Source: Strigamia acuminata (lineage: Eukaryota; Arthropoda; Chilopoda; Geophilomorpha; Linotaeniidae). From it: 64,000 nucleotides of DNA. The notes under the pieces were generated by a model. The model saw nothing but the letters and a program-made list of their open reading frames with translations, made no database searches and was not told the origin of the DNA. Each line of letters begins with the position of its first letter. Position 1 is the first letter of the stretch. The stretch spans positions 164,001-228,000 of the forward strand of contig CASHSZ010000091.1 of assembly GCA_949358305.1 (NCBI GenBank), written 5' to 3'. A program made the position numbers and the translations under genes. Below, piece by piece: positions 1-64,000 of the stretch.

Positions 1-2259
1 CAAATCATCGGTTGGATGTTTCTAAAACTTACATTGGAGCCTTCTACTAAGGTTTAAACACTATTTCTGAACATTCAGAGACATTGGACTTGTGGTGTTT
101 GTGCTAAGTCAACTGTGATGAGATCAAAAGTCTATTCTCCCAAATCATCGGTTGGATGTTTCTAAAACTTACATTGGAGCCTTCTACTAAGGTTTAAACA
201 CTATTTCCGAACATTCAGAGACATTGGTCTTGTGGTGTTTGTGCTAAGTCAACTGTGAAGTGAAATGAGCTCAAAATTTTTTTTTCAAAGTTTAATGCTT
301 GGGTGTTGCTAAAACTTATATTGAAGGCTTCTACTAAGGTTTAAACACTATTTCTGAACATTCAGAGACATTGGTCTTGTGGTGTTTGTGCTAAGTCAAC
401 TGCGAAGTGAAATGAGCTCAAAATTTTTTTTTCAAAGTTTAATGCTTGGGTGTTGCTAAAACTTATATTGAAGGCTTCTACTAAGGTTTAAACACTATTT
501 CTGAACATTCAGAGACATTGGATTTGTGGTGTTTGTGCTAAGTCAACTGTGATGAGATCAAAAGTCTATTCTCCCAAATCATTGCTTGGATGTTGCTAAA
601 ACTTACATTGAAGGCTTCTACTAAGGTTTAAACACTATTTCTGAACATTCAGAGACATTGGTCTTGTGGTGTTTGTGCTAAGTCAACTGTGATAAGATCA
701 AAAATCTATTCTCCCAAATCATCGGTTAAATGTTTCTAAAACTTACATTGGAGCCTTCTACTAAGGTTTAAACACTATTTCTGAACATTCAGAGACATTG
801 GTCTTGTGGTGTTTGTGCTAAGTCAACTGTGATGAGATCAAAAGTCTATTCTCCCAAATCATCGGTTGGATGTTTCTAAAACTTACATTGGAGCCTTCTA
901 CTAAGGTTTAAACACTATTTCTGAACATTCAGAGACATTGGTCTTGTGGTGTTTGTGCTAAGTCAACTGTGATGAGATCAAAAGTCTATTCTCCCAAATC
1001 ATTGGTTGGATGTTTCTAAAACTTACATTGGAGCCTTCTACTAAGGTTTAAACACTATTTCTGAACATTCAGAGACATTGGTCTTGTGGTGTTTGTGCTA
1101 AGTCAACTGTGATGAGATCAAAAGTCTATTCTCCCAAATCATTGGTTGGATGTTTCTAAAACTTACATTGGAGCCTTCTACTAAGGTTTAAACACTATTT
1201 CTAAACATTCAGAGACATTGGACTTGTGGTGTTTGTGCTAAGTCAACTGCGATGTAAAATGAGCTCAAAATTTTTTTTTCAAAATCTATTGCTTGGGTGT
1301 TGCTAAAACTTAGATTGAAGGCTTCTACTAAGGTTTAAACACTATTTCTGAACATTCAGAGACATTGGTCTTGTGGTGTTTGTGCTAAGTCAACTGTGAT
1401 AAGATCAAAAATCTATTCTCCCAAATCATCGGTTAAATGTTTCTAAAACTTACATTGGAGCCTTCTACTAAGGTTTAAACACTATTTCTGAACATTCAGA
1501 GACATTGGTCTTGTGGTGTTTGTGCTAAGTCAACTGTGATGAGATCAAAAGTCTATTCTCCCAAATCATCGGTTGGATGTTTCTAAAACTTACATTGGAT
1601 CCTTCTACTAAGGTTTAAACACTATTTCTGAACATTCAGAGACATTGGTCTTGTGGTGTTTGTGCTAAGTCAACTGTGATGAGATCAAAAGTCTATTCTC
1701 CCAAATCATTGGTTGGATGTTTCTAAAACTTACATTGGAGCCTTCTACTAAGGTTTAAACACTATTTCTGAACATTCAGAGACATTGGTCTTGTGGTGTT
1801 TGTGCTAAGTCAACTGTGATGAGATCAAAAGTCTATTCTCCCAAATCATTGGTTGGATGTTTCTAAAACTTACATTGGAGCCTTCTACTAAGGTTTAAAC
1901 ACTATTTCTAAACATTCAGAGACATTGGTCTTGTGGTGTTTGTGCTAAGTCAACTGCGATGTGAAATGAGCTCAAAATTTTTTTCTTCAAAATTTAATGC
2001 TTGGGTGTTGCTAAAACTTATATTGAAGGCTTCTACTAAGGTTTAAACACTATTTCTGAACATACAGAGACATTGGACTTGTGGTGTTTGTGCTAAGTAA
2101 CTGTGATGAGATCAAAAGTCTATTCTCCCAAATCATTGCTTGGATGTTGCTAAAACTTACATTGAAGGCTTCTACTAAGGTTTAAACACTATTTCTGAAC
2201 ATTCAGAGACATTGGTCTTGTGGTGTTTGTGCTAAGTCAACTGTGATGAGATCAAAAGT

Positions 2260-4247
2260 CTATTCTCCCAAATCATCGGTTGGATGTTTCTAAAACTTAC
2301 ATTGGAGCCTTCTACTAAGGTTTAAACACTATTTCTGAACATTCAGAGACATTGGTCTTGTGGTGTTTGTGCTAAGTCAACTGTGATGAGATCAAAAGTC
2401 TATTCTCCCAAATCATCGGTTAAATGTTTCTAAAACTTACATTGGAGCCTTCTACTAAGGTTTAAACACTATTTCTGAACATTCAGAGACATTGGTCTTG
2501 TGGTGTTTGTGCTAAGTCAACTGTGATGAGATCAAAAGTCTATTCTCCCAAATCATCGGTTGGATGTTTCTAAAACTTACATTGGAGCCTTCTACTAAGG
2601 TTTAAACACTATTTCTGAACATTCAGAGACATTGGACTTGTGGTGTTTGTGCTAAGTCAACTGCGATGTGAAATGAGCTCAAAATTTTTTTTTCAAAATT
2701 TATTGCTTGGGTGTTGCTAAAACTTAGATTGAAGGCTTCTACTAAGGTTTAAACACTATTTCTGAACATTCAGAGACATTGGTCTTGTGGTGTTTGTGCT
2801 AAGTCAACTGCGATGTGAAATGAGCTCAAAATTTTTTTCTTCAAAATTTAATGCTTGGGTGTTGCTAAAACTTATATTGAAGGCTTCTACTAAGGTTTAA
2901 ACACTATTTCTGAACATACAGAGACATTGGACTTGTGGTGTTTGTGCTAAGTAACTGTGATGAGATCAAAAGTCTATTCTCCCAAATCATTGCTTGGATG
3001 TTGCTAAAACTTACATTGAAGGCTTCTACTAAGGTTTAAACACTATTTCTGAACATTCAGAGACATTGGTCTTGTGGTGTTTGTGCTAAGTCAACTGTGA
3101 TGAGATCAAAAGTCTATTCTCCCAAATCATCGGTTGGATGTTTCTAAAACTTACATTGGAGCCTTCTACTAAGGTTTAAACACTATTTCTGAACATTCAG
3201 AGACATTGGTCTTATGGTGTTTGTGCTAAGTCAACTATGATGAGATCAAAAGTCTATTCTCCCAAATCATCGGTTGAATGTTTCTAAAACTTACATTGGA
3301 GCCTTCTACTAAGGTTTAAACACTATTTCTGAACATTCAGAGACATTGGTCTTGTGGTGTTTGTGCTAAGTCAACTGTGATGAGATCAAAAGTCTATTCT
3401 CCCAAATCATCGGTTGGATGTTTCTAAAACTTACATTGGAGCCTTCTACTAAGGTTTAAACACTATTTCTGAACATTCAGAGACATTGGTCTTGTGGTGT
3501 TTGTGCTAAGTCAACTGTGATGAGATCAAAAGTCTATTCTCCCAAATCATCGGTTGGATGTTTCAAAAACTTACATTGGAGCCTTCTACTAAGGTTTAAA
3601 CACTATTTCTGAACATTCAGAGACATTGGTCTTGTGGTGTTTGTGCTAAGTCAACTGTGATGAGATCAAAAGTCTATTCTCCCAAATCATCGGTTGAATG
3701 TTTCTAAAACTTACATTGGAGCCTTCTACTAAGGTTTAAACACTATTTCTGAACATTCAGAGACATTGGTCTTGTGGTGTTTGTGCTAAGTCAACTGTGA
3801 TGAGATCAAAAGTCTATTCTCCCAAATCATCGGTTGGATGTTTCTAAAACTTACATTGGAGCCTTCTACTAAGGTTTAAACACTATTTCTGAACATTCAG
3901 AGACATTGGTCTTGTGGTGTTTGTGCTAAGTCAACTGCGATGTGAAATAAGCTCAAAATTTTTTTTTCAAAGTTTATTGCTTGGGTGTTGCTAAAACTTA
4001 CATTGAAGGCTTCTACTAAGGTTTAAACACTATTTCTAAACATTCAGAGACATTGGTCTTGTGGTGTTTGTGCTAAGTCAACTGCGATGTGAAATGAGCT
4101 CAAAATTTTTTTTTCAAAATTTAATGCTTGGGTGTTGCTAAAACTTATATTGAAGGCTTCTACTAAGGTTTAAACACTATTTCTGAACATTCAGAGACAT
4201 TGGACTTGTGGTGTTTGTGCTAAGTCAACTGTGATGAGATCAAAAGT
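2260..4247. repeat. Satellite higher-order block, copy 1 (offset 3974 bp)
   Basis: A run of about 14 monomers recurs about 2 kb long at 6234-8221. Markers confirm the register: the CGATGTG start of a B monomer at 2664 and 6638, the private CTTATGG variant at 3211 and 7185, the private AACTATGATG variant just after it in both, and AATAAGCTC B monomers starting at 3938 and 7912. All give offset 3974. One base is missing from GGTTTAAAC near 6577, so the left part is at offset 3975. Edges are approximate, read from where the variant order diverges. Confidence 0.8.
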
Positions 4248-4270
4248 TTATTCTCCCAAATCATTCGTTG

Positions 4271-5828
4271 GATGTTTCTAAAACTTACATTGGAGCCTTC
4301 TACTAAGGTTTAAACACTATTTCTGAACATTCAGAGACATTGGTCTTGTGGTGTTTGTGCTAAGTCAACTGTGATGAGATCAAAAGTCTATTCTCCCAAA
4401 TCATCGGTTAAATGTTATAAAACTTACATTGGAGCCTTCTACTAAGGTTTAAACACTATTTCTGAACATTCAGAGACATTGGTCTTATGGTGTTTGTGCT
4501 AAGTCAACTGTGATGAGATCAAAAGTCTATTCTCCCAAATCATCGGTTGGATGTTTCTAAAACTTACATTGGAGCCTTCTACTAAGGTTTAAACACTATT
4601 TCTGAACATTCAGAGACATTGGTCTTGTGGTGTTTGTGCTAAGTCAACTGTGAAGTGAAATGAGCTCAAAATTTTTTTTTCAAAGTTTAATGCTTGGGTG
4701 TTGCTAAAACTTATATTGAAGGCTTCTACTAAGGTTTAAACACTATTTCTGAACATTCAGAGACATTGGTCTTGTGGTGTTTGTGCTAAGTCAACTGCGA
4801 AGTGAAATGAGCTCAAAATTTTTTTTTCAAAGTTTAATGCTTGGGTGTTGCTAAAACTTATATTGAAGGCTTCTACTAAGGTTTAAACACTATTTCTGAA
4901 CATTCAGAGACATTGGATTTGTGGTGTTTGTGCTAAGTCAACTGTGATGAGATCAAAAGTCTATTCTCCCAAATCATCGGTTGGATGTTTCAAAAACTTA
5001 CATTGGAGCCTTCTACTAAGGTTTAAACACTATTTCTGAACATTCAGAGACATTGGTCTTGTGGTGTTTGTGCTAAGTCAACTGTGATGAGATCAAAAGT
5101 CTATTCTCCCAAATCATCGGTTGAATGTTTCTAAAACTTACATTGGAGCCTTCTACTAAGGTTTAAACACTATTTCTGAACATTCAGAGACATTGGTCTT
5201 GTGGTGTTTGTGCTAAGTCAACTGTGATGAGATCAAAAGTCTATTCTCCCAAATCATCGGTTGGATGTTTCTAAAACTTACATTGGAGCCTTCTACTAAG
5301 GTTTAAACACTATTTCTGAACATTCAGAGACATTGGTCTTGTGGTGTTTGTGCTAAGTCAACTGCGATGTGAAATAAGCTCAAAATTTTTTTTTCAAAGT
5401 TTATTGCTTGGGTGTTGCTAAAACTTACATTGAAGGCTTCTACTAAGGTTTAAACACTATTTCTAAACATTCAGAGACATTGGTCTTGTGGTGTTTGTGC
5501 TAAGTCAACTGCGATGTGAAATGAGCTCAAAATTTTTTTTTCAAAATTTAATGCTTGGGTGTTGCTAAAACTTATATTGAAGGCTTCTACTAAGGTTTAA
5601 ACACTATTTCTGAACATTCAGAGACATTGGACTTGTGGTGTTTGTGCTAAGTCAACTGTGATGAGATCAAAAGTTTATTCTCCCAAATCATTCGTTGGAT
5701 GTTTCTAAAACTTACATTGGAGCCTTCTACTAAGGTTTAAACACTATTTCTGAACATTCAGAGACATTGGTCTTGTGGTGTTTGTGCTAAGTCAACTGTG
5801 ATGAGATCAAAAGTCTATTCTCCCAAAT
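4271..5828. repeat. Satellite higher-order block, copy 1 (offset 4121 bp)
   Basis: A run of about 11 monomers is repeated at about 8392-9949. Markers: the AATGTTATAA variant at 4411 and 8532, the TGAAGTGAAATGAG variant at 4651 and 8772, and AAGTTTATTC at 5671 and 9792, all offset 4121. Inside this area a shorter offset of 1427 bp is also seen (AAGTTTATTC at 4244 and 5671; AATGTTATA at 8532 and 9959; TGAAGTG at 8772 and 10199). This shows nested amplification units. Edges are approximate. Confidence 0.75.
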
Positions 5829-6233
5829 CATCGGTTGGATGTTTCTAAAACTTACATTGGAGCCTTCTACTAAGGTTTAAACACTATTTCTGAACATTCA
5901 GAGACATTGGTCTTGTGGTGTTTGTGCTAAGTCAACTGTGATGAGATCAAAAGTCTATTCTCCCAAATCATCGGTTGGATGTTTCAAAAACTTACATTGG
6001 AGCCTTCTACTAAGGTTTAAACACTATTTCTGAACATTCAGAGACATTGGTCTTGTGGTGTTTGTGCTAAGTCAACTGTGATGAGATCAAAAGTCTATTC
6101 TCCCAAATCATCGGTTGAATGTTTCTAAAACTTACATTGGAGCCTTCTACTAAGGTTTAAACACTATTTCTGAACATTCAGAGACATTGGTCTTGTGGTG
6201 TTTGTGCTAAGTCAACTGTGATGAGATCAAAAG

Positions 6234-8221
6234 TCTATTCTCCCAAATCATCGGTTGGATGTTTCTAAAACTTACATTGGAGCCTTCTACTAAGGTTTAA
6301 ACACTATTTCTGAACATTCAGAGACATTGGTCTTGTGGTGTTTGTGCTAAGTCAACTGTGATGAGATCAAAAGTCTATTCTCCCAAATCATCGGTTAAAT
6401 GTTTCTAAAACTTACATTGGAGCCTTCTACTAAGGTTTAAACACTATTTCTGAACATTCAGAGACATTGGTCTTGTGGTGTTTGTGCTAAGTCAACTGTG
6501 ATGAGATCAAAAGTCTATTCTCCCAAATCATCGGTTGGATGTTTCTAAAACTTACATTGGAGCCTTCTACTAAGGTTAAACACTATTTCTGAACATTCAG
6601 AGACATTGGACTTGTGGTGTTTGTGCTAAGTCAACTGCGATGTGAAATGAGCTCAAAATTTTTTTTTCAAAATTTATTGCTTGGGTGTTGCTAAAACTTA
6701 GATTGAAGGCTTCTACTAAGGTTTAAACACTATTTCTGAACATTCAGAGACATTGGTCTTGTGGTGTTTGTGCTAAGTCAACTGCGATGTGAAATGAGCT
6801 CAAAATTTTTTTCTTCAAAATTTAATGCTTGGGTGTTGCTAAAACTTATATTGAAGGCTTCTACTAAGGTTTAAACACTATTTCTGAACATACAGAGACA
6901 TTGGACTTGTGGTGTTTGTGCTAAGTAACTGTGATGAGATCAAAAGTCTATTCTCCCAAATCATTGCTTGGATGTTGCTAAAACTTACATTGAAGGCTTC
7001 TACTAAGGTTTAAACACTATTTCTGAACATTCAGAGACATTGGTCTTGTGGTGTTTGTGCTAAGTCAACTGTGATGAGATCAAAAGTCTATTCTCCCAAA
7101 TCATCGGTTGGATGTTTCTAAAACTTACATTGGAGCCTTCTACTAAGGTTTAAACACTATTTCTGAACATTCAGAGACATTGGTCTTATGGTGTTTGTGC
7201 TAAGTCAACTATGATGAGATCAAAAGTCTATTCTCCCAAATCATCGGTTGAATGTTTCTAAAACTTACATTGGAGCCTTCTACTAAGGTTTAAACACTAT
7301 TTCTGAACATTCAGAGACATTGGTCTTGTGGTGTTTGTGCTAAGTCAACTGTGATGAGATCAAAAGTCTATTCTCCCAAATCATCGGTTGGATGTTTCTA
7401 AAACTTACATTGGAGCCTTCTACTAAGGTTTAAACACTATTTCTGAACATTCAGAGACATTGGTCTTGTGGTGTTTGTGCTAAGTCAACTGTGATGAGAT
7501 CAAAAGTCTATTCTCCCAAATCATCGGTTGGATGTTTCAAAAACTTACATTGGAGCCTTCTACTAAGGTTTAAACACTATTTCTGAACATTCAGAGACAT
7601 TGGTCTTGTGGTGTTTGTGCTAAGTCAACTGTGATGAGATCAAAAGTCTATTCTCCCAAATCATCGGTTGAATGTTTCTAAAACTTACATTGGAGCCTTC
7701 TACTAAGGTTTAAACACTATTTCTGAACATTCAGAGACATTGGTCTTGTGGTGTTTGTGCTAAGTCAACTGTGATGAGATCAAAAGTCTATTCTCCCAAA
7801 TCATCGGTTGGATGTTTCTAAAACTTACATTGGAGCCTTCTACTAAGGTTTAAACACTATTTCTGAACATTCAGAGACATTGGTCTTGTGGTGTTTGTGC
7901 TAAGTCAACTGCGATGTGAAATAAGCTCAAAATTTTTTTTTCAAAGTTTATTGCTTGGGTGTTGCTAAAACTTACATTGAAGGCTTCTACTAAGGTTTAA
8001 ACACTATTTCTAAACATTCAGAGACATTGGTCTTGTGGTGTTTGTGCTAAGTCAACTGCGATGTGAAATGAGCTCAAAATTTTTTTTTCAAAATTTAATG
8101 CTTGGGTGTTGCTAAAACTTATATTGAAGGCTTCTACTAAGGTTTAAACACTATTTCTGAACATTCAGAGACATTGGACTTGTGGTGTTTGTGCTAAGTC
8201 AACTGTGATGAGATCAAAAGT
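6234..8221. repeat. Satellite higher-order block, copy 2 (of 2260-4247)
   Basis: Second copy of the block at about 2260-4247, sharing the same order of A and B monomers and the same private substitutions. It diverges at about 8221, where this copy has AGTCTATTCTCCC and the first has AGTTTATTCTCCC. A related but more divergent stretch with the same CTTATGG and AACTATGATG variants appears again near 12881, so the block has been copied more than once. Confidence 0.78.
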
Positions 8222-8391
8222 CTATTCTCCCAAATCATCGGTTGGATGTTTCTAAAACTTACATTGGAGCCTTCTACTAAGGTTTAAACACTATTTCTGA
8301 ACATTCAGAGACATTGGTCTTGTGGTGTTTGTGCTAAGTCAACTGCGATGTGAAATAAGCTCAAAATTTTTTTTTCAAAATTTAATGCTTG

Positions 8392-9949
8392 GATGTTTCT
8401 AAAACTTACATTGGAGCCTTCTACTAAGGTTTAAACACTATTTCTGAACATTCAGAGACATTGGTCTTGTGGTGTTTGTGCTAAGTCAACTGTGATGAGA
8501 TCAAAAGTCTATTCTCCCAAATCATCGGTTAAATGTTATAAAACTTACATTGGAGCCTTCTACTAAGGTTTAAACACTATTTCTGAACATTCAGAGACAT
8601 TGGTCTTATGGTGTTTGTGCTAAGTCAACTGTGATGAGATCAAAAGTCTATTCTCCCAAATCATCGGTTGGATGTTTCTAAAACTTACATTGGAGCCTTC
8701 TACTAAGGTTTAAACACTATTTCTGAACATTCAGAGACATTGGTCTTGTGGTGTTTGTGCTAAGTCAACTGTGAAGTGAAATGAGCTCAAAATTTTTTTT
8801 TCAAAGTTTAATGCTTGGGTGTTGCTAAAACTTATATTGAAGGCTTCTACTAAGGTTTAAACACTATTTCTGAACATTCAGAGACATTGGTCTTGTGGTG
8901 TTTGTGCTAAGTCAACTGCGAAGTGAAATGAGCTCAAAATTTTTTTTTCAAAGTTTAATGCTTGGGTGTTGCTAAAACTTATATTGAAGGCTTCTACTAA
9001 GGTTTAAACACTATTTCTGAACATTCAGAGACATTGGATTTGTGGTGTTTGTGCTAAGTCAACTGTGATGAGATCAAAAGTCTATTCTCCCAAATCATCG
9101 GTTGGATGTTTCAAAAACTTACATTGGAGCCTTCTACTAAGGTTTAAACACTATTTCTGAACATTCAGAGACATTGGTCTTGTGGTGTTTGTGCTAAGTC
9201 AACTGTGATGAGATCAAAAGTCTATTCTCCCAAATCATCGGTTGAATGTTTCTAAAACTTACATTGGAGCCTTCTACTAAGGTTTAAACACTATTTCTGA
9301 ACATTCAGAGACATTGGTCTTGTGGTGTTTGTGCTAAGTCAACTGTGATGAGATCAAAAGTCTATTCTCCCAAATCATCGGTTGGATGTTTCTAAAACTT
9401 ACATTGGAGCCTTCTACTAAGGTTTAAACACTATTTCTGAACATTCAGAGACATTGGTCTTGTGGTGTTTGTGCTAAGTCAACTGCGATGTGAAATAAGC
9501 TCAAAATTTTTTTTTCAAAGTTTATTGCTTGGGTGTTGCTAAAACTTACATTGAAGGCTTCTACTAAGGTTTAAACACTATTTCTAAACATTCAGAGACA
9601 TTGGTCTTGTGGTGTTTGTGCTAAGTCAACTGCGATGTGAAATGAGCTCAAAATTTTTTTTTCAAAATTTAATGCTTGGGTGTTGCTAAAACTTATATTG
9701 AAGGCTTCTACTAAGGTTTAAACACTATTTCTGAACATTCAGAGACATTGGACTTGTGGTGTTTGTGCTAAGTCAACTGTGATGAGATCAAAAGTTTATT
9801 CTCCCAAATCATTCGTTGGATGTTTCTAAAACTTACATTGGAGCCTTCTACTAAGGTTTAAACACTATTTCTGAACATTCAGAGACATTGGTCTTGTGGT
9901 GTTTGTGCTAAGTCAACTGTGATGAGATCAAAAGTCTATTCTCCCAAAT
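8392..9949. repeat. Satellite higher-order block, copy 2 (of 4271-5828)
   Basis: Second copy of the 4271-5828 block. Its left edge coincides with a chimeric monomer near 8360-8400: a B-type left part (AATAAGCTC, T-run, AATTTAATGCTTGG) joins an A-type right part (ATGTTTCTAAAACTTACATTGG). This looks like the recombination joint that placed the block here. Confidence 0.72.
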
Positions 9950-12900
9950 CATCGGTTAAATGTTATAAAACTTACATTGGAGCCTTCTACTAAGGTTTAA
10001 ACACTATTTCTGAACATTCAGAGACATTGGTCTTATGGTGTTTGTGCTAAGTCAACTGTGATGAGATCAAAAGTCTATTCTCCCAAATCATCGGTTGGAT
10101 GTTTCTAAAACTTACATTGGAGCCTTCTACTAAGGTTTAAACACTATTTCTGAACATTCAGAGACATTGGTCTTGTGGTGTTTGTGCTAAGTCAACTGTG
10201 AAGTGAAATGAGCTCAAAATTTTTTTTTCAAAGTTTAATGCTTGGGTGTTGCTAAAACTTATATTGAAGGCTTCTACTAAGGTTTAAACACTATTTCTGA
10301 ACATTCAGAGACATTGGTCTTGTGGTGTTTGTGCTAAGTCAACTGCGAAGTGAAATGAGCTCAAAATTTTTTTTTCAAAGTTTAATGCTTGGGTGTTGCT
10401 AAAACTTATATTGAAGGCTTCTACTAAGGTTTAAACACTATTTCTGAACATTCAGAGACATTGGATTTGTGGTGTTTGTGCTAAGTCAACTGTGATGAGA
10501 TCAAAAGTCTATTCTCCCAAATCATTGCTTGGATGTTGCTAAAACTTACATTGAAGGCTTCTACTAAGGTTTAAACACTATTTCTGAACATTCAGAGACA
10601 TTGGTCTTGTGGTGTTTGTGCTAAGTCAACTGTGATAAGATCAAAAATCTATTCTCCCAAATCATCGGTTAAATGTTTCTAAAACTTACATTGGAGCCTT
10701 CTACTAAGGTTTAAACACTATTTCTGAACATTCAGAGACATTGGTCTTGTGGTGTTTGTGCTAAGTCAACTGCGAAGTGAAATGAGCTCAAAATTTTTTT
10801 TTCAAAGTTTAATGCTTGGGTGTTGCTAAAACTTATATTGAAGGCTTCTACTAAGGTTTAAACACTATTTCTGAACATTCAGAGACATTGGATTTGTGGT
10901 GTTTGTGCTAAGTCAACTGTGATGAGATCAAAAGTCTATTCTCCCAAATCATTGCTTGGATGTTGCTAAAACTTACATTGAAGGCTTCTACTAAGGTTTA
11001 AACACTATTTCTGAACATTCAGAGACATTGGTCTTGTGGTGTTTGTGCTAAGTCAACTGTGATAAGATCAAAAATCTATTCTCCCAAATCATCGGTTAAA
11101 TGTTTCTAAAACTTACATTGGAGCCTTCTACTAAGGTTTAAACACTATTTCTGAACATTCAGAGACATTGGTCTTGTGGTGTTTGTGCTAAGTCAACTGT
11201 GATGAGATCAAAAGTCTATTCTCCCAAATCATCGGTTGGATGTTTCTAAAACTTACATTGGAGCCTTCTACTAAGGTTTAAACACTATTTCTGAACATTC
11301 AGAGACATTGGTCTTGTGGTGTTTGTGCTAAGTCAACTGTGATGAGATCAAAAGTCTATTCTCCCAAATCATTGGTTGGATGTTTCTAAAACTTACATTG
11401 GAGCCTTCTACTAAGGTTTAAACACTATTTCTGAACATTCAGAGACATTGGTCTTGTGGTGTTTGTGCTAAGTCAACTGTGATGAGATCAAAAGTCTATT
11501 CTCCCAAATCATTGGTTGGATGTTTCTAAAACTTACATTGGAGCCTTCTACTAAGGTTTAAACACTATTTCTAAACATTCAGAGACATTGGACTTGTGGT
11601 GTTTGTGCTAAGTCAACTGCGATGTGAAATGAGCTCAAAATTTTTTTTTCAAAATTTATTGCTTGGGTGTTGCTAAAACTTAGATTGAAGGCTTCTACTA
11701 AGGTTTAAACACTATTTCTGAACATTCAGAGACATTGGTCTTGTGGTGTTTGTGCTAAGTCAACTGCGATGTGAAATGAGCTCAAAATTTTTTTCTTCAA
11801 AATTTAATGCTTGGGTGTTGCTAAAACTTATATTGAAGGCTTCTACTAAGGTTTAAACACTATTTCTGAACATACAGAGACATTGGACTTGTGGTGTTTG
11901 TGCTAAGTAACTGTGATGAGATCAAAAGTCTATTCTCCCAAATCATTGCTTGGATGTTTCTAAAACTTACATTGGAGCCTTCTACTAAGGTTTAAACACT
12001 ATTTCTGAACATTCAGAGACATTGGTCTTGTGGTGTTTGTGCTAAGTCAACTGTGATGAGATCAAAAGTCTATTCTCCCAAATCATCGGTTAAATGTTTC
12101 TAAAACTTACATTGGAGCCTTCTACTAAGGTTTAAACACTATTTCTGAACATTCAGAGACATTGGTCTTGTGGTGTTTGTGCTAAGTCAACTGTGATGAG
12201 ATCAAAAGTCTATTCTCCCAAATCATCGGTTGGATGTTTCTAAAACTTACATTGGAGCCTTCTACTAAGGTTTAAACACTATTTCTGAACATTCAGAGAC
12301 ATTGGACTTGTGGTGTTTGTGCTAAGTCAACTGCGATGTGAAATGAGCTCAAAATTTTTTTTTCAAAATTTATTGCTTGGGTGTTGCTAAAACTTAGATT
12401 GAAGGCTTCTACTAAGGTTTAAACACTATTTCTGAACATTCAGAGACATTGGTCTTGTGGTGTTTGTGCTAAGTCAACTGCGATGTGAAATGAGCTCAAA
12501 ATTTTTTTCTTCAAAATTTAATGCTTGGGTGTTGCTAAAACTTATATTGAAGGCTTCTACTAAGGTTTAAACACTATTTCTGAACATACAGAGACATTGG
12601 ACTTGTGGTGTTTGTGCTAAGTAACTGTGATGAGATCAAAAGTCTATTCTCCCAAATCATTGCTTGGATGTTGCTAAAACTTACATTGAAGGCTTCTACT
12701 AAGGTTTAAACACTATTTCTGAACATTCAGAGACATTGGTCTTGTGGTGTTTGTGCTAAGTCAACTGTGATGAGATCAAAAGTCTATTCTCCCAAATCAT
12801 CGGTTGGATGTTTCTAAAACTTACATTGGAGCCTTCTACTAAGGTTTAAACACTATTTCTGAACATTCAGAGACATTGGTCTTATGGTGTTTGTGCTAAG

Positions 12901-15900
12901 TCAACTATGATGAGATCAAAAGTCTATTCTCCCAAATCATCAGTTGAATGTTTCTAAAACTTACATTGGAGCCTTCTACTAAGGTTTAAACACTATTTCT
13001 GAACATTCAGAGACATTGGTCTTGTGGTGTTTGTGCTAAGTCAACTGTGATGAGATCAAAAGTCTATTCTCCCAAATCATCGGTTGGATGTTTCTAAAAC
13101 TTACATTGGAGCCTTCTACTAAGGTTTAAACACTATTTCTGAACATTCAGAGACATTGGTCTTGTGGTGTTTGTGCTAAGTCAACTGTGATGAGATCAAA
13201 AGTCTATTCTCCCAAATCATCGGTTAAATGTTATAAAACTTACATTGGAGCCTTCTACTAAGGTTTAAACACTATTTCTGAACATTCAGAGACATTGGTC
13301 TTGTGGTGTTTGTGCTAAGTCAACTGTGATGAGATCAAAAGTCTATTCTCCCAAATCATCGGTTGGATGTTTCTAAAACTTACATTGGAGCCTTCTACTA
13401 AGGTTTAAACACTATTTCTGAACATTCAGAGACATTGGTCTTGTGGTGTTTGTGCTAAGTCAACTGTGATGAGATCAAAAGTCTATTCTCCCAAATCATT
13501 GGTTGGATGTTTCTAAAACTTACATTGGAGCCTTCTACTAAGGTTTAAACACTATTTCTGAACATTCAGAGACATTGGTCTTGTGGTGTTTGTGCTAAGT
13601 CAACTGTGATGAGATCAAAAGTCTATTCTCCCAAATCATCGGTTAAATGTTTCTAAAACTTACATTGGAGCCTTCTACTAAGGTTTAAACACTATTTCTG
13701 AACATTCAGAGACATTGGTCTTGTGGTGTTTGTGCTAAGTCAACTGTGATGAGATCAAAAGTCTATTCTCCCAAATCATCGGTTGGATGTTTCTAAAACT
13801 TACATTGGAGCCTTCTACTAAGGTTTAAACACTATTTCTGAACATTCAGAGACATTGGTCTTGTGGTGTTTGTGCTAAGTCAACTGTGATGAGATCAAAA
13901 GTCTATTCTCCCAAATCATTGGTTGGATGTTTCTAAAACTTACATTGGAGCCTTCTACTAAGGTTTAAACACTATTTCTGAACATTCAGAGACATTGGTC
14001 TTGTAGTGTTTGTGCTAAGTCAACTGTGATGAGATCAAAAGTCTATTCTCCCAAATCATCGGTTAAATGTTTCTAAAACTTACATTGGAGCCTTCTACTA
14101 AGGTTTAAACACTATTTCTGAACATTCAGAGACATTGGTCTTGTGGTGTTTGTGCTAAGTCAACTGTGATGAGATCAAAAGTCTATTCTCCCAAATCATC
14201 GGTTGGATGTTTCTAAAACTTACATTGGAGCCTTCTACTAAGGTTTAAACACTATTTCTAAACATTCAGAGACATTGGACTTGTGGTGTTTGTGCTAAGT
14301 CAACTGCGATGTGAAATGAGCTCAAAATTTTTTTTTCAAAATTTATTGCTTGGGTGTTTCTAAAACTTAGATTGAAGGCTTCTACTAAGGTTTAAACACT
14401 ATTTCTGAACATTCAGAGACATTGGTCTTGTGGTGTTTGTGCTAAGTCAACTGCGATGTGAAATGAGCTCAAAATTTTTTTCTTCAAAATTTAATGCTTG
14501 GGTGTTGCTAAAACTTATATTGAAGGCTTCTACTAAGGTTTAAACACTATTTCTGAACATTCAGAGACATTGGTCTTGTGGTGTTTGTGCTAAGTCAACT
14601 GTGATGAGATCAAAAGTCTATTCTCCCAAATCATCGGTTGGATGTTTCTAAAACTTACATTGGAGCCTTCTACTAAGGTTTAAACACTATTTCTGAACAT
14701 TCAGAGACATTGGTCTTGTGGTGTTTGTGCTAAGTCAACTGTGATGAGATCAAAAGTCTATTCTCCCAAATCATCGGTTGGATGTTTCTAAAACTTACAT
14801 TGGAACCTTCTACTAAGGTTTAAACACTATTTCTGAACATTCAGAGACATTGGTCTTGTGGTGTTTGTGCTAAGTCAACTGCGATGTGAAATGAGCTCAA
14901 AATTTTTTTTTCAAAATTTATTGCTTAGGTGTTGCTAAAACTTACATTGAAGGCTTCTACTAAGGTTTAAACACTATTTCTAAACATTCAGAGACATTGG
15001 TCTTGTGGTGTTTGTGCTAAGTCAACTGTGATGAGATCAAAAGTCTATTCTCCCAAATCATCGGTTGGATGTTTCTAAAACTTACATTGGAGCCTTCTAC
15101 TAAGGTTTAAACACTATTTCTGAACATTCAGAGACATTGGTCTTGTGGTGTTTGTGCTAAGTCAACTGTGATGAGATCAAAAGTCTATTCTCCCAAATCA
15201 TCGGTTGGATGTTTCTAAAACTTACATTGGAGCCTTCTACTAAGGTTTAAACACTATTTCTGAACATTCAGAGACATTGGACTTGTGGTGTTTGTGCTAA
15301 GTCAACTGCGATGTGAAATGAGCTCAAAATTTTTTTTTCAAAATTTATTGCTTGGGTGTTGCTAAAACTTATATTGAAGGCTTCTACTAAGGTTTAAACA
15401 CTATTTCTGAACATACAGAGACATTGGACTTGTGGTGTTTGTGCTAAGTAACTGTGATGAGATCAAAAGTCTATTCTCCCAAATCATTGGTTGGATGTTT
15501 CTAAAACTTACATTGGAGCCTTCTACTAAGGTTTAAACACTATTTCTGAACATTCAGAGACATTGGTCTTGTAGTGTTTGTGCTAAGTCAACTGTGATGA
15601 GATCAAAAGTCTATTCTCCCAAATCATCGGTTAAATGTTTCTAAAACTTACATTGGAGCCTTCTACTAAGGTTTAAACACTATTTCTGAACATTCAGAGA
15701 CATTGGTCTTGTGGTGTTTGTGCTAAGTCAACTGTGATGAGATCAAAAGTCTATTCTCCCAAATCATTGGTTGGATGTTTCTAAAACTTACATTGGAGCC
15801 TTCTACTAAGGTTTAAACACTATTTCTGAACATTCAGAGACATTGGTCTTATGGTGTTTGTGCTAAGTCAACTGTGATGAGATCAAAAGTCTATTCTCCC

Positions 15901-18900
15901 AAATCATCGGTTGGATGTTTCTAAAACTTACATTGGAGCCTTCTACTAAGGTTTAAACACTATTTCTGAACATTCAGAGACATTGGACTTGTGGTGTTTG
16001 TGCTAAGTCAACTGCGATGTGAAATGAGCTCAAAATTTTTTTTTCAAAATTTATTGCTTGGGTGTTGCTAAAACTTATATTGAAGGCTTCTACTAAGGTT
16101 TAAACACTATTTCTGAACATACAGAGACATTGGACTTGTGGTGTTTGTGCTAAGTAACTGTGATGAGATCAAAAGTCTATTCTCCCAAATCATTGGTTGG
16201 ATGTTTCTAAAACTTACATTGGAGCCTTCTACTAAGGTTTAAACACTATTTCTGAACATTCAGAGACATTGGTCTTGTGGTGTTTGTGCTAAGTCAACTG
16301 TGATGAGATCAAAAGTCTATTCTCCCAAATCATCGGTTAAATGTTTCTAAAACTTACATTGGAGCCTTCTACTAAGGTTTAAACACTATTTCTGAACATT
16401 CAGAGACATTGGTCTTGTGGTGTTTGTGCTAAGTCAACTGTGATGAGATCAAAAGTCTATTCTCCCAAATCATTGGTTGGATGTTTCTAAAACTTACATT
16501 GGAGCCTTCTACTAAGGTTTAAACACTATTTCTGAACATTCAGAGACATTGGTCTTGTGGTGTTTGTGCTAAGTCAACTGTGATGAGATCAAAAGTCTAT
16601 TCTCCCAAATCATCGGTTGAATGTTTCTAAAACTTACATTGGAGCCTTCTACTAAGGTTTAAACACTATTTCTGAACATTCAGAGACATTGGTCTTGTGG
16701 TGTTTGTGCTAAGTCAACTGTGATGAGATCAAAAGTCTATTCTCCCAAATCATCGGTTGGATGTTTCTAAAACTTACATTGGAGCCTTCTACTAAGGTTT
16801 AAACACTATTTCTGAACATTCAGAGACATTGGTCTTGTGGTGTTTGTGCTAAGTCAACTGTGATGAGATCAAAAGTCTATTCTCCCAAATCATCGGTTGA
16901 ATGTTTCTAAAACTTACATTGGAGCCTTCTACTAAGGTTTAAACACTATTTCTGAACATTCAGAGACATTGGTCTTGTGGTGTTTGTGCTAAGTCAACTG
17001 TGATGAGATCAAAAGTCTATTCTCCCAAATCATCGGTTGGATGTTTCTAAAACTTACATTGGAGCCTTCTACTAAGGTTTAAACACTATTTCTGAACATT
17101 CAGAGACATTGGTCTTGTGGTGTTTGTGCTAAGTCAACTGTGATGAGATCAAAAGTCTATTCTCCCAAATCATTGGTTGGATGTTTCTAAAACTTACATT
17201 GGAGCCTTCTACTAAGGTTTAAACACTATTTCTGAACATTCAGAGACATTGGTCTTGTGGTGTTTGTGCTAAGTCAACTGTGATGAGATCAAAAGTCTAT
17301 TCTCCCAAATCATTGGTTGGATGTTTCTAAAACTTACATTGGAGCCTTCTACTAAGGTTTAAACACTATTTCTGAACATTCAGAGACATTGGTCTTGTGG
17401 TGTTTGTGCTAAGTCAACTGCGATGTGAAATGAGCTCAAAATTTTTTTTTCAAAATTTATTGCTTGGGTGTTGCTAAAACTTATATTGAAGGCTTCTACT
17501 AAGGTTTAAACACTATTTCTGAACATACAGAGACATTGGACTTGTGGTGTTTGTGCTAAGTAACTGTGATGAGATCAAAAGTCTATTCTCCCAAATCATT
17601 GCTTGGATGTTGCTAAAACTTACATTGAAGGCTTCTACTAAGGTTTAAACACTATTTCTGAACATTCAGAGACATTGGTCTTGTGGTGTTTGTGCTAAGT
17701 CAACTGTGATGAGATCAAAAGTCTATTCTCCCAAATCATCGGTTGGATGTTTCTAAAACTTACATTGGAGCCTTCTACTAAGGTTTAAACACTATTTCTG
17801 AACATTCAGAGACATTGGTCTTGTGGTGTTTGTGCTAAGTCAACTGTGATGAGATCAAAAGTCTATTCTCCCAAATCATCGGTTGGATGTTTCTAAAACT
17901 TACATTGGAGCCTTCTACTAAGGTTTAAACACTATTTCTGAACATTCAGAGACATTGGTCTTGTGGTGTTTGTGCTAAGTCAACTGCGATGTGAAATAAG
18001 CTCAAAATTTTTTTTTCAAAATTTATTGCTTGGGTGTTGCTAAAACTTACATTGAAGGCTTCTACTAAGGTTTAAACACTATTTCTAAACATTCAGAGAC
18101 ATTGGTCTTGTGGTGTTTGTGCTAAGTCAACTGTGATGAGATCAAAAGTCTATTCTCCCAAAGTATTGGTTGGATGTTTCTAAAACTTACATTGGAGCCT
18201 TCTACTAAGGTTTAAACACTATTTCTGAACATTCAGAGACATTGGACTTGTGGTGTTTATGCTAAGTCAAGTGCGATGTGAAATGAGCTCAAAATTTTTT
18301 TTTCAAAATTTATTGCTTGGGTGTTGCTAAAACTTATATTGAAGGCTTCTACTAAGGTTTAAACACTATTTCTGAACATTCAGAGACATTGGTCTTGTGG
18401 TGTTTGTGCTAAGTCAACTGTGATGAGATCAAAAGTCTATTCTCCCAAATCATCGGTTGGATGTTTCTAAAACTTACATTGGAGCCTTCTACTAAGGTTT
18501 AAACACTATTTCTGAACATTCAGAGACATTGGACTTGTGGTGTTTGTGCTAAGTCAACTGCGATGTGAAATGAGCTCAAAATTTTTTTTTCAAAATTTAT
18601 TGCTTGGGTGTTGCTAAAACTTATATTGAAGGCTTCTACTAAGGTTTAAACACTATTTCTGAACATACAGAGACATTGGACTTGTGGTGTTTGTGCTAAG
18701 TAACTGTGATGAGATCAAAAGTCTATTCTCCCAAATCATTGGTTGGATGTTTCTAAAACTTACATTGGAGCCTTCTACTAAGGTTTAAACACTATTTCTG
18801 AACATTCAGAGACATTGGTCTTGTGGTGTTTGTGCTAAGTCAACTGTGATGAGATCAAAAGTCTATTCTCCCAAATCATCGGTTGAATGTTTCTAAAACT

Positions 18901-21900
18901 TACATTGGAGCCTTCTACTAAGGTTTAAACACTATTTCTGAACATTCAGAGACATTGGTCTTGTGGTGTTTGTGCTAAGTCAACTGTGATGAGATCAAAA
19001 GTCTATTCTCCCAAATCATCGGTTGGATGTTTCTAAAACTTACATTGGAGCCTTCTACTAAGGTTTAAACACTATTTCTGAACATTCAGAGACATTGGTC
19101 TTGTGGTGTTTGTGCTAAGTCAACTGTGATGAGATCAAAAGTCTATTCTCCCAAATCATCGGTTGAATGTTTCTAAAACTTACATTGGAGCCTTCTACTA
19201 AGGTTTAAACACTATTTCTGAACATTCAGAGACATTGGTCTTGTGGTGTTTGTGCTAAGTCAACTGTGATGAGATCAAAAGTCTATTCTCCCAAATCATT
19301 GGTTGGATGTTTCTAAAACTTACATTGGAGCCTTCTACTAAGGTTTAAACACTATTTCTGAACATTCAGAGACATTGGTCTTGTGGTGTTTGTGCTAAGT
19401 CAACTGTGATGAGATCAAAAGTCTATTCTCCCAAATCATCGGTTAAATGTTTCTAAAACTTACATTGGAGCCTTCTACTAAGGTTTAAACACTATTTCTG
19501 AACATTCAGAGACATTGGTCTTGTGGTGTTTGTGCTAAGTCAACTGTGATGAGATCAAAAGTCTATTCTCCCAAATCATCGGTTGGATGTTTCTAAAACT
19601 TACATTGGAGCCTTCTACTAAGGTTTAAACACTATTTCTGAACATTCAGAGACATTGGTCTTGTGGTGTTTGTGCTAAGTCAACTGTGATGAGATCAAAA
19701 GTCTATTCTCCCAAATCATCGGTTAAATGTTTCTAAAACTTACATTGGAGCCTTCTACTAAGGTTTAAACACTATTTCTGAACATTCAGAGACATTGGTC
19801 TTGTGGTGTTTGTGCTAAGTCAACTGTGATGAGATCAAAAGTCTATTCTCCCAAATCATCGGTTGGATGTTTCTAAAACTTACATTGGAGCCTTCTACTA
19901 AGGTTTAAACACTATTTCTGAACATTCAGAGACATTGGTCTTGTGGTGTTTGTGCTAAGTCAACTGTGATGAGATCAAAAGTCTATTCTCCCAAATCATC
20001 GGTTGAATGTTTCTAAAACTTACATTGGAGCCTTCTACTAAGGTTTAAACACTATTTCTGAACATTCAGAGACATTGGTCTTGTGGTGTTTGTGCTAAGT
20101 CAACTGTGATGAGATCAAAAGTCTATTCTCCCAAATCATCGGTTAAATGTTTCTAAAACTTACATTGGAGCCTTCTACTAAGGTTTAAACACTATTTCTG
20201 AACATTCAGAGACATTGGTCTTGTGGTGTTTGTGCTAAGTCAACTGTGATGAGATCAAAAGTCTATTCTCCCAAATCATCGGTTGAATGTTTCTAAAACT
20301 TACATTGGAGCCTTCTACTAAGGTTTAAACACTATTTCTGAACATTCAGAGACATTGGTCTTGTGGTGTTTGTGCTAAGTCAACTGTGATGAGATCAAAA
20401 GTCTATTCTCCCAAATCATTGGTTGGATGTTTCTAAAACTTACATTGGAGCCTTCTACTAGGGTTTAAACACTATTTCTGAACATTCAGAGACATTGGTC
20501 TTGTGGTGTTTGTGCTAAGTCAACTGTGATGAGATCAAAAGTCTATTCTCCCAAATCATCGGTTGAATGTTTCTAAAACTTACATTGGAGCCTTCTACTA
20601 AGGTTTAAACACTATTTCTGAACATTCAGAGACATTGGTCTTGTGGTGTTTGTGCTAAGTCAACTGTGATGAGATCAAAAGTCTATTCTCCCAAATCATT
20701 GGTTGGATGTTTCTAAAACTTACATTGGAGCCTTCTACTAAGGTTTAAACACTATTTCTGAACATTCAGAGACATTGGTCTTGTGGTGTTTGTGCTAAGT
20801 CAACTGTGATGAGATCAAAAGTCTATTCTCCCAAATCATCGGTTAAATGTTTCTAAAACTTACATTGGAGCCTTCTACTAAGGTTTAAACACTATTTCTG
20901 AACATTCAGAGACATTGGTCTTGTGGTGTTTGTGCTAAGTCAACTGTGATGAGATCAAAAGTCTATTCTCCCAAATCATCGGTTGGATGTTTCTAAAACT
21001 TACATTGGAGCCTTCTACTAAGGTTTAAACACTATTTCTGAACATTCAGAGACATTGGTCTTGTGGTGTTTGTGCTAAGTCAACTGTGATGAGATCAAAA
21101 GTCTATTCTCCCAAATCATCGGTTAAATGTTTCTAAAACTTACATTGGAGCCTTCTACTAAGGTTTAAACACTATTTCTGAACATTCAGAGACATTGGTC
21201 TTGTGGTGTTTGTGCTAAGTCAACTGTGATGAGATCAAAAGTCTATTCTCCCAAATCATCGGTTGGATGTTTCTAAAACTTACATTGGAGCCTTCTACTA
21301 AGGTTTAAACACTATTTCTGAACATTCAGAGACATTGGTCTTGTGGTGTTTGTGCTAAGTCAACTGTGATGAGATCAAAAGTCTATTCTCCCAAATCATC
21401 GGTTGAATGTTTCTAAAACTTACATTGGAGCCTTCTACTAAGGTTTAAACACTATTTCTGAACATTCAGAGACATTGGTCTTGTGGTGTTTGTGCTAAGT
21501 CAACTGTGATGAGATCAAAAGTCTATTCTCCCAAATCATCGGTTAAATGTTTCTAAAACTTACATTGGAGCCTTCTACTAAGGTTTAAACACTATTTCTG
21601 AACATTCAGAGACATTGGTCTTGTGGTGTTTGTGCTAAGTCAACTGTGATGAGATCAAAAGTCTATTCTCCCAAATCATTGGTTGGATGTTTCTAAAACT
21701 TACATTGGAGCCTTCTACTAGGGTTTAAACACTATTTCTGAACATTCAGAGACATTGGTCTTGTGGTGTTTGTGCTAAGTCAACTGTGATGAGATCAAAA
21801 GTCTTTTCTCCCAAATCATCGGTTAAATGTTTCTAAAACTTACATTGGAGCCTTCTACTAAGGTTTAAACACTATTTCTGAACATTCAGAGACATTGGTC

Positions 21901-23918
21901 TTGTAGTGTTTGTGCTAAGTCAACTGTGATGAGATCAAAAGTCTATTCTCCCAAATCATCGGTTGGATGTTTCTAAAACTTACATTGGAGCCTTCTACTA
22001 AGGTTTAAACACTATTTCTGAACATTCAGAGACATTGGACTTGTGGTGTTTGTGCTAAGTCAACTGCGATGTGAAATGAGCTCAAAATTTTTTTTTCAAA
22101 ATTTATTGCTTGGGTGTTGCTAAAACTTATATTGAAGGCTTCTACTAAGGTTTAAACACTATTTCTGAACATACAGAGACATTGGACTTGTGGTGTTTGT
22201 GCTAAGTAACTGTGATGAGATCAAAAGTCTATTCTCCCAAATCATTGCTTGGATGTTGCTAAAACTTACATTGAAGGCTTCTACTAAGGTTTAAACACTA
22301 TTTCTGAACATTCAGAGACATTGGTCTTGTGGTGTTTGTGCTAAGTCAACTGTGATGAGATCAAAAGTCTATTCTTCCAAATCATCGGTTGGATGTTTCT
22401 AAAACTTACATTGGAGCCTTCTACTAAGGTTTAAACACTATTTCTGAACATTCAGAGACATTGGTCTTGTGGTGTTTGTGCTAAGTCAACTGTGATGAGA
22501 TCAAAAGTCTATTCTCCCAAATCATCGGTTGGATGTTTCTAAAACTTACATTGGAGCCTTCTACTAAGGTTTAAACACTATTTCTGAACATTCAGAGACA
22601 TTGGTCTTGTGGTGTTTGTGCTAAGTCAACTGTGATGAGATCAAAAGTCTATTCTCCCAAATCATTGGTTGGATGTTTCTAAAACTTACATTGGAGCCTT
22701 CTACTAAGGTTTAAACACTATTTCTGAACATTCAGAGACATTGGACTTGTGGTGTTTATGCTAAGTCAAGTGCGATGTGAAATGAGCTCAAAATTTTTTT
22801 TTCAAAATTTATTGCTTGGGTGTTGCTAAAACTTATATTGAAGGCTTCTACTAAGGTTTAAACACTATTTCTGAACATTCAGAGACATTGGTCTTGTGGT
22901 GTTTGTGCTAAGTCAACTGTGATGAGATCAAAAGTCTATTCTCCCAAATCATCGGTTGGATGTTTCTAAAACTTACATTGGAGCCTTCTACTAAGGTTTA
23001 AACACTATTTCTGAACATTCAGAGACATTGGACTTGTGGTGTTTGTGCTAAGTCAACTGCGATGTGAAATGAGCTCAAAATTTTTTTTTCAAAATTTATT
23101 GCTTGGGTGTTGCTAAAACTTATATTGAAGGCTTCTACTAAGGTTTAAACACTATTTCTGAACATACAGAGACATTGGACTTGTGGTGTTTGTGCTAAGT
23201 AACTGTGATGAGATCAAAAGTCTATTCTCCCAAATCATTGCTTGGATGTTGCTAAAACTTACATTGAAGGCTTCTACTAAGGTTTAAACACTATTTCTGA
23301 ACATTCAGAGACATTGGTCTTGTGGTGTTTGTGCTAAGTCAACTGTGATGAGATCAAAAGTCTATTCTCCCAAATCATCGGTTGGATGTTTCTAAAACTT
23401 ACATTGGAGCCTTCTACTAAGGTTTAAACACTATTTCTGAACATTCAGAGACATTGGTCTTATGGTGTTTGTGCTAAGTCAACTGTGATGAGATCAAAAG
23501 TCTATTCTCCCAAATCATCGGTTGGATGTTTCTAAAACTTACATTGGAGCCTTCTACTAAGGTTTAAACACTATTTCTGAACATTCAGAGACATTGGTCT
23601 TGTGGTGTTTGTGCTAAGTCAACTGTGATGAGATCAAAAGTCTATTCTCCCAAATCATTGGTTGGATGTTTCTAAAACTTACATTGGAGCCTTCTACTAA
23701 GGTTTAAACACTATTTCTGAACATTCAGAGACATTGGTCTTGTGGTGTTTGTGCTAAGTCAACTGTGATGAGATCAAAAGTCTATTCTCCCAAATCATCG
23801 GTTGAATGTTTCTAAAACTTACATTGGAGCCTTCTACTAAGGTTTAAACACTATTTCTGAACATTCAGAGACATTGGTCTTGTGGTGTTTGTGCTAAGTC
23901 AACTGTGATGAGATCAAA

Positions 23919-23922
23919 AGTC
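23919..23922. repeat. Target site duplication AGTC, left
   Basis: The satellite monomer reads ...CAAAAGTC immediately before the LTR, and after the 3' LTR it resumes with AGTCTATTCTCCC. The uninterrupted monomer has AAAAGTCTATTCTCCC, so AGTC was duplicated on insertion. Four to six base pairs is usual for BEL/Pao integrases. Confidence 0.9.
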
Positions 23923-25280
23923 TGTTGCTAGCAACATAAAGGAAAGTTGCTAAACGTCTTAAAAATTAGTCATCTGGAATTATTAAAAAGGGTTTTTAAT
24001 ATTTATCTTAGATTGGGAATTTAATTAGACACTTATTTGAATATAAGTCTTCTTTGAGTTAGTTTGAGTGAATTTCTCAGTACTGGTTGATCTGACCGGA
24101 TAAATCTGGGAAGAAAAGAGTTTTTACATTAGTTATTTATCCACTTAGAATTTATTTTCTATCTTGTTTACCTGTGTTATGCATGTTTTGATGTTTCCAA
24201 GTGTTTTCCTGTTTCCAGTCCACTATTGTCAATGTAGTGACAAGGTGTAATGATGCTCTCAGACAGCAAAAGGGTACTAGAATGAGAAATGTATGTTATT
24301 ATCAGTTTTAAGCTGTTTCAATCAATTTCTGTGAGTTTTCTGTATATTACTAACCAATTAAGCGTTTTGTTAACTTAGATTGTGTGTAGCCTGTCTAGTG
24401 AGCTAATTTCAAGCCTTTTTATCCTCCTGCAAGTGATCTCTGTTTACATTGTCGGCCATTACTGTGGGAGTGGTCTACTTGTATCTGTAAAGAGAGGAGA
24501 TAATGTTTAATCCCAAAGAGTTTTTGTGGGTTCTGATTAATAATTAATCACTTAATTATTATGCAATGTAAAAGTGTTAAGTTTGAGATTTATCTGTGTT
24601 GATTTATAACTTAACTTCTGCACTTACTGTAAAGTTGCCAGCTCATTGGTCTAAAATGTCTTTACTTATTCTTTTCTCTATTTTATGAGTTGTTCAGTGT
24701 GTTTTAGAGTGAATAATTTAGTTCTCAACGAGCATTGTGGTTAGAGACTGTTGTTAATGTATACTTTTGCATTTAATGTCAAATACTTGCTGTTAGGCTT
24801 ATGTGTTTTCAACTATTAACTTCTACGGTAGTTTTGTTGTGCCAGCAGTACTTATTTCTCTTTACAAGCACTTAGAGACCTCTGTAACTTTAAGTGCAAG
24901 TGTCCTTATACAATGTGGAGATAGTTACACTTGTTGTTTCTTATTATTGTTAAAGTGTGACTTCTTTGTAATATCCTCGTGATTCAATTGTAGTAGTCTT
25001 GTTAAGAATTTAGAGAATAAAATGGTTGCTTTTTATTTCTCTCCAAGTCTCATTTCTCTATACAACCAGAAAGCAATGTGCAGTGAGTAGAAAAATCCTC
25101 CTTCCTCCTCCTTGAACTCACCAGTGGCAGATCATCATGTGAAGCAGCAAGTTCAAGTCCAGTGTTTGCATTTCTTCAAGTCTTTGGCCAACTTCTGTGT
25201 ATCAATTTTAGCCAAGCAGCAGTCAAGTATTGCCGCCCCTCCTTCTGGCCTGGTTGTCGCCTGCGACCTTGCCAGAAACA
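23923..25280 (+). repeat. 5' LTR of the TK-carrying BEL-like element
   Basis: 1358 bp, TG...CA ends. Reading it against 29142-30499 I see no base difference, and the lengths are equal. It begins with the perfect 14-bp palindrome TGTTGCTAGCAACA. An AATAAA polyadenylation signal lies at 25016-25021, followed by a T-rich stretch. Near the right end is a pyrimidine tract (TCCTCCTTCCTCCTCC, about 25096). No single clear TATA box stands out; GAATATAAG near 24040 is a weak candidate. Short frames here start with non-ATG codons and are not taken as genes. Confidence 0.93.
25016..25021 (+). promoter_or_regulatory. Polyadenylation signal in LTR
   Basis: AATAAA, followed within 40 bases by a T-rich sequence. 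In the 3' LTR the same signal is at 30235-30240, where it would end the element transcript. In the 5' LTR it would have to be skipped. Confidence 0.55.
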
Positions 25281-26100
25281 ATTTGGTACCGTGAACCCAG
25301 GATTTCTTCCAGTTATCTCAGTGGACCTTCATGTGTGCTGCAAAATTCATCAGTGGGTTTTGTTCTCAAGCTGTGCAAAGCTTTTATGTGTAAAGTGCCA
25401 TTGAAGTTGTGCCACTACAGTGAAGTGTATGCTCTCGTCCGCCTTTCACAGGCAAAAAAGTGGGTTTTTCAAGTTGGATTCTCAAATTGTCAAGATGGTC
25501 AAGATGTTTTTCAACTTGGATCAAGCAAGGCTTCGAGAGTACGAGCGATCCTGCACGACAATCAATTCCAAACACAACGCAATATACATCCTACAAGAAG
25601 ATTTGAAGAAATAATTATTAAGAATTATTATTTAAATAGAATAATATCCGAATTTGCTGCTGTAATCATTTCAAAGGAGTTTTTGATTAGAAACTGGTGT
25701 AGTTGGGGGGAGAAGAAGTTTAAGTCTTAACAGTTTGAATAAATTCTCGATTCCAGTTTGTGGAATTTAGAGAATATCCAGTGAATTAGTGAATAATACC
25801 AAGCTTTAGTGTTGGTATCCCAATTTAAAACGAGTATCTAGTCAGAAACTCAATTGTGAAAATAAGAGAATTGTCAATTACCTTTAATTATTGAATTTTG
25901 GGGGTTAATTTGCCAATCCTGTTAACATCCCGTGTGTTTCAATCCTGTTAACAGCTTGTGGATATCCATCCTGCTTTTGTGTGTTCAGTAAATCCTAGAG
26001 TGTAAAAGAATTAGACAATTTCTTGTTAACCAATTTAGTCAGTTAAGTTGAGTTTGAATCCTGAACTGATCTTTGAATTCTTCATTTCTCGGTGAGGATT
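25281..26100 (+). other. Untranslated leader of the BEL-like element
   Basis: 820 bp between LTR and ORF with no convincing coding frame. Frames here are short, start at non-ATG codons and cross the LTR boundary. Two visible oddities: a purine tract GGGGGGAGAAGAAG at 25705-25718, which looks like a retroelement polypurine tract in an unexpected place, and a direct repeat AATCCTGTTAACA at 25915-25927 and 25941-25953. The leader ends GAGGATT before the start codon. Confidence 0.7.
25284..25298 (+). other. Candidate primer binding site, BEL-like element
   Basis: TGGTACCGTGAACCC begins three bases after the 5' LTR. It starts with the TGG that pairs with a tRNA CCA end. Its first eleven bases differ at one position from what I recall as the complement of the insect tRNA-His 3' end, and a shared AGGATT follows after a short gap. 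The tRNA assignment is tentative. Confidence 0.45.
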
Positions 26101-29100
26101 ATGGCTACATTATCCGCTGCTGATCTCGAGGAAAAGGAGGTCATTTGGAAAGCAAAGGCTCAAGGAGCCGAGGATCTGCTGGGATCTTCAGTCAACATTC
26201 TAGACGGAGGAGAGCTGGAAGCCATGCAAATAACGGTTGACCAGCAATTGAGTGATCTCGCCGACGAATTGAAAGCTCTTAAAGACGAGTCAAAAAGAGA
26301 GGACTATTTAGCGGGGCTTCAACGAATTGAAGACATTAGAACCAGAGTAAATTTATTGAAGCAAAGAGCAAAAGTGTCTGGAAAAATGGCAGGGCAATTT
26401 GGTTCCCATCCGGGACAGAATTCCAGTTTAAACCAGACGTCCGCTTCATCTAGGAGAAACACGAGATTGCCGAAAACCGACATTGCCAAATTTAGTGGCG
26501 ATGCAACTGAATATAGAGGTTTTGCGAATTTATTCGAATCAGCAGTTGATCAGAACACGGAGCTTTCGAACGTGGAAAAGCTTATATATCTGAGGTCATG
26601 CTGCACTGGGGCTGCAGAATCCGCAATCAAGTCGTACCCAATAACTGATGACGCCTACCCATTAGCGAAAAACACATTGGAGAGTCTATTCGGTTCTGAA
26701 AACACGCAGAGAAATGCTATTTCAAAGATGATTAGGGAGTCGAAACCCGTTTTCGATCTCTACCCAATCGAGCCACTCAAAGCTCTATTCACGTCATTGG
26801 CATCTGCTGTCCGGACCATGGCGCAACTGTCTGTGTCAGTTGACACTACTGGAACGTACCTTATTCCAGAACTACTTAGAAAATTTCCACCGGAGATCTC
26901 CCAACGTTTTTACCGAAAGCATCAAGGAAAAGTTGATGATGTTAACGTTTTTCTGGACTTCGTAGCAACCGAGATACAACTGGCTGAATTGTCGGAAGAA
27001 AGCGTTCTCCTTAAGCGCGCTCATCTGAAGAAGTCAGAAAAATTTGAGAAAACTTCAAAGGAAACAAGAGAAAGACCAACTGGAACCATGTCCTCATTCG
27101 TGACTTCCGAGAATGGAAAATTGAGTATGAATTCCAAGTCAAATCCAAACCGCAAACCCGCCTGCGCTTATTGTGATGGTGATCACGCACACGCAAATTG
27201 TGATGCGGATCTCGATGTACCAGCGAGGATCGAAATAGTGAAGAAGAAACGACTTTGTTTCAACTGCTTGAGATATAACCACACAGCCAAAGAATGTACC
27301 GTGAAGTTTTGTTGTCGCTTGTGTGGTGGAAGACATCACACATCGATCTGCAACAAAAACAACAAAGAAAAAGCGATTACACCAAAAGAAGAAAACGTGT
27401 CTACTAATGTATCGCTTACCGAGTCGGTGGAGATTCAACTGATGGTCTTCACTGCTCTTTTTGTGAAGAAAAATGGAGACATGTACCCCGTCCGCGGATT
27501 ACTAGATCCAGGAAGTCATCGCTCCTACGTCACGAAGAGACTAGTAAATAAATTCCGGATGCAAAAGATCGAGACACTACACACGATGACACAGTGTCTG
27601 CTCAACAAAAAGCCAGTTCCGACGACACATGATGTCTTTAGATTCGAACTGCAATCAAGACACGGAACGGAAAAGACATCAATCCTTGCATTAGAAACCG
27701 ACACGCTCCCGAAAGTCAAAGGGATAATTGGAGCAGAAGCCATAAAGCAGGTCCAATCACTCGGACTTGAGATGGCTGAGATACATCCGTCAGAATCGGA
27801 AGACATTGACGTCTTATTAGGAAGCAACGCATGGTGGAAGATTTGTCAAGGTGGAAGCCGAAAAATCAACGACGAGTTGGGATTAATGCAGACAATTTTT
27901 GGGTGGATTCTAAACGGTCGACTGAGACCAAACAACCCGCTTGAAGAAAACATGGCAGCGTGCAACATTTCTTGCATGGCGGTCGAGTCCAAAGAAGAAG
28001 TGATCTCAAATCAACCTGAAAATGACGAAAACAAAATAGTCCAGTTAATTCCGAAATCACCGTCCGACATGAATGGCGAACCCGGTGTGAATAAACAGAC
28101 AGACGTCACACTTTCTTGTTTTGCCGCGAGCCTCTCCAGTGGTCTGGAGAAAGAGGAACTGGATACCACCCTCCAAAAAACGAAAAAGTCGTTCAAGGAT
28201 GGAGGATTGGCCAACAGAACTTCAAGCTCGGACATGAAGCCGGAATTACGAGGGCGAAATCAGTCGGAGTCACTGAGAAAGAAAGCAAACCAAGTGCCCA
28301 GTTTACCCAAATTGTGTGCAATCTTGAGATGGACCGGAGAATTGATTTTCAATTTCTGGAAAAAGAAAAATGTCTTATCGAACAATCAAAGAGGAATTCA
28401 CCTTATCCTTGGTCCAATGTATGCTGGGAAAACGACCAAGTTATTGAAGATCTTAGAAAAAGAAGAGAAGACGTCGTCCTTGCTCATTAAGCACTCCAAT
28501 GACGAACGTTACAGTAAATCCGAAGTCGTGACCCACGATGGTCATCGACGAGAAGCAATCGCGACCAGTAGCCTAACCAATGCTGTGAAAAAAACGAAAT
28601 TAGTGAAGACAATCGGAATTGATGAAGGACAGTTTTTTCCCGACATTTTTACTTTTTCAAATGAAATGGCTGAGCAAAAGAAAAAGGTAATAGTCGCCGC
28701 ATTAGACGTCGATTTCAAGAGGAAGCCATTTGATCAGATATCCAAGTTAGTTCCACTAGCCGAGTCTGTTGTGAAACTACAAGCAAAATGTTATTTTTGC
28801 GGAGATAAAGCTGAATTTTCAAGACGAATTTCGCACGAAACCAGAGTCAAGGTGATAGGAGGGATCGACAAATACAAACCAACCTGTCGAGTATGTTTCT
28901 CAAAGCCCATGGAGTCAGTAGAGACAAAAAGGAAAATCATCAACGGAATTATTCGACTTAGTTGTATGATTGTCAACCGAAGAATACCTCCGTGGATACC
29001 ATATTTGATCCGTCAAAGAATCTTGCCATCCAGAGTGAAATACAAAAAGGTGAAAGAGGTCTCCCAAATATTATCATCAAAGACCAGAAGTAATCAAACT

Positions 29101-29106
29101 AAATGA
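26101..29106 (+). CDS. BEL/Pao Gag-protease fused to a TK1-type thymidine kinase
   Basis: 1001-residue polyprotein. The ATG at 26101 is chosen because the frame opens only nine bases earlier with GTG and because the ATG has A at -3 and G at +4. Residues 1-100 are helical and charged. About 120-290 match the Pao-type Gag domain (DUF1759: LPKTDIAKFSG, then the LFESAVDQN region). Three zinc knuckles follow: C358/H362/C367 with C355, C386-C389-H394-C399, and C405-C408-H412-C417. A retropepsin-like A17 region spans about 440-610, with LLDPGS at 467-472, VLLG at 571-574 and GWILNG at 601-606. The usual catalytic DSG/DTG is DPG (469-471), so activity is doubtful. Residues 611-763 are an unrecognised linker. 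Residues 764-936 are a thymidine kinase, then a basic 65-residue tail. RT, RNase H and integrase are missing. The kinase is not set off by a stop or frameshift, so it is made as a Gag fusion unless processed. Function in dTMP supply is inferred. Confidence 0.93.
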   Translation: MATLSAADLEEKEVIWKAKAQGAEDLLGSSVNILDGGELEAMQITVDQQLSDLADELKALKDESKREDYLAGLQRIEDIRTRVNLLKQRAKVSGKMAGQFGSHPGQNSSLNQTSASSRRNTRLPKTDIAKFSGDATEYRGFANLFESAVDQNTELSNVEKLIYLRSCCTGAAESAIKSYPITDDAYPLAKNTLESLFGSENTQRNAISKMIRESKPVFDLYPIEPLKALFTSLASAVRTMAQLSVSVDTTGTYLIPELLRKFPPEISQRFYRKHQGKVDDVNVFLDFVATEIQLAELSEESVLLKRAHLKKSEKFEKTSKETRERPTGTMSSFVTSENGKLSMNSKSNPNRKPACAYCDGDHAHANCDADLDVPARIEIVKKKRLCFNCLRYNHTAKECTVKFCCRLCGGRHHTSICNKNNKEKAITPKEENVSTNVSLTESVEIQLMVFTALFVKKNGDMYPVRGLLDPGSHRSYVTKRLVNKFRMQKIETLHTMTQCLLNKKPVPTTHDVFRFELQSRHGTEKTSILALETDTLPKVKGIIGAEAIKQVQSLGLEMAEIHPSESEDIDVLLGSNAWWKICQGGSRKINDELGLMQTIFGWILNGRLRPNNPLEENMAACNISCMAVESKEEVISNQPENDENKIVQLIPKSPSDMNGEPGVNKQTDVTLSCFAASLSSGLEKEELDTTLQKTKKSFKDGGLANRTSSSDMKPELRGRNQSESLRKKANQVPSLPKLCAILRWTGELIFNFWKKKNVLSNNQRGIHLILGPMYAGKTTKLLKILEKEEKTSSLLIKHSNDERYSKSEVVTHDGHRREAIATSSLTNAVKKTKLVKTIGIDEGQFFPDIFTFSNEMAEQKKKVIVAALDVDFKRKPFDQISKLVPLAESVVKLQAKCYFCGDKAEFSRRISHETRVKVIGGIDKYKPTCRVCFSKPMESVETKRKIINGIIRLSCMIVNRRIPPWIPYLIRQRILPSRVKYKKVKEVSQILSSKTRSNQTK
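28390..28908 (+). other. Thymidine kinase domain (TK1 type) captured in the ORF
   Basis: Residues 764-936 of the polyprotein. The order of motifs is that of cytosolic TK1: P-loop GPMYAGKT (771-778, with the Lys and Thr that bind phosphate), DERY (801-804), THDG (811-814), IDEGQFFPD (840-848, with the catalytic Glu842), ALDVDFKRKPF (867-877), LVPLAESVVKL (883-893), and a lasso with zinc cysteines C897, C900, C929 and C932 around VIGGIDKY (918-925). No catalytic or zinc residue is lost. The enzyme phosphorylates thymidine to dTMP using ATP. It is unlike the multisubstrate dNK family of Drosophila. Poxvirus-type TK is of the same fold, so the donor may be host or virus; a tree is needed to say which. 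Confidence 0.93.
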
Positions 29107-29141
29107 TGGGTTGTTCGCACTTTCTTTTCGCCGGCAATCTA
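29107..29141 (+). other. Spacer before 3' LTR, without a polypurine tract
   Basis: Only 35 bases separate the stop codon from the 3' LTR. They are T/C-rich (TTTCTTTTCGCC) and end CAATCTA. A working LTR element normally has a purine run of ten or more just here to prime plus-strand synthesis; none is present. Confidence 0.7.
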
Positions 29142-30499
29142 TGTTGCTAGCAACATAAAGGAAAGTTGCTAAACGTCTTAAAAATTAGTCATCTGGAATT
29201 ATTAAAAAGGGTTTTTAATATTTATCTTAGATTGGGAATTTAATTAGACACTTATTTGAATATAAGTCTTCTTTGAGTTAGTTTGAGTGAATTTCTCAGT
29301 ACTGGTTGATCTGACCGGATAAATCTGGGAAGAAAAGAGTTTTTACATTAGTTATTTATCCACTTAGAATTTATTTTCTATCTTGTTTACCTGTGTTATG
29401 CATGTTTTGATGTTTCCAAGTGTTTTCCTGTTTCCAGTCCACTATTGTCAATGTAGTGACAAGGTGTAATGATGCTCTCAGACAGCAAAAGGGTACTAGA
29501 ATGAGAAATGTATGTTATTATCAGTTTTAAGCTGTTTCAATCAATTTCTGTGAGTTTTCTGTATATTACTAACCAATTAAGCGTTTTGTTAACTTAGATT
29601 GTGTGTAGCCTGTCTAGTGAGCTAATTTCAAGCCTTTTTATCCTCCTGCAAGTGATCTCTGTTTACATTGTCGGCCATTACTGTGGGAGTGGTCTACTTG
29701 TATCTGTAAAGAGAGGAGATAATGTTTAATCCCAAAGAGTTTTTGTGGGTTCTGATTAATAATTAATCACTTAATTATTATGCAATGTAAAAGTGTTAAG
29801 TTTGAGATTTATCTGTGTTGATTTATAACTTAACTTCTGCACTTACTGTAAAGTTGCCAGCTCATTGGTCTAAAATGTCTTTACTTATTCTTTTCTCTAT
29901 TTTATGAGTTGTTCAGTGTGTTTTAGAGTGAATAATTTAGTTCTCAACGAGCATTGTGGTTAGAGACTGTTGTTAATGTATACTTTTGCATTTAATGTCA
30001 AATACTTGCTGTTAGGCTTATGTGTTTTCAACTATTAACTTCTACGGTAGTTTTGTTGTGCCAGCAGTACTTATTTCTCTTTACAAGCACTTAGAGACCT
30101 CTGTAACTTTAAGTGCAAGTGTCCTTATACAATGTGGAGATAGTTACACTTGTTGTTTCTTATTATTGTTAAAGTGTGACTTCTTTGTAATATCCTCGTG
30201 ATTCAATTGTAGTAGTCTTGTTAAGAATTTAGAGAATAAAATGGTTGCTTTTTATTTCTCTCCAAGTCTCATTTCTCTATACAACCAGAAAGCAATGTGC
30301 AGTGAGTAGAAAAATCCTCCTTCCTCCTCCTTGAACTCACCAGTGGCAGATCATCATGTGAAGCAGCAAGTTCAAGTCCAGTGTTTGCATTTCTTCAAGT
30401 CTTTGGCCAACTTCTGTGTATCAATTTTAGCCAAGCAGCAGTCAAGTATTGCCGCCCCTCCTTCTGGCCTGGTTGTCGCCTGCGACCTTGCCAGAAACA
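29142..30499 (+). repeat. 3' LTR of the TK-carrying BEL-like element
   Basis: 1358 bp, constant offset of 5219 from the 5' LTR and no difference seen. It ends AGAAACA and is followed by the AGTC target duplication and the rest of the broken satellite monomer. The short frame crossing its right end into satellite DNA is not a gene. Confidence 0.93.
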
Positions 30500-30503
30500 A
30501 GTC
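30500..30503. repeat. Target site duplication AGTC, right
   Basis: AGTC directly after the CA end of the 3' LTR, continuing as TATTCTCCC in the register of the interrupted A monomer. Confidence 0.9.
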
Positions 30504-33500
30504 TATTCTCCCAAATCATCGGTTAAATGTTTCTAAAACTTACATTGGAGCCTTCTACTAAGGTTTAAACACTATTTCTGAACATTCAGAGACATTGGTC
30601 TTGTGGTGTTTGTGCTAAGTCAACTGTGATGAGATCAAAAGTCTATTCTCCCAAATCATCGGTTGAATGTTTCTAAAACTTACATTGGAGCCTTCTACTA
30701 AGGTTTAAACACTATTTCTGAACATTCAGAGACATTGGTCTTGTGGTGTTTGTGCTAAGTCAACTGTGATGAGATCAAAAGTCTATTCTCCCAAATCATT
30801 GGTTGGATGTTTCTAAAACTTACATTGGAGCCTTCTACTAAGGTTTAAACACTATTTCTGAACATTCAGAGACATTGGTCTTGTGGTGTTTGTGCTAAGT
30901 CAACTGTGATGAGATCAAAAGTCTATTCTCCCAAATCATCGGTTGAATGTTTCTAAAACTTACATTGGAGCCTTCTACTAAGGTTTAAACACTATTTCTG
31001 AACATTCAGAGACATTGGTCTTGTGGTGTTTGTGCTAAGTCAACTGTGATGAGATCAAAAGTCTATTCTCCCAAATCATCGGTTAAATGTTTCTAAAACT
31101 TACATTGGAGCCTTCTACTAAGGTTTAAACACTATTTCTGAACATTCAGAGACATTGGTCTTGTGGTGTTTGTGCTAAGTCAACTGTGATGAGATCAAAA
31201 GTCTATTCTCCCAAATCATCGGTTGAATGTTTCTAAAACTTACATTGGAGCCTTCTACTAAGGTTTAAACACTATTTCTGAACATTCAGAGACATTGGTC
31301 TTGTGGTGTTTGTGCTAAGTCAACTGTGATGAGATCAAAAGTCTATTCTCCCAAATCATCGGTTAAATGTTTCTAAAACTTACATTGGAGCCTTCTACTA
31401 AGGTTTAAACACTATTTCTGAACATTCAGAGACATTGGTCTTGTGGTGTTTGTGCTAAGTCAACTGTGATGAGATCAAAAGTCTATTCTCCCAAATCATC
31501 GGTTGAATGTTTCTAAAACTTACATTGGAGCCTTCTACTAAGGTTTAAACACTATTTCTGAACATTCAGAGACATTGGTCTTGTGGTGTTTGTGCTAAGT
31601 CAACTGTGATGAGATCAAAAGTCTATTCTCCCAAATCATTGGTTGGATGTTTCTAAAACTTACATTGGAGCCTTCTACTAGGGTTTAAACACTATTTCTG
31701 AACATTCAGAGACATTGGTCTTGTGGTGTTTGTGCTAAGTCAACTGTGATGAGATCAAAAGTCTATTCTCCCAAATCATCGGTTGAATGTTTCTAAAACT
31801 TACATTGGAGCCTTCTACTAAGGTTTAAACACTATTTCTGAACATTCAGAGACATTGGTCTTGTGGTGTTTGTGCTAAGTCAACTGTGATGAGATCAAAA
31901 GTCTATTCTCCCAAATCATTGGTTGGATGTTTCTAAAACTTACATTGGAGCCTTCTACTAAGGTTTAAACACTATTTCTGAACATTCAGAGACATTGGTC
32001 TTGTGGTGTTTGTGCTAAGTCAACTGTGATGAGATCAAAAGTCTATTCTCCCAAATCATCGGTTGGATGTTTCTAAAACTTACATTGGAGCCTTCTACTA
32101 AGGTTTAAACACTATTTCTGAACATTCAGAGACATTGGTCTTGTGGTGTTTGTGCTAAGTCAACTGTGATGAGATCAAAAGTCTATTCTCCCAAATCATT
32201 GGTTGGATGTTTCTAAAACTTACATTGGAGCCTTTTACTAAGGTTTAAACACTATTTCTGAACATTCAGAGACATTGGTCTTGTGGTGTTTGTGCTAAGT
32301 CAACTGTGATGAGATCAAAAGTCTATTCTCCCAAATCATCGGTTAAATGTTTCTAAAACTTACATTGGAGCCTTCTACTAAGGTTTAAACACTATTTCTG
32401 AACATTCAGAGACATTGGACTTGTGGTGTTTGTGCTAAGTCAACTGCGATGTGAAATGAGCTCAAAATTTTTTTTTCAAAATTTATTGCTTGGGTGTTGC
32501 TAAAACTTATATTGAAGGCTTCTACTAAGGTTTAAACACTATTTCTGAACATACAGAGACATTGGACTTGTGGTGTTTGTGCTAAGTCAACTGTGATGAG
32601 ATCAAAAGTCTATTCTCCCAAATCATCGGTTGAATGTTTCTAAAACTTACATTGGAGCCTTCTACTAAGGCTTAAACACTATTTCTGAACATTCAGAGAC
32701 ATTGGTCTTGTGGTGTTTGTGCTAAGTCAACTGTGATGAGATCAAAAGTCTATTCTCCCAAATCATCGGTTGGATGTTTCTAAAACTTACATTGGAGCCT
32801 TCTACTAAGGTTTAAACACTATTTCTGAACATTCAGAGACATTGGTCTTGTGGTGTTTGTGCTAAGTCAACTGTGATGAGATCAAAAGTCTATTCTCCCA
32901 AATCATCGGTTGAATGTTTCTAAAACTTACATTGGAGCCTTCTACTAAGGTTTAAACACTATTTCTGAACATTCAGAGACATTGGTCTTGTGGTGTTTGT
33001 GCTAAGTCAACTGTGATGAGATCAAAAGTCTATTCTCCCAAATCATCGGTTGGATGTTTCTAAAACTTACATTGGAGCCTTCTACTAAGGTTTAAACACT
33101 ATTTCTGAACATTCAGAGACATTGGTCTTGTGGTGTTTGTGCTAAGTCAACTGTGATGAGATCAAAAGTCTATTCTCCCAAATCATCGGTTGGATGTTTC
33201 TAAAACTTACATTGGAGCCTTCTACTAAGGTTTAAACACTATTTCTGAACATTCAGAGACATTGGTCTTGTGGTGTTTGTGCTAAGTCAACTGTGATGAG
33301 ATCAAAAGTCTATTCTCCCAAATCATTGGTTGGATGTTTCTAAAACTTACATTGGAGCCTTCTACTAAGGTTTAAACACTATTTCTGAACATTCAGAGAC
33401 ATTGGTCTTGTGGTGTTTGTGCTAAGTCAACTGTGATGAGATCAAAAGTCTATTCTCCCAAATCATCGGTTAAATGTTTCTAAAACTTACATTGGAGCCT

Positions 33501-36413
33501 TCTACTAAGGTTTAAACACTATTTCTGAACATTCAGAGACATTGGTCTTGTGGTGTTTGTGCTAAGTCAACTGTGATGAGATCAAAAGTCTATTCTCCCA
33601 AATCATCGGTTGGATGTTTCTAAAACTTACATTGGAGCCTTCTACTAAGGTTTAAACACTATTTCTGAACATTCAGAGACATTGGTCTTGTGGTGTTTGT
33701 GCTAAGTCAACTGTGATGAGATCAAAAGTCTATTCTCCCAAATCATCGGTTAAATGTTTCTAAAACTTACATTGGAGCCTTCTACTAAGGTTTAAACACT
33801 ATTTCTGAACATTCAGAGACATTGGTCTTGTGGTGTTTGTGCTAAGTCAACTGTGATGAGATCAAAAGTCTATTCTCCCAAATCATCGGTTGAATGTTTC
33901 TAAAACTTACATTGGAGCCTTCTACTAAGGTTTAAACACTATTTCTGAACATTCAGAGACATTGGTCTTGTGGTGTTTGTGCTAAGTCAACTGTGATGAG
34001 ATCAAAAGTCTATTCTCCCAAATCATTGGTTGGATGTTTCTAAAACTTACATTGGAGCCTTCTACTAAGGTTTAAACACTATTTCTGAACATTCAGAGAC
34101 ATTGGACTTCTGGTGTTTATGCTAAGTCAACTGCGATGTGAAATGAGCTCAAAATTTTTTTTTCAAAATTTATTGCTTGGGTGTTGCTAAAACTTATATT
34201 GAAGGCTTCTACTAAGGTTTAAACACTATTTCTGAACATACAGAGACATTGGACTTGTGGTGTTTGTGCTAAGTCAACTGTGATGAGATCCAAAGTCTAT
34301 TCTCCCAAATCATCGGTTGAATGTTTCTAAAACTTACATTGGAGCCTTCTACTAAGGTTTAAACACTATTTCTGAACATTCAGAGACATTGGTCTTGTGG
34401 TGTTTGTGCTAAGTCAACTGTGATGAGATCAAAAGTCTATTCTCCCAAATCATCGGTTGGATGTTTCTAAAACTTACATTGGAGCCTTCTACTAAGGTTT
34501 AAACACTATTTCTGAACATTCAGAGACATTGGTCTTGTGGTGTTTGTGCTAAGTCAACTGTGATGAGATCAAAAGTCTATTCTCCCAAATCATCGGTTGA
34601 ATGTTTCTAAAACTTACATTGGAGCCTTCTACTAAGGTTTAAACACTATTTCTGAACATTCAGAGACATTGGTCTTGTGGTGTTTGTGCTAAGTCAACTG
34701 TGATGAGATCAAAAGTCTATTCTCCCAAATCATCGGTTGGATGTTTCTAAAACTTACATTGGAGCCTTCTACTAAGGTTTAAACACTATTTCTGAACATT
34801 CAGAGACATTGGTCTTGTGGTGTTTGTGCTAAGTCAACTGTGATGAGATCAAAAGTCTATTCTCCCAAATCATCGGTTGGATGTTTCTAAAACTTACATT
34901 GGAGCCTTCTACTAAGGTTTAAACACTATTTCTGAACATTCAGAGACATTGGTCTTGTGGTGTTTGTGCTAAGTCAACTGTGATGAGATCAAAAGTCTAT
35001 TCTCCCAAATCATCGGTTAAATGTTTCTAAAACTTACATTGGAGCCTTCTACTAAGGTTTAAACACTATTTCTGAACATTCAGAGACATTGGTCTTGTGG
35101 TGTTTGTGCTAAGTCAACTGTGATGAGATCAAAAGTCTATTCTCCCAAATCATCGGTTGGATGTTTCTAAAACTTACATTGGAGCCTTCTACTAAGGTTT
35201 AAACACTATTTCTGAACATTCAGAGACATTGGTCTTGTGGTGTTTGTGCTAAGTCAACTGTGATGAGATCAAAAGTCTATTCTCCCAAATCATTGGTTGG
35301 ATGTTTCTAAAACTTACATTGGAGCCTTCTACTAAGGTTTAAACACTATTTCTGAACATTCAGAGACATTGGTCTTGTGGTGTTTGTGCTAAGTCAACTG
35401 TGATGAGATCAAAAGTCTATTCTCCCAAATCATCGGTTAAATGTTTCTAAAACTTACATTGGAGCCTTCTACTAAGGTTTAAACACTATTTCTGAACATT
35501 CAGAGACATTGGTCTTGTGGTGTTTGTGCTAAGTCAACTGTGATGAGATCAAAAGTCTATTCTCCCAAATCATCGGTTGGATGTTTCTAAAACTTACATT
35601 GGAGCCTTCTACTAAGGTTTAAACACTATTTCTGAACATTCAGAGACATTGGTCTTGTGGTGTTTGTGCTAAGTCAACTGTGATGAGATCAAAAGTCTAT
35701 TCTCCCAAATCATCGGTTAAATGTTTCTAAAACTTACATTGGAGCCTTCTACTAAGGTTTAAACACTATTTCTGAACATTCAGAGACATTGGTCTTGTGG
35801 TGTTTGTGCTAAGTCAACTGTGATGAGATCAAAAGTCTATTCTCCCAAATCATCGGTTGGATGTTTCTAAAACTTACATTGGAGCCTTCTACTAAGGTTT
35901 AAACACTATTTCTGAACATTCAGAGACATTGGTCTTGTGGTGTTTGTGCTAAGTCAACTGTGATGAGATCAAAAGTCTATTCTCCCAAATCATCGGTTGA
36001 ATGTTTCTAAAACTTACATTGGAGCCTTTTACTAAGGTTTAAACACTATTTCTGAACATTCAGAGACATTGGTCTTGTGGTGTTTGTGCTAAGTCAACTG
36101 TGATGAGATCAAAAGTCTATTCTCCCAAATCATCGGTTAAATGTTTCTAAAACTTACATTGGAGCCTTCTACTAAGGTTTAAACACTATTTCTGAACATT
36201 CAGAGACATTGGTCTTGTGGTGTTTGTGCTAAGTCAACTGTGATGAGATCAAAAGTCTATTCTCCCAAATCATCGGTTGAATGTTTCTAAAACTTACATT
36301 GGAGCCTTCTACTAAGGTTTAAACACTATTTCTGAACATTCAGAGACATTGGTCTTGTGGTGTTTGTGCTAAGTCAACTGTGATGAGATCAAAAGTCTAT
36401 TCTCCCAAATCAT

Positions 36414-39400
36414 TGGTTGGATGTTTCTAAAACTTACATTGGAGCCTTCTACTAAGGTTTAAACACTATTTCTGAACATTCAGAGACATTGGTCTTGTGG
36501 TGTTTGTGCTAAGTCAACTGTGATGAGATCAAAAGTCTATTCTCCCAAATCATCGGTTAAATGTTTCTAAAACTTACATTGGAGCCTTCTACTAAGGTTT
36601 AAACACTATTTCTGAACATTCAGAGACATTGGTCTTGTGGTGTTTGTGCTAAGTCAACTGTGATGAGATCAAAAGTCTATTCTCCCAAATCATCGGTTGG
36701 ATGTTTCTAAAACTTACATTGGAGCCTTCTACTAAGGTTTAAACACTATTTCTGAACATTCAGAGACATTGGACTTGTGGTGTTTGTGCTAAGTCAACTG
36801 CGATGTGAAATGAGCTCAAAATTTTTTTTTCAAAATTTATTGCTTGGGTGTTGCTAAAACTTATATTGAAGGCTTCTACTAAGGTTTAAACACTATTTCT
36901 GAACATACAGAGACATTGGACTTGTGGTGTTTGTGCTAAGTAACTGTGATGAGATCAAAAGTCTATTCTCCCAAATCATTGCTTGGATGTTGCTAAAACT
37001 TACATTGAAGGCTTCTACTAAGGTTTAAACACTATTTCTGAACATTCAGAGACATTGGTCTTGTGGTGTTTGTGCTAAGTCAACTGTGATGAGATCAAAA
37101 GTCTATTCTCCCAAATCATCGGTTGGATGTTTCTAAAACTTACATTGGAGCCTTCTACTAAGGTTTAAACACTATTTCTGAACATTCAGAGACATTGGTC
37201 TTGTGGTGTTTGTGCTAAGTCAACTGTGATGAGATCAAAAGTCTATTCTCCCAAATCATCGGTTGGATGTTTCTAAAACTTACATTGGAGCCTTCTACTA
37301 AGGTTTAAACACTATTTCTGAACATTCAGAGACATTGGTCTTGTGGTGTTTGTGCTAAGTCAACTGTGATGAGATCAAAAGTCTATTCTCCCAAATCATT
37401 GGTTGGATGTTTCTAAAACTTACATTGGAGCCTTCTACTAAGGTTTAAACACTATTTCTGAACATTCAGAGACATTGGTCTTGTGGTGTTTGTGCTAAGT
37501 CAACTGCGATGTGAAATGAGCTCAAAATTTTTTTTTCAAAATTTATTGCTTGGGTGTTGCTAAAACTTATATTGAAGGCTTCTACTAAGGTTTAAACACT
37601 ATTTCTGAACATACAGAGACATTGGACTTGTGGTGTTTGTGCTAAGTAACTGTGATGAGATCAAAAGTCTATTCTCCCAAATCATTGCTTGGATGTTGCT
37701 AAAACTTACATTGAAGGCTTCTACTAAGGTTTAAACACTATTTCTGAACATTCAGAGACATTGGTCTTGTGGTGTTTGTGCTAAGTCAACTGTGATGAGA
37801 TCAAAAGTCTATTCTCCCAAATCATCGGTTGGATGTTTCTAAAACTTACATTGGAGCCTTCTACTAAGGTTTAAACACTATTTCTGAACATTCAGAGACA
37901 TTGGTCTTGTGGTGTTTGTGCTAAGTCAACTGTGATGAGATCAAAAGTCTATTCTCCCAAATCATCGGTTGGATGTTTCTAAAACTTACATTGGAGCCTT
38001 CTACTAAGGTTTAAACACTATTTCTGAACATTCAGAGACATTGGTCTTGTGGTGTTTGTGCTAAGTCAACTGTGATGAGATCAAAAGTCTATTCTCCCAA
38101 ATCATTGGTTGGATGTTTATAAAACTTACATTGGAGCCTTCTACTAAGGTTTAAACACTATTTCTGAACATTCAGAGACATTGGTCTTGTGGTGTTTGTG
38201 CTAAGTCAACTGTGATGAGATCAAAAGTCTATTCTCCCAAATCATCGGTTGGATGTTTCTAAAACTTACATTGGAGCCTTCTACTAAGGTTTAAACACTA
38301 TTTCTGAACATTCAGAGACATTGGTCTTGTGGTGTTTGTGCTAAGTCAACTGCGATGTGAAATAAGCTCAAAATTTTTTTTTCAAAATTTATTGCTTGGG
38401 TGTTGCTAAAACTTACATTGAAGGCTTCTACTAAGGTTTAAACACTATTTCTAAACATTCAGAGACATTGGTCTTGTGGTGTTTGTGCTAAGTCAACTGT
38501 GATGAGATCAAAAGTCTATTCTCCCAAAGTATTGGTTGGATGTTTCTAAAACTTACATTGGAGCCTTCTACTAAGGTTTAAACACTATTTCTGAACATTC
38601 AGAGACATTGGACTTGTGGTGTTTATGCTAAGTCAAGTGCGATGTGAAATGAGCTCAAAATTTTTTTTTCAAAATTTATTGCTTGGGTGTTGCTAAAACT
38701 TATATTGAAGGCTTCTACTAAGGTTTAAACACTATTTCTGAACATTCAGAGACATTGGTCTTGTGGTGTTTGTGCTAAGTCAACTGTGATGAGATCAAAA
38801 GTCTATTCTCCCAAATCATCGGTTGGATGTTTCTAAAACTTACATTGGAGCCTTCTACTAAGGTTTAAACACTATTTCTGAACATTCAGAGACATTGGAC
38901 TTGTGGTGTTTGTGCTAAGTCAACTGCGATGTGAAATGAGCTCAAAATTTTTTTTTCAAAATTTATTGCTTGGGTGTTGCTAAAACTTATATTGAAGGCT
39001 TCTACTAAGGTTTAAACACTATTTCTGAACATACAGAGACATTGGACTTGTGGTGTTTGTGCTAAGTAACTGTGATGAGATCAAAAGTCTATTCTCCCAA
39101 ATCATTGCTTGGATGTTGCTAAAACTTACATTGAAGGCTTCTACTAAGGTTTAAACACTATTTCTGAACATTCAGAGACATTGGTCTTGTGGTGTTTGTG
39201 CTAAGTCAACTGCGATGTGAAATAAGCTCAAAATTTTTTTTTCAAAATTTATTGCTTGGGTGTTGCTAAAACTTACATTGAAGGCTTCTACTAAGGTTTA
39301 AACACTATTTCTAAACATTCAGAGACATTGGTCTTGTGGTGTTTGTGCTAAGTCAACTGTGATGAGATCAAAAGTCTATTCTCCCAAAGTATTGGTTGGA

Positions 39401-39683
39401 TGTTTCTAAAACTTACATTGGAGCCTTCTACTAAGGTTTAAACACTATTTCTGAACATTCAGAGACATTGGACTTGTGGTGTTTATGCTAAGTCAAGTGC
39501 GATGTGAAATGAGCTCAAAATTTTTTTTTCAAAATTTATTGCTTGGGTGTTGCTAAAACTTATATTGAAGGCTTCTACTAAGGTTTAAACACTATTTCTG
39601 AACATTCAGAGACATTGGTCTTGTGGTGTTTGTGCTAAGTCAACTGTGATGAGATCAAAAGTCTATTCTCCCAAATCATCGGT
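36414..39683. repeat. Satellite higher-order block, copy 1 (offset 4386 bp)
   Basis: About 3.3 kb that recurs at about 40800-44069. Markers at constant offset 4386: the CGATGTG B-start at 36801 and 41187, and CCCAAAGTATT at 38529 to 42915 and 39389 to 43775. I noticed only two single-base differences (GTTTATAAAAC near 38117; GAGATATTGG near 42565 in the other copy), so the duplication is recent. Within it, 860-bp spacing of the CCCAAAGTATT variant is a smaller unit. Confidence 0.82.
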
Positions 39684-40799
39684 TGAATGTTTCTAAAACT
39701 TACATTGGAGCCTTCTACTAAGGTTTAAACACTATTTCTGAACATTCAGAGACATTGGTCTTGTGGTGTTTGTGCTAAGTCAACTGTGATGAGATCAAAA
39801 GTCTATTCTCCCAAATCATTGGTTGGATGTTTCTAAAACTTACATTGGAGCCTTCTACTAAGGTTTAAACACTATTTCTGAACATTCAGAGACATTGGTC
39901 TTGTGGTGTTTGTGCTAAGTCAACTGTGATGAGATCAAAAGTCTATTCTCCCAAATCATCGGTTAAATGTTTCTAAAACTTACATTGGAGCCTTCTACTA
40001 AGGTTTAAACACTATTTCTGAACATTCAGAGACATTGATCTTGTGGTGTTTGTGCTAAGTCAACTGTGATGAGATCAAAAGTCTATTCTCCCAAATCATC
40101 GGTTGGATGTTTCTAAAACTTACATTGGAGCCTTCTACTAAGGTTTAAACACTATTTCTGAACATTCAGAGACATTGGTCTTGTGGTGTTTGTGCTAAGT
40201 CAACTGTGATGAGATCAAAAGTCTATTCTCCCAAATCATCGGTTAAATGTTTCTAAAACTTACATTGGAGCCTTCTACTAAGGTTTAAACACTATTTCTG
40301 AACATTCAGAGACATTGGTCTTGTGGTGTTTGTGCTAAGTCAACTGTGATGAGATCAAAAGTCTATTCTCCCAAATCATCGGTTGGATGTTTCTAAAACT
40401 TACATTGGAGCCTTCTACTAAGGTTTAAACACTATTTCTGAACATTCAGAGACATTGGTCTTGTGGTGTTTGTGCTAAGTCAACTGTGATGAGATCAAAA
40501 GTCTATTCTCCCAAATCATCGGTTGAATGTTTCTAAAACTTACATTGGAGCCTTCTACTAAGGTTTAAACACTATTTCTGAACATTCAGAGACATTGGTC
40601 TTGTGGTGTTTGTGCTAAGTCAACTGTGATGAGATCAAAAGTCTATTCTCCCAAATCATCGGTTAAATGTTTCTAAAACTTACATTGGAGCCTTCTACTA
40701 AGGTTTAAACACTATTTCTGAACATTCAGAGACATTGGTCTTGTGGTGTTTGTGCTAAGTCAACTGTGATGAGATCAAAAGTCTATTCTCCCAAATCAT

Positions 40800-43700
40800 C
40801 GGTTGGATGTTTCTAAAACTTACATTGGAGCCTTCTACTAAGGTTTAAACACTATTTCTGAACATTCAGAGACATTGGTCTTGTGGTGTTTGTGCTAAGT
40901 CAACTGTGATGAGATCAAAAGTCTATTCTCCCAAATCATCGGTTAAATGTTTCTAAAACTTACATTGGAGCCTTCTACTAAGGTTTAAACACTATTTCTG
41001 AACATTCAGAGACATTGGTCTTGTGGTGTTTGTGCTAAGTCAACTGTGATGAGATCAAAAGTCTATTCTCCCAAATCATCGGTTGGATGTTTCTAAAACT
41101 TACATTGGAGCCTTCTACTAAGGTTTAAACACTATTTCTGAACATTCAGAGACATTGGACTTGTGGTGTTTGTGCTAAGTCAACTGCGATGTGAAATGAG
41201 CTCAAAATTTTTTTTTCAAAATTTATTGCTTGGGTGTTGCTAAAACTTATATTGAAGGCTTCTACTAAGGTTTAAACACTATTTCTGAACATACAGAGAC
41301 ATTGGACTTGTGGTGTTTGTGCTAAGTAACTGTGATGAGATCAAAAGTCTATTCTCCCAAATCATTGCTTGGATGTTGCTAAAACTTACATTGAAGGCTT
41401 CTACTAAGGTTTAAACACTATTTCTGAACATTCAGAGACATTGGTCTTGTGGTGTTTGTGCTAAGTCAACTGTGATGAGATCAAAAGTCTATTCTCCCAA
41501 ATCATCGGTTGGATGTTTCTAAAACTTACATTGGAGCCTTCTACTAAGGTTTAAACACTATTTCTGAACATTCAGAGACATTGGTCTTGTGGTGTTTGTG
41601 CTAAGTCAACTGTGATGAGATCAAAAGTCTATTCTCCCAAATCATCGGTTGGATGTTTCTAAAACTTACATTGGAGCCTTCTACTAAGGTTTAAACACTA
41701 TTTCTGAACATTCAGAGACATTGGTCTTGTGGTGTTTGTGCTAAGTCAACTGTGATGAGATCAAAAGTCTATTCTCCCAAATCATTGGTTGGATGTTTCT
41801 AAAACTTACATTGGAGCCTTCTACTAAGGTTTAAACACTATTTCTGAACATTCAGAGACATTGGTCTTGTGGTGTTTGTGCTAAGTCAACTGCGATGTGA
41901 AATGAGCTCAAAATTTTTTTTTCAAAATTTATTGCTTGGGTGTTGCTAAAACTTATATTGAAGGCTTCTACTAAGGTTTAAACACTATTTCTGAACATAC
42001 AGAGACATTGGACTTGTGGTGTTTGTGCTAAGTAACTGTGATGAGATCAAAAGTCTATTCTCCCAAATCATTGCTTGGATGTTGCTAAAACTTACATTGA
42101 AGGCTTCTACTAAGGTTTAAACACTATTTCTGAACATTCAGAGACATTGGTCTTGTGGTGTTTGTGCTAAGTCAACTGTGATGAGATCAAAAGTCTATTC
42201 TCCCAAATCATCGGTTGGATGTTTCTAAAACTTACATTGGAGCCTTCTACTAAGGTTTAAACACTATTTCTGAACATTCAGAGACATTGGTCTTGTGGTG
42301 TTTGTGCTAAGTCAACTGTGATGAGATCAAAAGTCTATTCTCCCAAATCATCGGTTGGATGTTTCTAAAACTTACATTGGAGCCTTCTACTAAGGTTTAA
42401 ACACTATTTCTGAACATTCAGAGACATTGGTCTTGTGGTGTTTGTGCTAAGTCAACTGTGATGAGATCAAAAGTCTATTCTCCCAAATCATTGGTTGGAT
42501 GTTTCTAAAACTTACATTGGAGCCTTCTACTAAGGTTTAAACACTATTTCTGAACATTCAGAGATATTGGTCTTGTGGTGTTTGTGCTAAGTCAACTGTG
42601 ATGAGATCAAAAGTCTATTCTCCCAAATCATCGGTTGGATGTTTCTAAAACTTACATTGGAGCCTTCTACTAAGGTTTAAACACTATTTCTGAACATTCA
42701 GAGACATTGGTCTTGTGGTGTTTGTGCTAAGTCAACTGCGATGTGAAATAAGCTCAAAATTTTTTTTTCAAAATTTATTGCTTGGGTGTTGCTAAAACTT
42801 ACATTGAAGGCTTCTACTAAGGTTTAAACACTATTTCTAAACATTCAGAGACATTGGTCTTGTGGTGTTTGTGCTAAGTCAACTGTGATGAGATCAAAAG
42901 TCTATTCTCCCAAAGTATTGGTTGGATGTTTCTAAAACTTACATTGGAGCCTTCTACTAAGGTTTAAACACTATTTCTGAACATTCAGAGACATTGGACT
43001 TGTGGTGTTTATGCTAAGTCAAGTGCGATGTGAAATGAGCTCAAAATTTTTTTTTCAAAATTTATTGCTTGGGTGTTGCTAAAACTTATATTGAAGGCTT
43101 CTACTAAGGTTTAAACACTATTTCTGAACATTCAGAGACATTGGTCTTGTGGTGTTTGTGCTAAGTCAACTGTGATGAGATCAAAAGTCTATTCTCCCAA
43201 ATCATCGGTTGGATGTTTCTAAAACTTACATTGGAGCCTTCTACTAAGGTTTAAACACTATTTCTGAACATTCAGAGACATTGGACTTGTGGTGTTTGTG
43301 CTAAGTCAACTGCGATGTGAAATGAGCTCAAAATTTTTTTTTCAAAATTTATTGCTTGGGTGTTGCTAAAACTTATATTGAAGGCTTCTACTAAGGTTTA
43401 AACACTATTTCTGAACATACAGAGACATTGGACTTGTGGTGTTTGTGCTAAGTAACTGTGATGAGATCAAAAGTCTATTCTCCCAAATCATTGCTTGGAT
43501 GTTGCTAAAACTTACATTGAAGGCTTCTACTAAGGTTTAAACACTATTTCTGAACATTCAGAGACATTGGTCTTGTGGTGTTTGTGCTAAGTCAACTGCG
43601 ATGTGAAATAAGCTCAAAATTTTTTTTTCAAAATTTATTGCTTGGGTGTTGCTAAAACTTACATTGAAGGCTTCTACTAAGGTTTAAACACTATTTCTAA

Positions 43701-44069
43701 ACATTCAGAGACATTGGTCTTGTGGTGTTTGTGCTAAGTCAACTGTGATGAGATCAAAAGTCTATTCTCCCAAAGTATTGGTTGGATGTTTCTAAAACTT
43801 ACATTGGAGCCTTCTACTAAGGTTTAAACACTATTTCTGAACATTCAGAGACATTGGACTTGTGGTGTTTATGCTAAGTCAAGTGCGATGTGAAATGAGC
43901 TCAAAATTTTTTTTTCAAAATTTATTGCTTGGGTGTTGCTAAAACTTATATTGAAGGCTTCTACTAAGGTTTAAACACTATTTCTGAACATTCAGAGACA
44001 TTGGTCTTGTGGTGTTTGTGCTAAGTCAACTGTGATGAGATCAAAAGTCTATTCTCCCAAATCATCGGT
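40800..44069. repeat. Satellite higher-order block, copy 2 (of 36414-39683)
   Basis: Near-identical second copy of 36414-39683. The order of A-variants outside the block differs on both sides (CGGTTGG against TGGTTGG on the left, CGGTTGG against CGGTTGA on the right), which is how the edges were set. A further shortened relative starts near 48546, where the 1022-bp spacing between the B-start and the CCCAAAGTATT variant matches that of 37507 to 38529. Confidence 0.8.
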
Positions 44070-47000
44070 TGGATGTTTCTAAAACTTACATTGGAGCCTT
44101 CTACTAAGGTTTAAACACTATTTCTGAACATTCAGAGACATTGGACTTGTGGTGTTTGTGCTAAGTCAACTGCGATGTGAAATGAGCTCAAAATTTTTTT
44201 TTCAAAATTTATTGCTTGGGTGTTGCTAAAACTTATATTGAAGGCTTCTACTAAGGTTTAAACACTATTTCTGAACATACAGAGACATTGGACTTGTGGT
44301 GTTTGTGCTAAGTAACTGTGATGAGATCAAAAGTCTATTCTCCCAAATCATTGCATGGATGTTGCTAAAACTTACATTGAAGGCTTCTACTAAGGTTTAA
44401 ACACTATTTCTGAACATTCAGAGACATTGGTCTTGTGGTGTTTGTGCTAAGTCAACTGTGATGAGATCAAAAGTCTATTCTCCCAAATCATCGGTTGGAT
44501 GTTTCTAAAACTTACATTGGAGCCTTCTACTAAGGTTTAAACACTATTTCTGAACATTCAGAGACATTGGTCTTGTGGTGTTTGTGCTAAGTCAACTGTG
44601 ATGAGATCAAAAGTCTATTCTCCCAAATCATCGGTTGGATGTTTCTAAAACTTACATTGGAGCCTTCTACTAAGGTTTAAACACTATTTCTGAACATTCA
44701 GAGACATTGGTCTTGTGGTGTTTGTGCTAAGTCAACTGTGATGAGATCAAAAGTCTATTCTCCCAAATCATTGGTTGGATGTTTCTAAAACTTACATTGG
44801 AGCCTTCTACTAAGGTTTAAACACTATTTCTGAACATTCAGAGACATTGGTCTTGTGGTGTTTGTGCTAAGTCAACTGTGATGAGATCAAAAGTCTATTC
44901 TCCCAAATCATCGGTTGGATGTTTCTAAAACTTACATTGGAGCCTTCTACTAAGGTTTAAACACTATTTCTGAACATTCAGAGACATTGGTCTTGTGGTG
45001 TTTGTGCTAAGTCAACTGCGATGTGAAATAAGCTCAAAATTTTTTTTTCAAAATTTATTGCTTGGGTGTTGCTAAAACTTACATTGAAGGCTTCTACTAA
45101 GGTTTAAACACTATTTCTAAACATTCAGAGACATTGGTCTTGTGGTGTTTGTGCTAAGTCAACTGTGATGAGATCAAAAGTCTATTCTCCCAAAGTATTG
45201 GTTGGATGTTTCTAAAACTTACATTGGAGCCTTCTACTAAGGTTTAAACACTATTTCTGAACATTCAGAGACATTGGACTTGTGGTGTTTATGCTAAGTC
45301 AAGTGCGATGTGAAATGAGCTCAAAATTTTTTTTTCAAAATTTATTGCTTGGGTGTTGCTAAAACTTATATTGAAGGCTTCTACTAAGGTTTAAACACTA
45401 TTTCTGAACATTCAGAGACATTGGTCTTGTGGTGTTTGTGCTAAGTAACTGTGATGAGATCAAAAGTCTATTCAACCAAATCATTGCTTGGATGTTGCTA
45501 AAACTTACATTGAAGGCTTCTACTAAGGTTTAAACACTATTTCTGAACATTCAGAGACATTGGTCTTGTGGTGTTTGTGCTAAGTCAACTGTGATGAGAT
45601 CAAAAGTCTATTCTCCCAAATCATCGGTTGGATGTTTCTAAAACTTACATTGGAGCCTTCTACTAAGGTTTAAACACTATTTCTGAACATTCAGAGACAT
45701 TGGTCTTATGGTGTTTGTGCTAAGTCAACTGTGATGAGATCAAAAGTCTATTCTCCCAAATCATCGGTTGGATGTTTCTAAAACTTACATTGGAGCCTTC
45801 TACTAAGGTTTAAACACTATTTCTGAACATTCAGAGACATTGGTCTTGTGGTGTTTGTGCTAAGTCAACTGTGATGAGATCAAAAGTCTATTCTCCCAAA
45901 TCATTGGTTGGATGTTTCTAAAACTTACATTGGAGCCTTCTACTAAGGTTTAAACACTATTTCTGAACATTCAGAGACATTGGTCTTGTGGTGTTTGTGC
46001 TAAGTCAACTGTGATGAGATCAAAAGTCTATTCTCCCAAATCATCGGTTGAATGTTTCTAAAACTTACATTGGAGCCTTCTACTAAGGTTTAAACACTAT
46101 TTCTGAACATTCAGAGACATTGGTCTTGTGGTGTTTGTGCTAAGTCAACTGTGATGAGATCAAAAGTCTATTCTCCCAAATCATCGGTTGGATGTTTCTA
46201 AAACTTACATTGGAGCCTTCTACTAAGGTTTAAACACTATTTCTGAACATTCAGAGACATTGGTCTTGTGGTGTTTGTGCTAAGTCAACTGCGATGTGAA
46301 ATAAGCTCAAAATTTTTTTTTCAAAATTTATTGCTTGGGTGTTGCTAAAACTTACATTGAAGGCTTCTACTAAGGTTTAAACACTATTTCTAAACATTCA
46401 GAGACATTGGTCTTGTGGTGTTTGTGCTAAGTCAACTGCGATGTGAAATGAGCTCAAAATTTTTTTTTCAAAGTTTAATGCTTGGGTGTTGCTAAAACTT
46501 ATATTGAAGGCTTCTACTAAGGTTTAAACACTATTTCTGAACATTCAGAGACATTGGACTTGTGGTGTTTGTGCTAAGTCAACTGTGATAAGATCAAAAA
46601 TCTATTCTCCCAAATCATCGGTTAAATGTTTCTAAAACTTACATTGGAGCCTTCTACTAAGGTTTAAACACTATTTCTGAACATTCAGAGACATTGGTCT
46701 TGTGGTGTTTGTGCTAAGTCAACTGTGATGAGATCAAAAGTCTATTCTCCCAAATCATTGCTTGGATGTTGCTAAAACTTACATTGAAGGCTTCTACTAA
46801 GGTTTAAACACTATTTCTGAACATTCAGAGACATTGGTCTTGTGGTGTTTGTGCTAAGTCAACTGTGATAAGATCAAAAATCTATTCTCCCAAATCATCG
46901 GTTAAATGTTTCTAAAACTTACATTGGAGCCTTCTACTAAGGTTTAAACACTATTTCTGAACATTCAGAGACATTGGTCTTGTGGTGTTTGTGCTAAGTC

Positions 47001-50000
47001 AACTGTGATGAGATCAAAAGTCTATTCTCCCAAATCATCGGTTGGATGTTTCTAAAACTTACATTGGAGCCTTCTACTAAGGTTTAAACACTATTTCTGA
47101 ACATTCAGAGACATTGGTCTTGTGGTGTTTGTGCTAAGTCAACTGTGATGAGATCAAAAGTCTATTCTCCCAAATCATTGGTTGGATGTTTCTAAAACTT
47201 ACATTGGAGCCTTCTACTAAGGTTTAAACACTATTTCTGAACATTCAGAGACATTGGTCTTGTGGTGTTTGTGCTAAGTCAACTGTGATGAGATCAAAAG
47301 TCTATTCTCCCAAATCATCGGTTAAATGTTTCTAAAACTTACATTGGAGCCTTCTACTAAGGTTTAAACACTATTTCTGAACATTCAGAGACATTGGTCT
47401 TGTGGTGTTTGTGCTAAGTCAACTGTGATGAGATCAAAAGTCTATTCTCCCAAATCATCGGTTGGATGTTTCTAAAACTTACATTGGAGCCTTCTACTAA
47501 GGTTTAAACACTATTTCTGAACATTCAGAGACATTGGTCTTGTGGTGTTTGTGCTAAGTCAACTGTGATGAGATCAAAAGTCTATTCTCCCAAATCATCG
47601 GTTGAATGTTTCTAAAACTTACATTGGAGCCTTCTACTAAGGTTTAAACACTATTTCTGAACATTCAGAGACATTGGTCTTGTGGTGTTTGTGCTAAGTC
47701 AACTGTGATGAGATCAAAAGTCTATTCTCCCAAATCATTGGTTGGATGTTTCTAAAACTTACATTGGAGCCTTCTACTAAGGTTTAAACACTATTTCTGA
47801 ACATTCAGAGACATTGGTCTTGTGGTGTTTGTGCTAAGTCAACTGTGATGAGATCAAAAGTCTATTCTCCCAAATCATCGGTTAAATGTTTCTAAAACTT
47901 ACATTGGAGCCTTCTACTAAGGTTTAAACACTATTTCTGAACATTCAGAGACATTGGTCTTGTGGTGTTTGTGCTAAGTCAACTGTGATGAGATCAAAAG
48001 TCTATTCTCCCAAATCATCGGTTGAATGTTTCTAAAACTTACATTGGAGCCTTCTACTAAGGTTTAAACACTATTTCTGAACATTCAGAGACATTGGTCT
48101 TGTGGTGTTTGTGCTAAGTCAACTGTGATGAGATCAAAAGTCTATTCTCCCAAATCATTGGTTGGATGTTTCTAAAACTTACATTGGAGCCTTCTACTAA
48201 GGTTTAAACACTATTTCTGAACATTCAGAGACATTGGTCTTGTGGTGTTTGTGCTAAGTCAACTGTGATGAGATCAAAAGTCTATTCTCCCAAATCATCG
48301 GTTAAATGTTTCTAAAACTTACATTGGAGCCTTCTACTAAGGTTTAAACACTATTTCTGAACATTCAGAGACATTGGTCTTGTGGTGTTTGTGCTAAGTC
48401 AACTGTGATGAGATCAAAAGTCTATTCTCCCAAATCATCGGTTGGATGTTTCTAAAACTTACATTGGAGCCTTCTACTAAGGTTTAAACACTATTTCTGA
48501 ACATTCAGAGACATTGGACTTGTGGTGTTTGTGCTAAGTCAACTGCGATGTGAAATGAGCTCAAAATTTTTTTTTCAAAATTTATTGCTTGGGTGTTGCT
48601 AAAACTTATATTGAAGGCTTCTACTAAGGTTTAAACACTATTTCTGAACATACAGAGACATTGGACTTGTGGTGTTTGTGCTAAGTAACTGTGATGAGAT
48701 CAAAAGTCTATTCTCCCAAATCATTGCTTGGATGTTGCTAAAACTTACATTGAAGGCTTCTACTAAGGTTTAAACACTATTTCTGAACATTCAGAGACAT
48801 TGGTCTTGTGGTGTTTGTGCTAAGTCAACTGTGATGAGATCAAAAGTCTATTCTCCCAAATCATCGGTTGGATGTTTCTAAAACTTACATTGGAGCCTTC
48901 TACTAAGGTTTAAACACTATTTCTGAACATTCAGAGACATTGGTCTTGTGGTGTTTGTGCTAAGTCAACTGTGATGAGATCAAAAGTCTATTCTCCCAAA
49001 TCATCGGTTGGATGTTTCTAAAACTTACATTGGAGCCTTCTACTAAGGTTTAAACACTATTTCTGAACATTCAGAGACATTGGTCTTGTGGTGTTTGTGC
49101 TAAGTCAACTGTGATGAGATCAAAAGTCTATTCTCCCAAATCATTGGTTGGATGTTTCTAAAACTTACATTGGAGCCTTCTACTAAGGTTTAAACACTAT
49201 TTCTGAACATTCAGAGACATTGGTCTTGTGGTGTTTGTGCTAAGTCAACTGTGATGAGATCAAAAGTCTATTCTCCCAAATCATCGGTTGGATGTTTCTA
49301 AAACTTACATTGGAGCCTTCTACTAAGGTTTAAACACTATTTCTGAACATTCAGAGACATTGGTCTTGTGGTGTTTGTGCTAAGTCAACTGCGATGTGAA
49401 ATAAGCTCAAAATTTTTTTTTCAAAATTTATTGCTTGGGTGGTGCTAAAACTTACATTGAAGGCTTCTACTAAGGTTTAAACACTATTTCTAAACATTCA
49501 GAGACATTGGTCTTGTGGTGTTTGTGCTAAGTCAACTGTGATGAGATCAAAAGTCTATTCTCCCAAAGTATTGGTTGGATGTTTCTAAAACTTACATTGG
49601 AGCCTTCTACTAAGGTTTAAACACTATTTCTGAACATTCAGAGACATTGGACTTGTGGTGTTTATGCTAAGTCAAGTGCGATGTGAAATGAGCTCAAAAT
49701 TTTTTTTTCAAAATTTATTGCTTGGGTGTTGCTAAAACTTATATTGAAGGCTTCTACTAAGGTTTAAACACTATTTCTGAACATTCAGAGACATTGGTCT
49801 TGTGGTGTTTGTGCTAAGTCAACTGTGATGAGATCAAAAGTCTATTCTCCCAAATAATCGGTTGGATGTTTCTAAAACTTACATTGGAGCCTTCTACTAA
49901 GGTTTAAACACTATTTCTGAACATTCAGAGACATTGGACTTGTGGTGTTTGTGCTAAGTCAACTGCGATGTGAAATGAGCTCAAAATTTTTTTTTCAAAA

Positions 50001-53000
50001 TTTATTGCTTGGGTGTTGCTAAAACTTATATTGAAGGCTTCTACTAAGGTTTAAACACTATTTCTGAACATACAGAGACATTGGACTTGTGGTGTTTGTG
50101 CTAACTAACTGTGATGAGATCAAAAGTCTATTCTCCCAAATCATTGCTTGGATGTTGCTAAAACTTACATTGAAGGCTTCTACTAAGGTTTAAACACTAT
50201 TTCTGAACATTCAGAGACATTGGTCTTGTGGTGTTTGTGCTAAGTCAACTGTGATGAGATCAAAAGTCTATTCTCCCAAATCATCGGTTGGATGTTTCTA
50301 AAACTTACATTGGAGCCTTCTACTAAGGTTTAAACACTATTTCTGAACATTCAGAGACATTGGTCTTATGGTGTTTGTGCTAAGTCAACTGTGATGAGAT
50401 CAAAAGTCTATTCTCCCAAATCATCGGTTGGATGTTTCTAAAACTTACATTGGAGCCTTCTACTAAGGTTTAAACACTATTTCTGAACATTCAGAGACAT
50501 TGGTCTTGTGGTGTTTGTGCTAAGTCAACTGTGATGAGATCAAAAGTCTATTCTCCCAAATCATTGGTTGGATGTTTCTAAAACTTACATTGGAGCCTTC
50601 TACTAAGGTTTAAACACTATTTCTGAACATTCAGAGACATTGGTCTTGTGGTGTTTGTGCTAAGTCAACTGTGATGAGATCAAAAGTCTATTCTCCCAAA
50701 TCATCGGTTGAATGTTTCTAAAACTTACATTGGAGCCTTCTACTAAGGTTTAAACACTATTTCTGAACATTCAGAGACATTGGTCTTGTGGTGTTTGTGC
50801 TAAGTCAACTGTGATGAGATCAAAAGTCTATTCTCCCAAATCATCGGTTGGATGTTTCTAAAACTTACATTGGAGTCTTCTACTAAGGTTTAAACACTAT
50901 TTCTGAACATTCAGAGACATTGGTCTTGTGGTGTTTGTGCTAAGTCAACTGCGATGTAAAATAAGCTCAAAATTTTTTTTTCAAAATTTATTGCTTGGGT
51001 GTTGCTAAAACTTACATTGAAGGCTTCTACTAAGGTTTAAACACTATTTCTGAACATACAGAGACATTGGACTTGTGGTGTTTGTGCTAAGTAACTGTGA
51101 TGAGATCAAAAGTCTATTCTCCCAAATCATTGCTTGGATGTTGCTAAAACTTACATTGAAGGCTTCTACTAAGGTTTAAACACTATTTCTGAACATTCAG
51201 AGACATTGGTCTTGTGGTGTTTGTGCTAAGTCAACTGCGATGTGAAATAAGCTCAAAATTTTTTTTTCAAAATTTATTGCTTGGGTGTTGCTAAAACTTA
51301 CATTGAAGGCTTCTACTAAGGTTTAAACACTATTTCTAAACATTCAGAGACATTGGTCTTGTGGTGTTTGTGCTAAGTCAACTGTGATGAGATCAAAAGT
51401 CTATTCTCCCAAAGTATTGGTTGGATGTTTCTAAAACTTACATTGGAGCCTTCTACTAAGGTTTAAACACTATTTCTGAACATTCAGAGACATTGGACTT
51501 GTGGTGTTTATGCTAAGTCAAGTGCGATGTGAAATGAGCTCAAAATTTTTTTTTCAAAATTTATTGCTTGGGTGTTGCTAAAACTTATATTGAAGGCTTC
51601 TACTAAGGTTTAAACACTATTTCTGAACATTCAGAGACATTGGTCTTGTGGTGTTTGTGCTAAGTCAACTGTGATGAGATCAAAAGTCTATTCTCCCAAA
51701 TCATCGGTTGGATCTTTCTAAAACTTACATTGGAGCCTTCTACTAAGGTTTAAACACTATTTCTGAACATTCAGAGACATTGGACTTGTGGTGTTTGTGC
51801 TAAGTCAACTGCAATGTGAAATGAGCTCAAAATTTTTTTTTCAAAATTTATTGCTTGGGTGTTGCTAAAACTTATATTGAAGGCTTCTACTAAGGTTTAA
51901 ACACTATTTCTGAACATACAGAGACATTGGACTTGTGGTGTTTGTGCTAAGTAACTGTGATGAGATCAAAAGTCTATTCTCCCAAATCATTGCTTGGATG
52001 TTGCTAAAACTTACATTGAAGGCTTCTACTAAGGTTTAAACACTATTTCTGAACATTCAGAGACATTGGTCTTGTGGTGTTTGTGCTAAGTCAACTGTGA
52101 TGAGATCAAAAGTCTATTCTCCCAAATCATCGGTTGGATGTTTCTAAAACTTACATTGGAGCCTTCTACTAAGGTTTAAACACTATTTCTGAACATTCAG
52201 AGACATTGGTCTTGTGGTGTTTGTGCTAAGTCAACTGTGATGAGATCAAAAGTCTATTCTCCCAAATCATTGGTTGGATGTTTCTAAAACTTACATTGGA
52301 GCCTTCTACTAAGGTTTAAACACTATTTCTGAACATTCAGAGACATTGGTCTTGTGGTGTTTGTGCTAAGTCAACTGTGATGAGATCAAAAGTCTATTCT
52401 CCCAAATCATCGGTTGGATGTTTCTAAAACTTACATTGGAGCCTTCTACTAAGGTTTAAACACTATTTCTGAACATTCAGAGACATTGGTCTTGTGGTGT
52501 TTGTGCTAAGTCAACTGCGATGTGAAATAAGCTCAAAATTTTTTTTTCAAAATTTATTGCTTGGGTGTTGCTAAAACTTACATTGAAGGCTTCTACTAAG
52601 GTTTAAACACTATTTCTAAACATTCAGAGACATTGGTCTTGTGGTGTTTGTGCTAAGTCAACTGTGATGAGATCAAAAGTCTATTCTCCCAAAGTATTGG
52701 TTGGATGTTTCTAAAACTTACATTGGAGCCTTCTACTAAGGTTTAAACACTATTTCTGAACATTCAGAGACATTGGACTTGTGGTGTTTATGCTAAGTCA
52801 AGTGCGATGTGAAATGAGCTCAAAATTTTTTTTTCAAAATTTATTGCTTGGGTGTTGCTAAAACTTATATTGAAGGCTTCTACTAAGGTTTAAACACTAT
52901 TTCTGAACATTCAGAGACATTGGTCTTGTGGTGTTTGTGCTAAGTCAACTGTGATGAGATCAAAAGTCTATTCTCCCAAATCATCGGTTGGATGTTTCTA

Positions 53001-54357
53001 AAACTTACATTGGAGCCTTCTACTAAGGTTTAAACACTATTTCTGAACATTCAGAGACATTGGACTTGTGGTGTTTGTGCTAAGTCAACTGCGATGTGAA
53101 ATGAGCTCAAAATTTTTTTTTCAAAATTTATTGCTTGGGTGTTGCTAAAACTTATATTGAAGGCTTCTACTAAGGTTTAAACACTATTTCTGAACATACA
53201 GAGACATTGGACTTGTGGTGTTTGTGCTAAGTAACTGTGATGAGATCAAAAGTCTATTCTCCCAAATCATTGCTTGGATGTTGCTAAAACTTACATTGAA
53301 GGCTTCTACTAAGGTTTAAACACTATTTCTCAACATTCAGAGACATTGGTCTTGTGGTGTTTGTGCTAAGTCAACTGTGATGAGATCAAAAGTCTATTCT
53401 CCCAAATCATCGGTTGGATGTTTCTAAAACTTACATTGGAGCCTTCTACTAAGGTTTAAACACTATTTCTGAACATTCAGAGACATTGGTCTTATGGTGT
53501 TTGTGCTAAGTCAACTGTGATGAGATCAAAAGTCTATTCTCCCAAATCATCGGTTGGATGTTTCTAAAACTTACATTGGAGCCTTCTACTAATTTTTAAA
53601 CACTATTTCTGAACATTCAGAGACATTGGTCTTGTGGTGTTTGTGCTAAGTCAACTGTGATGAGATCAAAAGTCTATTCTCCCAAATCATTGGTTGGATG
53701 TTTCTAAAACTTACATTGGAGCCTTCTACTAAGGTTTAAACACTATTTCTGAACATTCAGAGACATTGGTCTTGTGGTGTTTGTGCTAAGTCAACTGTGA
53801 TGAGATCAAAAGTCTATTCTCCCAAATCATCGGTTGAATGTTTCTAAAACTTACATTGGAGCCTTCTACTAAGGTTTAAACACTATTTCTGAACATTCAG
53901 AGACATTGGTCTTGTGGTGTTTGTGCTAAGTCAACTGTGATGAGATCAAAAGTCTATTCTCCCAAATCATCGGTTGGATGTTTCTAAAACTTACATTGGA
54001 GCCTTCTACTAAGGTTTAAACACTATTTCTGAACATTCAGAGACATTGGTCTTGTGGTGTTTGTGCTAAGTCAACTGCGATGTGAAATAAGCTCAAAATT
54101 TTTTTTTCAAAATTTATTGCTTGGGTGTTGCTAAAACTTACATTGAAGGCTTCTACTAAGGTTTAAACACTATTTCTAAACATTCAGAGACATTGGTCTT
54201 GTGGTGTTTGTGCTAAGTCAACTGCGATGTGAAATGAGCTCAAAATTTTTTTTTCAAAGTTTAATGCTTGGGTGTTGCTAAAACTTATATTGAAGGCTTC
54301 TACTAAGGTTTAAACACTATTTCTGAACATTCAGAGACATTGGACTTGTGGTGTTTG

Positions 54358-55152
54358 TGTTGCGGTCTGTCAACACCAAACAGCTAGGAATGGGGTTGGG
54401 GCTATTTGAATTTCCCGCCTCTAAAAACTCAAGTGATCGTATTGTTAAATTCGTACGAAAACCGCGCTGAGAACACAAATCCGCACTGAAAACTATTGTT
54501 GAATGCATGGAGCATTGATGGGAACACCGTTGATTAATATCCAATGGAGTGCTGAATCAATGGCTAATCCAGGGAAAGGCTTAACTACTCGCGCCACATT
54601 GCTTAAATAACATGAAACGGGAGTAAAATTAAAAACAACTTCTTTAATCTAAGTTAAACAGAAGAGTGATGAAAATACATCAATTACATTGGTTCTTTTG
54701 GAACCGCACATGCGCAGTAACCATTACGGCACGCGCCAAGCCGATAGCGGCGAAATACAATAACAAAAGAAACTCCGTTGTCATAGCAACGGAGGAAACG
54801 AAATCACAGCAAAGTTGTAGTTACATAAAAACTGCACGAAATAAAGATTGTGACATACTAAAATGATCACAAGAATACCAGGAATATTTAATCTAATCAC
54901 AACAATAAGATCTGAAAAGTAAAACAGTGCAAACGGAGCAAAAACAATGATCGTCAAGCAGACGATCGAGACAGCCAATCAGCGTCAAGCAAAATGATGT
55001 CATCAAAACATTTGAATTCCGAACGGAATAAAAATGCAAAAATAGCAAAGAATACAGGTGAAAACACTTCGAAATGAAATAATAAATAAGTATAATAGTA
55101 TAATAAATTCAAAGCAAACGATTACATCATCAAAATTGCCGATAAATCAACA
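54358..55152 (+). repeat. Candidate LTR of a third retroelement
   Basis: 795 bp running from TGTTGCGGTC, exactly where the satellite breaks off, to AAATCAACA. The ends TGTTG/CAACA are a perfect 5-bp inverted repeat as in retroviral-type LTRs, and a tRNA-Lys-like primer site follows with no gap. AATAAA at 55027-55032 could be its polyadenylation signal. An 8-bp inverted repeat CTCCGTTG/CAACGGAG lies near 54773. No ORF. The first two bases could equally be satellite. It was found by structure only; I cannot match it to a known family, and its partner LTR is not in the window. Confidence 0.6.
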
Positions 55153-55164
55153 TGGCGCCCAACG
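55153..55164 (+). other. Candidate primer binding site, tRNA-Lys type
   Basis: TGGCGCCCAACG directly after the CAACA end of the LTR. As I recall it, this equals the first 12 bases complementary to the 3' end of insect tRNA-Lys; the match stops there. It supports reading 54358-55152 as a 5' LTR in plus orientation. Confidence 0.5.
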
Positions 55165-55352
55165 GTCACCTAATCGGCGGCAAAGCAACACAGTTTGAAA
55201 ATACAAGTTTAAGATTTGAATAAAAACACCTGACAATGTTGAAATAAATATAGGAAATATAATTTCCCGAACAAAACCACACTATTTAATCAAAACTACA
55301 CAGAAATGGATCGTAACACGAACGAAACGAACATCGTCGGCCGCGCCCATAT
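55165..55352 (+). other. Leader fragment of the third element, broken by the Gypsy element
   Basis: 188 bp with no ORF between the primer site and the Gypsy LTR. If the LTR call is right, this is the start of that element's untranslated leader, and the Gypsy element inserted here after CATAT. No continuation of it is seen directly after the Gypsy 3' LTR fragment. Confidence 0.4.
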
Positions 55353-55924
55353 TGTCACGTGTACGAACCGTGCCAATTGATGCGCGATTCGTAGCACGTA
55401 ATTCGAATCATTATTAGGTTAAATGTTGCTAAATTTCGGCCACAGATGGCGCTGACGGCTTGGACTCCGTCATCGCCATGTGATGGACCGATCAATTCAA
55501 TTATGGGGTTTATGGCAGATTTGCTATAAATAAGGAGCCCGCACTAAGACAGGTCTCTAATCACTTTTGCTTTTCAGAACTAGAGAGTCTGATGTCGCCT
55601 CAATAAAGAGCGCGGCTGATGACTATAAAACCAATTTAATTACATCGCAATTAAGTTATCACACAGTAGTTCATAACCCAATTAATAAAGGTTGTACATT
55701 TGACAAATGTAAGAAGTGACAATTTATCCAAAATAACATTCTGACCTGTTGAGAATAAATGTATCTGAATTTATAAGGGATCGAACAAACTTTGTTTGTC
55801 CGGTCAAATAAATCTGAATTGAATTTAAAGCATAAATGAATCTCATTCTTTCCTTTCACACTCACTAAACCCCAATTAAACATAGTTGCGTGGAGACCTG
55901 ATTAGGCCCGGATTCCACGTAACA
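55353..55924 (+). repeat. 5' LTR of the Gypsy element
   Basis: 572 bp. Starts TGTCACGTG and ends CACGTAACA, an inverted repeat matching at eight of nine positions. TATAAATAAG at 55525-55534 is a good TATA box. AATAAA signals follow at 55602-55607 and 55684-55689, in the order expected for U3-R-U5. The first nine bases contain a CACGTG E-box. CCACAGATGGCGC at 55440-55452 resembles a CTCF site lacking one base. Bases 55417-55433 (GGTTAAATGTTGCTAAA) match the satellite A monomer at 16 of 17 positions. Confidence 0.9.
55525..55534 (+). promoter_or_regulatory. TATA box of the Gypsy LTR promoter
   Basis: TATAAATAAG, about 170 bases into the LTR and followed by a GC-richer stretch. Transcription would start about 25-30 bases downstream, making 55353 to about 55555 the U3 region. 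Confidence 0.65.
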
Positions 55925-55926
55925 AA

Positions 55927-55941
55927 TGGTGGAGATCGCGG
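55927..55941 (+). other. Candidate primer binding site, Gypsy element
   Basis: TGGTGGAGATCGCGG two bases after the LTR end. Position and the leading TGG fit a tRNA primer site. I do not recognise which tRNA it would pair with. Confidence 0.5.
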
Positions 55942-56778
55942 TTCTTTCCCCGGGACCAAAAATTAGAATAAAAAACCCCGAAATTAGAGTTAAAAATCAT
56001 TAAAATTGTAAAATCTAGAGTAAAATGAGTGAAATTGGAATTAAAATCACATAAAATTGGCAAATTTAGCTTAAAAATAGCTTTGAAATCATATAAAATT
56101 TAGAGAGATCCCAACCTAATTTGAATATGAGTGAGTCATTTGTGAAATTGATAGGAATGTGAGAGTGAGTCATTGCTAAAGAATAAATAGGTCAATTAGA
56201 TTGAAAATTGGCAAGATTAAAAAAATAAAATAAAATAGAATAGAAGCTTTGAAGGTTTAAATTGGATAAATTTGCATTTGAGTATTATTTATTGTGATAT
56301 TTGACTTTTAATTGAATTGATATAGTATTATTGATTGAACTTTGATAAAATTAAATGAAAGTGTATAGTAATGAAGAATTTAATTGTGAATGTAAGATAA
56401 AATTGAATAATAATAGAGAATATATTGTTTATATTTATTAATGAATTTATTTTCTTTCCAGAGCATTTTTGTAAAGTGTTATTAATAAGAAGTTTTTCCT
56501 TGAATAGTTTTGATGAAATTTTGTAATTATGACCGTGAAAATGAATTGTTTTTGATATTTTTGTAAAAAATGATGACCGTGAAAGTGTTTTTTTTTTTTT
56601 CCTTGAATTCTTTTGTGGAAATTTTGAGATTTGATTGTGAAGATTGAATTGTTCTAGTATTTTGAAATATTTCTGTGAAAATTGAAGTGTTTAATCACTG
56701 ATTTATTTTTCAGAAAGTGAAAAGTGTTCTGTGTGCTAAAGAGTTATAGTGTTATTTATAACTGGAAAAGTGAATTAA
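55942..56778 (+). other. Untranslated leader of the Gypsy element
   Basis: Very AT-rich, with loosely repeated AAATTAGAGTTAAAAATC-like units between 55970 and 56110 and a TTTTGTGGAAATTTTGAG-like repeat region up to about 56710. No coding frame on either strand that I would defend. One run of 12 or more T lies near 56590. Confidence 0.6.
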
Positions 56779-57198
56779 AAGTGCTTCAAGTCTAAGGATT
56801 GTGTCTTCGAATTTAATTATTTAACAATTGCGGAATCCAAACGTTATAACTTTTCACAAGTGGTAACGGATTATTTGTTTTCATCAAAAGATCCGGGAGC
56901 ACTTGAATCACTGGATGATAAGGTGACTGACCGGAAAAAGAGATCAAAATCCAAAGGAGAAGAAAAAATTCAAAAAAGGGAAGATTTTGAAACCCCGGAA
57001 CAGCGCCATAAAAGAATAATCGATCCAAGTGTGTACAATTTGTTGTTGCCTGACGAAGCTACGGAATTAGGCAATCTCCTGGATAAAGTGCAAGCAAATT
57101 TGGACGACGCATTTGAGGACGCAACTGACAATATTGAGGACCAAAAGGAATTAATTCAACCAATATTGGCAATTAAAAACGAACAATTTCCAGATAAT
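56779..57198 (+). other. Open frame upstream of gag without an ATG
   Basis: 140 codons in the gag frame, from just after a stop at 56776-56778 to the first in-frame ATG at 57199, contain no stop and no ATG. In DNA this AT-rich a stop would be expected every 15-20 codons, and the predicted sequence (charged, with a KKRSKSKGEEK stretch and a leucine-rich helix near 57040-57110) looks protein-like. Either Gag starts at a non-AUG codon (GTG at 56860 is one option), or the ATG was lost, or an upstream exon is spliced on. Confidence 0.5.
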
Positions 57199-58314
57199 AT
57201 GGCAAATGCTTCACCAGAACTAGTAGCAATACAGACGGTATTACAAAATTTAGTGGTCAATAGAAGAAATCCAGTTGACTTTGATCCGGCTACAGGGAAT
57301 ATTGACACATGGTTGATCGGATATGAAGATACGATCGCCGATGACACTGAAAGGATTAAACATCTGTCAATTGTGCTGAAATCCTCCGCATCATCGTGGT
57401 ATCTAGATCAACTTCCACAACATCCGACTAGAACATGGAGTCAATGGAAAGATGCGTTGAAGGCAAAATTCAGGCGACAAATAACAACAATTTTGTCGAA
57501 ATTACAGGCAATGCAGCACAAAGATGGGACAGCAATGGAACATATGCAGAAAATATTAAAAGAATGTTCTTTTGCGAGACCAGCATTTACTGAAGAACAA
57601 AAGATATTTCATGTGTTTCAAGGACTTAAAAAGGTGACTAGAGATAAATTAGTAGTCAATTTTCCAAAGACATTGGATCAGTTAACATCTCAACTTGGAC
57701 TATTGGAAGCTCATGCATTCAGCGAGGATCCTGCAGAAGTTTTGCTAACCCTACTGCAAAAAGCTGTTGATACAACAGGCGAGGTGAAACCAAGTTTGTT
57801 AGTTGAACCGAGCGACGTCAATAAATCAAAAGACGAGTTGTTAGCAGAGGTCAAAGTGCTAAGGCAACAGCAGCAGTTTGGGGAAGTTCAATATGCAGAG
57901 GTTACTCCAGTCTTCTATCAAAATCAATGGTATACACCACATCCAAACCAGGCCCAGTTCTACAATAGAGGTAACTTTAGAGGACGATCTGGACAACAAC
58001 GTGGATGGTGGAATGACAATAATAGGAACCAAGGAAGAGGATGGAGTGACAATAGAGGTCAAAACAGAGGTAATTGGAGTAATCAGTGGAATAACTCAGG
58101 TCAAGGATTCCAACAGCAAAATCCACAACAGCAGTGGAATCCACCACAACAGCAATGGAATCCACCACAAGGACAAAGACCACAGGGGAATCCAAATAAC
58201 CAAGGCCATCCTAAAAATCCAAATTATAAAGGTAAAAATTTCATTGAAAATTACCAAGGCCGAGGTCAACGAGGAGCCCCACGTGGTGGACCGCCTAATG
58301 CATCGGGAAACTAG
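57199..58314 (+). CDS. Gypsy Gag (no zinc knuckle, RG-rich tail)
   Basis: 371 residues from the first in-frame ATG, which has A at -3 and G at +4; the frame is open for a further 140 codons upstream. Residues about 25-177 fit the retrotransposon Gag core, including an FDPATGNIDTWLIGYED start, the SSWYLDQLP segment and the FRRQI helix. This part forms the particle shell. The tail from about 240 has no CCHC zinc knuckle. Instead it is rich in Arg-Gly, Trp, Asn and Gln (RGNFRGR, RGQNRG, and QQWNPPQ twice in tandem) and probably binds RNA. The frame ends TAG at 58312-58314, immediately after the GGGAAAC slippery heptamer. Gag is made in excess over Gag-Pol if the frameshift works as in related elements. 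Confidence 0.85.
   Translation: MANASPELVAIQTVLQNLVVNRRNPVDFDPATGNIDTWLIGYEDTIADDTERIKHLSIVLKSSASSWYLDQLPQHPTRTWSQWKDALKAKFRRQITTILSKLQAMQHKDGTAMEHMQKILKECSFARPAFTEEQKIFHVFQGLKKVTRDKLVVNFPKTLDQLTSQLGLLEAHAFSEDPAEVLLTLLQKAVDTTGEVKPSLLVEPSDVNKSKDELLAEVKVLRQQQQFGEVQYAEVTPVFYQNQWYTPHPNQAQFYNRGNFRGRSGQQRGWWNDNNRNQGRGWSDNRGQNRGNWSNQWNNSGQGFQQQNPQQQWNPPQQQWNPPQGQRPQGNPNNQGHPKNPNYKGKNFIENYQGRGQRGAPRGGPPNASGN
58305..58311 (+). promoter_or_regulatory. -1 ribosomal frameshift site GGGAAAC
   Basis: The heptamer is in the correct phase (G GGA AAC) in the gag frame, and the next codon is the gag stop TAG. A -1 slip enters the pol frame, which is open from 58299 with no stop before the pol domains. GGGAAAC is an established slippery heptamer, used at the gag-pro junction of simian type D retroviruses. 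I see no obvious strong stem just downstream; the next 60 bases are purine-rich. Confidence 0.75.
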
Positions 58315-58385
58315 AATGGCCACAAAGACGAAATAACAAGAAGAAAAGAAGAAAGAGAAAATTAGAAATCATCGAGTTACACGCT

Positions 58386-61300
58386 ATGGACGAACTTTTA
58401 CAGATTCCAGTAGTATTAAATGGTATGGAAATCACTGGTGTCTTGGATTCTGGAGGTTTTCGCAATATCATTAGTGAAGATTTGGTGAGAACTCTGCAGC
58501 TCAAATATCAGCCTTGTCCAGGTGTTCGATTGAGAGTTGTGGATGGCTCATTGATAGTCCCAGAAGGAAAAACCAGGATTACCATTGATGTTGGACAACA
58601 ACAACACACCATCGACGTATTGATCGTTAATGGATTTGGACGCCACTTACTACTGGGAGATAATTTCTTAAGATCTGCAAAGTGTAAACTCGACTATGAC
58701 CAACAGAAGATCTTTGTAGGCCCAAAAAATGAACAACAAGAAGTTTTCCCAATGTCAAAGAATTATACTGATGTAAACTACATAGCCCGAGTTTTAAAAC
58801 CGATAACAATTCCAGCATTACATGAATGTGTAGTTCCAATTAAAATTGCAAAGAAAGTAGATGATGAACTATTTATAGAACCACTCAGTGGAGTAATTGA
58901 TCGCTTTGGAGTAATTTGTTGCAAAACATTGACTAAATTCAGAAAAGGTGAAGGAGTTCTGCGAGTTGCAAATCCAACTAAAAAGACAATCTATTTAGGA
59001 AAAAACTCAGCAATTGCAAAGGCCTTTTATGTAATTGAGTCTGGCGTGCTTGATGAAAACAGAGTTAATCAATTTGACTTTAGCACGGCCATGGCGAATG
59101 ACAACATGACGCCATCACAACAAGGGCTAATGTTGCGGTTGCTGGAGAAAAATTCGGATAGATTTGCGAAGACTGACAATGATTTAGGCAGAGCTCATAC
59201 GATTAAACATCGAATTGATACTGGAGATTCTCCTCCAATCCATTTACAACCTTATAGACGATCGATTAAGGAAAAAGAAATCGAGGATGCTGAAACAAAG
59301 AAGTTACTTGAGCAAGGAGTCATTAGAGAATCTGAGAGCCCATGGAGTGCACCAGTACTACTCGTCAAGAAAAGAGACGGCAAATGGAGATTTTGTGTTG
59401 ATTGGAGACGGTTAAACGCGGTAACAAAGAAAATGGTTTATCCCTTACCACGTATTGATGACACCCTAGATCAATTAGCGGGTGCGAAGTATTTTTCAAT
59501 GATGGATCTTATCCAGGGATATCACCAAGTCGAAATAGACGAACAAGATCGTGAAAAGACAGCGTTTACCACGTCTAGTGGACATTATGAGTTTAATGTC
59601 CTTGGAATGGGATTATGTAACAGCCCGGCCGCCTTTCAAAAATTGATGAATAAAGTACTTGGTAACCTCCTGGGAAAAGTATGTATTGCATATCTGGACG
59701 ATTTGATAGTGTTTTCGAAGACTTTCGATCAGCATCTTGTTGATTTGGAGGCAGTTTTCCAAAAGCTTAGAACAGCGAATCTCAAAGTCAAACTGAGTAA
59801 ATGTACGTTTGCGACACACACCATACGATATCTCGGACATGTGGTTGATGCTGAAGGTATTTCACCGGATCCCAGGAATCTGGATTCAGTAGCTAAGTTT
59901 CCAATTCCTGTGAACGTTAAACAACTACGTGGTTTTTTAGGATTATGCTCGTATTACCGGAAATTTATTAAAGGTTTTGCGGACATTTCCAAACCTCTGG
60001 TGAATTTAACCAAAAAGGATGAAAAGTTTGACTGGGGACCACCCCACGACAAAGCATTCCACACGCTCCGAAATGCATTAATAACAGTGCCGGTGTTAGC
60101 GCATCCAGATTTTACTCAGCCCTTCATGATTTCATGCGATGCAAGTGCCTATGGATTAGGAGCTATTTTGAAGCAAAAAGTCAACAATCAAGAGCGTGTT
60201 ATCGCTTATGCAAGTCGTATGATGAGCACAGCAGAAATGAATTACACTGCAACTGATAGGGAAATGTTAGCAATCATTTTTGCTATTGAAAAGTTTAGAC
60301 CGTACTTATATGGACAGAAATTCCAAATTATTACCGACCATTCTGCCCTCCAATGGCTGAAAGGAGTCCGAAATCCAAATGGACGTCTAGCCAGGTGGGC
60401 GCTGCAATTAGCTGAGTATGATTTTGAAATATTTCATAAAAGCGGCAAGAAACATACAGATGCCGATGCTTTAAGTAGGATCCAGGAAGAATTAAGTGAA
60501 GAAGAAATAGAAAAATTACCTTCGCTTTTCTTAGAAAACTTGGACCTCCCTGTTGAACAGAGGAAGGATCCCAAATTACTGGACCTCATAACAGCGCTAG
60601 AAAACCAAGAGCAACTTCCAAGAAAAAGAAGACGACCACTAAAGCAGTTCGTTCTTCAAAACAAAACATTGTTCAGGAAGAAAAAACTTAACAGTTCCCT
60701 GAACATGGAAGATTTATTACTAGTAGTTCCAAAACAACTTCAAAAAGATGTATTGTATGAAATGCACGATGGATTACTAGGAGCTCATTTGGGATTGGCA
60801 AAAACGTGGAAACGAATAAGAACACGATTTTTCTGGACAAGAATCTATAAAGATGTTAGAAATTACGTCTTGTCCTGCCAACACTGCGCAAAAGCAAAAA
60901 CAATGACAACGCCAGCTAAAGGATTAATGCAGCCATGGTCAACAGTCTCAAAACCTTTTGAGCGAATTGGAATAGACACACTAGGACCATTTCCATTGTC
61001 ACGACTTGGAAATAAACATGTTTTTGTTGTAACTGATTATCTTTCTAGAAATGCAATAGCTAGACCAGCAGCAGCAGCTACAGCGTTAGAAGCAGCAAAA
61101 ACATTGCTTTATGAAGTTATTCTGAAAGAAGGCAGTCCGAGAGAAATCCTAAGCGACCGTGGAACGGAATACAGGAACAAAATGGTTGAGGAGGTCTCAA
61201 ATATGTTTAAAAGTTTGCATAAAACTACGTCAGGATACCATCCAAGAACAAATGGATTAACTGAGAGATTTAATGCGACATTCGCAAAAATGTTGCAAAG

Positions 61301-62111
61301 TTACGTCAATGATGAACACACTGACTGGGACGAATTTCTTCCATTTCTCCTGTTTTCATATAACACGGCCGTTCATGAAACAACAGGATATACACCACAC
61401 TATTTACTTCGTGGATATGATGTGGATTTGACAGTAGATGTTAATTTGGACTTGCCACAGAAAGAATATACATTAAGAACAGCAAAATTCATTCGAGCAG
61501 CCAGGAAAATTGCAAATGAGAGACTTGAAAAACAATCTGCAAAAAGTAAGAAAAGATTTGATGAAGACAGAGTCAACAAAGAATTTGAACCAGGTGAATT
61601 GGTTTATCTAAAAACCATCAACAGAAAAGTTGGCCTGTCAGAGAAGCTTTTACCCCAATTTTCCGGCCCGTATGAAATTGTGCGAAGAACTGCACCTAAT
61701 GACTATGAAATCATCAATTCTACAAGAAAGAAAAGTGACATAGTGAATGTAGAAAGGTTAAAACCATATAAGGAACGAATTGAAGAAGAAATAGATGAAG
61801 TTCTGAAAGATATGCCAGAAAAGAAAGTGAAATTTGCTGATAAAGTGAAAAAAATCAGTAAAAAAGGTGAAATTGTAGTTGAAAACACAGAAAAACTAGT
61901 GAGAACAACGAAAATTAAGCCAAAAGAACGTTATATAGATGATACAGAACAGATTTCTCTAAAATCACTATTTGAACCACAGCCTACGGTGAAAACGAAT
62001 GAAAATCAACTTCAAAACCCGCCACTAGATGGCGCAAGTCCACAAACCAACGATTTCCGGTCGCGCAGACTCAGACCGCGTAAGCGAAAAGACTATCGCC
62101 ATTTCTACTGA
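58386..62111 (+). CDS. Gypsy Pol: protease, reverse transcriptase, RNase H, integrase
   Basis: 1241 codons from the ATG at 58386; the frame is open back to 58299, so entry by -1 frameshift from gag is likelier than this ATG. Aspartic protease: DSG at 21-23 and LLLGDNFL at 88-95. RT: about 310-490, with catalytic D374 (MMDLIQGY) and YLDD at 436-439. RNase H: D585 (CDASAYG), E626 and D651 (TDHS), with a late DAD at 692-694. Integrase: zinc residues H794, H801, C831 and C834, then the D864, D924, E960 triad with 35 residues between the last two, then a GPY motif at 1094-1096. All catalytic residues are present and no stop or shift is seen. The basic C-terminal tail (1130-1241) has no chromodomain. 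The enzyme set copies element RNA into DNA and integrates it. Confidence 0.95.
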   Translation: MDELLQIPVVLNGMEITGVLDSGGFRNIISEDLVRTLQLKYQPCPGVRLRVVDGSLIVPEGKTRITIDVGQQQHTIDVLIVNGFGRHLLLGDNFLRSAKCKLDYDQQKIFVGPKNEQQEVFPMSKNYTDVNYIARVLKPITIPALHECVVPIKIAKKVDDELFIEPLSGVIDRFGVICCKTLTKFRKGEGVLRVANPTKKTIYLGKNSAIAKAFYVIESGVLDENRVNQFDFSTAMANDNMTPSQQGLMLRLLEKNSDRFAKTDNDLGRAHTIKHRIDTGDSPPIHLQPYRRSIKEKEIEDAETKKLLEQGVIRESESPWSAPVLLVKKRDGKWRFCVDWRRLNAVTKKMVYPLPRIDDTLDQLAGAKYFSMMDLIQGYHQVEIDEQDREKTAFTTSSGHYEFNVLGMGLCNSPAAFQKLMNKVLGNLLGKVCIAYLDDLIVFSKTFDQHLVDLEAVFQKLRTANLKVKLSKCTFATHTIRYLGHVVDAEGISPDPRNLDSVAKFPIPVNVKQLRGFLGLCSYYRKFIKGFADISKPLVNLTKKDEKFDWGPPHDKAFHTLRNALITVPVLAHPDFTQPFMISCDASAYGLGAILKQKVNNQERVIAYASRMMSTAEMNYTATDREMLAIIFAIEKFRPYLYGQKFQIITDHSALQWLKGVRNPNGRLARWALQLAEYDFEIFHKSGKKHTDADALSRIQEELSEEEIEKLPSLFLENLDLPVEQRKDPKLLDLITALENQEQLPRKRRRPLKQFVLQNKTLFRKKKLNSSLNMEDLLLVVPKQLQKDVLYEMHDGLLGAHLGLAKTWKRIRTRFFWTRIYKDVRNYVLSCQHCAKAKTMTTPAKGLMQPWSTVSKPFERIGIDTLGPFPLSRLGNKHVFVVTDYLSRNAIARPAAAATALEAAKTLLYEVILKEGSPREILSDRGTEYRNKMVEEVSNMFKSLHKTTSGYHPRTNGLTERFNATFAKMLQSYVNDEHTDWDEFLPFLLFSYNTAVHETTGYTPHYLLRGYDVDLTVDVNLDLPQKEYTLRTAKFIRAARKIANERLEKQSAKSKKRFDEDRVNKEFEPGELVYLKTINRKVGLSEKLLPQFSGPYEIVRRTAPNDYEIINSTRKKSDIVNVERLKPYKERIEEEIDEVLKDMPEKKVKFADKVKKISKKGEIVVENTEKLVRTTKIKPKERYIDDTEQISLKSLFEPQPTVKTNENQLQNPPLDGASPQTNDFRSRRLRPRKRKDYRHFY
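62022..62035 (+). promoter_or_regulatory. CTCF-consensus match inside the pol 3' end
   Basis: CCACTAGATGGCGC fits the CTCF consensus CCASYAGRKGGCRS at every position. It lies in coding sequence near the pol C-terminus. Binding is not shown. Confidence 0.35.
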
Positions 62112-63157
62112 TTTTGTCTACGGTGAACGCGAACTAATAGCGTGACCCGGAAAACAAGAACTTCCGACATTTAAGTTGACATTTTGTGTTTGAAATTGTG
62201 TTACAAAAGGTTGTGTAAGTGTGTTAAATAATTATAGGTGATTTTTTTGGAATGAAATGTGAAGTTTTAAACGTTTTTATAAGCGGACTGCGCGAAACGA
62301 AATTAATCGCGATCTTCGTCGATTTGCTTTGAATTTTTATAGCATTTAATAAGTTAGATAAAATTTTGAAATAATTTGAAATTGAATTTAGTAGTGTAAT
62401 AGTTTAATTTAAAAATAGTTTTAAAGAATAAATTGGAAAAATTTAATTTGAATAATGCGAATTGACTGAGGACGCGAGTGGAATCTATCGCGAATTTTGC
62501 TTGAAAATATAATGTGTTGAAAATTTTGATAAATTTAATGTAAATATTTCACAGCATAATTTTGATTGAATGTTAGAAGGAGTTAATTATTGTAAATAAT
62601 TGAAATAAGTTGATGTTTTAACGGTATTGTTAATTTTAAAGAAAATTAGAGAAATAGGAAAAATATTTTTTGAATTTGTTTATTCCCATTTTGGAAAATT
62701 GTTAAGAGTTGTAATTTATTATGAAAATGCTTGTTTTTTAATGTGAATAGTTTTGAATATTGAGTGACAGAATAATTTATATTTATTTTTCATCTTGTTT
62801 TAATTTAAAATGTGAACTTTGATTTTGATAATTTAATTTTGACAAAATTTTCTTTTGACTTACGTTTTTTTGTTAGACTTTTCAAATATGTAAAGATGAA
62901 CAATGGAAAAGCAAATATTGTATTAGTGATATTAAGTTAGTTTAAGTTGAATTATTTTATGATTTGATCAGAATGGTAACATTGGAATAAAAGGGAGTAA
63001 AGTTAACTCCAGAATAATTTAAGTTTGTGTGATAACTATGAAACAGCTGAGTGATAACTTATGAAAGGTAGAAATAGCCGAACATTCCTTAAGAATGTCC
63101 GATTTAAAAGACACCTGTCTGGTATCGAAATTTGTATTTTGGGGTCCAAAACACAGC
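62112..63157 (+). other. AT-rich 3' untranslated region of the Gypsy element
   Basis: About 1 kb without any frame over 60 codons, so no env gene or clear env remnant. Mostly T- and A-rich, with loosely repeated AATTTTGAAATAATTTG-like words. I see no other feature. Confidence 0.7.
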
Positions 63158-63168
63158 AAAAAAGGGAG
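63158..63168 (+). other. Polypurine tract of the Gypsy element
   Basis: AAAAAAGGGAG, one base before the TGTCACG start of the 3' LTR. Position and composition are typical of the plus-strand primer. Confidence 0.8.
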
Positions 63169-63169
63169 T

Positions 63170-63278
63170 TGTCACGTGTACGAACCGTGCCAATTGATGC
63201 GCGATTCGTAGCACGTAATTCGAATCATTATTAGGTTAAATGTTGCTAAATTTCGGCCACAGATGGCGCTGACGGCTT
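63170..63278 (+). repeat. 3' LTR fragment of the Gypsy element
   Basis: The first 109 bp of the LTR, identical to 55353-55461 (offset 7817). It stops after GACGGCTT. The next bases do not continue the LTR, so the TATA box, R, U5 and right-hand target duplication are missing here. Confidence 0.9.
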
Positions 63279-63502
63279 ATATGTGGGATTTAGGCCCACT
63301 TGAGGCTACCCACACAACTGGGATTTGATAGGAAATAAAGAGTCATTTTAATTAGGTTTAAATTCAATCTAGTTTTTATTTAACCAGACAGCAAAGCTGT
63401 TTGATTATTCTTTCAAATGGATGAGTTTACTCTGTTTACATTGGCACAATTCTTAAACTCAAATAATGAACTACATAAATTATATAAATTATATAAACTC
63501 TA
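63279..63502. other. Unassigned sequence between LTR fragment and duplicated flank
   Basis: 224 bp with no similarity that I can see to the rest of the window. It starts ATATGTGGGATTTAGGCCCAC, with a small GTGGG/CCCAC hairpin. It contains AATAAA near 63341 and the tandem word TATAAAT near 63480. It could be a different U3 of the third element's LTR, the right flank of an old insertion, or a third repeat. Confidence 0.4.
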
Positions 63503-64000
63503 ACAGCAAAGTTGTAGTTACATAAAAACTGCACGAAATAAAGATTGTGACATACTAAAATGATCACAAGAATACCAGGAATATTTAATCTAATCACAAC
63601 AATAAGATCTGAAAAGTAAAACAGTGCAAACGGAGCAAAAACAATGATCGTCAAGCAGACGATCGAGACAGCCAATCAGCGTCAAGCAAAATGATGTCAT
63701 CAAAACATTTGAATTCCGAACGGAATAAAAATGCAAAAATAGCAAAGAATACAGGTGAAAACACTTCGAAATGAAATAATAAATAAGTATAATAGTATAA
63801 TAAATTCAAAGCAAACGATTACATCATCAAAATTGCCGATAAATCAACATGGCGCCCAACGGTCACCTAATCGGCGGCAAAGCAACACAGTTTGAAAATA
63901 CAAGTTTAAGATTTGAATAAAAACACCTGACAATGTTGAAATAAATATAGGAAATATAATTTCCCGAACAAAACCACACTATTTAATCAAAACTACACAG
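63503..64000 (+). repeat. Exact copy of 54806-55303
   Basis: 498 bp identical, by eye and without gaps, to 54806-55303 (offset 8697), running to the end of the window. It includes the last 347 bp of the candidate third LTR (to 63849), the tRNA-Lys-like primer site (63850-63861) and the start of the leader. In the first copy the Gypsy LTR begins 49 bases after the corresponding end point. A short reverse frame in both copies has no coding signs. Confidence 0.9.

What the first reader, a model, noticed from the sequence alone, without database searches (positions are those of the whole stretch)
26101..29106. LTR retrotransposon that has exchanged its polymerase for a thymidine kinase
One unbroken ORF joins BEL/Pao Gag and protease to a full TK1-type thymidine kinase, and RT, RNase H and integrase are absent. 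Catalytic and zinc residues are all present, the ORF is intact and the LTRs look identical, so selection or very recent capture kept the enzyme whole. I know of no described LTR element with this arrangement. A Gag-tethered kinase could load dTMP synthesis into or near the particle, helping a partner polymerase in cells with little dTTP. The role is inference.
Basis: partly seen in the sequence, partly recalled or inferred. Interest (0 to 1): 0.93.

Follow-up and report, generated by a model that had tools for sequence, protein, structure and literature searches.

The report
Retrotransposon family carrying thymidine kinase
In a centipede genome, families of jumping genes have kept their particle protein but carry, where their copying enzyme should be, a thymidine kinase that evolution has kept intact, which suggests that a mobile element can live by bringing its own DNA-precursor enzyme.

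Summary
Confirmed and extended. The window copy is an LTR element (identical 1358-bp LTRs, 4-bp target duplication, inserted in a 140-bp satellite). Its single ORF joins BEL/Pao Gag and a protease-like segment to a complete TK1-type thymidine kinase; no RT, RNase H or integrase was found. It is not a one-off. The genome, identified by exact scaffold lengths as the centipede Strigamia acuminata, gave 84 full-length frames among 100 Gag-TK loci scored, in two families (A, B/C) whose Gag-Pro proteins are 59% identical. Ten of ten further A copies tested have 4-5 bp target duplications. The kinase is not a recent passenger: the element kinases form one clade, amino-acid divergence between families matches that of Gag-Pro (dN 0.35 and 0.33), and it is under purifying selection (dN/dS 0.11-0.20 in the most divergent unsaturated pairs). 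A third family (H, 19 full-length copies) keeps only a P-loop relic and the tail, so activity is dispensable in at least one recently mobile lineage. Intact autonomous BEL/Pao relatives, candidates for supplying Pol in trans, are present. Best reading: an old non-autonomous BEL/Pao lineage in which TK replaced Pol, with the kinase working in or beside its own particle. Enzyme activity, partner and benefit are inferred.

The parts
23919..23922 (.). target-site duplication AGTC, left copy, in a 140-bp satellite unit
   Evidence: flanks read; empty-site 40-mer present 169 times in the window
23923..25280 (+). 5' LTR (TG...CA, 1358 bp)
   Evidence: 100% identical to 29142-30499
25284..25303 (+). 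putative primer binding site TGGTACCGTGAACCCAGGAT
   Evidence: variants of TTTTGGTGCCGTGACCAGGAT follow the 5' LTR in elements B, C, Q and X, looser in H and P; tRNA not identified
26101..29106 (+). single ORF: Gag, protease-like segment, thymidine kinase, C-terminal tail
26491..26916 (+). BEL/Pao Gag domain DUF1759 (PF03564)
   Evidence: E 4.4e-18
27256..27351 (+). two zinc-knuckle motifs
   Evidence: motif match; Pfam zf-CCHC only E 0.054
27505..27516 (+). DPGS at the aspartic-protease active-site position (DTGS in the two autonomous relatives read)
28396..28899 (+). TK1-type thymidine kinase domain (PF00265)
   Evidence: E 6.9e-55; predicted fold matches human TK1 1xbt
28411..28434 (+). P-loop GPMYAGKT
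28621..28638 (+). DEGQFF, Walker-B and catalytic Glu region (function recalled from TK1 literature)
28906..29103 (+). tail after the kinase; part of it (INxxxxLSxxxxxRRxPxWxxxLxRxxI) shared with B and H
29142..30499 (+). 3' LTR
30500..30503 (.). target-site duplication AGTC, right copy

Best explanation
This is one copy of an old non-autonomous branch of BEL/Pao LTR retrotransposons in which a cellular-type TK1 gene took the place of Pol in the one-ORF Gag-Pro-Pol plan. The element makes a Gag-TK polyprotein. Its RNA, primed at a PBS resembling that of autonomous relatives, is reverse transcribed and integrated by Pol supplied in trans by an autonomous BEL/Pao element. Because kinase and Gag are one polypeptide that can act on the RNA encoding it, the kinase can benefit its own element: it turns thymidine (or deoxyuridine) into dTMP (dUMP) at or near the particle and so eases reverse transcription when dTTP is short. 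Shown: anatomy, copy number, target duplications, single clade and purifying selection of the kinase, presence of intact autonomous relatives. Inferred: enzyme activity, trans-mobilisation by a particular partner, the dTTP benefit.
For: Element anatomy. 84 full-length Gag-TK frames of 100 loci in two families (150 scored of 236 candidates; counted). TSDs of 4-5 bp in 10 of 10 further A copies, nine distinct sites (ten of the 16 other LTR pairs visible). One kinase clade, 97/95 with 42 rows and 99/98 with 34 rows. Purifying selection: A1-A' dS 0.25, dN 0.038, dN/dS 0.15; B-B' dS 1.07, dN 0.12, dN/dS 0.11, Fisher p 4e-23; B-C 0.14 in TK and 0.13 in Gag-Pro; A-B dN 0.35 in TK and 0.33 in Gag-Pro. 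Catalytic and zinc-site residues kept; AlphaFold2 model matches human TK1, TM-score 0.86 by target length. Relative P (1752-aa ORF, LTR pair identical; A17, DUF5641 and integrase H2C2 Pfam matches over cut-off, RVT_1 only below it) and Q (2043-aa frame) present, with many more Pao frames of similar length. P has a similar LTR start (A TGTTGCTAGCAACA, P TGTTTCCAGCAACA).
Against: Family H has moved recently (LTR pair identical in the copy read, 19 of 26 loci scored full length) yet lacks the kinase core, so the activity is not required in every such lineage. No enzyme assay, transcript or particle data. Within the A1 copies dN/dS is 0.86, on few substitutions, and A1-A3 (0.34) is not significant. 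One of 30 A kinases examined has an in-frame stop and two have GPM changed to GLM. No autonomous element with a Gag close to A was seen: the best are 48-49% identical over the Gag query (133 scored of 1118 candidates), so the partner is unknown. Autonomous elements are spread along chromosomes whereas the Gag-TK loci scored sit in a few blocks. No purine-rich tract was seen beside the 3' LTR.
Confidence: 0.72

Rival explanations
1. The kinase segment is kept for a structural or regulatory job (oligomerisation of Gag, nucleotide sensing, RNA or membrane contact), not for making dTMP.
For: Family H keeps an in-frame P-loop relic and the tail without the catalytic core. Precedent read as abstract: the BIV dUTPase-related protein lacks detectable activity yet is needed for replication (PMC4261571). 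TK1 enzymes form oligomers (recalled).
Against: In A and B the P-loop, DEGQFF and zinc-site cysteines are kept over a divergence with saturated dS, with strong purifying selection over the kinase domain.
Confidence: 0.15
2. The Gag-TK copies serve the host: the centipede has little or no ordinary TK1 and uses element-encoded kinases.
For: Two protein searches of the genome (150 scored of 236; 150 scored of 200) listed only Gag-TK loci and the multi-locus D, E, F and G types, none closer than 51% to an insect TK1.
Against: A TK1 split by introns would score low in these searches and be missed. The 84 full-length Gag-TK frames lie in a few blocks, on unplaced scaffolds and on the Y. Target duplications and LTRs show element-level spread.
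Confidence: 0.06
3. Gag-TK acts against the autonomous elements, as a particle poison or a competing satellite, and the kinase is incidental.
For: All five non-autonomous types examined have DPGS at the protease site, where the two autonomous ones have DTGS.
Against: Does not explain purifying selection on the kinase itself.
Confidence: 0.05
4. Recent accidental capture or assembly artefact, amplified as a passenger.
For: The A-family LTR pairs compared in full are identical, so those insertions are young.
Against: Two families share the arrangement at 59% Gag-Pro identity with a single kinase clade, dS 1.07 within B lineages and dN/dS 0.11. Copies on many scaffolds with their own target duplications.
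Confidence: 0.02

Closest known systems
BEL/Pao LTR retrotransposons
   Same: DUF1759 Gag, zinc knuckles, one-ORF plan, LTRs TG...CA, 4-5 bp target duplications, PBS resembling that of autonomous relatives in the same genome
   Different: RT, RNase H and integrase replaced by TK1; protease motif altered
dUTPase-bearing retroviruses and LTR elements (for example bdelloid rotifer Juno, Vesta and TelKA; passages of PMC5408684 read)
   Same: an enzyme of thymidylate metabolism carried in the Gag/Pol region of a retroelement
   Different: those rotifer elements have dUTPase between PR and RT and keep Pol; here Pol is gone and the enzyme is a nucleoside kinase
Gag-only non-autonomous LTR elements (TR-GAG in plants; search listing only)
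   Same: LTR element with Gag and without Pol, presumably mobilised in trans
   Different: no captured, selected enzyme in those as far as I know (recalled)
Cellular TK1 (human 1xbt/2wvj) and poxvirus TK
   Same: fold and catalytic and zinc-site motifs
   Different: fused to Gag; two residues shorter than human TK1 after the P-loop helix; extra tail

Membership tests
LTR retrotransposon | paired LTRs with TG...CA ends and short target duplication | tested here: met
   for the window copy; 10 of 10 further A copies
LTR retrotransposon | primer binding site next to the 5' LTR | tested here: inconclusive
   shared motif in several elements, but the tRNA was not identified
LTR retrotransposon | purine-rich tract next to the 3' LTR | tested here: not met
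   the sequence read is pyrimidine-rich, TTTCTTTTCGCCGGCAATCTA, similar in H. This one usual mark is missing; LTRs and target duplications carry the assignment
BEL/Pao | DUF1759-type Gag | tested here: met
   E 4.4e-18
BEL/Pao | aspartic protease DUF1758 with D[ST]G motif | tested here: inconclusive
   weak match E 0.088; DPGS
BEL/Pao, autonomous | Pao RT/A17, RNase H, integrase | tested here: not met
   none in the ORF or in two other ORFs of the element; so it is filed only as a non-autonomous relative
Thymidine kinase 1 (type II TK) | P-loop, DEGQF motif, zinc-site cysteines, TK1 fold | tested here: met
Thymidine kinase 1 (type II TK) | thymidine phosphorylation | not testable with these tools
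   needs an enzyme assay
dUTPase-bearing retroelements | dUTPase domain | tested here: not met
   no such Pfam match in the ORF pieces

The most novel reading that the evidence does not exclude
Gag-TK elements are a distinct, long-lived class of retroelement satellites: they gave up polymerase and possibly protease, rely on relatives for Pol, and pay their way with a particle-borne nucleotide-salvage enzyme that lets reverse transcription go on in cells or at times with little dTTP, such as the male germline, where their build-up on the Y and in heterochromatin-like blocks would fit.
Probability: 0.35. Interest if true: 0.93.

Novelty: new variant of a known kind. Interest (0 to 1): 0.85.

Why it matters
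Retroelements are usually thought to draw on the cell's nucleotide pool or, at most, to guard it with dUTPase. A Gag-fused thymidine kinase kept by selection in a polymerase-less element says that precursor supply can be limiting enough for an element to carry salvage in its own particle, and that an element can persist on such a trait while borrowing its polymerase. The natural set of relatives, with kinase (A, B/C), with a kinase relic (H), and without kinase (X, P, Q), makes the question of what limits reverse transcription in animal germ cells directly testable.

Tried and rejected
Assembly artefact and single-copy insertion: rejected. Recent capture: rejected. A closely related autonomous element with the same Gag or LTR: none seen, but only 40 of 122 LTR candidates and 133 of 1118 Gag candidates were scored, so this is not excluded. 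Gag-TK fusion in other species: a search of 5.8 billion proteins for long proteins with this kinase gave one hit, a trypanosome protein named thymidine kinase with no Gag domain listed; a Gag search (7987 candidates scored, more left out) gave ten, none with a TK domain listed. That method needs shared five-letter words, so absence elsewhere is not shown. Literature: nine answered searches listed no TK-bearing LTR element, judged from titles and abstract starts; only part of the matching papers was listed, and only open-licence papers are held. An ordinary intron-containing host TK1 was sought by six-frame search and not recognised, which is not evidence of absence. dN/dS for the segment upstream of the kinase in comparisons that cross A1 and A2 or involve L019 is invalid because a 12-bp indel broke the register; the upstream figures of that call are not used. 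IQ-TREE codon models were run but their omega values were not recovered; only Nei-Gojobori figures are used. In the second tree eight long-branch rows were dropped. The trees hold 30 of the 63 homologues (counted), picked by a GPM motif among the first 49 hits.
Full report
WHAT IS THERE. The window copy runs from 23923 to 30499: two LTRs of 1358 bp without a difference, a target duplication AGTC, and one ORF, 26101-29106. It sits in a 140-bp satellite whose uninterrupted junction sequence occurs 169 times in the window. Pfam finds BEL/Pao Gag (DUF1759, E 4.4e-18), a weak protease match and a full thymidine kinase (E 6.9e-55) in the ORF, and no RT, RNase H or integrase. Two other plus-strand ORFs of 100 aa or more inside the element match nothing.

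HOST. COX1 on a 15,068-bp contig reads as an arthropod-like mitochondrial gene with the invertebrate code (the arthropod reading is mine). The Strigamia acuminata genome note (parts 1 and 2 of 3 of the text read) gives a longest scaffold of 66,985,994 bp and an N90 scaffold of 9,836,499 bp, identical to contigs C1 and C11 here; its total is 237,534,282 bp in 158 scaffolds, against 237,517,015 bp in 157 contigs here. By length in the same table C13 is the Y (10.34 Mb) and C12 the X (9.63 Mb). The assembly is 98-fold HiFi with Hi-C.

A MULTICOPY FAMILY. A DNA search with the ORF gave 40 scored of 94 candidates, 39 of them over the whole query at 97-100%. A protein search with the kinase gave 150 scored of 236 candidates. 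Sorting those rows by similarity and frame length: family A 55 loci, 47 with the full-length frame (1009 or 1013 aa stop to stop); family B/C 45 loci, 37 with the full-length frame (995 or 1002 aa). That is 84 of 100; the counts are lower bounds because not all candidates were scored. The remaining 50 rows are the D-G kinases described below. Flanks of ten further A copies (of 16 other LTR pairs visible) were read: all ten have TG...CA ends and 4-5 bp target duplications; two share flanks and were probably duplicated together, so nine distinct sites. Six of the ten lie in the 140-bp satellite, four do not. A second A copy (C21) has an LTR pair with 0 of 1358 differences.

THE KINASE IS OLD AND SELECTED. 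Gag-Pro of A and B is 59% identical, full-length-copy kinases 55-57%. In trees of 42 and 34 TK proteins, 12 of them from this genome, the element kinases are one clade (97/95; 99/98 after eight long-branch rows were dropped), so one capture explains them. Nei-Gojobori pairs: A1-A2 dN/dS 0.18; A1-A3 0.34 (not significant, p 0.11); A1-A' 0.15 (p 2e-8); A2-A' 0.20; B-C 0.14 (Gag-Pro 0.13); B-B' dS 1.07 and dN/dS 0.11 (p 4e-23). Between A and B dS is saturated, but dN is 0.35 in the kinase and 0.33 in Gag-Pro, so the two parts have diverged at the same pace. Pooled over 30 A copies the kinase gives 0.28, A1 against A2 0.26, within A2 0.19, within A1 0.86 on few changes. One of the 30 (L019) has an in-frame stop; two (L022, L023) have GPM changed to GLM. 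The 30 are the best-scoring loci, so they lean towards intact copies.

FUNCTIONAL RESIDUES. Alignment to human TK1 and to 16 homologues shows P-loop, D41, R43, D81-E82-G83-Q84-F85-F86, and C137, C140, C169, C172 kept, most of these positions invariant or nearly so. The AlphaFold2 model (mean pLDDT 79; 118 of 241 residues at 90 or more; nearly all of 211-241 under 50) matches human TK1 1xbt with E 3.9e-19 and TM-score 0.86 by target length. Which residues bind substrate or zinc is recalled from the TK1 literature.

A SISTER FAMILY WITHOUT THE CORE. Family H (26 loci scored, 19 full length at 892 aa) has Gag-Pro 46% identical to A. Its C-terminus matches a profile of A and B C-termini at 35 bits, best of 200 shuffles 6.1 bits; P, Q and X are not above the inclusion threshold (listing cut). 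The match is a P-loop relic (GPMFLGKKEK) and the tail; the catalytic core is missing. The copy read has an identical LTR pair, so H moved recently without a working kinase. On the unrooted Gag codon tree A and B join; H falls on the side of P, Q and X, its exact place differing between the two models. That an ancestor of A, B and H carried the kinase and H lost the core is likely but not fully resolved.

PARTNERS. BEL/Pao elements with Pol are plentiful: 150 scored of 1068 candidates for the Pao RT-linked domain A17, many in frames of 1737-1816 aa. Two were read. P has one 1752-aa ORF with DUF1759, DUF1758, A17, integrase H2C2 and DUF5641 matches over cut-off (RVT_1 and integrase-core matches below it) and an identical LTR pair. 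Q has one 2043-aa frame and matching LTR stretches cut by the end of the locus; its domains were not scanned with Pfam. Their Gags are only 43% (Gag-Pro) or 48-49% (Gag query) identical to A. P shares LTR-start similarity with A. Both have DTGS at the protease site; A, B, C, H and X have DPGS. X, a Q-like non-autonomous element without kinase, has it too, so the change may have happened more than once after Pol was lost. I did not test whether DPGS abolishes protease activity.

MECHANISM. In P one ORF encodes Gag-Pro-Pol; in A and B the same plan runs Gag-Pro-TK. Selection on a protein in an element that borrows its polymerase is expected only if the protein favours its own RNA, and a Gag-fused enzyme meets that condition. 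Local dTMP supply for a borrowed RT is the simplest benefit, parallel to dUTPase in retroviruses and rotifer LTR elements (passages of PMC5408684). BIV, whose dUTPase relic lacks detectable activity but is needed (abstract of PMC4261571), is a parallel for H and keeps the structural rival open. None of this was measured.

DISTRIBUTION. The 103 full-length frames of A, B/C and H counted lie in a few blocks: 24 on the Y (7.9-10.3 Mb), 23 on unplaced scaffolds, 18 on C5 (12.1-15.5 Mb), 15 on C8 (6.8-7.6 Mb), 10 on C1 (64.6-66.5 Mb), 8 on C9 and 4 on C11 (first 0.8 Mb), 1 on C4 (0.4 Mb), none on the X. The Y is about 4% of the assembly. The Pol-bearing elements listed are spread along the chromosomes, with a few in the same blocks or on unplaced scaffolds. 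The 140-bp satellite was seen at the window, at six of ten A flanks and in the B and C loci L043 and L044, but not in the H locus L049, so 'satellite-rich' is not shown for every block. Preference in targeting and removal from arms are both possible; no test was made.

OTHER KINASES. The genome also holds TKs not joined to Gag (types D, E, F, G; mostly 190-324 aa frames; 50 rows), inside repeats longer than 6 kb for G (three places match the whole 6001-bp query) and in several partial copies for E. They group with the element kinases apart from the other rows at 93/90 (not reaching the tree tool's star), so element and repeat kinases may share a centipede-lineage source. No ordinary intron-containing TK1 was recognised, which the method could easily miss.

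NOVELTY. Captured enzymes in LTR elements and Gag-only elements are both known kinds. Replacement of Pol by a nucleoside kinase with long-term selection is not described in anything listed by nine answered searches of an open-licence library (titles and abstract starts only), nor known to me. I file it as a new variant of a known kind.

Noticed in passing
L049 (C13:8665500-8673500), ORF 2782-5460; 19 full-length copies of 26 loci scored: Family H: Gag-Pro with a relic of the kinase (P-loop remnant plus tail), full-length frame and identical LTRs in the copy read, a natural kinase-minus sister family.
   Followed up: partly
L046, L047, L048; 50 rows: Single-frame TK genes outside LTR elements, repeated many times within long dispersed repeats (types D, E, F, G); carrier unknown.
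   Followed up: partly
C13 (Y), C1 64-67 Mb, C5 12-16 Mb, C8 6.8-7.6 Mb: Gag-TK and H copies scored lie in a few blocks and are enriched on the Y (24 of 103 full-length frames), while Pol-bearing BEL/Pao elements are spread along chromosomes.
   Followed up: partly
L050, L051 versus window 27505-27516, L043, L044, L049, L052: Protease site is DTGS in the two autonomous elements read and DPGS in all five non-autonomous types, perhaps convergent loss.
   Followed up: partly
window 29120-29141 and L049 just before its 3' LTR: No purine-rich tract before the 3' LTR; A and H share a pyrimidine-rich TTTCTTT...CCGGCAATCT there.
   Followed up: no
window 56779-62111: A Ty3-type retrotransposon with long open frames: capsid-like gag frame of 511 aa and pol frame of 1270 aa.
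   Followed up: no
window 28381-29103, SRRIS segment: The window's kinase and A' have Ser where human TK1 has Thr163 (B, D, E and G rows read have Thr); the title of PDB entry 2wvj says T163S in human TK1 shifts specificity.
   Followed up: no
L052 (C10:4689000-4695500): Family X: another Pol-less Gag-Pro element (822-aa frame) without a kinase, Gag-Pro 66% identical to autonomous Q, LTRs 99.7% identical.
   Followed up: no
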